Shown here piece after piece: positions 1-42,183 of a stretch of DNA of 42,183 nt. A program made the position numbers and the translations under genes. The first letter of the stretch is position 1. Every line of letters begins with the position of its first letter. The notes beneath the pieces were generated by a model. The model was not told where the DNA came from, did no database searches, and saw only the letters and a list, made by a program, of their open reading frames with translations. The stretch comes from Candidatus Synechococcus spongiarum SP3 (GTDB taxonomy: Bacteria > Cyanobacteriota > Cyanobacteriia > PCC-6307 > Cyanobiaceae), in NCBI GenBank assembly GCA_001007665.1, contig JXQG01000009.1, forward strand, positions 1-42,183, written 5' to 3'.

Positions 1-288
1 GGTGGCTCCGGCAACAACGGGGGCGCCATTCTGGGGGGATTTCTCGTCTGGTTCTTGTGGGTGCAGGCGGAAGTTGGCGGCCCATGGCTGATGACCCTGC
101 TCACCTCCGGGCTCCAGGAGGACGCTCCTCTGCGTCAACACCTGCTCAGCGTAACGCCCCACATGCGCCAATTGGTGATGGGGTGCATCCTGCTGGTGGT
201 CTTGCGTCTGAGCCCCCGGGGACTACTGCCGGAGCAAAGCGGCAAACACAACCTTGCCCAGCGGCGAATCGGATCGGAGCGCTCTTAA
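1..288 (+). CDS. LivM-type branched-chain amino acid ABC transporter permease, C-terminal end
   Basis: The reading frame is open from the first base and stops with TAA at 286-288, so only about 95 C-terminal residues are visible. The start reads GGSGNNGGAILGG, which fits the conserved region of LivH/LivM permeases. It is followed by hydrophobic segments and the usual ending LSPRGLLPEQ. The family forms the membrane channel of ABC importers for branched-chain amino acids or related solutes; which solute cannot be told here. A decayed insertion element begins 3 bases after the stop, so the original downstream neighbour is hidden. The family call is fairly safe and the substrate is unknown. Confidence 0.75.
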   Translation, partial: GGSGNNGGAILGGFLVWFLWVQAEVGGPWLMTLLTSGLQEDAPLRQHLLSVTPHMRQLVMGCILLVVLRLSPRGLLPEQSGKHNLAQRRIGSERS

Positions 289-290
289 GC

Positions 291-998
291 CCTGTGGACA
301 AATGGGCGTTACCTTGCTGCAAGAAGGGTTGCCACGAGGTTCCAGTGAGCGGCATAGCTGCTGGCGGCTTGGTCATAACCGGTGACAATGTTGACAATGT
401 ACCGGTCTCCTTGATTCTGGCAAAGGAATTCTCGATCCGATGGCGCCGCTTGTCGGCTTCCCTGTCGGAGGAGCGCCGTGCTTGGCGGTTCGCCTTGGGC
501 GGGATGCCCCGCTGTGGCGCTACGCACCGTCAACTCCCTGAGCAAGTCATCCCTGTCGAACGCCTTGTCAGCCAGCAGCGCATCAAAAGGCAGGTTGCTG
601 ATCCGTGATGCCACCCCTTTGCTCTCGTGCCTCTGTCCTGGCAGCAGGAGGAAGCGCACCAGATTGCCCAGGGCGTCCACCATCACCACGATCTTCCTTG
701 CCAGCCTGCCAAGGGAACGGCCCATGCACTGGCGCTGAATCCCCCTCTTGCTCCGGCGGCTTTCTGGTGAACCGGGCAATGGCGCCGTCGATGAGCGCGT
801 ACTCCAGAGAACAGCTTCCAGAAGCAGACGGTTGTCCCCTTGTGGGACCGGCACGATCCGTAGCCTTGCCGAAAAGCAGCGGTGCAATGGTCTGCCAGAG
901 CCGATCCGGGGCCACAAAGCGGTGCTCGCCCATGGCGACCTCCATTCCCTCAGCGTTGAAACACCCCAACCTCCAGGGCAATCCCATTTGTCCACAGG
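291..998 (-). mobile_element. Decayed IS5-like insertion sequence with 16-bp terminal inverted repeats
   Basis: A perfect 16-bp repeat, CCTGTGGACAAATGGG, stands at 291-306 and in inverted form at 983-998, marking a 708-bp element. The minus strand carries recognisable transposase pieces in two frames. They are an N-terminal piece (APDRLWQTIAPLLFGKA), then DNRLLLEAVLW and VDALGNLVRFLLLPGQRH, and a C-terminal piece ending in AALLAAR-like sequence (ATLLAAR). IS5-family elements of this kind are usually longer, and the stretch between EAVLW and the VDALGN block looks deleted. The element lies between the permease stop and pds. No convincing target duplication was found. Confidence 0.8.
309..970 (-). 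pseudogene. IS5-family transposase, frameshifted and internally deleted
   Basis: Homology to an IS5-type DDE transposase is split between two minus-strand frames. The start (GEHRFVAPDRLWQTIAPLLFG) lies in one frame near 890-945. The central LLADKAFD block, which would carry a catalytic aspartate, and the C-terminal GYDQAASSYAAHWNLVATLLAAR-like end lie in another frame, ending at 309. At least one frameshift and a central deletion separate them, so no functional enzyme is expected. It could be moved only by a transposase supplied in trans acting on the intact inverted repeats. Confidence 0.75.
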
Positions 999-1004
999 AT
1001 CTAA

Positions 1005-2423
<1,419 letters not shown>

Positions 2424-2464
2424 TACGCTGTTCCCAGCTTGTCTGGACGGCTGCCATTGCGCCC

Positions 2465-3442
2465 ATGAGCTCTTTGCAACCTGTCCGTCCCCACTGGCTG
2501 GCCCGTCACCATCCGCCCATCTTGTGGCGGGGCGCCGCGGTGGACTGTCCCAGCCTGGAAGAGGGCTACGAAGCCTGCCGTGTGGAAACCCGGCGCTGGG
2601 CCAAAACCTACTACCTGGGCAGCCTGTTGATGCCCCCGAAGAAGCGCCGCGCCATCTGGGCCATCTATGTGTGGTGCCGCCGCACGGACGAACTGGTGGA
2701 CGCTCCCGATGCGGCCACCATGGACCCCACCCAACTCCATCAGCGTCTCAACCAGTGGGAGGAGCGGACCCGACGGCTGTTTGCCGGAGAGGTACACGAT
2801 GCCCAGGACATGGCCCTCTGGGACACCCTGCAGCGCTATCCCCAGAAGATCGAGCCTTACCTGGAGATGATCGCCGGGCAACGGATGGACATCAACCTGA
2901 GGCGCTACCGAACGTTTGAGGAACTTAAGCTTTACTGCTATCGGGTGGCGGGCACCGTGGGCCTGATGAGCCAAGCGGTGATGGGGTTGGATTCGGCATT
3001 TTATTCCGCCCCCTGGAGCCGATGCCCCGATCCCAGCACCTGCGCCGTGGCCTTGGGCATCGCCAGCCAACTCACCAACATTTTACGGGATGTGGGGGAA
3101 GATCGGGAACGGGGGCGCATCTACCTTCCTTATGAGGACCTGACCCGGTTCAGCTACACGGAAGCGGAACTGATGGATGGTGTCGTCAATGACCGCTGGC
3201 GTGACCTGATGAAGTTCCAAGTGCAGCGTGCTCGGGAGTGGTTTCGTCGCTCGGAGTCAGGGATTCGTTGGCTCTGCCAAGATGCCCGCTGGCCCGTGTG
3301 GACCTCCCTGCAACTTTACCGAGACATTCTCGGGGTCATTGAAGACAACGGCTACGATGTCTTCTCCCGCAGGGCTTACGTACCCGGTCTGAGAAAGCTG
3401 CTGAGCCTGCCCATCTCCTTTACCCTCGCCCAGTCCCGCTAA
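2465..3442 (+). CDS. crtB: Phytoene synthase
   Basis: This 325-residue protein of the squalene/phytoene synthase family condenses two geranylgeranyl diphosphates into phytoene. Both aspartate-rich motifs are present: RRTDELVD at about residues 72-79 and DVGEDRERGRIYLP near residue 210. The QRMDINL and YCYRVAGTVGLM segments also match the family. It follows pds, whose enzyme uses its product. The chosen ATG gives an N-terminal extension of about 25 residues before the conserved core, so a later start is possible. Its stop overlaps the convergent RNA-binding protein gene by 4 bases. Confidence 0.95.
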   Translation: MSSLQPVRPHWLARHHPPILWRGAAVDCPSLEEGYEACRVETRRWAKTYYLGSLLMPPKKRRAIWAIYVWCRRTDELVDAPDAATMDPTQLHQRLNQWEERTRRLFAGEVHDAQDMALWDTLQRYPQKIEPYLEMIAGQRMDINLRRYRTFEELKLYCYRVAGTVGLMSQAVMGLDSAFYSAPWSRCPDPSTCAVALGIASQLTNILRDVGEDRERGRIYLPYEDLTRFSYTEAELMDGVVNDRWRDLMKFQVQRAREWFRRSESGIRWLCQDARWPVWTSLQLYRDILGVIEDNGYDVFSRRAYVPGLRKLLSLPISFTLAQSR

Positions 3443-3891
3443 ACGGCTGTCTTCTGTTGGTCCAGCAGCAGCTTGAGCTTGGAGAGTTCCTGGCTCCAGC
3501 GGGGATCGGGAGCATCCGCCTCGGCAAGTTCACGGTGAACGACTTTGTCGGCCATCTTGCTGGCGCGGGGGGGCGCCTGGTCGTTGCGGCGATTACTGGC
3601 GTTGCGGTTGCTGTCCTTGCGCTCGGAGCGCTCCACACGCAGAGCTTGACCGGCAAACTCCTTGCCGTTGAACTGGGCGATAATGGTCTCGGCCAGCCGC
3701 TCGTCACTGACGCTGATGAAGCCGAAGCCACGGCACTCGCCACTCTCCCGGTCGGTGACCGGTTTGAAGCGAATGCTTTGATCAACAGCAGCCTTGAACT
3801 GGCCCTCAAGCTCCTGGAGATCAGCGTCCCGGGGCACGTTGCCCACATAGATGCGAATGCCTTGCTGATTATTGTTGGAACGGTTGCTCAT
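3439..3891 (-). CDS. RRM-type RNA-binding protein (cyanobacterial Rbp family)
   Basis: The protein has about 150 residues with one RNA-recognition motif near the N-terminus. RNP2 is IYVGNV (about residues 13-18) and RNP1 is CRGFGFISV (about 53-61). The tail is polar and basic, rich in Arg, Asn and Glu, and ends LLLDQQKTAV. The start MSNRSNNNQQG was chosen because it directly precedes the domain; the open frame upstream is long but carries no family similarity. Cyanobacterial Rbp proteins bind RNA and are often cold-responsive or involved in mRNA localisation; the role here is inferred from family only. It is convergent with crtB and shares 4 bases. Confidence 0.9.
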   Translation of the reverse strand: MSNRSNNNQQGIRIYVGNVPRDADLQELEGQFKAAVDQSIRFKPVTDRESGECRGFGFISVSDERLAETIIAQFNGKEFAGQALRVERSERKDSNRNASNRRNDQAPPRASKMADKVVHRELAEADAPDPRWSQELSKLKLLLDQQKTAV

Positions 3892-3927
3892 GCGTTGCAA
3901 TGACGAAGGGACATGGAACGATTGAAA

Positions 3928-3957
3928 AGTAGGGTTGACATTCAAGAGTGAAGTCAA
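3928..3957 (-). promoter_or_regulatory. Possible promoter of the RRM protein gene
   Basis: On the minus strand TTGACT (3957-3952) is followed after 18 bases by CCTACT (3933-3928), about 37 bases upstream of the ATG at 3891. The first hexamer is a good -35 match, but the -10 box matches the consensus at only about three of six positions. The spacer also holds TTGAATGTCAA, a short inverted repeat. This is weak evidence from pattern alone. Confidence 0.3.
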
Positions 3958-4015
3958 CAGGATGCCGGGACCTTTTTGGCAGGCCCAAGCAAAAATCGCC
4001 ACTATCTTTATCACA

Positions 4016-5314
4016 TCAAGGGGAAACCGGATTCCTCCGACTGGGGATCCGCCGGGAAGAGGCTTCCTGTTGCAGCCATTGTCGGGCCCTGTCCAAGATG
4101 GACGCCTCATCATGAGCGACCAGGCGTCCGAAGGCATTCTCGCGCCGCAGAAAGGTCATCAATGCTCCCAACCTGGGACCGGATGATAAAGACAAGGCCT
4201 CCTGCAAACGGTCACCACTGAGGGGACAGCGAGGATGACAGAGGGCGTCAGCGGGATCCCGCCAACGGCGCAGCCACACCCTGGCGTTGTTCAGGCTCAA
4301 CTGGTTCCGGGCCAGCAGCGCCAGCAGGAGCGCCGGGAGGTCCTTTGCCAGGTCCAGGTGCAGCTGCAGTTGCTGGTCCTCCGCCAGCCCCGTCGTTCCT
4401 TCAGCCCACACCTGACGCCAGTGGTTCAACCGCTTCCACTGCCGTTGCCGGCGCCTGCTGCAGCCCAGGCGCTCCCCTACGGATTGCGCTCCCAAGAGCC
4501 CCGAGAGCCGGGCCAACGCCAACTGGCGCACCAAAGCCTCCCCCTCCAGGCCCAAAGCCATGGCCAGACGGCGGCTCAGACAGGCAAGTCCTGGCCATGG
4601 CCGCGCCATGGGAAGCCAGGCCCGCAACACAGTGCCCGTCTCAAGCAGCCAGTGGTGAGCCTGGGGCGCCCTGCAGAGTCGCTCCAGTTCCGCCAGGATC
4701 CGCTCGGACGCCACCATGTCCAGCTTCGGCGCCTCCTGCCGAAGCCATTGACGGGTGCGCTCTTCAATGGTGCATCCCAGTTCAGCGGCCAGGCGATAGG
4801 CCCGCAGCACCCGCAGGGGATCAGCGGCCAGGATGGCGGCAGCCACACAGCGCAGCCGCCGCTGGGCCAGGTCTTGCAGACCGCCACAGGGATCATGGAG
4901 CGTGCGCCGCCCCAGGTGGTACGCCATGGCATTGAGAGAAAAGTCCCGCCGCTCCAGGTCCGCCTCCATGGTGGCGCCGTCCCAGGCAGCCACGTCCACC
5001 GTCCATGGACCATGGACCAGGCGCCCCATGTCCCGCACCTGGTCCAACACCACCACCGTGCCCCCCCAGCGGCTGGCCAACTGCCGACACAACTGGACGG
5101 CCCCCTGGGGAACGGTCAGATCTACGTCGGGATGGTCCCTGAGGCGCCCCAGCAAAGCGTCACGAACAGCACCCCCCACCAGGACGGTGTTCCCAGGCAG
5201 CGCAGCCCAGGGGAAGGGGGGAGACAACCTGGCTACGGCGGTGGTCAGCAGGGCCGCAGCGTCCGCCAAAGCCGGCCCAGCCTGCACGTCACCTGTTGTG
5301 GCTTCACTGCCCAT
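4016..5314 (-). CDS. tRNA nucleotidyltransferase / poly(A) polymerase family protein (CCA-adding type)
   Basis: This protein of about 432 residues belongs to the class II nucleotidyltransferases. The N-terminal head has VGGAVRDALLG (motif A) and the metal-binding DVDLTV (DxD). It is followed by ERRDFSLNAMAY and DPCGGLQDL, then AADPLRVLRAYRLAAELG and a helical body. The family adds or repairs the CCA end of tRNAs, although cyanobacteria may split A and CC addition between paralogues, so exact specificity is open. The ATG at 5314 was chosen because the second copy of this region (7039-7126) keeps that ATG but not the one two codons upstream. Its 5' end lies in a duplicated segment next to a foreign insert. 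Confidence 0.88.
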   Translation of the reverse strand: MGSEATTGDVQAGPALADAAALLTTAVARLSPPFPWAALPGNTVLVGGAVRDALLGRLRDHPDVDLTVPQGAVQLCRQLASRWGGTVVVLDQVRDMGRLVHGPWTVDVAAWDGATMEADLERRDFSLNAMAYHLGRRTLHDPCGGLQDLAQRRLRCVAAAILAADPLRVLRAYRLAAELGCTIEERTRQWLRQEAPKLDMVASERILAELERLCRAPQAHHWLLETGTVLRAWLPMARPWPGLACLSRRLAMALGLEGEALVRQLALARLSGLLGAQSVGERLGCSRRRQRQWKRLNHWRQVWAEGTTGLAEDQQLQLHLDLAKDLPALLLALLARNQLSLNNARVWLRRWRDPADALCHPRCPLSGDRLQEALSLSSGPRLGALMTFLRRENAFGRLVAHDEASILDRARQWLQQEASSRRIPSRRNPVSP

Positions 5315-5331
5315 GCGCATCTGTGTTGACT
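5244..5331. repeat. Direct repeat, copy 1: divergent start region of the nucleotidyltransferase and ycf34
   Basis: This 88-bp stretch matches 7039-7126 at about 70 of 88 positions with no gaps; the last 40 bases match at 38. Here the minus-strand reading is the live start of the nucleotidyltransferase (MGSEATTGDVQ). The plus-strand reading is a dead ycf34 start (MRICVDS) that runs straight into methyltransferase sequence. Together with copy 2 it brackets the inserted segment. Confidence 0.85.
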
Positions 5332-6299
5332 CGATCCCAGTCGTTAATGTTGAAGGACTGGAAGGCTGGTATGCCGAACACGTGGCAGCGTAGTCAAAGT
5401 TCGCACACCCAGCCACGACGTTGTGGTTCTGGAACACCGAGATTGGTTGGGCAACCACCCATCCCCTTCTGGTGCGGGAAGGGTGGGAGTACGTCCAGAC
5501 AATTCTGTGGGACAAAGGCGTTGGCCATGTCGCGGGCAACGTGAACGGGGACACGATTCGGCGGTTGCCGACGGTTACGGAAATCTGTGTCTTCTATCGG
5601 CGACGGCTTCTGCTGAAGACCTCGGACGGCAGGGTGCCCCTCTGCCGCTGGCTGCGCACGGAATGGCGGCGGACCGGACTGCCCCTGTATCGCGCCAACG
5701 AGGCATGTGGGGTCAGGAACGCTGCAACCCGCAAGTATCTCACCCAGGACTGGCTCTGGTACTTCCCACCCGTGGAGATGATGGCTCGGCTGGTTGCCTT
5801 TGCCAACGTCCACGGTGACCCGGCAGGGCGTCCCTATTACGCAATTGACGGAAAGCAGCCTGTCACCAAAGCTGAATGGGCAGGGCTGCGCCACCCATGG
5901 CGCCACGAGCACGGCCTGACCAACGTCTGGTCCCATCCGCCCCTCAACGGTGCAGAGCGCTATCGGGGCGACGGCCGTCGCGTCGCTCCCCGAGTGCATA
6001 ACCCGGGGAAGAACGCAGCGGCGCACCTGAACCAGAAACCTCTTGAGTTCATGCGCCGCATCATCAAGGCGGCCTCAAACGAGGGCGACACCATCTGGGA
6101 ACCGTTCGGTGGGCTATGCACTGCATCGGTTGCGGCTATTGAGACCGGTCGGAATGCCTTTGCCGCCGAACCCGATCCCTACTTCTCGGCACTGGCAAGA
6201 CAGCGATTGACCGGCCGGTTCACCAGTGACCATGAGGTTTCAAGAACCACTGACCGTGTCAGCGATTTGTCTGTTCAACACAAACCTTCCCGGACGTGA
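5332..6299 (+). pseudogene. Site-specific DNA methyltransferase, 5'-truncated and interrupted by an amber stop
   Basis: One frame reads VNVEGLEGWYAEHVAA, a TAG at 5391-5393, then SKFAHPATTLWFWNTEIGW and on to a stop at 6299. Downstream are the target-region features NEACGVRNAATRKYLTQDW and the C-terminal HLNQKPLEFMRRIIKAA with WEPFGGLCTASVAAIE, a DPFxGxGT-like SAM-binding motif I. This order (catalytic motif before motif I) is that of beta-class amino-methyltransferases. The N-terminus with the (D/S)PPY catalytic motif is missing, because homology begins immediately after the direct repeat. A TTG at 5421 could start a shorter 292-residue product, but it would lack the catalytic motif. No partner nuclease is seen nearby. 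Confidence 0.8.
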
Positions 6300-6369
6300 G
6301 ATTGTTCGCGCATGGCGGGATGGGACAGATTATTATCGACTCAACTCAATCCCCCCTCCCCTTTCCCGC

Positions 6370-6579
6370 ATGTTCGACCCTTTTGAACAGCTCACTCTTG
6401 AGAACCTAAACAGTGACATGTACGACTCTATAAAACAGTTCTTGTATGGCCTCAACAATAATGAGCTGATTGTTTTTTCTCTTCTGATGTTTTTTCTCCT
6501 CCCAGTGGGCATGGCGGGTTTGGTGTGGTTCCTGTTCGGGTGGGGTGTCCGACGCCGTGGCCAGGAACCTAATTGGTGA
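6370..6579 (+). CDS. Small single-pass membrane protein, hypothetical
   Basis: This 69-residue ORF starts MFDPFEQLTLENLNSDMYD. It has a strongly hydrophobic stretch of about 25 residues (VFSLLMFFLLPVGMAGLVWFLFG) and a basic end (GVRRRGQEPNW). The region is more AT-rich than its surroundings, in keeping with foreign origin. After its TGA stop the same frame stays open for another 39 residues with a second hydrophobic segment (see 6604-6699), so it may be the front of a broken two-helix protein. The frame also runs upstream to 6226, but that part overlaps the methyltransferase and shows no features. No family was recognised. Confidence 0.4.
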   Translation: MFDPFEQLTLENLNSDMYDSIKQFLYGLNNNELIVFSLLMFFLLPVGMAGLVWFLFGWGVRRRGQEPNW

Positions 6580-6603
6580 CGGCGGGGCTTGGCGACCCTG
6601 GCG

Positions 6604-6699
6604 ATGGTTCTCAGTTGCTTCTGGAATCCGTGGGGGGTGATGTCGGTCATTGCAGGGATCAGTGTCGGGTTGGCATTGTTTCCTTTTGAGACTGACTAA
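6604..6699 (+). CDS. Very short hydrophobic ORF, possibly the second half of a split membrane protein
   Basis: An ATG at 6604 opens a 31-residue frame with a hydrophobic centre (MSVIAGISVGLALFPF). It is in the same frame as the 6370-6579 ORF, separated only by the TGA at 6577-6579 and eight sense codons. Either it is an independent micro-peptide or the two were one protein with two membrane helices. Nothing outside hydrophobicity and frame supports it. Confidence 0.2.
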   Translation: MVLSCFWNPWGVMSVIAGISVGLALFPFETD

Positions 6700-7038
6700 G
6701 CTGGTCTATCACTGCCACCCCCCACGGATGCAGTGTGGCCTTCCTTGGGAAAGGTCTGGACGGATGCTCTTACCGGCCCTTGGGGGCTCGCTCGGGGTAA
6801 TGGCAATCAATAGATACGGTTAGGGGGCCAAACAGCGGACTCAACCAGAACCAGCGGCAGCGGTGGTGGCTCTGGTTCTTGGCTACGGATTCACAGAAGT
6901 CTCCCATCATTATCGTCAGGGTCCCTCGGTCCAGGGCAGCGGGTGAGCAGATACCGACTCCTGACAGTCCGCCTGCGCACTGATCACGATTCTCGCTCGC
7001 CTAAAATCTGATCTGAGACAGGTGGGACTGAACAACGA
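6700..7038. other. Non-coding right part of the insert
   Basis: About 340 bases without a convincing ORF. The only structure noticed is an 8-bp inverted repeat AGAACCAG (6847-6854) / CTGGTTCT (6872-6879) with a 17-base GC-rich loop and no T-run. The segment ends where copy 2 of the direct repeat begins. Confidence 0.5.
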
Positions 7039-7126
7039 GTCAGTTGTGCCGCAGCGTCCGCCAGGACCAGGTCACAATGGACCTTGCCTGTTGTGGTTTC
7101 ACTGCCCATGTGCATCTGTGTTGACT
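7039..7126. repeat. Direct repeat, copy 2: true ycf34 start plus a dead nucleotidyltransferase start
   Basis: This is the partner of 5244-5331 at a constant offset of 1795 bases. Here the plus strand carries the live ycf34 start (MCICVDC). The minus strand would read MGSETTTGKVHCDLVLADAA, a recognisable but abandoned nucleotidyltransferase N-terminus that loses similarity upstream of 7039. Several differences between the copies keep the minus-strand residues similar, so both copies probably descend from coding versions. Confidence 0.85.
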
Positions 7127-7356
7127 GCCACTGGGTGGACCGTTGCTCCACGTATCACGCCGTAGAAACCCGGCACGGCGTCAAGCATCTGACGCCAACA
7201 CCGGACTTTGCGCCCCTCCAGCCTCGCATCAACGTCCATTTACGGTCCCGAGGGTTGGTCACCACGGTGGAGTGGGACGTGGTGGCCTGCAACAGCTTTT
7301 TGAGGGACCTGGGCCGTTGGCAGCGTTTGCGGCCCCGGGAGGCCGTACCTACGTGA
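7108..7356 (+). CDS. ycf34: Ycf34-family protein
   Basis: This 82-residue protein begins MCICVDCHWVDRC, the cysteine-rich start typical of Ycf34, and ends CNSFLRDLGRWQRLRPREAVPT. The family occurs in cyanobacteria and red-lineage plastids; the Synechocystis protein has been reported to bind an iron-sulfur cluster and to affect photosynthesis under stress. The start was chosen because the cysteine motif begins at this ATG. Two bases separate its stop from tsaB, suggesting translational coupling. The start overlaps, on the other strand, a relic of the nucleotidyltransferase start. Confidence 0.88.
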   Translation: MCICVDCHWVDRCSTYHAVETRHGVKHLTPTPDFAPLQPRINVHLRSRGLVTTVEWDVVACNSFLRDLGRWQRLRPREAVPT

Positions 7357-7358
7357 GC

Positions 7359-8054
7359 ATGGCCCCTGTCATGGATGCGCAGCCGATGGAGCCGGACCTG
7401 GCGCTGGCGATCCATACCTCCAGCCCTGATCTGGCCATGGCGTTGGCGCCGTTCCCCTGGTCGGGGGACGCACCCGTGTCCGTTCTCTGCAAGGCAACGG
7501 GGAAGGGTCTTGCCAACGTGTTGCACCAGGAACTGCTGCGTCTCCTACCGGCTTCCCAATGGCGCCGGCTGGCGGCTCTGGCTGTGGCTACAGGACCCGG
7601 GGGCTTCACGGGAACCCGTCTGGGGGTAGTCCTGGCCCGAACCATGGCCCAGAACTTGCAAATCCCCCTGTTGGGCTGTGGCAGTTTTGTCCTCATGGCA
7701 CGGCGCCTGGCGCAACGTCTACTCCAGGAACATCCGGAAGGTTGCGCCGTTCAGTTGGAGCAGCCGTTGCGGAAGCGTGGGTGGATCCGGGGTCGTTACC
7801 GGATTACAGCCCATGGCGTCGTGGAGGAGCGCCAAGCGCCCCAGCTCCTCACAACCGCGATTCCCCTTGGAGAGGCCGCGCCATGGCTTCGTCACCCTGC
7901 CGTAGTGGAGCCCGCCGCCGATGCGGTGGAGTTGCTACGGGTACTGATGGAGCGTCACGCCCTGGGTGATCCTGGGCATTGGCAAGGGGTGCTGCCGTTG
8001 TATCCAGCTGCCGCGGCGGAGCGCCCATGGGAGACTGAGTCCACGTGTCGTTAA
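7359..8054 (+). CDS. tsaB: tRNA threonylcarbamoyladenosine biosynthesis protein TsaB
   Basis: This protein of about 231 residues belongs to the TsaB/YeaZ family of the ASKHA fold. Supporting motifs are LALAIHTSSPDLAMAL at the N-terminus and AVATGPGGFTGTRLGVVLARTMAQ near residues 80-103, which is the GPGSFTGxRxG signature. TsaB scaffolds TsaD and TsaE in making t6A37 on ANN-decoding tRNAs. The first ATG, 2 bases after the ycf34 stop, was used, but ATGs at 7371 and 7386 in the same frame are closer to the usual family start. Its stop lies against a transposase scrap. Confidence 0.88.
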   Translation: MAPVMDAQPMEPDLALAIHTSSPDLAMALAPFPWSGDAPVSVLCKATGKGLANVLHQELLRLLPASQWRRLAALAVATGPGGFTGTRLGVVLARTMAQNLQIPLLGCGSFVLMARRLAQRLLQEHPEGCAVQLEQPLRKRGWIRGRYRITAHGVVEERQAPQLLTTAIPLGEAAPWLRHPAVVEPAADAVELLRVLMERHALGDPGHWQGVLPLYPAAAAERPWETESTCR

Positions 8055-8055
8055 A

Positions 8056-8127
8056 GACCCTCTGCTGGAGAAGATCAAGCCGTACTACCCCAGTGCTGGG
8101 AAGGGGAGAGTGCCCTACCCACTCCAG
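8056..8127 (+). pseudogene. Transposase N-terminal scrap (IS5-type)
   Basis: Twenty-four codons starting directly after the tsaB stop read [20 protein letters not shown] and then YPLQ. This resembles the N-terminal region of IS5-type transposases (LLxxIxPxYPxAGxGRxPYPLETML) and stops matching at the expected ETML. It is a fossil fragment and cannot encode a functional protein. Confidence 0.6.
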
Positions 8128-8249
8128 GGATCCTGCTGTTCAAGCCTTTTTCCACTGACGATTTCTTGTGGCCCGTCTCCACCGGGAGACAATCACGAGC
8201 TCGGACGATGGGTCCCGATCCTAGGCTGACCGCAGTCTGTTTGCGTCCC

Positions 8250-9881
8250 ATGGTGTCCTCCTCTGCCCTGGCACAGCCGCCCGCAGCGGCGGATCCGAAT
8301 GGTGACTTGCGACGCGATCTGGTGCGCCACCCCACCATCGTGATCCTGGACTTCGGCTCCCAGTACGCCGAACTCATTGCCCGACGCATCCGCGAGACGG
8401 AGGTGTTCTCCGTGGTGCTGGGCCATGGGATCAGCGCTACGGAGCTGCGGCAGCTCCAGCCGTGCGGGCTCGTTCTCAGCGGTGGTCCCAGCTCCACCTA
8501 CGGGAAAGACGCGCCCCAGTGTGACCCCGACCTCTGGGGCCTGGGCATCCCGGTGTTGGGGGTGTGCTACGGGATGCAATTGATGGTGCAACAACTGGGT
8601 GGGCAGGTGGAGCCGTCCCGGCGGAGGGAATACGGCCGTGCCCGATTGTGGGTGGACGATCCCACGGATCTGCTCACCAACGTGGCCCATGGCTCCACCA
8701 TGTGGATGAGCCATGGGGATGGGGTCAGCCGCCTTCCGGAGGGGTTCACCTGTCTGGCCCACACGGACAACACGCCCCTGGCGGCCGTCGCGGATGCCCA
8801 ACGCCGTTTTTACGGGGTTCAGTTTCATCCGGAAGTGATGCACTCCACCTGCGGCATGGAGTTGATCCGCAATTTTGTCTTCCATATTTGCGGGTGCAGC
8901 CCCAATTGGAACACTGCGGCGTTTGCGGAGGAGGCCATTGCCGACGTGCGGACCATGGTGGGGGAGCGCCGTGTGCTGCTGGCCCTCTCGGGTGGCGTGG
9001 ATTCCTCTACCCTGGCCTTTCTCCTCCACAAGGCCATCGGCCCACAGCTCACCTGTGTCTTCATTGATCAGGGCTTCATGCGCAAGGGCGAGACGGAGTT
9101 TCTGATGAATTTTTTCCGGGAACGGTTTCATATTGATGTCCACCACATCCAGGCCCAAGACCGTTTCCTCAAACGGCTGAAGGGGGTGACGGATCCGGAA
9201 GAGAAACGCAAAGCCATTGGCAATGAGTTCATTCGTGTCTTTGAACAGGAAAGCAAACGTCTTGGCCCTTTTGATTATCTGGCCCAAGGGACTTTATATC
9301 CCGATGTCATTGAATCCGCCGGCACCAACGTGGATCCCAAGACAGGGAAACGTGTGGCGGTGAAGATCAAGAGCCATCACAACGTGGGTGGCCTGCCGGA
9401 AGACTTGTGTTTTCAGTTGGTGGAGCCGCTACGGCGTTTATTCAAGGACGAGGTGCGCAAGCTTGGCCGCAGCCTGGGGCTGCCGGAGGACATTGTGCAG
9501 CGCCATCCCTTCCCGGGACCCGGCCTGGCCATTCGCATCCTGGGGGAGGTGACGGAAGACAGGCTGGAGATGCTACGGGATGCGGACATGATTCTCCGGG
9601 AAGAGATCAAGGCTGCCGGCCTCTACCACGAAATCTGGCAGGCGCTGGCTGTACTGCTGCCGGTGCAATCCGTGGGGGTGATGGGGGATCAGCGCACCTA
9701 TGCCTATCCCATCGTGGTGCGCTGCGTCACCAGTCAGGACGGCATGACTGCCGACTGGTCCCGTCTTCCCCATGGGGTGCTGGAGCGCATCTCCAATCGT
9801 ATTGTCAACGAGGTGAAAGGGATCAATCGCGTTGTGTACGACATTACGAGCAAGCCGCCCGGCACCATTGAGTGGGAATAG
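8250..9881 (+). CDS. guaA: GMP synthase (glutamine-hydrolysing)
   Basis: This protein of about 543 residues has two domains. The class I glutamine amidotransferase comes first, with [19 protein letters not shown], the nucleophile in [11 protein letters not shown], and the FHPEV histidine. Then comes the ATP-pyrophosphatase with the P-loop [17 protein letters not shown], and the GMP synthase C-terminal domain ending in [13 protein letters not shown]. It converts XMP, ATP and glutamine to GMP. The frame is open back to 8166, but the ATG at 8250 fits the family N-terminus. Transposase fragments lie on both sides (8056-8127 and 10151-10410), so the gene stands as an isolated island. Confidence 0.97.
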
Positions 9882-10150
9882 TGTCGGCGATCAAAGCCCG
9901 ATACGATGCGCTGCGGGCCGCAGTAGCCGATACCACTCGATGAACGCCAACGAACTTGGGGGATCTTCTCCTGGACGTGCATGTTTGTGGAGCAGCAGCA
10001 GAACGTGCTGGCCATGGTGGGCCATCCGGATTTGGAGGACTGCCTGGGAGATGGATGACCCGACTGAGCACCGGGCAGTGCTAGAGGATCGGGACTACTA
10101 CACCCGGGAGAACATGTTCCGGGTTGCCTGCCAACGCCCGCTGGGAATCA
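9882..10150 (+). pseudogene. Decayed small coding region downstream of guaA
   Basis: Short protein-like stretches sit in alternating frames. FVEQQQNVLAMVGHPDLEDCLGD from 9984 runs into a stop. It is continued, after a frame change near 10050, by MDDPTEHRAVLEDRDYYTRE and NMFRVACQRP. The second half looks like real protein sequence, and the two would join by a single-base shift. The original family was not recognised. It breaks off where the IS5 transposase fragment begins. Confidence 0.35.
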
Positions 10151-10410
10151 GCCTATGGATGGGGACAAGGGTACGACAGCAACAAGATCCGTACCCTGCT
10201 GCTGGAGCAAGGCATCCCATCCTGTATCCCACCCAGGCGGAACCGCAGCAAGAGAGTCCCTTCCAGCAAGAGGCTGTACAAGATGCGCCATACGGTTGAG
10301 AACCTGTTGGCCAGGCTCAAGGCTGGCGACCCATGACAACTCGCTATGACCACTGTGCCCCTGTCTTCCTCTCTGCCGTCCTCCTGGGGGCCACCGTCAT
10401 CTTCTGGTGA
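10151..10410 (+). pseudogene. IS5-family (IS427-like) transposase, C-terminal fragment with a frameshift
   Basis: The frame from 10151 reads GQGYDSNKIRTLLLEQG, IPPRRNRSKR and LYKMRHTVENLLARLK, then meets a stop at 10336. The next frame continues the family sequence as GWRPMTTRYDHCAPVFLSAV and LLGATVIFW with TGA at 10408-10410. The glutamate of HTVENLLARLK is the last residue of the DDE triad. The first two-thirds of the gene is absent and a one-base shift splits the rest. Confidence 0.8.
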
Positions 10411-10422
10411 CGAGGCCTGACC

Positions 10423-11493
10423 CTAACGACTGCGGCGGACCCGGTTACTGGGCCGGGAGGAAGGCTGGCCTGTCCCTGGGGATCCCGCTGCAGGGCTGAG
10501 TTGGCCAAACACCATGCGGCCGGAATTGGTTTGCAGGGCGCCGGTGATGGTCACGTTGCGGGATTGGCCGATGAGTGCTTTGGCGCCGTCCACGACAACC
10601 ATGGTGCCGTCCTCCAGGTAGGCGATGGCCTGTCCTGGCTCCTTGCCTTGGCGCACCAGTTTCAGGGTGAACTGATCCCCCGGCTGTGCCTCGGGCCGCA
10701 GGGCCACCACCAGTTCGCTCAAGCTGAGCACCTGAAGGTTGCGCAGGCGCCCCACCTGGGCCAGGGTGTAGTCCGTGGTGATGAGGATGCCGCTGGTGTC
10801 GCTTGTGAGCTGCAGCAGCTTCTCGTCTACGGTCTCGCCGTCGTAGCGGGTGCTGTTGGTGACGATGCGGCGACCGTAGTCACGGCTCAGGGCAGAGAGG
10901 CTGTCCAAACCCCGCCGGCCGCGGCTGCGTTTTTCCCCTTTTCCTGAGTCGGCCAGGGTTTGCAGCTCGTCCAGCACCACCTGGGGGATGATCACTTGGC
11001 CCTCCAGAAGACCGGAGCCCAGAAGGGCGCCGATGCGACCGTCAATGGCGGCGCTGGTGTCCATGATTTTGGGTGCGGATCGCTGCACCAGACCCTCCTC
11101 CAGCAGCAAGGTTTCGCTGCTGGTGGACCCCAGAAGACGGCGCAGGGCTTGTCCCCGCAACTGGCCCACCGTGAGCCCGGCCACACCCAGCAACAGGTTG
11201 GTCAACACAAGGGTAATGGGCTTGACCGGTTGTAACGACTCCGGCAAGGGCAGCAGCAGCAACGGCGCCACCAGCAGATTGGCCAGCACCAGTCCCAAGC
11301 TGAGGCCGGCGGCCCGAATGAGCAGAATGTCCCAGGGCAGTTGACGTTCCTCGGCCCGGAGGCAATTGCGCACTTGCTGGACCAGCAGCCCCATGAGCAG
11401 CCCCAGCACCACCCCGACGCCGATCAGCCAGAGCCAGGGGCGCTCCAGGGAGTTGATCAGCGGCAGGACGCGCTCTGACAGCAGTGCGGTCAT
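10423..11493 (-). CDS. PIN and TRAM domain membrane protein
   Basis: This protein of about 356 residues has an N-terminal membrane part with about four hydrophobic segments (residues 15-110). A PIN nuclease-like domain starts at MDTSAAIDGRI and includes VVLDELQTLAD and ILITTDYTLAQVG. A TRAM domain follows in the last 90 residues (QAIAYLEDGTMVVVDGAK). The family is universal in cyanobacteria and Firmicutes (YacL-like); PIN domains are metal-dependent ribonucleases and TRAM binds RNA, but the target is not established. The ATG at 11493 was preferred over an upstream in-frame start at 11568 because the membrane part begins there. It is divergent from hemW with 78 bases between starts. Confidence 0.87.
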   Translation of the reverse strand: MTALLSERVLPLINSLERPWLWLIGVGVVLGLLMGLLVQQVRNCLRAEERQLPWDILLIRAAGLSLGLVLANLLVAPLLLLPLPESLQPVKPITLVLTNLLLGVAGLTVGQLRGQALRRLLGSTSSETLLLEEGLVQRSAPKIMDTSAAIDGRIGALLGSGLLEGQVIIPQVVLDELQTLADSGKGEKRSRGRRGLDSLSALSRDYGRRIVTNSTRYDGETVDEKLLQLTSDTSGILITTDYTLAQVGRLRNLQVLSLSELVVALRPEAQPGDQFTLKLVRQGKEPGQAIAYLEDGTMVVVDGAKALIGQSRNVTITGALQTNSGRMVFGQLSPAAGSPGTGQPSSRPSNRVRRSR

Positions 11494-11571
11494 CTCTGCA
11501 CTGGGATGATTTCTGGCAATCACAACAGATGCCGTGGAAAAAGGGCAGAGTTTGAACCGGGTTGCCACACC

Positions 11572-12798
11572 ATGATGGCTTTTTCACAGCCGCGCAGTGC
11601 GTATGTGCATATTCCCTTTTGCCATCGCCGTTGTTTTTACTGTGATTTTCCCGTTGTTCCCTTGGGGGATCGGGCGGACGGGGCTACATCCCACTCCGTG
11701 GCCCAGTACCTGGAATGGTTGGAGCAGGAAATCAGCAGCAGCCCGCCGGGTCCTCCCCTCTCCACCGTGTACATTGGCGGCGGCACCCCTTCCCTGCTGA
11801 ATCCCCTCCAGACGGCACGGCTGATGGCCCTGTTGAACCGCCAGTTTGGCCTGGCTCCTGGCGCAGAGATCACCATGGAGCTGGATCCAGCCGATGGTTG
11901 TGCCGAGCGGCTGGAAGGCTATCACGGGGCGGGCGTGAACCGGATCAGCCTTGGGGCGCAGAGTTTTGACAATTCACTGCTGGCGTCGATCGGGCGACGC
12001 CACAGCCGCCAGGACATTGAATCCACTGTGGCGCTGCTGAACAGGGAAGGCCTGTTTCGCTGGAGCCTGGATCTCATCTCCGGTTTACCGGGTCTCACCC
12101 CGGCTCTGTGGGAGACAACGCTGGACCAGGCCTTGTCCCTGGCTCCCCCCCATGTGTCCCTCTACGACCTCACCATTGGCGAGGGAACGGTCTTTGACCG
12201 CTGGCTGGAGCAGGGGCGTCTATCCTTGCTTCCGTCCGCCACCACTGCGGCCATGCTGGATCGGGCGGCCCAGCGGCTGGATGCGGCCGGCTTGCGGCGC
12301 TATGAAATTTCCAGCTATGCCCTGCCCGGTCATGCCTGTCGCCACAATCGGACGTATTGGGGAGGCGGCCACTGGTGGGGCTTTGGCATGGGGGCCGCCA
12401 GCAGTGTGGCGGGGCAACGACTGACCCGCCCCCGCACCCGTGCCGGCTATCAGGCATGGCTCCATGGACCACGGGATGGGGCGCATCCCCCCGCCAGCAC
12501 CAGAGCGCGCCTGGAGGATTTGCTGATCACGGGGCTGCGCCGCAGTGAAGGGGTCAATCGTCGGCAGTTGGCGCAGCAGTGTCCCTTGCCGCCGGAGGCC
12601 TTGATGACCTTGTCTCCACGGCTGAAGAGGGACTGTGCACAAGGCTTGCTGTGTTGTGAAGGACCCTATCTGCGCCTGAGTCAACCCCAGGGCTTTCGCC
12701 TCAGCAACCAGGTATTGGCGGATTGCCTTCTTTGGGTGGAGGATCTGTTTGCCCCTGGTGGCGCTGCTCATGACACCAGCCTTGCAGCTCCCGTTTGA
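11572..12798 (+). CDS. hemW: HemW-like radical SAM protein (coproporphyrinogen III oxidase-like)
   Basis: This 408-residue protein begins AYVHIPFCHRRCFYCDF, with the radical-SAM CxxxCxxC cluster motif at about residues 18-25. It is followed by YIGGGTPSLL, GVNRISLGAQSFD and LDLISGLPG, which characterise the HemN/HemW family. The C-terminal half carries RRYEISSYALPGHACRHN and a winged-helix end. The family member HemW is a heme chaperone rather than the oxygen-independent oxidase; HemN-type catalysis is less likely. Two adjacent ATGs (11572, 11575) are possible starts. The last 98 bases overlap the convergent panB. Confidence 0.88.
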   Translation: MMAFSQPRSAYVHIPFCHRRCFYCDFPVVPLGDRADGATSHSVAQYLEWLEQEISSSPPGPPLSTVYIGGGTPSLLNPLQTARLMALLNRQFGLAPGAEITMELDPADGCAERLEGYHGAGVNRISLGAQSFDNSLLASIGRRHSRQDIESTVALLNREGLFRWSLDLISGLPGLTPALWETTLDQALSLAPPHVSLYDLTIGEGTVFDRWLEQGRLSLLPSATTAAMLDRAAQRLDAAGLRRYEISSYALPGHACRHNRTYWGGGHWWGFGMGAASSVAGQRLTRPRTRAGYQAWLHGPRDGAHPPASTRARLEDLLITGLRRSEGVNRRQLAQQCPLPPEALMTLSPRLKRDCAQGLLCCEGPYLRLSQPQGFRLSNQVLADCLLWVEDLFAPGGAAHDTSLAAPV

Positions 12799-13516
12799 AG
12801 ATCTCTGCCGCCTGAAGCCGTGGCTTCACGAAGGGGGGCTGGCTGGGGGTGAGTCCCAGCAGGTCGGCCGTCACCAGGATCTGACCATCACAGTCCGGGC
12901 CGGCGCCGATGCCGATCACGGGAATCTCCAGCTCCCGCCGCAGCCCACTGGCCAACACCGCCGGGACATGCTCCAACACCAGGGCAAAGCATCCCTGCTG
13001 CTGGAGATCCAGGGCTTTCTGCCGTAACCGCTCCTGGTCAGAGACGCTGCAGGCCTGACGCCCCCAGCCCAGGCAATGGACAGACTGGGGCGTCAGTCCC
13101 AGGTGGCCCATCACCGGGATGCCGGTCCGCACCAGCCGATTGATCACCGCCATGGTTTCTGGTTCAGCCCCCTCCAGCTTGACGGCCTGGCATGGTGTTT
13201 CCTTGAGAAAGCGACCCGCCGCCGCCACCGCCCGTTCAGTGCCACACTGATAGCTGAGGAAGGGAAGATCCGCCACCAGCAGGGGCCGCTGGATGGTCCG
13301 TCCCACCGCTTGGGCATGATGGACCATGGCCTCCAGAGAGACGGGCAGGGTTGTGGGGTGCCCCAGGCTCACCATGGCCAAGGAGTCTCCCACCAAAGCC
13401 AGATCACAACCTGAGGCGTCCACCCAAGCCCCGCTCAAGGCATCCCAGGCGGTCAGGGCTGTAATGATACGCCCCTGACGCTTGTAATTTTGCAAATCCC
13501 GAATCGTGAGAGGCAA
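12701..13516 (-). CDS. panB: 3-methyl-2-oxobutanoate hydroxymethyltransferase
   Basis: This protein of about 271 residues forms a TIM barrel that converts 2-oxoisovalerate and methylene-THF to ketopantoate in pantothenate synthesis. Markers are ALTAWDALSGAW, VGDSLAMVSLGHPTTLPV (metal-binding Asp), KLEGA, MGHLGLTPQSVH and LEHVPAVLA (catalytic Glu). No ATG is available. A TTG at 13516 is chosen because AGGA lies 6 bases upstream and the family N-terminus (LTIRDLQNYKRQGR) begins there. A TTG at 13582 would place the start inside the SRP RNA. The C-terminal 30 residues overlap hemW and lack family character. Confidence 0.9.
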   Translation of the reverse strand: MPLTIRDLQNYKRQGRIITALTAWDALSGAWVDASGCDLALVGDSLAMVSLGHPTTLPVSLEAMVHHAQAVGRTIQRPLLVADLPFLSYQCGTERAVAAAGRFLKETPCQAVKLEGAEPETMAVINRLVRTGIPVMGHLGLTPQSVHCLGWGRQACSVSDQERLRQKALDLQQQGCFALVLEHVPAVLASGLRRELEIPVIGIGAGPDCDGQILVTADLLGLTPSQPPFVKPRLQAAEIFKRELQGWCHEQRHQGQTDPPPKEGNPPIPGC

Positions 13517-13537
13517 GTGGCGTCCTGGCAGTGGAGA

Positions 13538-13546
13538 TGCTAGTAT
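13538..13546 (+). promoter_or_regulatory. Extended -10 element of the SRP RNA promoter
   Basis: TGCTAGTAT is a good extended -10 (TGnTAGTAT) about 10-13 bases before the predicted 5' end of the SRP RNA. No clear -35 was found at the usual distance, which is tolerated with an extended -10. The element lies in the leader of the divergent panB. Confidence 0.45.
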
Positions 13547-13554
13547 CGAACTGA

Positions 13555-13648
13555 CTCGGACCCATGCGTTCCAGACGCCCAAACCTGGTCAGAGCCGGAA
13601 GGCAGCAGCCACACGGGATGCTCGGGATTGGCGTGGACTCCGGGTCAC
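13555..13648 (+). ncRNA. ffs: Signal recognition particle RNA (4.5S-type)
   Basis: The plus strand at 13585-13612 contains the universal SRP RNA apical core GGTCAGAGCCGGAAGGCAGC followed by AGCC, the Ffh-binding hairpin with its GGAA tetraloop. Flanking sequence can pair: GACCC (13559-13563) with GGGTC (13642-13646) and CATGC (13563-13567) with GCGTG (13631-13635), giving a hairpin of about 95 nt. The RNA works with Ffh to target membrane proteins. The ends are estimates from pairing. It is divergent from panB and convergent with ftsZ, whose stop lies at its 3' edge. Confidence 0.9.
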
Positions 13649-14878
13649 CTAAATTCTCGACGGGACCGTGTCGTCCGACGAATTTGGCACGGTGGATGAG
13701 CCGTCGCTATCGCCTGAAGCTCTGTGCAGAAATCTGGGGTTGTGGTTGTGACGGCGACGCGTCTCAAGGAAATAGGGAATTTTTGCGCCTTGCTTCTCGC
13801 CAAGAGGCTGAGTGAATTGGTCGTGTTCCTCCTGAAGGTCGTTCTGTGACTCAACAGCGTGGGTCCCTCGGGCTTTCGTATCATTTGTGTTGCGGTCAAA
13901 ACCTGTCGCGATAATGGTAACAATTGTTTCTCCTTCAATGGAATCATCCTGTACAGCACCCACGATGATGTTGGCACTCGGATCAACCATGGTTGTAATC
14001 ACCTCTGACGCCTCCATCAGGTCATCCAGGGTCATGTCCCTCCCGCCTGTGACGTTGATGATGCAGCCCTTGGCGCCATGAATTTTCTTGCATTCCAGTA
14101 AATCGTTATTGATGGCTGCCAGAGAAGCCTCCTTGGCACGGGCACGGCCTGAGCCTTTGCCGATGCCCAGCAGTGCCGTGCCGGCATTCTTCATGACGGA
14201 ATAGACATCAGCGAAGTCCACGTTCACCAGCCCTGGTTGAGTGATGATGTCGCTGATGCCCTTGACGCCACGGTGAAGAATATCGTCGGCAGTGCCGAAG
14301 ACATCTTGCAACCGCCCGCCGGGAATATCGGCTCGACGGAGTTGGTCGTTGGGAATCACAATCAGGCTGTCCACATGGGCGGACAACTCCTGAATCCCTT
14401 GCTCCGCTTGCGCGGCACGGCGGCGACCTTCGAACTTGAACGGTTTGGTAACAATAGCTACTGTGAGCGCCCCGGATTCCCTGGCCAGCTCGGATACTAC
14501 GGGAGCGGCGCCAGTGCCTGTTCCACCCCCCATGCCTGCTGCAATGAAGACCAGGTTGGCTCCTTCCATGATCTGCTGGATCTCCGATCGGGACTCCTCG
14601 GCTGATTTCTTGCCAATGGAAGGGTTGCCTCCCGCCCCCAGCCCTTGTGTCAGCCGCTGACCAAGCTGAAGACGATTCTCCGCCGATGAGCAGAGCAGAG
14701 CCTGAGCATCGGTGTTGAAAACCCAGTGATCCACGCACTGTAAATCGCTTTCGATCATACGGTTGACAGCATTGCTCCCACCACCACCAACACCGATGAC
14801 ACGGATGCGAGCATTTTGGGCAGGGACGATCTTGGGGGTTGATTTTAGGTCCCAATCGTGATTACCGCTGCTATCCAT
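13649..14878 (-). CDS. ftsZ: Cell division protein FtsZ
   Basis: This 409-residue tubulin-like GTPase polymerises into the division ring. RVIGVGGGGSNAVNRMI begins the GTPase fold at about residue 26, the tubulin signature reads AGMGGGTGTGAAPVV, and NVDFADVYSVMKNAGTALLGIG lies in the T7 region. The conserved C-terminal peptide is AKIPYFLETRRR, but unlike usual FtsZ proteins, which stop within a few residues of it, this one continues for about 33 more residues. The tail, rich in Ser, Asp and His, ends at the SRP RNA 3' edge. It is last of a minus-strand run with ftsQ and ddl. Confidence 0.96.
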   Translation of the reverse strand: MDSSGNHDWDLKSTPKIVPAQNARIRVIGVGGGGSNAVNRMIESDLQCVDHWVFNTDAQALLCSSAENRLQLGQRLTQGLGAGGNPSIGKKSAEESRSEIQQIMEGANLVFIAAGMGGGTGTGAAPVVSELARESGALTVAIVTKPFKFEGRRRAAQAEQGIQELSAHVDSLIVIPNDQLRRADIPGGRLQDVFGTADDILHRGVKGISDIITQPGLVNVDFADVYSVMKNAGTALLGIGKGSGRARAKEASLAAINNDLLECKKIHGAKGCIINVTGGRDMTLDDLMEASEVITTMVDPSANIIVGAVQDDSIEGETIVTIIATGFDRNTNDTKARGTHAVESQNDLQEEHDQFTQPLGEKQGAKIPYFLETRRRHNHNPRFLHRASGDSDGSSTVPNSSDDTVPSRI

Positions 14879-15071
14879 GGTTACCTGCGGGGGGAATGGA
14901 GGGGGGTCAGCCTGACCTTAACAGCAAAATCCAAGATTTCCCAACCAAATGTCAAGCCTCCAATGCCAAATAAAGTATTAAGATTCCGGGCAACGGCTGA
15001 CAGCCCGTCTCAAAGGTCCGTAGTTTTGTCAATTCTCCTCCAGGCACAGTGAGGCGGATTGTCCTTCAACG

Positions 15072-15863
15072 CTAGCCTTGCGACAGACCAAGGGTTGGTT
15101 GATCAGGATTGCGGAGGTCCACATCACTATAAGAGAACGGCGATGCACTCCTCTCCAGGTGGACGTAAAGGTGGTCCATGGTAGCCAGCTTGGGCGCCAG
15201 ATCATCCGGCTGTCCAAGATACACCTCTCCTAAAACCTCGGAGGCGCCCAGCACCAATTGCCCATCTGCCATGATCCAGATGGTATGGACTGGTGTCTGC
15301 AGGTGCTCCAAATACGAGAACAGTTCAGCCAATGTGTCCTGCAATCCTGGGGTCCAAAAATCCACCCATACCAGAACATGGTTCTTCACCATGGGAAAAC
15401 GATCCAGTCGGTGGCCAGCATCAACGCTGGTCCAATTGAATCGGTGATCCAGTAGTCCACGCTCCACCCGATCCGCCAAGGAACGCCGTGCCCAGGCATG
15501 GGCAGTGTTGTTTCGTAGTCTGACCACCAGTTGCGGTGGCGCCAGGGTCCGTCGCACCTGCACCTGGAGTGTTGGGGAGATCGAACGCCGCAAATGCTGC
15601 TCTATGGATGAAGGGTCCACCGCAAGCAAGGGAATCGGGAATCGGAGTGCGCTGGCGGCCAGCAGCTTCCCATGGTCCTGTCGCGATGTGCGATGAAAAG
15701 CCACCTGGTCAGGCGTCTCAAGCCACCAGCTTTTCTCCAGCAGAACCCAGGCCAGTCCCGCCGCGATGCCACTGAACACCAGCAGGCGCCACAACTGGAT
15801 CAGCCACCGCCGCCATGGGCGCTGCCCTGTCTCCTGGGGGCGAGACCTCACAGTTGACAACAC
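15072..15863 (-). CDS. ftsQ: Cell division protein FtsQ (POTRA domain)
   Basis: This 263-residue protein has a basic cytoplasmic start (PWRRWLIQLWRLL), one membrane helix at about residues 25-42, and a periplasmic part. That part carries a POTRA-like segment (LLAVDPSSIEQHLRRSISPTLQVQVRRTLAPPQLVVRL), matching divergent cyanobacterial FtsQ. FtsQ links early and late divisome proteins. Position between ddl and ftsZ supports the call, since sequence similarity in this family is low. It overlaps the upstream small membrane protein gene by 16 bases. A 193-base gap with AT-rich sequence before ftsZ probably holds the ftsZ promoter. Confidence 0.82.
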   Translation of the reverse strand: MLSTVRSRPQETGQRPWRRWLIQLWRLLVFSGIAAGLAWVLLEKSWWLETPDQVAFHRTSRQDHGKLLAASALRFPIPLLAVDPSSIEQHLRRSISPTLQVQVRRTLAPPQLVVRLRNNTAHAWARRSLADRVERGLLDHRFNWTSVDAGHRLDRFPMVKNHVLVWVDFWTPGLQDTLAELFSYLEHLQTPVHTIWIMADGQLVLGASEVLGEVYLGQPDDLAPKLATMDHLYVHLERSASPFSYSDVDLRNPDQPTLGLSQG

Positions 15864-16258
15864 ACCTGAGACATCAGCTCATCCACCCATAGGCGGGCTC
15901 GTACCGCGTCACTAAACGGGATGTCCCAACTCTGGCCGTCCGCAACCAATCGCAGACGACAGGGACCACAGGCCTCGTTGGTGAGAGGAACGTCCCCGGA
16001 GCGATCTGCCATCAATTCACAGATTTCCAGATGGTTCACGGCAATATCCCCTGCCAACTCAACGCCTTTCGGGCCGACAGACCCCCAGCTGATCCGACCA
16101 TCCTGGAGGCGCACGGCTACGGCAACATCCAACCTGGCCAATTCAGCCCCTTGGGACCAAAGACGAAACACGGCCTGACGCCGTCGCTCCAGCCAGCCGA
16201 GGGCAGTCAGGACCATGAAGGTCACCAGCAGGGGAAGCCAGAGAACAGCGTCTCGCAT
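15848..16258 (-). CDS. Conserved membrane-anchored protein between ddl and ftsQ, unknown function
   Basis: This 136-residue protein begins MRDAVLWLPLLVTFMVLTALGWLERRR, a single N-terminal membrane helix or signal anchor. A soluble domain follows with mixed character (LQDGRISWGSVGPKGVELAG) and several cysteines (ICELMADRS, ACGPCRLRLVADG, QVCCQL). No family was recognised. Its place in the ddl-ftsQ-ftsZ run and the 16-base overlap with ftsQ suggest co-translation and a possible envelope role, but that is inference. The ATG at 16258 was chosen because the helix begins there; upstream frame belongs to ddl. Confidence 0.7.
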   Translation of the reverse strand: MRDAVLWLPLLVTFMVLTALGWLERRRQAVFRLWSQGAELARLDVAVAVRLQDGRISWGSVGPKGVELAGDIAVNHLEICELMADRSGDVPLTNEACGPCRLRLVADGQSWDIPFSDAVRARLWVDELMSQVCCQL

Positions 16259-16263
16259 GACGA

Positions 16264-17355
16264 TCAGTGGGCCGAGATGAGAGTCCTTCGCTGGTGGCGC
16301 GCCTGGGCAAACCCGATCAAGCGATGCACAAGCTCCTCGACAGGAACGCCACTGGCCTGCCATAGTAGAGGATACATGCTCTGGCTCGTGAAGCCCGGCA
16401 TGGTGTTGATCTCGTTTACATAGAGCACTTGGCCATCCTCCTGGTAGAAGAAATCCACACGGCTGAGGCCATCGGCGCCCACTGCCTGGGTGGCCTGTAC
16501 TGCCAGGCACTGGACCTGGTCATGGATGACCCGGGGTACGGACGCAGGGATCACCAAGGAGCTGCGTCCTGGAGAGTATTTGGTGGCGTAGTCATACCAT
16601 TCACTGTCGTAAAGGATTTCGCCAACAACAGAGGCATCCGGATGCCCGTATCCCAGCACAGCACATTCCAGTTCCCGCGCCGGAACGGCTGCTTCAATGA
16701 CCAGGCGGTCATCCAGCCGGGCTGCGGCCCGGAGTCCCGCCAGGAGCGCCTCACGATCCCCGGCTTTGCTGATGCCCAACGAGGAGCCCAGGTTGGCCGG
16801 TTTGACGAAGCAGGGATAGCCCAGGCGTTGTTCCACGTTGTCGGCCAGCTCGTCGGGGCGCGCTAACGCACTGGCAGTGGCACAGACATGGGTCACCTGG
16901 GGCAGCCCGGCTGTCGCAAAGGCTGCTTTCATGGCTTGCTTGTCCATGCCCACAGCGGCGCCCAGCACCCCCGTGCCCACAAAGGGCTGATCCAGCAAGG
17001 TGAAGAGTCCCTGAATCGTTCCGTCTTCTCCATTGGGTCCATGGAGCACGGGAAACCACACATCCACCTGATGGGCCGTGGTGGGCAACCTGGGCAGATG
17101 GTCGTCGGGCTCGTCCGGAAGCGTGTCGGAGAGCGCAGCCGTTGCCCCGTCCCCCACGAGCCATCGCCCACCACGGGTTATGTAGTGGGGAACCAGCCGG
17201 TAGCGCTGACGGTTGGTTCCAGTGGAGAGGGCATCGGCAATGGTGCGGGCTGAACGAATGGACACGTCGTGCTCACCGGAGCGTCCGCCAAACACCAAGC
17301 CCACCCTGGTGACTATGGACTGTGGGACAGGACTGGGCAAGGGAAGGGCGGTCAC
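16264..17355 (-). CDS. ddl: D-alanine--D-alanine ligase
   Basis: This 363-residue ATP-grasp enzyme makes D-Ala-D-Ala for peptidoglycan. The N-terminus has [19 protein letters not shown]. The middle has [16 protein letters not shown] and [17 protein letters not shown]. Further on are [18 protein letters not shown] and the C-terminal metal-binding [15 protein letters not shown]. The length is normal. Its ATG overlaps the miaB stop by 4 bases, so the two are translationally coupled. It leads into the ftsQ-ftsZ run and thus couples wall-precursor and divisome genes. Confidence 0.95.
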
Positions 17356-18734
17356 GCTTTCCTGGAACCTATCAGGGAACAGCCACTAAGAGAAAAGGGG
17401 CGCACCGCGTCAATGCGGACGGAAACAAGATCCCCGGGGCCATGATCCGCGGCCGGCAGAAACACCAACCGATTGCTGCGGGTGCGACCCATCAACTGCC
17501 CAGGATCCTTGGGGTTGGGGCCCTCCACCAACACCTCCACCACCTGCTGGGCATAGCGTTGATTGCGATGGCGGGCGCAACGCTCTGCGCAAGCATTGAG
17601 GCGGTGCAGTCGGTCCACCTTCACAGCCTCCGGAACCTGGTCAACCCGGTTTGCGGCCGGGGTGCTGGGCCGGGGTGAATAGGCTGCGGTGTTGAGCTGA
17701 TCAAAGCCAATCTCTTCCACCAGCGCCATGGTATTCCGGAATTGTGCTTCCGTTTCTCCGGGGAAGCCCACAATGGCATCGGCACTGATAGCAGCCTCCG
17801 GCATCCGCTGACGAATGGTCCGGATGATGCGCCGATAGCGATCCACGGTGTAGCCGCGGGCCATATGGCGTAGCACCTGGTCGTCTCCACTCTGGAAGGG
17901 AATATGGAAGTGTTCACACACCTTGGGCAGTTCTGCGCAGGCGGCAATCAGCCGCTCGGTGAAGTAGCGGGGGTGGCTGGTGGCAAAGCGGATCCGCGCA
18001 ATGCCTTCCACGTCGTGGATGAAGTGCAGCAGATCCGTGAGGGTGTGGCGCCGCCGACCCAAAGGGGTGATGCCTGGCAAGTCGCGGCCATAGGCATCGA
18101 TGTTTTGGCCCAGAAGGGTGATCTCCCGGTATCCTTGCCGAGCCAGGGTCTCAACCTCGCCGCGAATGGCCTGCGGTGTGCGGGACTGCTCACGGCCGCG
18201 GGTGGCGGGAACCACGCAGTAGGTGCAGCGCTCATTGCAGCCATAGATCACGTTGACCCAGGCGGTGACCGTGCTCTCCCGTCGGGGCTTGGTGAGATCT
18301 TCCAGGATCTGATGCTCCGCGGTGGCCACCACCTGCTGGCCACTCTCCACCTGCTCCAGCAAGCTGCCCAGACGGCTGGCGTGTTGTGGGCCCATCACCA
18401 GGTCCAGCTCCGGCACGCGGCGCAGCAGGCTTTCTCCCTCCTGCTGGGCTACACAACCGGCCACCACCAAGGTGAGACGGGGATTGTGTCGCTTGCGCTG
18501 CACCTGGCGGCCCAGGTAGCTGTAAACCTTCTGCTCGGCATTGTCACGAATGGAGCAGGTGTTGTAGATTACCAGGTCGGCAGCCAGCTCGTCATCTTCA
18601 TGGCAGTAGCCCATGGCCTCCAGGATGCCGGCCATGCGCTCGGAATCCGCCTTGTTCATCTGGCAGCCGAACGTTGTGATGGCATAGCGGCGGCCTGGGG
18701 AGGAGGGATGATCAGCAGGAGCCAACGAGGGCAT
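17352..18734 (-). CDS. miaB: tRNA-2-methylthio-N6-dimethylallyladenosine synthase
   Basis: This radical SAM methylthiotransferase of about 460 residues adds the methylthio group to i6A37. The N-terminal UPF0004 domain supplies three cluster cysteines ([33 protein letters not shown]). The radical SAM core has [18 protein letters not shown] with CxxxCxxC. The C-terminal TRAM domain covers the last 70 residues ([15 protein letters not shown]). The start [10 protein letters not shown] at 18734 was preferred over an earlier one at 18803, which leaves only 11 bases to the divergent gene. The 4-base overlap with ddl marks one operon. Confidence 0.95.
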
Positions 18735-18814
18735 CAGGCGGTTGCGGCGGTTCACGTTTTTATAGTCTTCCCCAATGGCTGCACCAGCGGCGCCCACCTG
18801 CACACCAGTCTCCC

Positions 18815-19882
18815 ATGCAAGGTTGCTGCCGTCCTTTCCAGATTGACAGGCTAGTTCGTCTCACCATCAGCCGTGGCCCAACCCACTGCCTGGAACGTTT
18901 GCTGGTGGAAATCAGCCACGAGGGAACCACCGGACTCGGAGAGACCGGTCATGTTGACACAGGCCATCACCGCTACACCAGTCAAGCTGTGGCGGCAGAG
19001 TTGGCCCAGCTCTGGCCCCAACTGGAGCCCTATGCTCCAGACCAGTGGCAACAGTGTGAGCCACTGCTTGAGGCCCTCTCTCCCCCAGCCCGCTGCGGGG
19101 TAGACTTGGCGCTCCGGGACTGGTGGGGCAAGGCCCTGGGACACCCCCTTTGGCGTCTCTGGGGGCTGGATCGGCAGCGCTGTGGGGCCACCAGCGTGAC
19201 CATTGGTCTCGGCTCCGTGGCAGCGGTACGGCAACGCTTGCGGCAGTGGTTTGACCAGGTGCGTCCCAGCCGCATCAAGTTGAAGCTCGGCAGCCCCCAA
19301 GGTCTGGATCATGATCGCCAGTTGGTGCAGACCACCGTTCGGGAGTTGGAACGTTGGCCCAGGCCGGTGGACGTGCAAATTGACGTCAATGGTGGCTGGA
19401 ACCTGGATCAGGCCATGACCATGGCCCCATGGCTGGCGGATCAAGGGGCGGTGCTGCTTGAGCAACCTCTCGCTGCAGCAAGCGATGACCACGAAGGATA
19501 TGCTGCTCTGCGTCCCCACTGCCCCCTCCCCTTGGTAGTGGATGAAAGCTGCTGGACCCTCCAGGACCTGATCCGCCTCGCGCCCCATGTGGATGGGGTC
19601 AACCTGAAGCTTCTCAAGCATGGCGGCCTGGGCCCAACCCTGCTCCTGGCCCGTGTGGCCCAACTGTTGGGCCTCCGGCTGATGCTGGGCTGCTATGCAG
19701 ACACCAGCCTGCTCAACGGTGCCGCGGCACAATTGCTTCCCCTGGTTCAATGGCCCGACCTGGACAGCCATCTCAATCTGCGCCATGACCCCTTTCTGGG
19801 TCTTGAGCGCAGCCAGGATGTGATCCGGCCCAGCACCGCTCCTGGCCTGGGCATTCAACTTGCCAAACCCCTCCAATGCTGA
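18815..19882 (+). CDS. dgcA: Enolase-superfamily epimerase, DgcA-like (N-acetyl-D-glutamate racemase / dipeptide epimerase)
   Basis: This 355-residue protein has the muconate-lactonizing/mandelate-racemase fold. The capping domain is N-terminal. The barrel carries IKLKLGSP (KxK acid-base lysine near residue 150), [12 protein letters not shown] and LLEQPLA (metal-binding Asp and Glu), VVDESCWT, and NLKLLKHGG with the second catalytic lysine. Such proteins are annotated as L-Ala-D/L-Glu epimerases. When paired with a DUF1611 protein they act as DgcA, racemising N-acetyl-D-glutamate. Here the DUF1611 gene overlaps its end by 7 bases. The ATG 80 bases from the divergent miaB start was used. The fold is certain; the substrate is inferred from the pairing. 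Confidence 0.82.
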
Positions 19883-20979
19883 GTGCCTCCGCCCCCCTGG
19901 TCCTTCTCCAGCACGGTGGCCTGCAAAGTCTTCTCGGCAAGACCGGTCTTGCCATGTTGCGCTACCGCCGTGGTCCCATCGTGGCCGTTATCGACCCCGA
20001 CAACGCCGGGACCGAGTTGGTTGAGCTCACAGGGATTTCCCGCCCGGTCCCCGTGGTGGCCAACCTGGAGGAGGCCCTGCCCATGGGACCCACGGTGGCC
20101 GCCATTGGCCTGGCTCCGTCCGGTGGCCGGATTCCGGCGGTGATGCGCCGGGATGTGGAGGCTGCCCTGGCCGCGGGCCTGAGCCTGGCCAACGGTCTTC
20201 ACACCCCCATGGCTGACGACTCCCATCTGCGTGCATTGCTGCAGCCCAACCGCTGGATTTGGGACCTGCGCCGTGAACCCGACAAGCTGCGGGTCGGCGC
20301 TGCCCGTGCTGCCCGCAGCTCTGCCCGACGGGTCTTGTTTGTGGGAACCGATATGGCCGTGGGCAAGATGAGTGCCGCTTTGGAGTTACACCGGGCTGGA
20401 GTGGACCAGGGGCTGGCCATGAACTTTGTGGCCACCGGTCAAGCGGGAATCCTCATCAGTGGTGGCGGCATCGCCTTGGATGCCGTGCGGGTGGACTATG
20501 CAGCTGGCGCCGTGGAGGCAGCGGTGCTGGAGGCCGGCGCGGAGGCCGACTGGGTGCTGGTGGAAGGCCAAGGCTCTCTGCTCCATCCGGGCTCTACCGC
20601 CACCCTCCCCCTGTTGCGGGGCAGTCAGCCTACTGATCTGGTGCTGGTGCATCGGGCAGGGCAGCATCACCTGCTGTCCCTGTCCCCTGATGCCTCCTCC
20701 GTTTCCATTCCCCCGCTGCCCCAGGTGGTGAAGCTTTATGAGGCCGTGGGTGCCGTGGCCTGCCCCGCCATGTCTCCCCCGTGCCGGCTGCGGGCCATTG
20801 CCCTGAATACGGGGCACCTCCAACTGGAGGAGGCCCGGGCCGCCATCACCGCCACCCAGGAAGAGACGGGTCTGTTCTGTGACGACCCTGTGCGCTTTGG
20901 TGGGGCAGGTCTCCTGGCCCGACTCCGGGAACGCTCAACCACGATTGAGCCCGCACTGGGGGCAGCAGCCAGGTTGTAA
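19876..20979 (+). CDS. dgcN: DUF1611 protein, DgcN-like D-glutamate N-acetyltransferase
   Basis: This 367-residue protein has the two parts of the DUF1611 family. The N-terminal Rossmann-like half contains IVAVIDPDNAGTELVELTG and GLAPSGGRIPAVMRRDVEAAL. The C-terminal P-loop half contains VLFVGTDMAVGKMSAALELHRA and DWVLVEGQGSLLHPG. Members characterised as DgcN acetylate D-glutamate so that DgcA can racemise the product towards L-glutamate. The 7-base overlap with the upstream epimerase supports that assignment. An older view treats the family as uncharacterised NTPases. The ATG inside the dgcA end fits the conserved start. Confidence 0.82.
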   Translation: MLSASAPLVLLQHGGLQSLLGKTGLAMLRYRRGPIVAVIDPDNAGTELVELTGISRPVPVVANLEEALPMGPTVAAIGLAPSGGRIPAVMRRDVEAALAAGLSLANGLHTPMADDSHLRALLQPNRWIWDLRREPDKLRVGAARAARSSARRVLFVGTDMAVGKMSAALELHRAGVDQGLAMNFVATGQAGILISGGGIALDAVRVDYAAGAVEAAVLEAGAEADWVLVEGQGSLLHPGSTATLPLLRGSQPTDLVLVHRAGQHHLLSLSPDASSVSIPPLPQVVKLYEAVGAVACPAMSPPCRLRAIALNTGHLQLEEARAAITATQEETGLFCDDPVRFGGAGLLARLRERSTTIEPALGAAARL

Positions 20980-20981
20980 AG

Positions 20982-21055
20982 GGCGAGCGAGGGGATTCGA
21001 ACCCCCGAATGGCGGCGCCACAAGCCGCTGCCTTAACCACTTGGCGACGCCCGCC
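20982..21055 (-). tRNA. trnH-GUG: tRNA-His (GTG)
   Basis: The minus strand begins with the extra G(-1), then GCGGGCG paired with CGCTCGC and discriminator C opposite G(-1), which is diagnostic of tRNA-His. The D arm is GCCAAGTGGTTAAGGC. The anticodon arm is GCGGCTTGTGGCGCCGC with anticodon GTG. The T arm is CGGGGGTTCGAATCCCC. CCA is not encoded. Total length is 74 nt. It lies 3 bases from the end of dgcN on the opposite strand. Confidence 0.95.
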
Positions 21056-21091
21056 AGCCAAAGCAGGGGATACTCTACCAGGTGAATTGCA

Positions 21092-21886
21092 GTGGTCCGG
21101 GGTCTGGCCCACTTTTGGGTCAGACCCTCACGTCGATCGGGTGGCCTATGGCACCCCAAGACTCCCCCACCGCGGTGCGGCTGGGTTCTGGCGCGCTTGG
21201 CGGCCCGGCGTCTCACCCTGTCCCTCCTGTCCGACCTGAATCCACTGGAGATGGGTGATCAGGACATGGGATGTATTGACATGCCCATTGGTCTCACCAG
21301 CCATGGGCAGCCGCGCTGCTGTGACCGCCTGGTACGCCGCCTGCTGGCGCCCGCAAGGCGCAGCAGCAGTGTGTTTTCTCCGCCGGGGCGCTGCTGCCTG
21401 TCCCTCTCCAGCCATGGTCTGGCGACGGCAGCGCAGCGCTCCGGAGGCGGACCGGGGCTCTCCATCCAGAGCTGGCATCTCCTGGACCGGATTCGGGAGC
21501 TGGATTGCTGGCTTCAGGCCCAGCCCCGGCGATCCCTGCAACTGCTGGAGTGCCATCCGGAGGTGACGTTTTTGCAGTTGCAGCAGCGGTATCAACCGGA
21601 GCGGCCGGCACCCATCAGCAAACACCAGCGTTCAGGCCAGCAGCAGCGCCTCCAGCTCCTTCGTCAGCATTGGGGTTGGGATCCCACCGGGCTTCTGGAT
21701 GAGGCCCTCGCTCGGAGCCGCCGCCGTCACCTCCAGCACCACGACCTGGTGGATGCTCTCGCCTGTCTTGCTGTGGCTTTGGACGGGCAACGTCAACCAC
21801 TGCCCAGCGCACCGGCAACGGATGCGGCAGGCCTGCCCATGGCCATCACCTGTTCAGGTCTTGACCTCCCACTCCCCATGGCTTGA
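21092..21886 (+). CDS. DUF429 family protein (predicted RNase H-fold nuclease), N-terminus uncertain
   Basis: Clear DUF429 motifs are CGWVLARLAARRLTLSLL, CIDMPIGL, LECHPEVTFLQL and the C-terminal HHDLVDALACLAVAL. The family has an RNase H-like fold and is predicted to be a nuclease; no substrate is established. The usual first strand (xGVDGCxxGW), which supplies an acidic residue, is not seen. Here the sequence reads PKTPPPRCGWVL instead, and the only early starts are non-ATG (GTG at 21092). The gene may therefore be 5'-damaged or frameshifted. It sits between the tRNA and the aldo/keto reductase with no clear functional link. Confidence 0.7.
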   Translation: MVRGLAHFWVRPSRRSGGLWHPKTPPPRCGWVLARLAARRLTLSLLSDLNPLEMGDQDMGCIDMPIGLTSHGQPRCCDRLVRRLLAPARRSSSVFSPPGRCCLSLSSHGLATAAQRSGGGPGLSIQSWHLLDRIRELDCWLQAQPRRSLQLLECHPEVTFLQLQQRYQPERPAPISKHQRSGQQQRLQLLRQHWGWDPTGLLDEALARSRRRHLQHHDLVDALACLAVALDGQRQPLPSAPATDAAGLPMAITCSGLDLPLPMA

Positions 21887-21929
21887 CCCACTTGGTCACA
21901 ACAGGAGCGATTAGATTGACGCCCGTCTT

Positions 21930-22943
21930 ATGGGTGAGAGCAAGTCCGAGGTAGGCATGGAAGGTCAGCGACTGGGTGCATCGGCCTTGCCTCCTGTCGG
22001 GGTGGGTACCTGGTCCTGGGGCAACCGCTTGCTCTGGCGCTACCATTCCCAGCGGGATGATCCCCTGCTGCTCCACACCTTTCAGACGTGCATCAAGGCT
22101 GGGCTCACCTTCTTTGACACCGCTGACTCCTACGGCACCGGCAAGCTTCAGGGGCGCAGCGAAATCCTGCTGGGCCAAGGTCTGTCCCGCCTCCCACCGG
22201 GACAGCGCCAGCGGGTGATCGTGGCCACCAAGCTGGCTCCCTACCCTTGGCGCCTGGGGCGTCGCGGCTTTTGCAAGGCAGCGGCAGCCTCCCGTCAACG
22301 TCTGGGGCGCCCCATTGACCTGGTGCAGCTCCACTGGAGCACGGCCCGCTATGCGCCGTGGCAGGAGAAGCCCTTGTTGCAGGGGTTGGCGGATCAGGTG
22401 CAGCTTGGGGGCGCCAAGGCCGTGGGACTCTCCAACATGGGTCCTCGGCGGCTGCGCCGTGTGGCGGGTTGGATGGCGGACTCCGGTGTGCAGGTGCGTA
22501 GTGTGCAGGTGCAATTCTCCCTGCTGTCCCAGCAGCCGCGCCAACCGGGCGGCGTGCTGGAGGTTTGTCGAGAGCTGGGCATCAGGGTGATTGCCTACTC
22601 TCCCCTGGCTCTGGGTCTGTTAACCGGTCGGTACACCGTCAATCATTGCCCACCTGGATTCCGGGGCTGGCTCTTTGCCCGCCTGTTGCCGCATCTGGAG
22701 CCATTGCTTGCATTGATGAGTGAGTTGGCGGCGGACCATGGCTCCACACCTGCTGGTGTGGCCGTCAATTGGTGCCGTGCCCATGGAACTGTTCCCATCC
22801 CCGGCCTGCGCCATCCGCGCCATGTGAATGTTATGGAGCAGGCTCTAGGCTGGATGCTGTCTGCCGATGAGTGCCGAGCCCTGGACCAGGCCAGTCAAGC
22901 AGTGGCCACGCTGATGCCTCAAAACCCTTTTCAGTCTGCCTGA
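21930..22943 (+). CDS. Aldo/keto reductase
   Basis: This 337-residue NADPH-dependent oxidoreductase has a TIM-barrel fold. VGVGTWSWG opens the barrel, and LTFFDTADSYGTGKLQGRSE holds the catalytic Asp and Tyr. VIVATKLAPYPW holds the catalytic Lys, and DLVQLHW supplies the His. The C-terminal cofactor-binding part reads VIAYSPLALGLLTGRY and PIPGLRHPRHVNVMEQAL. The substrate is unknown; cyanobacterial members reduce aldehydes and quinones. It lies 6 bases before the next small ORF, so the two may be co-transcribed. The first ATG was used; one at 21957 is also possible. Confidence 0.9.
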   Translation: MGESKSEVGMEGQRLGASALPPVGVGTWSWGNRLLWRYHSQRDDPLLLHTFQTCIKAGLTFFDTADSYGTGKLQGRSEILLGQGLSRLPPGQRQRVIVATKLAPYPWRLGRRGFCKAAAASRQRLGRPIDLVQLHWSTARYAPWQEKPLLQGLADQVQLGGAKAVGLSNMGPRRLRRVAGWMADSGVQVRSVQVQFSLLSQQPRQPGGVLEVCRELGIRVIAYSPLALGLLTGRYTVNHCPPGFRGWLFARLLPHLEPLLALMSELAADHGSTPAGVAVNWCRAHGTVPIPGLRHPRHVNVMEQALGWMLSADECRALDQASQAVATLMPQNPFQSA

Positions 22944-22949
22944 AGCCTC

Positions 22950-23141
22950 ATGTTGACCAGGATTCCCAAGCAGTGGCTCAGCCGCGCCATCCTCATTGAC
23001 GTCAGCCTGGCTCTGACGGGCCTTGCCCTGTGCGTATTGCTACCCCATCTGTTCTGGCGCCTTGTTAGTGGCTTTGCGGCTCTGGCCTGTTGTCTGGATG
23101 CCCTGCTTGCCGCCTACCTGCTCGACCGCCAGGAGGACTGA
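22950..23141 (+). CDS. Small two-helix membrane protein, unknown function
   Basis: This 63-residue ORF begins MLTRIPKQWLSRAILIDVSL. It has two hydrophobic segments (about residues 14-32 and 36-56) joined by a short turn, and ends LLDRQED. The positive N-terminus predicts both ends inside the cell. It starts 6 bases after the aldo/keto reductase stop and its own stop touches the minE stop with no gap, so the space is fully used as expected for a real gene. No family was recognised. Confidence 0.6.
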   Translation: MLTRIPKQWLSRAILIDVSLALTGLALCVLLPHLFWRLVSGFAALACCLDALLAAYLLDRQED

Positions 23142-23414
23142 TTAGCGGACCAGCTTTCTGACGCGACGGATGGGCAAATTGGCTACGAGGGCCGTGGAGC
23201 GCTCCTCGGTTTCCAGGGTGAGTTCGCTGCCGGTATGGTCAAGCTCCAAATACTTGGACACCACTTCCATGATTTCCAAGCGCATCTGATCCAGCATGGC
23301 GGGGCTCAAATCACTGCGGTCGTGGGCCAGCACCATGCGTAGACGGCTGCAGGCGGAGTTTGCGCTGGTGTTCGTGTTGCCGAAGAGACGGCTCAGCAAT
23401 TCGCTAATGGTCAT
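23142..23414 (-). CDS. minE: Cell division topological specificity factor MinE
   Basis: This 90-residue protein begins [13 protein letters not shown], the membrane-binding amphipathic helix. It continues with [37 protein letters not shown], the MinD-binding helix and topological specificity domain. MinE drives MinD off the membrane and confines division to midcell. It is last of the minC-minD-minE run, 9 bases after minD. Its stop codon abuts that of the convergent small membrane protein gene. Confidence 0.95.
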
Positions 23415-23423
23415 GGTGGCGCC

Positions 23424-24281
23424 TCAAATAATTCGTGTGGACAGGAAGTCACCAAGGCGGTCTATAAAGCCCGCTGGCTTGGCGTTGATATCAGGGATCG
23501 GGACCTCTTCTCCCTGGATGCGACGAGCGATGTTGCCGTAGGCAATACCAGCAGGGGACTTGTACTTGCCCAAGGCCAGAGGCTCGCCCAGGTTGGAGGA
23601 AATGATCACCTGCTCGTCTTCCTGGACTACCCCAAGAAGGGGAACTGCCAGGATATCCAGGACATCCTCAATGGAGATCATGTCCAACTTTTCTACCATC
23701 CTGGGTCGGACACGGTTGACCACCAACTGGATGAGATCCAAGGTGCCCTGAGACGTGAGAAGTCCCGCCACACGGTCGGCATCCCGCACGGACGAGATTT
23801 CAGGGTTCACAACAAGGATGGCCTCACTGGCCCCGGCCACGGCATTTTTGAAGCCGTCCTCCACCCCTGCCGGGGCATCAATGAGAATGAAGTCAAAACT
23901 GTCCGCCAGCATGGTGACCAGATTTTGCATATGCTCCGGGTTAAACCAGTCGAGCATGCGGGGATTCCCCGCTGGCATGAGCATCAGGTTTGCTTCGTGC
24001 TTGTGTTTTACCAGCGCCTGCCCCAGCCGGCAACTGCCGGAAATAACCTCCTGCGCCGTAAACACAATGCGGCTTTCCAGGCCAAGAAGCAAGTCCAGAT
24101 TCCGCAAGCCATAGTCCGCATCCACAACACAGGTTTTGTGCCCCAGCTTAGCCAGGGCAACGCCAAGATTGGCGGTAAGCGTAGTTTTACCGACCCCCCC
24201 CTTCCCTGAGCACAGCACAATGGAGCGACAGTTGTTGGTCTTCAGGGCATCGATGTATGCGATCGAATCGGAGGAGGGCAT
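23424..24281 (-). CDS. minD: Septum site-determining ATPase MinD
   Basis: This 285-residue ParA/MinD ATPase has the deviant Walker A motif CSGKGGVGKTTLTANLG at about residues 24-40, the CVVDADYGLRNLD switch I region, and FILIDAPAGVEDGF as Walker B/switch II. The C-terminus GFIDRLGDFLSTRII is an amphipathic membrane-targeting helix. About 15 residues precede the usual family start, as in other picocyanobacteria. ATP-bound MinD recruits MinC to the membrane to block FtsZ assembly away from midcell. Confidence 0.96.
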   Translation of the reverse strand: MPSSDSIAYIDALKTNNCRSIVLCSGKGGVGKTTLTANLGVALAKLGHKTCVVDADYGLRNLDLLLGLESRIVFTAQEVISGSCRLGQALVKHKHEANLMLMPAGNPRMLDWFNPEHMQNLVTMLADSFDFILIDAPAGVEDGFKNAVAGASEAILVVNPEISSVRDADRVAGLLTSQGTLDLIQLVVNRVRPRMVEKLDMISIEDVLDILAVPLLGVVQEDEQVIISSNLGEPLALGKYKSPAGIAYGNIARRIQGEEVPIPDINAKPAGFIDRLGDFLSTRII

Positions 24282-24348
24282 TTGTGCTATGTAGAGGAAC
24301 TGGGACGCAAAGCGCTGATGGGTTGAATCTTAGCCTTCACGCGCTGGA

Positions 24349-25104
24349 TCACTTGGCAACAGAAGCCCGCTGCTTCATGGGAGGCATACAGTCCCGCTGC
24401 AGTGCAGCAGCTTCGATCACAATCTGACCATTGCGCTGCACAGCTTGCTCCGGTTGCCCTGGCGGCGCATGCTCACCAGGGCCCAGCGCTGTTCTTGAGG
24501 CAATGCGCACCTGCTGAGGCTGCAGCTGCAGGGCAGCGATACGGGCCGCTGCATTGCCCCGGCTGCCAGCATGGGCCATGCCCCGCAGTCGTCCCCAGAC
24601 AATCACATCTCCAGCCGCACGGATCTGGGCGCCGGGGTTGACATCTCCTAAAACCACCACCGTGGCGCCGTGCTCCAGGCAGTCCCCGGAGCGCAGGCAG
24701 CCCTCATGGAGATAGGCTCTTTCCTCTTCTGGGCCCTGGAGTTGCCCGGGGGGCTGTTGCCCCTGAAGCGCCGGCATCCGGGGCTGTGTCGTCAAACCCA
24801 GGGCAGCACCAGCCACGATTGTGCGCGGCTCGGCAGAGCGCAGAGCAACCAACTTCAGATTGTGGAGCAGCAGCAACTCTTGCAGTTGTTCCAGGTCCGT
24901 GTAGCTTAATAGCCAGTCTCCGCAATCCAGTTCCAGGGAGTGCTGCCGATTGAGCCTTGGCAAGACGTGCTCGACAACCTGGAGCAGAACCGGCCCCCTG
25001 GAAAGGGCCCCTGAAAGCCGTAGCTGACACATTGAATCCGGAACCGATGCTTGCAAAAAGCTGGCACCCATGGCACACCACTGGCGGTGGTTCTCGGCAA
25101 ACAT
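24349..25104 (-). CDS. minC: Septum site-determining protein MinC
   Basis: This protein of about 251 residues has an N-terminal FtsZ-inhibiting domain (GPVLLQVVEHVLPRLNRQHSLELDCGDWLLSYTDLEQL). A proline-rich linker and the beta-helical C-terminal domain follow, the latter with HEGCLRSGDCLEHGATVVVLGDVNPGAQIRAAGDVIVWGRLRGMAHAG-type repeats that bind MinD. The longer open frame upstream overlaps the divergent HAD gene, so ATG 25104 (MFAENHRQW) or 25071 (MGASFLQ) is the likely start. It heads the minCDE run, 67 bases before minD. Confidence 0.93.
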   Translation of the reverse strand: MFAENHRQWCAMGASFLQASVPDSMCQLRLSGALSRGPVLLQVVEHVLPRLNRQHSLELDCGDWLLSYTDLEQLQELLLLHNLKLVALRSAEPRTIVAGAALGLTTQPRMPALQGQQPPGQLQGPEEERAYLHEGCLRSGDCLEHGATVVVLGDVNPGAQIRAAGDVIVWGRLRGMAHAGSRGNAAARIAALQLQPQQVRIASRTALGPGEHAPPGQPEQAVQRNGQIVIEAAALQRDCMPPMKQRASVAK

Positions 25105-25128
25105 TAGCCAGTCTCCGGTCTGTCGCTG

Positions 25129-25806
25129 ATGGTTCCAGGTAAAGTCATGGTTCCGGCAACCGTCTTCTGCGACTTCGACGGCACCATCACCACCGTCGAT
25201 ACCTTTGACCTGCTGATGCAGGACACCTATGGCGACTTTTGGTGTCGGCTCAAGGCAGACCTGCTGTGCTTTCGCCTCACGCTTCGGGAGGCCATGGATC
25301 AACTGGGCACCGTTCTCACGGCCCAGCACCTGATGGCCATGGAAAGACGAATGGCCACGTTTGTCCCGCGACCTGGTTTCCTGCGCTTCCTCAACGCCAT
25401 GGATCATGCCGGCATCCCTGTTGTTGTGGTTTCTGGCGGTTTTCTCCCTCTGGTCGAGGCTGTCCTCCTGGAGCATCGTCATCGCTTCAAGGCCATTATT
25501 GCAGGCCTTCCTGTCCCCCAGGACCATGGGGGCACACGTCACCACATCCACAGCCCCTACAGTTCCGAGGAGGAACTCGTGGCCAAAGCTCTGGTCATGG
25601 ATGCGCACGGCCAGGGTCGCACCATTGCCATTGGTGACGGCATCACGGATGTGCGCATGGCCGAGGCGGCAGATGTTGTCTTTGCCAGGGACTTTCTAGC
25701 CGGGTTGCTGACGGAGCGTGGGGTGCCCTTTCACCCCTGGCACGACTTTGACGATGTGCTGAGGTTGCTGGTGCAGACGGGTCTGGTTTCACCGTCAGGC
25801 CCTTAG
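25129..25806 (+). CDS. HAD-IB phosphatase, MtnX-like
   Basis: This 225-residue protein has the HAD motifs FCDFDGTITTVDTFD (nucleophile Asp), VVVVSGGFLPLVE (motif II Ser) and AIGDGITDVRMAEAADVVFAR (motif IV). The alpha-helical cap resembles MtnX/phosphoserine-phosphatase-like enzymes, which in the methionine salvage pathway dephosphorylate a ketopentene phosphate. No other salvage gene is near, so the substrate is open. A second in-frame ATG at 25147 fits the family start better than 25129. Its stop overlaps the convergent ctpA stop by 4 bases. Confidence 0.85.
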   Translation: MVPGKVMVPATVFCDFDGTITTVDTFDLLMQDTYGDFWCRLKADLLCFRLTLREAMDQLGTVLTAQHLMAMERRMATFVPRPGFLRFLNAMDHAGIPVVVVSGGFLPLVEAVLLEHRHRFKAIIAGLPVPQDHGGTRHHIHSPYSSEEELVAKALVMDAHGQGRTIAIGDGITDVRMAEAADVVFARDFLAGLLTERGVPFHPWHDFDDVLRLLVQTGLVSPSGP

Positions 25807-27065
25807 GTCATAGCCGTGCGCTCAATGTGCTTGTCATGGCGGTGGAACTGGTTCTGTAGAGCCACCATGGCGCGCTCCAGCCAGGGGTCCTGGCTGTCGT
25901 CCTCCGGCGTCTCCTGCGTTAAGGCTGCAAGCACCTGGTTGGGCATGATGCCCACGCTTTGAATATCGTTCCCGGCCGGCGTCACGTAACGGGCCACGGT
26001 GACGGTCAAGCCACTGCCGTCGCTCAGGGGAATCAGGGTCTGGATCAGTCCCTTCCCGAACGTGGGACGTCCCAGCACCTCGGCACGCCCATCATCCTGC
26101 AGGGCTCCGGCCAGAATTTCGCTGGCACTGGCGGTGCCGCTGTTGACGAGCACCACGATGGGACCGTCGTAGAGTTCCCCGGCATCCGTGATGATAGTGT
26201 CCACGATCCCGTTGCGGTCACGGATGCTCACAAGCGGCTGAGCGTCCAGCAGGGAATTCCCCACCTTCAAGCCACTGCTCACCAGGCCGCCGGGATTGTT
26301 GCGCAGGTCAAGAATCAGTCCCTCGACGCACTTGTTCTGGAGTTCCGCCAATGCCGTGCTCACCAGTTCCGGCACCTTGGTTGTGAACTGCCTGATTTGC
26401 AGCAGACCGTAGGTATGCCCATCTTCCCGCAGGCGGCGGCTGCGGACGGGGCGCAAATCCACGGTGCGCCGCTCAAGGGACAGGGATTGGCGCTCACCAT
26501 CCGGCGCCACCAGTTCAATGTCCACAACCGTGCCGGAGGGTCCCCGCAGCGCAGCAGCGACCCCCTCCAGACCCAGGTCTTCCACGGAGTCGCCCTCCAC
26601 CGCCAAGACAACACTGCCCGGCTGGATCTCGGCCGCTGCCGCCGGGGAACCGTCCAAGGACGAGATCACCTGCACCACGGTCTCCCCTTCATTGATGCCC
26701 AACTGCAGACCCACACCGCTGATGGAGCCGGCTGTGCTGTCCGTCAAGGCTTTGAACTGCTCCGGGCGCAGGAAACAGGTGAAGGGATCGCCGAGGGGGG
26801 CCAGCATGGTCTCGATGGCCTCGTAGGCACTTTCCCTGGAGGGGATCGGCTGCTCCAGCGCTCTTTGCCGCAAGCGGCGCCACGGTATCCCTTCGAATGT
26901 GGGATCCACGTAGCTTTGGTTCACAAAGCTCCAGGCGTCCACAACCAGTTGCTGGTCTTCCGAGAGGGCCTGGACTGCTGGCGCCCACAAGAGGAAGCCA
27001 GCCAGAATCACGACGGAAAGACAAATTCTGAATTTGCGCACACCACCTTGTGCCCACCCGCTCAT
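25803..27065 (-). CDS. ctpA: Carboxyl-terminal processing protease (CtpA family)
   Basis: This protein of about 420 residues has a signal peptide (ICLSVVILAGFLLWAPAVQA), so it acts in the lumen or periplasm. A PDZ domain (ISGVGLQLGINEGETVVQVI) precedes the S41 protease core, which has the catalytic Ser in NSGTASASEILAGALQDDG and the Lys in FGKGLIQTLIPLSDGSG. CtpA removes the C-terminal extension of photosystem II D1. The divergent petB-petD next to it is a recurrent cyanobacterial arrangement. The start is either ATG 27065 or 27086; the signal peptide follows both. Paralogues (CtpB, CtpC) exist, so the exact letter is not certain. Confidence 0.9.
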   Translation of the reverse strand: MSGWAQGGVRKFRICLSVVILAGFLLWAPAVQALSEDQQLVVDAWSFVNQSYVDPTFEGIPWRRLRQRALEQPIPSRESAYEAIETMLAPLGDPFTCFLRPEQFKALTDSTAGSISGVGLQLGINEGETVVQVISSLDGSPAAAAEIQPGSVVLAVEGDSVEDLGLEGVAAALRGPSGTVVDIELVAPDGERQSLSLERRTVDLRPVRSRRLREDGHTYGLLQIRQFTTKVPELVSTALAELQNKCVEGLILDLRNNPGGLVSSGLKVGNSLLDAQPLVSIRDRNGIVDTIITDAGELYDGPIVVLVNSGTASASEILAGALQDDGRAEVLGRPTFGKGLIQTLIPLSDGSGLTVTVARYVTPAGNDIQSVGIMPNQVLAALTQETPEDDSQDPWLERAMVALQNQFHRHDKHIERTAMT

Positions 27066-27261
27066 CTTGGCGCAATGCCTGTCCATGGTGATGACCGACC
27101 CCTGCTCCAAGACTATTTCAAAGTCTCTTTGGTTATGGCTTGCCCAGCCCCCAAGTTTTGACGTGGACTTTTAGAGTTTGGCCAGGTTGAGCCCTGCACT
27201 GGAGGGGCAGCCATGTCTCTGCCCCTTTCACCCCTGAGCAACTGATCCCCTTTTTGCCCCT

Positions 27262-27909
27262 ATGTCGAAGGTTTACGACTGGTTCCAAGAGCGCCTGGAG
27301 ATCCAGGAGATCGCAGACGACTTCTCCACCAAGTACGTCCCGCCCCACGTCAACATCTTCTATTGCCTGGGCGGCATCACCCTTGTGTGCTTCCTGATTC
27401 AGTTTGCCACGGGGTTTGCCATGACGTTTTATTACCGGCCCACGGTGGCCGAGGCCTTCAACTCCGTTCAGTACCTGATGACCTCGGTGAACTTCGGCTG
27501 GCTGATCCGCTCCGTGCATCGCTGGAGCGCCTCGATGATGGTGCTGATGCTGATTCTCCATGTGTTCCGGGTCTACCTGACCGGGGGCTTCAAGCGACCA
27601 CGGGAACTCACCTGGGTGGTGGGTGTCACCATGGCGGTCATTACCGTCAGCTTTGGGGTCACTGGATACTCTCTGCCCTGGGACCAGATGGGCTACTGGG
27701 CTGTGAAGATCGTTTCCGGTGTGCCTGCTGCCATCCCTGTGGTTGGCGACCAACTGGTGGAGCTTCTCCGAGGTGGCGAGAGCGTTGGTCAGGCCACGCT
27801 GACCCGCTTTTACAGTCTCCACACCTTCGTGCTGCCCTGGCTTTTGGCGGTATTCATGTTGATGCACTTCCTGATGATCCGTAAGCAAGGGATTTCAGGT
27901 CCTCTCTAG
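27262..27909 (+). CDS. petB: Cytochrome b6
   Basis: This 215-residue membrane subunit of cytochrome b6f is complete. Cys35 in NIFYCLGGI binds heme c_n. The four b-heme histidines lie in [27 protein letters not shown] and [11 protein letters not shown]. The [13 protein letters not shown] loop is near the quinol oxidation site, and the protein ends in RKQGISGPL. It carries electrons from plastoquinol across the thylakoid. petD follows after 72 bases and they should share a promoter in the 196-base gap after ctpA, where I could not pick out convincing -35/-10 boxes. Confidence 0.98.
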
Positions 27910-27981
27910 GCCTGCCCGCGCCTGTCCGAGGCCCTCACCTACGGGCTTCTGCGTTCTCTCTCGTACCCTCCCACCGGACTG

Positions 27982-28464
27982 ATGTCAATCCTCAAGAAAC
28001 CCGACCTGAGCGATCCAGCGCTGCGGGCCAAGCTGGCCAAAGGCATGGGTCACAACTATTACGGTGAGCCCGCCTGGCCCAACGACATCCTCTACATCTT
28101 CCCCGTGGTCATCCTGGGGACCCTTGCCTGTGTGGTGGGGCTATCTGTCCTGGATCCCGCCATGGTCGGGGAGCCTGCCGACCCCTTCGCCACGCCCCTG
28201 GAAATTCTGCCGGAGTGGTACCTCTATCCAGTGTTCCAGATCCTGCGCGTTGTGCCCAACAAGCTGCTGGGCATTGTTCTCCAGGGCATGGTCCCTTTGG
28301 GACTCATGCTGGTTCCCTTTATCGAGAGCTTCAATCGTTTCCAGAATCCTTTCCGGCGGCCTGTTGCCATGACCGTCTTCCTGTTTGGCACCTTCATGGC
28401 CCTTTATCTGGGCATTGGCGCCACCCTGCCCATTGACAAGTCTCTTACCCTAGGACTCTTCTGA
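27982..28464 (+). CDS. petD: Cytochrome b6f subunit IV
   Basis: This 160-residue protein begins [21 protein letters not shown] and has three membrane helices. It contains the quinol-site [13 protein letters not shown] motif (residues 77-89) and [14 protein letters not shown]. It forms the second half of the split cytochrome b with PetB. Full length for the family. Its last 15 bases overlap the convergent GH100 gene. Confidence 0.98.
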
Positions 28465-29919
28465 CGTCTCCTGGCTGAACGAAAACGAAAAGTTGAGCTG
28501 GCAGCCGTTGCGCAGCAGTTCACGGGTGAGGAGGAAGCCCACAATGGTCCATGTCTGATAGGTTCTGGCCTGCTGCCCCACCCATGTTCCCGTGGGGCCG
28601 TCAAAGTATTCCGCCCACTGCTGGCGGGGCAGTTGGCTGAGGTGGACCTGGTAGGACCTCTCCAGCAAGGTTTTCATCTGGCCCGTCAGCAGTACATCCG
28701 CTTTGGGATGATCCTTGTCGTGCAGGGCCACCGCCATCACCAGGTACCAGAGCAAGCTGGGCCAATGTCCTCCGTTGTGGTAGCTCCAGGGCCAGTTTTT
28801 GGGATCGGAGCCCGTCTTCATGGCCCACTCTTGCCCCTCCATGGGGGGGTGGCAGATGCGCATGGGCATCTGGGCCATCAGATGGTTGCTGTTGTGCAGC
28901 ACCAGGCGAAACAAAGCTCTCTGCTGGGGCGCCGTTAGCAGCCCGAAGATGCAGGCCAGGCTGTTGCCCAGCGTGAAAAACCGGTAGTCCGGTCGCCCCG
29001 TGCGCACATTGCCAATAAGATAGCCCCCGCGGTCGTCCAGCCAGTCCTGAAGCCAGTCCGGGATGAACGTGGGCTGAATATTGAACTCGTTGAGGTGCTG
29101 CACGTCTCCGTACTGCTCCGTGGGGCGTCGCCGCAGCACCTGGATGGTTTTGCTGGTAACCCAGTAGTGCTTCAGCAAATAGGAGCGCAGATCGTGGATC
29201 CACTGGCGGGTGAGAGGAATTCTCTGGCTGAGGAGCCTGCTGGGGGCGGCGTTGTGTCGTTGGGCCAACTCCATGAGATGGACACAGCACTTCAAGCAGC
29301 CGTACAGCAGCACCTCGATTTCCAGGGGCGCACCCCACACGTCCATGGGACGGTCAATCATGAAGGAGCAGTCAGGCACAAACAAGACAGGAGTGCCGGC
29401 AACGGAGGGTTGCATCACCAAGTCCAGGAGCCGCTGGATTGCCCGCTGCACCCGTTGGTCACAGCCGAATTGCCAGTCCTGGACATGGGAGACGTAGATC
29501 CAGCAGAGGACAGGCCACCAGAGACTGGCATCCACCGAGCTGATCCGACCAATGGACCGCTGGCCGTAGTCCGCCACCAGCTCCCCTTCCTTCTCGATGA
29601 AGCTGGTGGGGAAAAGACCTCGGGTTTGCAGGGCGCTGCTTTGCAGGTCCATGCATAGTCCCAGGAAATGGCGCACCAGAGCGTGACGTCCTTTCAAGAG
29701 CAGGTGGATCATCACCGGCACGTTGTCCCGGAGAAACACCTCTCCGTAGTTGAGGGCCATGCCTTTGCTGGGGTGCTCAATGGCTGCCACGGCGCCTGCC
29801 AGCTGGCCCTTCGCCTTGACGAGAGTGCGCTCAAGATGCACCTCCGCCGATTGGACAATCTTCTCTTCCTTCAGGCTGGTGCGGTTGCGGGAGTGGAGTG
29901 AAATGATGGGTTTGGACAT
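28450..29919 (-). CDS. GH100 alkaline/neutral invertase
   Basis: This 489-residue cytosolic glycoside hydrolase family 100 protein cleaves sucrose to glucose and fructose. Markers are [44 protein letters not shown] with the catalytic Asp, the [17 protein letters not shown] segment, and [36 protein letters not shown]. There is no signal peptide. It is divergent, 37 bases away, from a HAD sugar-phosphate phosphatase, suggesting that soluble-sugar synthesis and breakdown are handled at one locus. It overlaps petD by 15 bases at its 3' end. Confidence 0.92.
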
Positions 29920-29956
29920 GGCTACGGCGCCCAGTCGTCAAGGGAGGTAATGGGCA

Positions 29957-30700
29957 ATGAAGGACCTGCTGTTGGTCACCGACCTGGACCATACCCTTGT
30001 GGGGGACAGACACGCCCTGGCTTGCCTTAATCGAACACTGCAGACCCTGCGCTCCCGGATTGCTCTGGTCTATGCCACGGGCCGCAGCCTGACTGGGGCG
30101 CGCCAGTTGCAGCAGGAGGAGGGTCTGCTGGAGCCCGAGGGTTGGGCCACGGGAGTTGGCTCCACCCTCCTCTGGCGCGGTGAGCCGGATTCGGCCTGGG
30201 ACAGGCAGTTGCAGCGCCACTGGGATCGCCCTGCCCTCGGTGCCCTGTTGTCGGGTTGGAGCGATCTGATCCTGCAGCCGGCATCCGAGCAGGCTCCCTA
30301 CAAGCTCAGTTACGAGCTGGCCACGCCCCGGATGGGAACGGAGGCCCACCAGTTTGAACAACGCCTTCAGACCATGCTGCGGCAGGCCAATCTCCAGGCA
30401 CAGGTGGTGTTGAGCAGTGGTTACCAACTGGATCTGCTGCCCCTGGCCGCGGGCAAGGGGGCGGTGAGCGGCTATCTGCAGCGGAAGCTGGGTCTGCGGC
30501 CGGATCAGGTGCTCTGCTGCGGTGATTCCGGCAATGATCGCTCCATGCTGGCTGGTCCCTGGTGGGGGGTGATGGTGAGCAATGCCAGACCGGAACTTCT
30601 GTCCTGGTGGCGGCAGGTCCGGCCAGACACCCTGCTGCGCTCCCACCATCACCATGCAGGGGCCATCCTCCATGCCCTGGACACCTTGCCCCTCCTGTAG
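29957..30700 (+). CDS. HAD-IIB sugar-phosphate phosphatase (sucrose-phosphate or glucosyl-3-phosphoglycerate phosphatase type)
   Basis: This 247-residue protein shows LLLVTDLDHTLVGD (motif I, nucleophile and acid Asp), VYATGRSLTG (motif II), the lysine in AAGKGAVSGYLQRKLG (motif III) and CCGDSGNDRSML (motif IV). This pattern fits sucrose-6-phosphate phosphatase and the related mannosyl/glucosyl-3-phosphoglycerate phosphatases. The neighbouring invertase favours sucrose or the compatible-solute pathway, but the sequence alone does not separate them. Its TAG stop forms the loop of a 10-bp hairpin. Confidence 0.8.
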   Translation: MKDLLLVTDLDHTLVGDRHALACLNRTLQTLRSRIALVYATGRSLTGARQLQQEEGLLEPEGWATGVGSTLLWRGEPDSAWDRQLQRHWDRPALGALLSGWSDLILQPASEQAPYKLSYELATPRMGTEAHQFEQRLQTMLRQANLQAQVVLSSGYQLDLLPLAAGKGAVSGYLQRKLGLRPDQVLCCGDSGNDRSMLAGPWWGVMVSNARPELLSWWRQVRPDTLLRSHHHHAGAILHALDTLPLL

Positions 30701-30710
30701 CAGGAGGGGC
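30688..30710. terminator. Perfect 10-bp hairpin between two convergent genes
   Basis: GCCCCTCCTG (30688-30697) and CAGGAGGGGC (30701-30710) are perfect inverted repeats, and the 3-base loop is the TAG stop of the phosphatase gene. The mutM stop is 2 bases beyond. There is no T-run on either side, so this is not a classical intrinsic terminator, but its position suggests a shared 3' end structure. Confidence 0.55.
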
Positions 30711-30711
30711 T

Positions 30712-31572
30712 CTACCGTCCCTCCTGCTGACAACGGGGGCACCAATGGCTGCTGCGTCCACTGAGCACCTGGCGCTGGATGGGTGCGCCACAGTGGCGGC
30801 AGGGCGCCCCTGGTCGCCCATAAACCCAAGCCTCCTGGCCGTAGTTGCCATTGACGCCCTGGAGGTCGTGGAAATCCCTGAAACTGGTTCCCCCCTGCTG
30901 CACACTCCTGGACAGGACCTGCACCAGCCGCTCACAGAGCCGGTGCAGTTGTCCTTGGCTCAGGCTGCCGCTGGCAACATGGGGGGGGATGCCCGCCAGA
31001 AAAAGACACTCATCCGCATAGATATTCCCCACACCGGCCACCACGGACTGATCCAGCAGGGCTGTCTTGATGGCCCGCCTGGATCCTCGCAGGCGCTTCT
31101 CCAGGTAGGTTCCATGAAAGGCTGGGGTGAAGGGTTCCGGACCCAGCCGCTGCAGCCCTGTGATTACCTGGGATGCTGCTCTGCCCGGAGGCACCCACCA
31201 CATGCGTCCAAAGCTGCGGGTGTCTACAAATCTCAATTCCTTTTGATCGCCCAGAAATCGCACCCGCGTGTGGGGACACACGGGGAACGCCTCCCTGTCA
31301 AGCCACCGAAACCTGCCGGTCATGCGCAGATGAACACCCAGTTGACCAACAGGCTGGCCTTGGCGCGAGAGCTGGCTCAGCAGGTATTTCCCGCGACGAT
31401 GCCAGGGCGTGAGTCGAGAACCCGTGAGCGCGGCAGCAAAGGCTGGGACGTCACCCACGGGGAAGGCCACCGTGCGTTCCAGCAGGACCTCCACATGGTG
31501 AATCAGGAAACGGCCAACGCCATGTTGCAAGGCACGGCGAACCACTTCCACCTCAGGAAGCTCTGGCGCCAA
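30712..31572 (-). CDS. mutM: Formamidopyrimidine-DNA glycosylase
   Basis: This 286-residue base-excision repair enzyme for 8-oxoguanine has the N-terminal PELPEVEVVRRAL, the helix-two-turn-helix region SVVAGVGNIYADECLFLAGIPP, and the zinc finger CRHCGAPIQRQVLSGRSSHWCPRC. The family's nucleophile is the proline exposed after Met removal (MPELPE). Here the codon before Pro is GCG, the codon before that is TTG, and TGA lies three codons further upstream. The only start is thus TTG, giving Met-Ala-Pro. The protein is otherwise complete; whether it is active is doubtful. Confidence 0.9.
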   Translation of the reverse strand: MAPELPEVEVVRRALQHGVGRFLIHHVEVLLERTVAFPVGDVPAFAAALTGSRLTPWHRRGKYLLSQLSRQGQPVGQLGVHLRMTGRFRWLDREAFPVCPHTRVRFLGDQKELRFVDTRSFGRMWWVPPGRAASQVITGLQRLGPEPFTPAFHGTYLEKRLRGSRRAIKTALLDQSVVAGVGNIYADECLFLAGIPPHVASGSLSQGQLHRLCERLVQVLSRSVQQGGTSFRDFHDLQGVNGNYGQEAWVYGRPGAPCRHCGAPIQRQVLSGRSSHWCPRCQQEGR

Positions 31573-31601
31573 TGACGATCATGAAGACGGTGACGCGGCG
31601 G

Positions 31602-31629
31602 CCCGGCCCGGGCCAGGGACCAGGCCGGG
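31602..31629. terminator. GC-rich hairpin downstream of psaE
   Basis: CCCGGCC (31602-31608) and GGCCGGG (31623-31629) are inverted repeats around a 14-base GC-rich loop, 25 bases after the psaE stop in the psaE direction. No T-run follows. It may protect or end the psaE transcript before mutM. Confidence 0.45.
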
Positions 31630-31653
31630 TGTGGGCGTGTGGTGGGCGTGCCC

Positions 31654-31863
31654 TCAGGCCGCCTCCAGCTCGCTCTCGGCAAAGTTGTTCACGTTCAGGC
31701 CACCTTCTACGCCACTGTAGGCGCTGTAGTTGAGACTGTCAAAACGCACGGATACCGGATACAGGATGCCGCTGGTGTCCACGGAGGCCACAGTGCCCAC
31801 CTCGTTGAACCAATACGACTCAGGACGCTTGATGCGAACTTTCTGTCCCCTCGTGATGGCCAT
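31654..31863 (-). CDS. psaE: Photosystem I reaction centre subunit IV
   Basis: This 69-residue SH3-like protein reads [20 protein letters not shown], then EVGTVASVD and [32 protein letters not shown]. It lies on the stromal side of photosystem I, helps dock ferredoxin and supports cyclic flow. The ATG at 31863 is fixed by the conserved MAI/VxRG start. A tandem octamer, GATGCAAA twice (31864-31879), stands immediately upstream of the start codon. proB begins divergently about 95 bases away. Confidence 0.98.
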
Positions 31864-31958
31864 GATGCAAAGATGCAAAGCTGAACAGCGCTGCCAGCCT
31901 AACCGCGGCGGCGGCCATCCTCTTCGAGGGTGATGAAATATGTCAGGCTTTCGGTTCG

Positions 31959-33101
31959 ATGGTTGACTCCGGCATGTCCCTCTCGCCCATCGTGGTCAAG
32001 GTGGGCACCAGCATCCTGCGGGGAGATGACCATCGGGACACGGAAACCGTCATTGCCGAATTGGCCAGGGTCCTGAGCCACTGCTGTCAGCAAGGTCGTC
32101 CTGTGGTGCTGGTGAGCAGTGGCGCTGTCGGACTGGGTAGTCGTCGCCTGGGGGATGCCCGGCGTCCAAGGGAGTTGCTGCAACAGCAGGTGGCGGCAGC
32201 CGTGGGCCAAGGACTGCTCATGGCCTCCTATGACAAGGCGTTTGGCGTCCATGGCCAACTGGTGGCCCAGGTGCTGCTGACCCGTGGCGATTTTGTGTCC
32301 CGGCAACGCTATCGCAACGCCACCGCCACGCTACGGGGTCTGTTGGCGCGCCATGTGCTTCCCATTGTCAACGAAAACGACGCCCTGGCCACCGATGAGC
32401 TGCGCTGTGGCGACAACGACACCATGGCGGCGCGGGTAGCGGTGGCAGTGGCGGCCGAGCGGCTTATCCTGCTCACGGACGTGGACCGTCTCTACTCGGC
32501 CGATCCGAGGCGGGACCTGCAAGCCAGCCCCATCGACGCGGTGCGCAACCGTGCGGAACTGCTGAGCCTCACCCAGGCGGCGGAGCCGGGTGGCCAGTGG
32601 GGCACAGGGGGCATGACCACCAAGCTGGACGCTGCCCGGATTGCCACGGCCAGCGGCATCACGGTGGACCTGGCTGACGGCCGCACCGTTGCCGTCCTGG
32701 AAGGCTTGTTGCAAGGGGGCAATGGAGGAACCCGCTTCCAGGCCGACGCCCTCCCCATCCCCATCCGCAAACGCTGGCTGGCCCACGGTGTGCTGCCCCA
32801 GGGCAGCTTGCACCTGGATCAGGGGGCGGTAAAGGCCATTGAACAGCAAGGCGCGTCTCTTCTGGCTGCCGGCATCACCGTTGTGGAGGGCTCCTTTGCC
32901 CCCCATGAGGCGGTACGCCTCTGTGGGCCGGACGGGGAAGAAATAGCTCGGGGGATCAGCCGTCACAGCAGCGAGGTGGTGAACAGAATTCGCGGCCTCT
33001 CCCGCGACCAGGTCACTCCCTTGCTGGGACAAGCCGGCGCCGCGTGTGTGGTCCACCGTGATTCCCTGGTCTTGACCCGCTCCCCCGATGCAATCCCCTG
33101 A
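31959..33101 (+). CDS. proB: Glutamate 5-kinase
   Basis: This 380-residue first enzyme of proline synthesis has an amino-acid kinase domain: [49 protein letters not shown] and [15 protein letters not shown], with [21 protein letters not shown]-terminal PUA domain covers about the last 100 residues. A second ATG at 31974 ([11 protein letters not shown]) is the better family start. It overlaps lpxD by one base (ATGA), and leuB follows with a 4-base overlap, so proB-lpxD-leuB read as one operon of unrelated functions. Confidence 0.95.
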
Positions 33102-34159
33102 TGCGCTTCAGTGAACTCCTCGCTGCTCTGGAGAGCCTCCAACCGGAAGGCGACCGCTGGTTGGCGGATGATCCCCCTCTGGACGGGGCGGCCGCCCTGG
33201 ACAAGGCTCAGCAGGGCCAACTCGGCTTCCTGGAGCGGAGCAACGCCATGATGGCGGCAGCCCTGGCCCACTGTGATGCCAGCGCAGTGTTGTTGCCCGC
33301 TGATGATGAGTCGTTGCATCGACTGGCCCGGCAACAGGGCATTGCCTGGGCAGCCTCTGCAGACCCCCGCCTCAGCTTTGCCGAAGCGCTGGATTGTTTA
33401 TACCCCCGGCAACGTCCCACCCCTGGCCGCCACCCCCAGGCTGTGGTGGCGCCTGACGCCCATGTGGCGGACAGTGCATCCCTGGCCGCCGGGGTGGTGG
33501 TGGGCGCCCGCTGTCACGTGGGGGAGGAGGCCGTTCTCCATCCCGGCGTGGTGCTGTACGACGACGTGTGGATTGGCCAGGGCTGTGAACTCCACGGCAA
33601 TGTGGTGGTGCATTCCCACAGCCACCTGGGGCGCAACTGTGTGGTTCAGGCCAATGCGGTGATTGGCGGAGAGGGCTTTGGCTTTGTGCCCACCGGCCGC
33701 GGTTGGCGCAAAATGCCCCAAACAGGCCATGTGGTGCTGGAGGATGGGGTGGAGGTGGGCTGCTGCAGTACGGTGGACCGCCCCGCCGTGGGGGAAACCC
33801 GCCTGGGAGCTGGCACCAAGATCGACAACCTGGTCCAGATCGGCCACGGGGTGGTCACCGGCAAAGGCTGTGCCTTTGCGGCACAGGTGGGCATTGCTGG
33901 TGGGGCCGTGCTGGGGCGTGGCGTCATCCTGGGGGGACAGGTGGGTGTGATCAACCGGGTCCGTCTTGGGGATGGGGTGGTGGCCAGCTCCAAAGCCGGT
34001 GTGCATACCGATGTGGCACCCGGGGAGGTGGTGAGCGGCTTTCCCATTATCCCCAACCGGCTCTGGCTCCGGGCCTCGGCCCTGTTTGCCCGCCTGCCGG
34101 AGTTGAGTCGTAGTCTCAAACGATTGCAGCAGCAGGTGGAGCGTTCCCGACAACCATGA
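33101..34159 (+). CDS. lpxD: UDP-3-O-(3-hydroxyacyl)glucosamine N-acyltransferase
   Basis: This 352-residue protein has an N-terminal uridine-binding domain ([13 protein letters not shown] to about residue 105) and a left-handed parallel beta-helix of hexapeptide repeats from about residue 110. Typical landmarks are [57 protein letters not shown] with the catalytic His, and [14 protein letters not shown]. It adds the second acyl chain in lipid A synthesis, so the cell has a lipid A-type outer membrane. It sits inside the proB-leuB operon. Confidence 0.95.
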
Positions 34160-35268
34160 ACATCACCCTCCTGCCCGGTGACGGCATCGGCCCGGAAATC
34201 ACCGCGGTGACCAAGGCTCTCCTGCAGGCTGTGGGTAGCCGCCATGGGCTGCCCCTCGTCATGGAGGAGGCTCCCATGGGAGGCGCAGCCATTGCCGCCT
34301 GTGGTGAGCCCCTCCCCAAGGAAACCTTGCGATGCTGCCGCGCCGCGGATGCGGTGCTTCTGGCCGCCATCGGTGACCCCCAATACGACCGGCACCCGCG
34401 GCAGCAGCGGCCCGAGAGCGGACTTCTGGGTCTACGGGCCGGCCTGCAACTGTTTGCCAATCTACGCCCGGTGAAGGTGATCCCCTCCCTGCTGGGGGCC
34501 AGCTCCCTGAAGCCCGAGGTGGTGTCGGGCGTGGATCTGCTGGTGGTGCGGGAATTGACCGGCGGCATCTACTTTGGCCAACCCAAAGGGCGCATCGGTA
34601 GCGGATCCGGGGAACGGGCCTTCAACACCATGACCTATGGGGCCATGGAGGTGGATCGGATCGCCGCCATGGCGTTCAGGCTGGCCAGCCAGCGGCGGCG
34701 GCGGCTCTGCTCCGTTGACAAGGCCAACGTGCTGGACGTGTCCCAACTGTGGCGAGAGCGGGTGGAGCGCATGGCGCCCACCTGGCCCGACGTGACAGTT
34801 GAGCACATGTACGTGGACAATGCCGCCATGCAGCTCATCCGCCAGCCACGCCGGTTTGACGTGCTGCTGACGGGAAACCTGTTCGGGGATATCCTGAGCG
34901 ACGAGGCAGCCATGCTCAGCGGCAGCATTGGCCTCTTGCCCTCTGCCTCTTTGGGGGACAGCGGACCGGGACTGTTTGAACCTGTCCATGGTTCCGCGCC
35001 CGATATTGCCGGTCAGGATCGGGCCAATCCCTTGGCCATGGTTCTCTCCGCTGCCATGATGCTGCGCTTGGGCCTGGGGCAGGAGAGTGCTGCCACGGCC
35101 CTGGAAACCGCAGTTGACCGGGTGCTGAAGGCGGGCTTCCGCACCCCGGACATGATGGCCGATGGCTGTGTTGTCGTGGGCTGTGGCGCCATGGGGGAGC
35201 ACCTGCTGGCCGCTCTGGAGGATCCTGTCGAAGACGGGGCGCCACAGCCGGACGTCAACCGGGTCTAG
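34156..35268 (+). CDS. leuB: 3-isopropylmalate dehydrogenase
   Basis: This 370-residue NAD-dependent beta-decarboxylating dehydrogenase acts in leucine synthesis. It opens [13 protein letters not shown], has [25 protein letters not shown], the catalytic lysine in [11 protein letters not shown], and the signature [27 protein letters not shown]. The NAD-binding end is [21 protein letters not shown]. The start overlaps lpxD by 4 bases. Confidence 0.96.
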
Positions 35269-35324
35269 CCAAGCGGCGCCCCAGGGCTGCACACTGGGCT
35301 CGGCGTTGCCTCCATCCTTCCCCC

Positions 35325-36227
35325 ATGTCAAAGCAGCATCCCATTGTGGCTGTCACCGGTTCTTCCGGTGCCGGAACCTCCACCGTGAAACGAGCGTTTG
35401 AGCACATCTTCCGCCGTGAAGGGATCAACCCTGCAGTGATTGAAGGCGACAGCTATCACCGCTTTGACCGCATGACCATGAAGGTCAAGATGGCGGAAGC
35501 CACCGCTGCCAACCACACGTTCTCCCACTTCGGGCCAGAAGCCAACATCTTCAAAAAGCTGGAGCAGACCTTCTTCTCCTACGGAGAAACGGGCACGGGT
35601 GAGCGTCGCTACTATCTCCACAGTCCGGAAGAGGCGGCTGAGCAGAACCAGCGCCTGGGCACCAACCTGAGTCCGGGTGAGTTCACCCCCTGGGAACCCT
35701 TCCCCGCTCACACGGATTTGCTCTTCTACGAAGGGTTGCACGGGGGCGTCAAGGGCGACGACTACAACGTGGCTCGCCTGGTGGATCTCCTCATTGGCGT
35801 GGTGCCCATCGTGAACCTGGAATGGATTCAGAAGATTCACCGAGATAATGCGGAGCGCGGCTACTCGGCCCAGACCATTGTTGAGACCATGCTGCGCCGG
35901 ATGCCGGATTACATCAATCACATTTGTCCTCAGTTTTCTGAAACCCATATCAACTTTCAACGGGTGCCTACGGTAGACACCTCCAACCCCTTCATCCGCC
36001 GCGATATCCCAACACCGGATGAGAGCTTTGTGATCATCCATTTCCGCCGTGGCGTGAAAGAACAGTTTTCCATTGAACCCACCTATCTTCTTCAGATGAT
36101 TCCGGATTCGTTTATGTCCAGTCCCACAAGTCTGGTGGTGAATGGAGGCAAGATGGGATTTGCCATGGAGTTGATCCTCACGCCGATCATCCACCGCATG
36201 ATCGAGGAGAAAAAGATGTCGACTTAG
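35325..36227 (+). CDS. prk: Phosphoribulokinase
   Basis: This 300-residue protein opens with a Walker A motif, VAVTGSSGAGTSTVKRAFEHI, and continues with VIEGDSYHRFDRMTM, LLFYEGLHGGVK (Walker B-like) and LEWIQKIHRDNAERGYSAQ. It lacks the N-terminal extension with the paired regulatory cysteines seen in plant and beta-cyanobacterial enzymes, and matches the short proteobacterial-like form. It makes ribulose-1,5-bisphosphate for Rubisco. The short type fits an alpha-cyanobacterium with a form IA Rubisco, which is inference. Prepilin peptidase follows after 10 bases. Confidence 0.93.
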   Translation: MSKQHPIVAVTGSSGAGTSTVKRAFEHIFRREGINPAVIEGDSYHRFDRMTMKVKMAEATAANHTFSHFGPEANIFKKLEQTFFSYGETGTGERRYYLHSPEEAAEQNQRLGTNLSPGEFTPWEPFPAHTDLLFYEGLHGGVKGDDYNVARLVDLLIGVVPIVNLEWIQKIHRDNAERGYSAQTIVETMLRRMPDYINHICPQFSETHINFQRVPTVDTSNPFIRRDIPTPDESFVIIHFRRGVKEQFSIEPTYLLQMIPDSFMSSPTSLVVNGGKMGFAMELILTPIIHRMIEEKKMST

Positions 36228-36237
36228 CGTCTTGGCC

Positions 36238-37077
36238 ATGGGATTTGTGGTGGCGGCCGTGCTGGGCGCCTGTGTAGGCAGCTTCCTCAGCCTGGCAGCC
36301 TGGCGTCTGCCGCGGGGGGAAAGCCTGATGTGGCCAGCCAGCCATTGCCCGGCTTGTGGTCGAACCCTGGCATGGCCAGAAATCCTCCCCCTGCTCAACT
36401 GGCTGTGGCTACGGGGCCGCTGCCGCACCTGTGGCGCGTCCATCCCTCTGCGGGACTGGCTGGTGGAAGGGCTCACCGCTGGACTCTGGGTGGCTGTGGT
36501 GGTGCTGACCCCGCCGGGAGCCGGTGGTGTTGCAGGTGTGCTGCGCCTTCTGGCCGGTCTGCTGTTCATCAGCGGGTTGCTGTTGCTGCTGCTGCTGGAC
36601 TTGGACGTCTTTTGGCTGCCGGAGCCCCTCTGTCGCTGGGGCTTGATCACTGGCTTGGCAACGACGGCGTTGCTGGCCGCCGCCGCGGGCATCAGCCCCT
36701 TCGCACCCCTCATGCACCACAGCCTGGCCGCAGCGCTGGGTCTGCTGGGGTTTGATCTGGCGGGTGTGCTGGGGACATGGTGGTTGGGGGCGCCAGCACT
36801 GGGTGGAGGAGACGGCAAGCTGGCGGCTCTGCTGGGAGCCTGGCTGGGGGGGCGGGGCCTCCTGCTCGTCCTGGCTCTGGCGGTGCTCAGTGGTGGCTTG
36901 TTTGGCCTGCTGGGGCGACTCGGCGGGTACCTCAAACCCCGACAACCCTTTCCTTTTGGACCCTTTCTGGCCACCGCGGGCGGCCTGGTCTGGCTCACCC
37001 CTGAACTGCTGCATCGGCAGTTGCTGGCCATCCTGTTGCCTTGGTTGAGCACCCTGGGCCTCGCACTTGGCGGCTGA
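36238..37077 (+). CDS. pilD: Prepilin peptidase (type IV pilin / pseudopilin processing)
   Basis: This protein of about 279 residues has many membrane helices. The N-terminal methylase-like part has GSFLSLAAWRLPRGESL and paired zinc cysteines (CPACGRTL and CRTCGASIPLRDWLVE). The aspartic protease core has Asp in LLLDLDVFWLPEPL and in LGGGDGKLAALLGAWLGG, the GxGDxK motif. PilD cleaves and N-methylates type IV pilins at the inner membrane. ATG 36238 was chosen; a TTG two codons earlier is possible. No pilin gene is in the window. Confidence 0.9.
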   Translation: MGFVVAAVLGACVGSFLSLAAWRLPRGESLMWPASHCPACGRTLAWPEILPLLNWLWLRGRCRTCGASIPLRDWLVEGLTAGLWVAVVVLTPPGAGGVAGVLRLLAGLLFISGLLLLLLLDLDVFWLPEPLCRWGLITGLATTALLAAAAGISPFAPLMHHSLAAALGLLGFDLAGVLGTWWLGAPALGGGDGKLAALLGAWLGGRGLLLVLALAVLSGGLFGLLGRLGGYLKPRQPFPFGPFLATAGGLVWLTPELLHRQLLAILLPWLSTLGLALGG

Positions 37078-37115
37078 AGCGGTTTGAATAAGCTTTTGTC
37101 CCGAGACAGCCAAGC

Positions 37116-38042
37116 GTGTCCCTTCTTGATTGGTTCGCCAGCCGCAAACGGGAAGCACCTGCTCAGCGCAGCCTTCAGGACAGTGACGGAAGTGATGGCC
37201 TCTGGAGCAAATGCCCAAGCTGCAACGAGGTGAGCTACACCAAAGACCTGCTGGCCAATGCCAGTGTTTGCATCAAATGTGGCTATCACTTCCGTATCAA
37301 TAGCCAACAGCGCATTCGTCTGCTGGTGGATGAGGGCAGTTTCCAGCCCCTTGACGAGCAGCTACGCCCCACCGACCCCCTCGGCTTCCGGGACAGCAAG
37401 GCCTATGTGGATCGTCTTCGCCAGTACCAGATATCCACCGGGCTGAGTGATGCTGTAGTCACGGGTCTGGCCCGTCTCCATGACATGCCCCTGGCCCTTG
37501 GGGTGATGGAATTCGCCTTTATGGGGGGAAGCATGGGATCCGTGGTGGGGGAAAAGCTCACCCGTCTGGTGGAAAAAGCCACCCAATGCCGCTATCCCGT
37601 GGTGATTGTCTGCGCCTCCGGTGGGGCACGGATGCAGGAAGGGTTGTTCAGCCTGATGCAGATGGCCAAGGTGTCCGGAGCACTGCACCGCCATCGCCAA
37701 GCGCAATGCCTCTACATTCCCCTCCTGACCCATCCCACCACCGGTGGCGTCACGGCCAGCTTTGCCATGCTGGGGGATCTGAATCTGGCCGAGCCCAAGG
37801 CCACCATCGGTTTTGCCGGTCGGCGGGTGGTTGAGGAAACTCTTCGAGAAAAGCTCCCCGCCGATTTTCAGACGTCGGAATACCTGCAAGATCACGGGTT
37901 TGTGGACTGTATCGTCGAGCGGAACCGCCACCGGAGCGTCCTGGCCGACCTGTTCCGAATCCATGGGGTGCAGCCCGCCGCCGCCGGTCCTGCCGCCACC
38001 GCGCCGGATCAGGACGCAGAACTCCTCCGCGCTCCGTCCTGA
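37116..38042 (+). CDS. accD: Acetyl-CoA carboxylase carboxyltransferase subunit beta
   Basis: This 308-residue protein begins with GTG. It has an N-terminal zinc ribbon (CPSC at about residues 29-32 and CIKC at about 48-51) and a crotonase-like carboxyltransferase core with [55 protein letters not shown] and [11 protein letters not shown]. With AccA it transfers carboxyl from biotin to acetyl-CoA, the first step in fatty-acid synthesis. The Ala/Pro-rich end, [13 protein letters not shown], is low-complexity and overlaps the convergent oxidoreductase gene by 34 bases. Confidence 0.96.
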
Positions 38043-39268
38043 GGCGCAGGACAGGGACAGTCCTGTCGCTCCAGTACGCGGTCCGGACGCACCCCCAGCT
38101 CCGCAGCAACGTTGCTGTCGTGGGCAATGGCGTCCGCCAGGACCGGCGCCAGGACCGGCGCCAAGGCAAAGCCGCCCCGAAAGCCCCCAAACAGCCAGAG
38201 GTTCTGAACACCGGGACAACGACCCACCCATGGCCGGCCATCGGGGCTGTAGCTGACAGGGCAGTGCCGCACCGTCGCCTGTTGCCGCCGGGCCGCCGCC
38301 GCCAGCCCGGGAGCCCATTCAGCCAAGGCCTGACGCAGGCGCGCCGCCGCCACTGACGGTTGCCAAGGTCCCGGCAGGGACAGGGCGGTGGGGTCGCCTG
38401 GGGAGTCGGGAAGCCTGCTCTGGTGTTGAAGACAGGTGGCCTGGCCCAACACCACGCCCCCATCCCATGGGGCCAGGCCGGGATCCACAACCAGGCCTGC
38501 CCGTCCCTGGCGTTCCATCCGCTCCCGCCCCCCCAGCAGGGGCATCAGGATGACCTCGGGACACGGCTGCGGTTGCCGCAGGGGCAGTACGCTGGCCCAG
38601 CTATAGGGGAACCACCGGAATGCCTGCGGCAAGGGCAGCAGGCTGGCCATGGCGGCGCCCGTGGCCACCACCACGCCATCACACTCCAGCAGGGCGCCAT
38701 CGGTGAGGCGGGCTCCGATGCACCGTCCATGCTGCACCAGCACCCGAGCCACCGTCCCTGGCGAACACCGCACCCCCTGAGACCCCAACACCCTGGCCAT
38801 GGCTTTGTGATAGCGGCGGCCGTCCATGCGTCCATAGGGAAGCCGTATGGCCCCGCCACAGGTCAACCCCAGGCCCTGCAGGTCCCCCTGGCAGAAGGCC
38901 GAACGCTCCCAGCGCTCTGGCGTGATCCCTGGGGAGAGACTGGCCACGAACGCCTCCACGGCAGCCTCCACGGCAGCGTTGTCATCAGCCGCAGACCAGT
39001 GAAGCATCAGCGCGGCTGGCCGCAGGCCCAGATCCCCGTGCCGCTCCTGCAACTGTTGCCAGCACGTCAGTCCTTGACCTGACAGCGTCCTTCCGTCATC
39101 CCCCACTCCCATCCACCAGGGGATGCCGCCATAGCTGTAACGGGTGGCGGCGGGAACGGCTTGCGGGTGGGCTGCCCCTGTCAGCAGGGTCACGCCAAGC
39201 CGGTGCCGACTGAGAGCCAGGGCCGCCAAGGTGCCGCAGAGTCCACCACCCGCCACAAGGATGTCCAT
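38009..39268 (-). CDS. FAD-dependent oxidoreductase (DadA / glycine-oxidase superfamily)
   Basis: This 419-residue protein starts [21 protein letters not shown], a dinucleotide-binding GxGxxG-type motif. It has [15 protein letters not shown] in the middle and a C-terminal flavin contact, [10 protein letters not shown]-like ([32 protein letters not shown]). That is the layout of D-amino-acid oxidases and related amine oxidases. The substrate is unknown. ATG 39268 begins the Rossmann fold; the longer open frame upstream is the antisense of fabG. It contains an exact tandem 12-bp duplication (38139-38162) giving LAPVLAPV. Confidence 0.82.
38139..38162. repeat. Tandem 12-bp duplication
   Basis: AGGACCGGCGCC occurs twice head to tail inside the FAD oxidoreductase gene. 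The unit is in frame and adds one LAPV block. Confidence 0.85.
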
Positions 39269-39346
39269 GATTCCATTGTGGCGCTGCCGCCGAACCAGCA
39301 GTTGGCGCCTTGGCCGTAAGGTGAAGTCTTCCTCTCGATCACCGCC

Positions 39347-40090
39347 ATGGCCAATCAGTTGCTCACGGATCGCACGGCGCTGGTGACTGGCGCCAGCCGT
39401 GGCATTGGCCGGGCCGTGGCCTTGGAGCTGGCTGCCGCCGGGGCGGAGGTGGTGGTCAACTATGCCCGCTCTTCCGAGGCCGCCGCTGAAGTGGTGGCTG
39501 CAATTGAGGACCAGGGCGGACACGCCTATGCCCTGAAGGCGGACGTGAGCAAGGAGACAGAAGCGGACGACCTGATCAAGGCGACACTGACGCGCAGCGG
39601 CAGCCTGGATGTGCTGGTCAATAATGCGGGGATTACCCGTGACGGGTTGTTGATGCGCATGAAAACAGCGGATTGGCAGGCGGTGATGGATCTGAATCTT
39701 TCCGGTGTCTTTTATTGCACCCGTGCGGTGACACGACCCATGCTCAAACAAAAACGGGGCCGCATTGTGAACATCACCTCCGTGGTGGGGCTGATGGGCA
39801 ATCCGGGACAAGCCAACTACGCAGCGGCCAAGGCTGGCGTCATCGGCCTGACCCGCACCAGCGCCAAGGAGTTGGCCAGCCGCGGCATCACGGTCAATGC
39901 TGTGGCCCCCGGCTTCATCGCCACGGACATGACCAGGGGACTGGAGAGCGAGGCCCTGCTCAAGGCGATTCCCATGGGGTGCTTTGGACAATCCGGGCAT
40001 GTGGCCGGGGCTGTGCGCTTCCTCGCTGCTGATCCCGCTGCCGCCTACATCACCGGCCAGGTGTTGCAAGTGGATGGGGGCATCTATTGA
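39347..40090 (+). CDS. fabG: 3-oxoacyl-[acyl-carrier-protein] reductase
   Basis: This 247-residue short-chain dehydrogenase begins with the cofactor motif TGASRGIGRAVALELAAAGAEVV. It has LVNNAGITRDGLLMRM, the catalytic Ser in NITSVVGLMGNPGQ, the YxxxK motif in ANYAAAKAG, and NAVAPGFIATDMT. It reduces 3-oxoacyl-ACP with NADPH in each elongation cycle. It is divergent from the FAD oxidoreductase with 78 bases between starts. Its last 7 bases overlap the hsdR relic. Confidence 0.96.
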   Translation: MANQLLTDRTALVTGASRGIGRAVALELAAAGAEVVVNYARSSEAAAEVVAAIEDQGGHAYALKADVSKETEADDLIKATLTRSGSLDVLVNNAGITRDGLLMRMKTADWQAVMDLNLSGVFYCTRAVTRPMLKQKRGRIVNITSVVGLMGNPGQANYAAAKAGVIGLTRTSAKELASRGITVNAVAPGFIATDMTRGLESEALLKAIPMGCFGQSGHVAGAVRFLAADPAAAYITGQVLQVDGGIY

Positions 40091-40590
40091 GTCGGCGGCG
40101 CAATGAGGTGTTCCCCCAGGATCTCTGCCTGCTGAAACACCGTCTGCTGAAACACCGTGTTGATGGCCTTCCCCTCTGCGTCGGGAGGGTAGTTGTAGCG
40201 TTTCGGAAGCGTCTTGATCCTCACGCGGCGGCTTGCCCTTACGTTCTCCTTGAACTGCCAGTCAATGGTGGCGTCCCGCCTGAGCATCTCTGCCAGCTTC
40301 CTGGCCATGGTTGCCAGTGCCTCGTCTTGCATGAGTTCCCGTACTGAACTCCTCAATCACCTGTGCCGCATCAACAGCACGGTTGGCGTATTTGTTCAGC
40401 GATGGTTGGCGACACCACGTGACTTTTGATCAGTGGCGCCCGGACTGCCTGGAGGAGCGCCACCGTCTCAGTGAGCGCCATCGCTTCATCTGTCGCGCCA
40501 TAGAGGGGTGATGCCTTGGTGAGCTTCAGCACCGTGTCACCGAACCGCTGCTGGCCGTCGGGGATGACCAGGATGTGATCCAGACAGTTG
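40084..40590 (-). pseudogene. Type I restriction enzyme HsdR, decayed C-terminal remnant
   Basis: The last 90-codon frame (40084-40356) reads ATMARKLAEMLRRDATIDWQFKENVRASRR and YNYPPDAEGKAINTVFQQ, matching the helical C-terminal domain of HsdR (xIDWxxKExxRAxxR, KYxYPPD). Further upstream, in other frames, are ANRAVDAAQVIEEFSTG and DGQQRFGDTVLKLTKASPLYGATDEA plus LLQAVRAPLIK, in the order expected for HsdR but with deletions, frameshifts and a stop between them. The helicase and nuclease parts are absent. The remnant stops where tnpB sequence starts, so an IS200/IS605 element may have inserted here. Confidence 0.72.
40129..40158. repeat. Tandem 15-bp duplication
   Basis: CTGCTGAAACACCGT occurs twice head to tail (40129-40143 and 40144-40158) in the hsdR relic. 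It is in frame and yields TVFQQTVFQQ. Confidence 0.9.
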
Positions 40591-40597
40591 ACTTCCT

Positions 40598-40617
40598 CCC
40601 CGCCCTAAAGGACGGGG
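40598..40617. repeat. IS200/IS605-type end hairpin
   Basis: CCCCGCCCTAAAGGACGGGG folds as a 5-bp CCCCG/CGGGG stem, one mismatch, 2 bp and a TAAA loop. It overlaps the end of the tnpB relic, as do the subterminal hairpins at the right end of IS200/IS605 elements that TnpA recognises. No tnpA is present. Confidence 0.6.
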
Positions 40618-40817
40618 ATTCCTTCCTTCGGACGAATACATTTCTGTTGAGTCCGATGAAGACGGGTTCCTGCTGCAAGGCCAGATACGGGCAAGCCCGC
40701 CTTACTCTCGGCTCCACCGACGTTGAACTTCTCCGCCAGCCCGGCGGCGAGGACGTTCTTGGCAGCGTTGATATCTCGGTCCTGCCCTGCTCCCCAGGCA
40801 GAGCGCTTCCAGGTGCG
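40605..40817 (-). pseudogene. IS200/IS605 TnpB, C-terminal remnant
   Basis: About 70 codons end the minus-strand frame. They include GAGQDRDINAAKNVLAAGLA, the highly conserved last RuvC motif of TnpB with its catalytic Asp, and a typical ending KEGIPVL. The preceding zinc-ribbon cysteines are lost (KRSAWGAG where CSxCG is expected). The frame stays open upstream to 41219 but the translation there is not TnpB. A functional RNA-guided nuclease is excluded. Confidence 0.75.
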
Positions 40818-41261
40818 AGGCGCTTTCCTCTCCAGACTGGACGGAGGGGGAAGGACTCCAGCTCTGGCAGCCTGGCTGGGGAGAGGAGAGCAGCCCTGCC
40901 TCCCCCCGTTGCTGTGCCCGCGCCATGCTTGAGGGAGAGGGAGGCTCCACGCCCTGTGGCGGGGGTGGCCCCCACTCCAGAGAGGTGGCGATGCCGGAGG
41001 TATGGAAGCCTTCCGCAACCCGTCTCCGCCTCCCCGCCACCCCGTCGCAGAACTACTTCCCATGGGGGCGAGGGAAGCGTCGTCCTCCAGGGGGAAGGGT
41101 CTGACAGCCTGCAGACTCCCACAGCGGCCAGGGAGGGATTGAAGTTGGCCAAGCCCCACTCCCCGATCGGGATTTGAGGCAATACAGAATGGCTGGGCCT
41201 GGACTGATCTCGCCTCCATTCCTGGATTGGTTCTCTGTTGTCAGTGGCTGGGCCGACCTTT
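40818..41261. other. GC-rich stretch of unclear origin between relics
   Basis: About 440 bases are open in several frames on both strands, with Pro/Ser/Gly/Arg-rich translations and no recognisable domain. Short pyrimidine- or purine-rich runs recur (for example GAGGGAGAGGGAGG near 40930 and CCGTCTCCGCCTCCCCGCC near 41022). Open frames here are best explained by high GC, and I see no gene. Confidence 0.4.
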
Positions 41262-42173
41262 TCAACAGGCTCTTTGCTGGCCGGATGACGAGCCTGCCAC
41301 TCTCTTTGGGCGCTCTTTCAGGCCCTGACGGCTGGTCTCCTTGGGATGGCTGAGGAGCGCCGCCAGTGCGGTGGCCACCCGCTCCATCACCTCTGCCCAG
41401 TTGCCCTGCTCCCGCTGGCGGAAGAGCCACATGGAGGGGTACCAGAAGCTGCTTTCCCCTTCCACGCCCCAGCGCCATTCGGGCACCGCGACAAGCAGCA
41501 GCCAGGTGGGGTGGCCCATGCCTGCGGCCAAATGGGCAACAGCAGTGTCGGAGGTAACGATCAGGTCGCAGTTGGCGATGATGGCAGCGGTCTCCACAAA
41601 GTCCCACGTCTGATGGACGTCTTCCTGACAGCCGACAAAGCGATGGCGGAGCGAGGAGTCCGCCAGTTGTTCGGAACCGAGACCCTTTTGCAGGGAGAGC
41701 AAAGTGACGTTGGTCTTCTCCACAATGGGAGCAAAGGCTTCCAGAGGTAGCGATCGCCAATCCTCCTTTTTTGCTAGTGGCGCCGACCGCGAATTGCCCG
41801 ACCAATTGATCCCGATGATGGGTCGTTGCTCGGCTGCCAGTTTCTGCTGCCACTGATCAACCTGTTGCTCTGGGACCTTGATATAGGGTGTATCAACAAT
41901 AGGATGATCTGGCCGAACCTGCAGATATCCTGGTAAAGATAGAAGCGGTAGCCATTTGCCTGTGGTGAATTGATTCGCTTGCTCAGGACTATAGATCATT
42001 GTGGTGATTCCTGAAACTCGAATCAGATCATGTAATTTAGCTGACGTACAAAGAGCTGCGGGTCGTCCAGTGTTATTCAAGTAAAGAACATAACGCATGA
42101 ACTGCAAAGTATCTCCTAAGGAACCTCTGAATTGGCCTTCAAAAGTGTGCCATACAGGATTTTGCATGGCCAT
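41262..42173 (-). CDS. Glycosyltransferase-like domain of the TPR / GT9-GT41 type
   Basis: The visible 303 residues match the C-terminal glycosyltransferase-like domain found after TPR repeats: FRGSLGDTLQFMRYVLYLNN (the GxGDxxQFxRY motif), RPIIGINWSGNSRSAPLAKK (IGxxWxG), TNVTLLSLQKG, and CDLIVTSDTAVAHLAAGMGHPTWLLLVAVPEWRWG with ESSFWYPSMWLFRQ. Such proteins probably transfer sugars to proteins or glycans. The first ATG is at 42173, but the frame is open to the window edge, so TPR repeats may precede it. The first 250 bases at the right edge are noticeably more AT-rich than the rest. Confidence 0.75.
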   Translation of the reverse strand: MAMQNPVWHTFEGQFRGSLGDTLQFMRYVLYLNNTGRPAALCTSAKLHDLIRVSGITTMIYSPEQANQFTTGKWLPLLSLPGYLQVRPDHPIVDTPYIKVPEQQVDQWQQKLAAEQRPIIGINWSGNSRSAPLAKKEDWRSLPLEAFAPIVEKTNVTLLSLQKGLGSEQLADSSLRHRFVGCQEDVHQTWDFVETAAIIANCDLIVTSDTAVAHLAAGMGHPTWLLLVAVPEWRWGVEGESSFWYPSMWLFRQREQGNWAEVMERVATALAALLSHPKETSRQGLKERPKRVAGSSSGQQRAC

Positions 42174-42183
42174 GGGCGGGGTA

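Follow-up and report, generated by a model that had tools for sequence, protein, structure and literature searches.

The window analyzed here, a stretch of 42,183 nucleotides (contig C96) from a cyanobacterial genome bin of 2.13 Mb, very probably records an old insertion of a restriction-modification (RM) gene pair into the overlapping divergent starts of two host genes, with duplication of the target and later decay of the inserted genes. Two copies of an 88-bp block now bracket what is left of the pair. Judging from sequence, the locus is a fresh instance of a known style of RM insertion with long target duplication, whose testable features were found here. For comparison, we used nine other species-level genomes of the same genus, eight of which contained the locus or part of it; all compared genomes are metagenome bins. 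This one genus shows an empty allele, a fuller repeat, decayed forms, apparent remnants of amplification, and transfer between strains, which makes it a clean natural record.

Duplicated target block at overlapping gene starts

A live gene of the tRNA-nucleotidyltransferase/poly(A)-polymerase family (hereafter nucleotidyltransferase) was identified on the minus strand at positions 4016-5320 by matches to Pfam PolyA_pol (1.2e-16) and PolyA_pol_RNAbd, and is kept in relatives. The live copy of ycf34 (Pfam Ycf34, 2.1e-34) is located on the plus strand at 7108-7356. On the 3' side of ycf34, a plus-strand tsaB-like open reading frame (ORF) at 7143-8054 showed a TsaD-family match and conserved gene order, and its true start is probably located just past the ycf34 stop at 7356.

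The sequence-only reading had reported an 88-bp block occurring twice, at 5244-5331 and 7039-7126, with 70 of 88 bases identical. The repeat search returned the same coordinates (80% identity), and self-BLAST gave 79.5% over 88 bp with an E value of 4.8e-17, which rules out a chance origin of the pair. Copy 1 (5244-5331; repeat search, alignment, and self-BLAST) contains the live 5' end of the nucleotidyltransferase, with a minus-strand ATG at 5320-5318 or 5314-5312, and a truncated ycf34-like start whose ATG at 5313 stays open for only 26 codons. Copy 2 (7039-7126; repeat search, alignment, and identity table) has the reverse arrangement, with the real ycf34 start (ATG 7108) and a dead 5' remnant of the nucleotidyltransferase that leads nowhere. 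This division into one live and one dead start per copy, also proposed from the sequence, was borne out by the Pfam matches and ORF lengths.

Two genomes of the same genus, G008 and G002, contained both starts within one intact block without interruption, as had been predicted for relatives. In most of the same-family genera examined and in several other cyanobacterial families, ycf34 has the nucleotidyltransferase immediately upstream on the other strand; in the same-family genera, the two starts abut or overlap, as judged from where the protein matches begin. By these comparisons, the uninterrupted nucleotidyltransferase-ycf34 junction is the insertion target. With the two starts overlapping, one of them would be lost in an insertion that lacked duplication. 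The empty single-block alleles of G008 and G002 support the earlier proposal that the insertion split a gene pair sharing its starts and rebuilt both by duplication. We also looked for insert-free relatives already possessing two blocks, which would contradict this proposal, and none were seen among the compared genomes.

Additionally, other neighbors of ycf34 were observed in the genus. In G006 (L030), ycf34 keeps approximately 100 bp of a nucleotidyltransferase 5' remnant next to an M32 carboxypeptidase gene, and no nucleotidyltransferase match was found in the G006 genome. In G009 (L033:893-1735), ycf34 is preceded by the end of a Type ISP restriction enzyme (Type_ISP_C, 1.9e-63), a restriction system of another kind at this site.

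Decayed genes of the insert in the window

Insert DNA in common with relatives begins at 5332, directly after copy 1, with a remnant of the short left leader of the insert (5332-5348, plus strand) whose junction after copy 1 is common to G004, G005, and G009. The leader is followed by a DNA methyltransferase pseudogene (N6_N4_Mtase; 5349-6233, plus strand), which corresponds, based on Pfam and alignment, to residues 44-338 of the 343 amino acids in relatives. The first 43 or so residues are missing, and an in-frame TAG at 5391-5393 leaves an ORF at 5421-6299. The earlier claim that methyltransferase homology starts at the very base after copy 1 therefore holds for the insert DNA of relatives, from 5332, but not for coding homology, which starts at about 5349 with residue 44.

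Downstream, a restriction-endonuclease-like remnant of 28 residues (6254-6337, plus strand) was aligned at the protein level with residues 90-117 of an intact 311-aa relative. Most of the endonuclease gene has been replaced by DNA at 6338-6987 that matched nothing in the other nine genomes of the genus. The only match found in the genus for these middle 650 bp was 34 bp long (window 6950-6983, 88%); it lies in the reverse orientation on contig C105 of the window's own genome and may mark the end of a small repeat element. A probable 3' remnant of the endonuclease (6988-7038, plus strand) abuts copy 2 and matched homologous places in G003 (51 bp, 76%) and G009 (48 bp, 77%). With the methyltransferase truncated and interrupted by TAG and the endonuclease in fragments, the RM system is not functional in the window's genome, and both enzyme genes are dead. 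On both sides of the region (window 146-990 and 9740-10350), broken frames resembling transposase fragments were noticed by eye.

Restriction-modification unit in related genomes

The insert was found at the same place and in the same orientation in G001, G003, G004, G005, and G009, with the methyltransferase adjoining the nucleotidyltransferase. RM genes fill the segment between the repeats, as a methyltransferase and a restriction endonuclease (REase)-like gene in G003-G005 and G009 and as a relic in the window. The methyltransferase of relatives matched Pfam N6_N4_Mtase (PF01555, 1.7e-12) and PADLOC MTase_II (1.6e-17, intact G005 copy). The second ORF, after the methyltransferase, is intact at 311-322 aa in metagenome-assembled genomes (MAGs) of other phyla (L101 and L102; gammaproteobacterial and Bryobacterales). 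Pfam and PDB searches with this ORF gave no match, and it is described here as a putative, restriction-endonuclease-like gene on the basis of a weak PADLOC REase_II match (1.6e-5), its place beside the methyltransferase, and a PD...ELK motif recognized by eye.

Homology with the gammaproteobacterial relatives (80-81% DNA and 84-86% aa identity) starts 3-5 bp before the GTG start of the methyltransferase, and the right repeat in G003 starts approximately 12 bp past the endonuclease stop. These results indicate that the unit is essentially the two genes. In G003-G005, about 65-190 bp on the left and 12-16 bp on the right are all that the insert contains besides the two enzyme genes. Among the genus relatives, G004 and G005 alone retain an open methyltransferase frame, and stops, frameshifts, or deletions interrupt all endonuclease copies. 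Across the genus as a whole, the RM unit is dead or close to it.

The methyltransferases of L100, L101, and L102 (Gammaproteobacteria and Bryobacterales MAGs) share 81-86% aa identity with the cyanobacterial one, and some of these MAGs carry sample labels also found on cyanobacterial bins. This indicates recent transfer across phyla, probably among sponge symbionts. The RM unit of approximately 2 kb has moved among bacteria of different phyla, with methyltransferase identity reaching 86% in gammaproteobacterial MAGs. In addition, a methyltransferase gene of the Mycobacterium phages Xavia and Tortellini showed 67% DNA identity to part of the insert.

Length of the duplication and its remnants

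Bracketing repeats of 169-174 bp with 87% identity were identified in G003, and shorter lengths are kept in G004 (113 bp) and the window (88 bp). The left side of G003 keeps 33-34 bp of ycf34 and approximately 120 bp more ahead of the leader of the insert. The left junction after copy 1, which is the same in the window, G004, G005, and G009, is shorter than that of G003; by this comparison, the 88 bp of the window are the trimmed remnant of a longer duplication. Divergence between copies 1 and 2 ranges from 2% (G005) to 28% (G004). G001 retains a recognizable right copy of only about 35-50 bp, and the last part of its left copy is not recognizable; the common origin of its insertion therefore rests on place, orientation, and divergence. 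Comparison of the right repeat next to ycf34 covers the genomes other than G005 and G009, in which ycf34 is on another contig.

Pieces of a second RM copy were found beside the first in two genomes. In G005, a second copy of the block is followed by 271 bp of 98%-identical insert DNA running into an aconitase-family (leuC-like) gene, and in G004, a 97-bp methyltransferase fragment (94%) is located between the endonuclease and copy 2. These pieces are probably what is left of tandem copies, which recombination between direct repeats would be expected to produce, and the repeats probably permitted tandem amplification. Multiplication of an RM gene complex between direct repeats has been described (Sadykov et al. 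2003, as cited in PMC3874152), and the likeness of G005 and G004 to that description is drawn from the remnants. A further block copy, resembling the empty-site type, was observed in G004 between crtB, which it closely follows, and a large surface-protein-like gene (L032:5315-5400, contig C10), and contig C79 of the same genome contains a 79-bp crtB end.

Partial copies of the adjacent host gene were also detected on either side of relatives of the RM unit in other hosts. In a Thermoanaerobaculia MAG (L106), the unit is flanked by partial copies of a thymidine-phosphorylase-like gene at 2885-3035 and 6190-6333 (151 bp, 74%), and in an Acidimicrobiales MAG (L123) by partial copies of a diaminopimelate-decarboxylase-like gene at 3711-3772 and 5415-5475 (62 bp, 84%). 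These arrangements suggest independent long target duplications. Two other candidates were rejected: the repeats in L102 are two integrase-like genes, and the repeat in L115 also spans another gene. In several Acidimicrobiia MAGs (L109, L118, and L126), the RM unit is flanked by a perfect direct repeat of 25-27 bp, which lies approximately 162 bp ahead of the methyltransferase and recurs downstream.

Age of the insertion and exchange between strains

The deepest relative is G001, whose genes show 73-80% DNA identity and whose insert matches those of the other genomes at 76-78%. Since the divergence of the G001 insert is close to its genome-level divergence, the insertion most likely predates the split of the sampled species. 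Alternatively, the empty site of G002 and G008 might be the unbroken ancestral state, and the insert might have spread later among species by homologous recombination. Homologous exchange at the locus is real, and G002 and G008 group together here while G008 groups with G003 elsewhere, so that emptiness would be one event shared by exchange. However, this course seems rather unlikely to us, as the G001 insert speaks for presence before the split, and G002 and G008 are nested inside insert-bearing lineages in the nucleotidyltransferase tree (support values of 99/79/83).

The 20% divergence between the two window copies had been taken as a sign that one copy came from another strain. Under such an explanation, the insert and at least one flanking block would have been imported by homologous recombination, and copies 1 and 2 would differ in strain origin. 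A comparable import was seen in G004, in which the upstream 1.6 kb is 84-95% identical to G002/G008, whereas the last 230 bp or so with copy 1 (5100-5331) is nearest to G005/G009, and the ycf34 start is again nearest to G005. In the block tree, copy 1 of G004 groups with G005/G009 with 98% support, and G008 is also a mosaic of G003-like and G002-like stretches. Cassettes of repeat and insert do pass between strains, as G004 shows.

In the window, however, both copies are of one type: each is 82-85% identical to the empty relatives G008/G002 and 80% to the other, but only 67-76% identical to the copies of G005/G009. No switch of nearest relative marking a crossover was detected across the left flank, insert, and right flank. 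The identity table and the tree of the 88-bp block, which is weakly resolved with many supports below 60, do not separate the window copies by strain. Moreover, with an insertion as old as the G001 insert (76-78%) indicates, age alone suffices to explain the divergence. A foreign-strain origin of one window copy is therefore improbable, and we retain the old insertion, with both copies aging in place.

Comparison with known systems

RM insertion with long target duplication is a known insertion style, described by the Kobayashi group (Nobusato et al. 2000; Furuta et al. 2010, PMC2853133, as described in papers that cite it; reviewed by Mruk and Kobayashi 2013, PMC3874152; also PMC3031569). As in the cases outlined in those papers, RM genes alone were inserted here with no linked mobility gene, the duplication is of the order of 100 bp (88 bp in the window and 169-174 bp in G003), an empty single-copy allele exists in relatives (G008 and G002), and the locus is associated with rearrangements. 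It differs from the insertions described there in having hit two overlapping start codons, so that the duplication was needed to keep both genes. In addition, the insertion is old and decayed and occurs in most of a genus. The sequence-only reading had recognized the insertion and the duplication, and these stand; it went astray on the foreign-strain copy and missed the RM nature of the insert, its deadness in the window, and the prior description of this insertion style.

A rebuilt gene start also has another known source. Integrative elements directed at gene 5' ends rebuild the start of their target, and the start rebuilt at one end of the present insert resembles their effect, which could point to a site-specific integrative element or transposon as the carrier of the genes. 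In contrast to such elements, the insert showed neither a recombinase nor an attachment core or circular form. No transposase or integrase was seen among the insert ORFs of the window and relatives, with part of the small ORFs profile-scanned, and neither inverted repeats at the insert nor a tRNA at the locus was found. Furthermore, the insert in G003-G005 is limited to the two enzyme genes and short flanks, and relatives of the unit in other hosts adjoin unrelated genes. We consider an integrase or transposon origin very improbable and rejected it. The use of metagenome bins throughout leaves only the slightest chance of an assembly or binning artefact, since the same arrangement recurs in independently assembled bins from different studies, with differing repeat lengths and decay.

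Proposed history of the locus

Under the favored reading, an RM insertion with target duplication, a Type II RM pair of approximately 2 kb, with the methyltransferase first, the endonuclease second, and no mobility gene of its own, would have entered the overlapping divergent starts. The event, which we infer to have been single and ancestral, would have taken place before the sampled species of the genus split and duplicated a target of approximately 170 bp, which left the nucleotidyltransferase start in the left copy and, in the right copy, the ycf34 start together with the region ahead of it. The RM system then decayed in every lineage, and deletions in the window have cut the bracketing repeat to 88 bp. 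In G002 and G008, recombination between the repeats probably excised the insert precisely and restored the overlap exactly.

The locus shows how two genes whose starts overlap can survive an insertion. We tentatively propose that the long duplication lets an RM unit enter a site that would otherwise be lethal or harmful to disrupt, namely the shared start codons and promoters of two housekeeping genes, and that the repeats could later allow scarless, recombinase-free removal, as in G002 and G008. If true, this would amount to a reversible, gene-sparing coming and going of an RM unit without a recombinase of its own.

With respect to ycf34 expression, copy 2 holds at least 69 bp upstream of ycf34. 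The dead nucleotidyltransferase 5' end in this copy might carry the putative ycf34 promoter region, which we offer as a suggestion only. A hexamer, CA(C/G)AAT, located approximately 35 bp before the ycf34 ATG fits this suggestion, as it is absent from window copy 1 and present in copy 2 and the empty sites.
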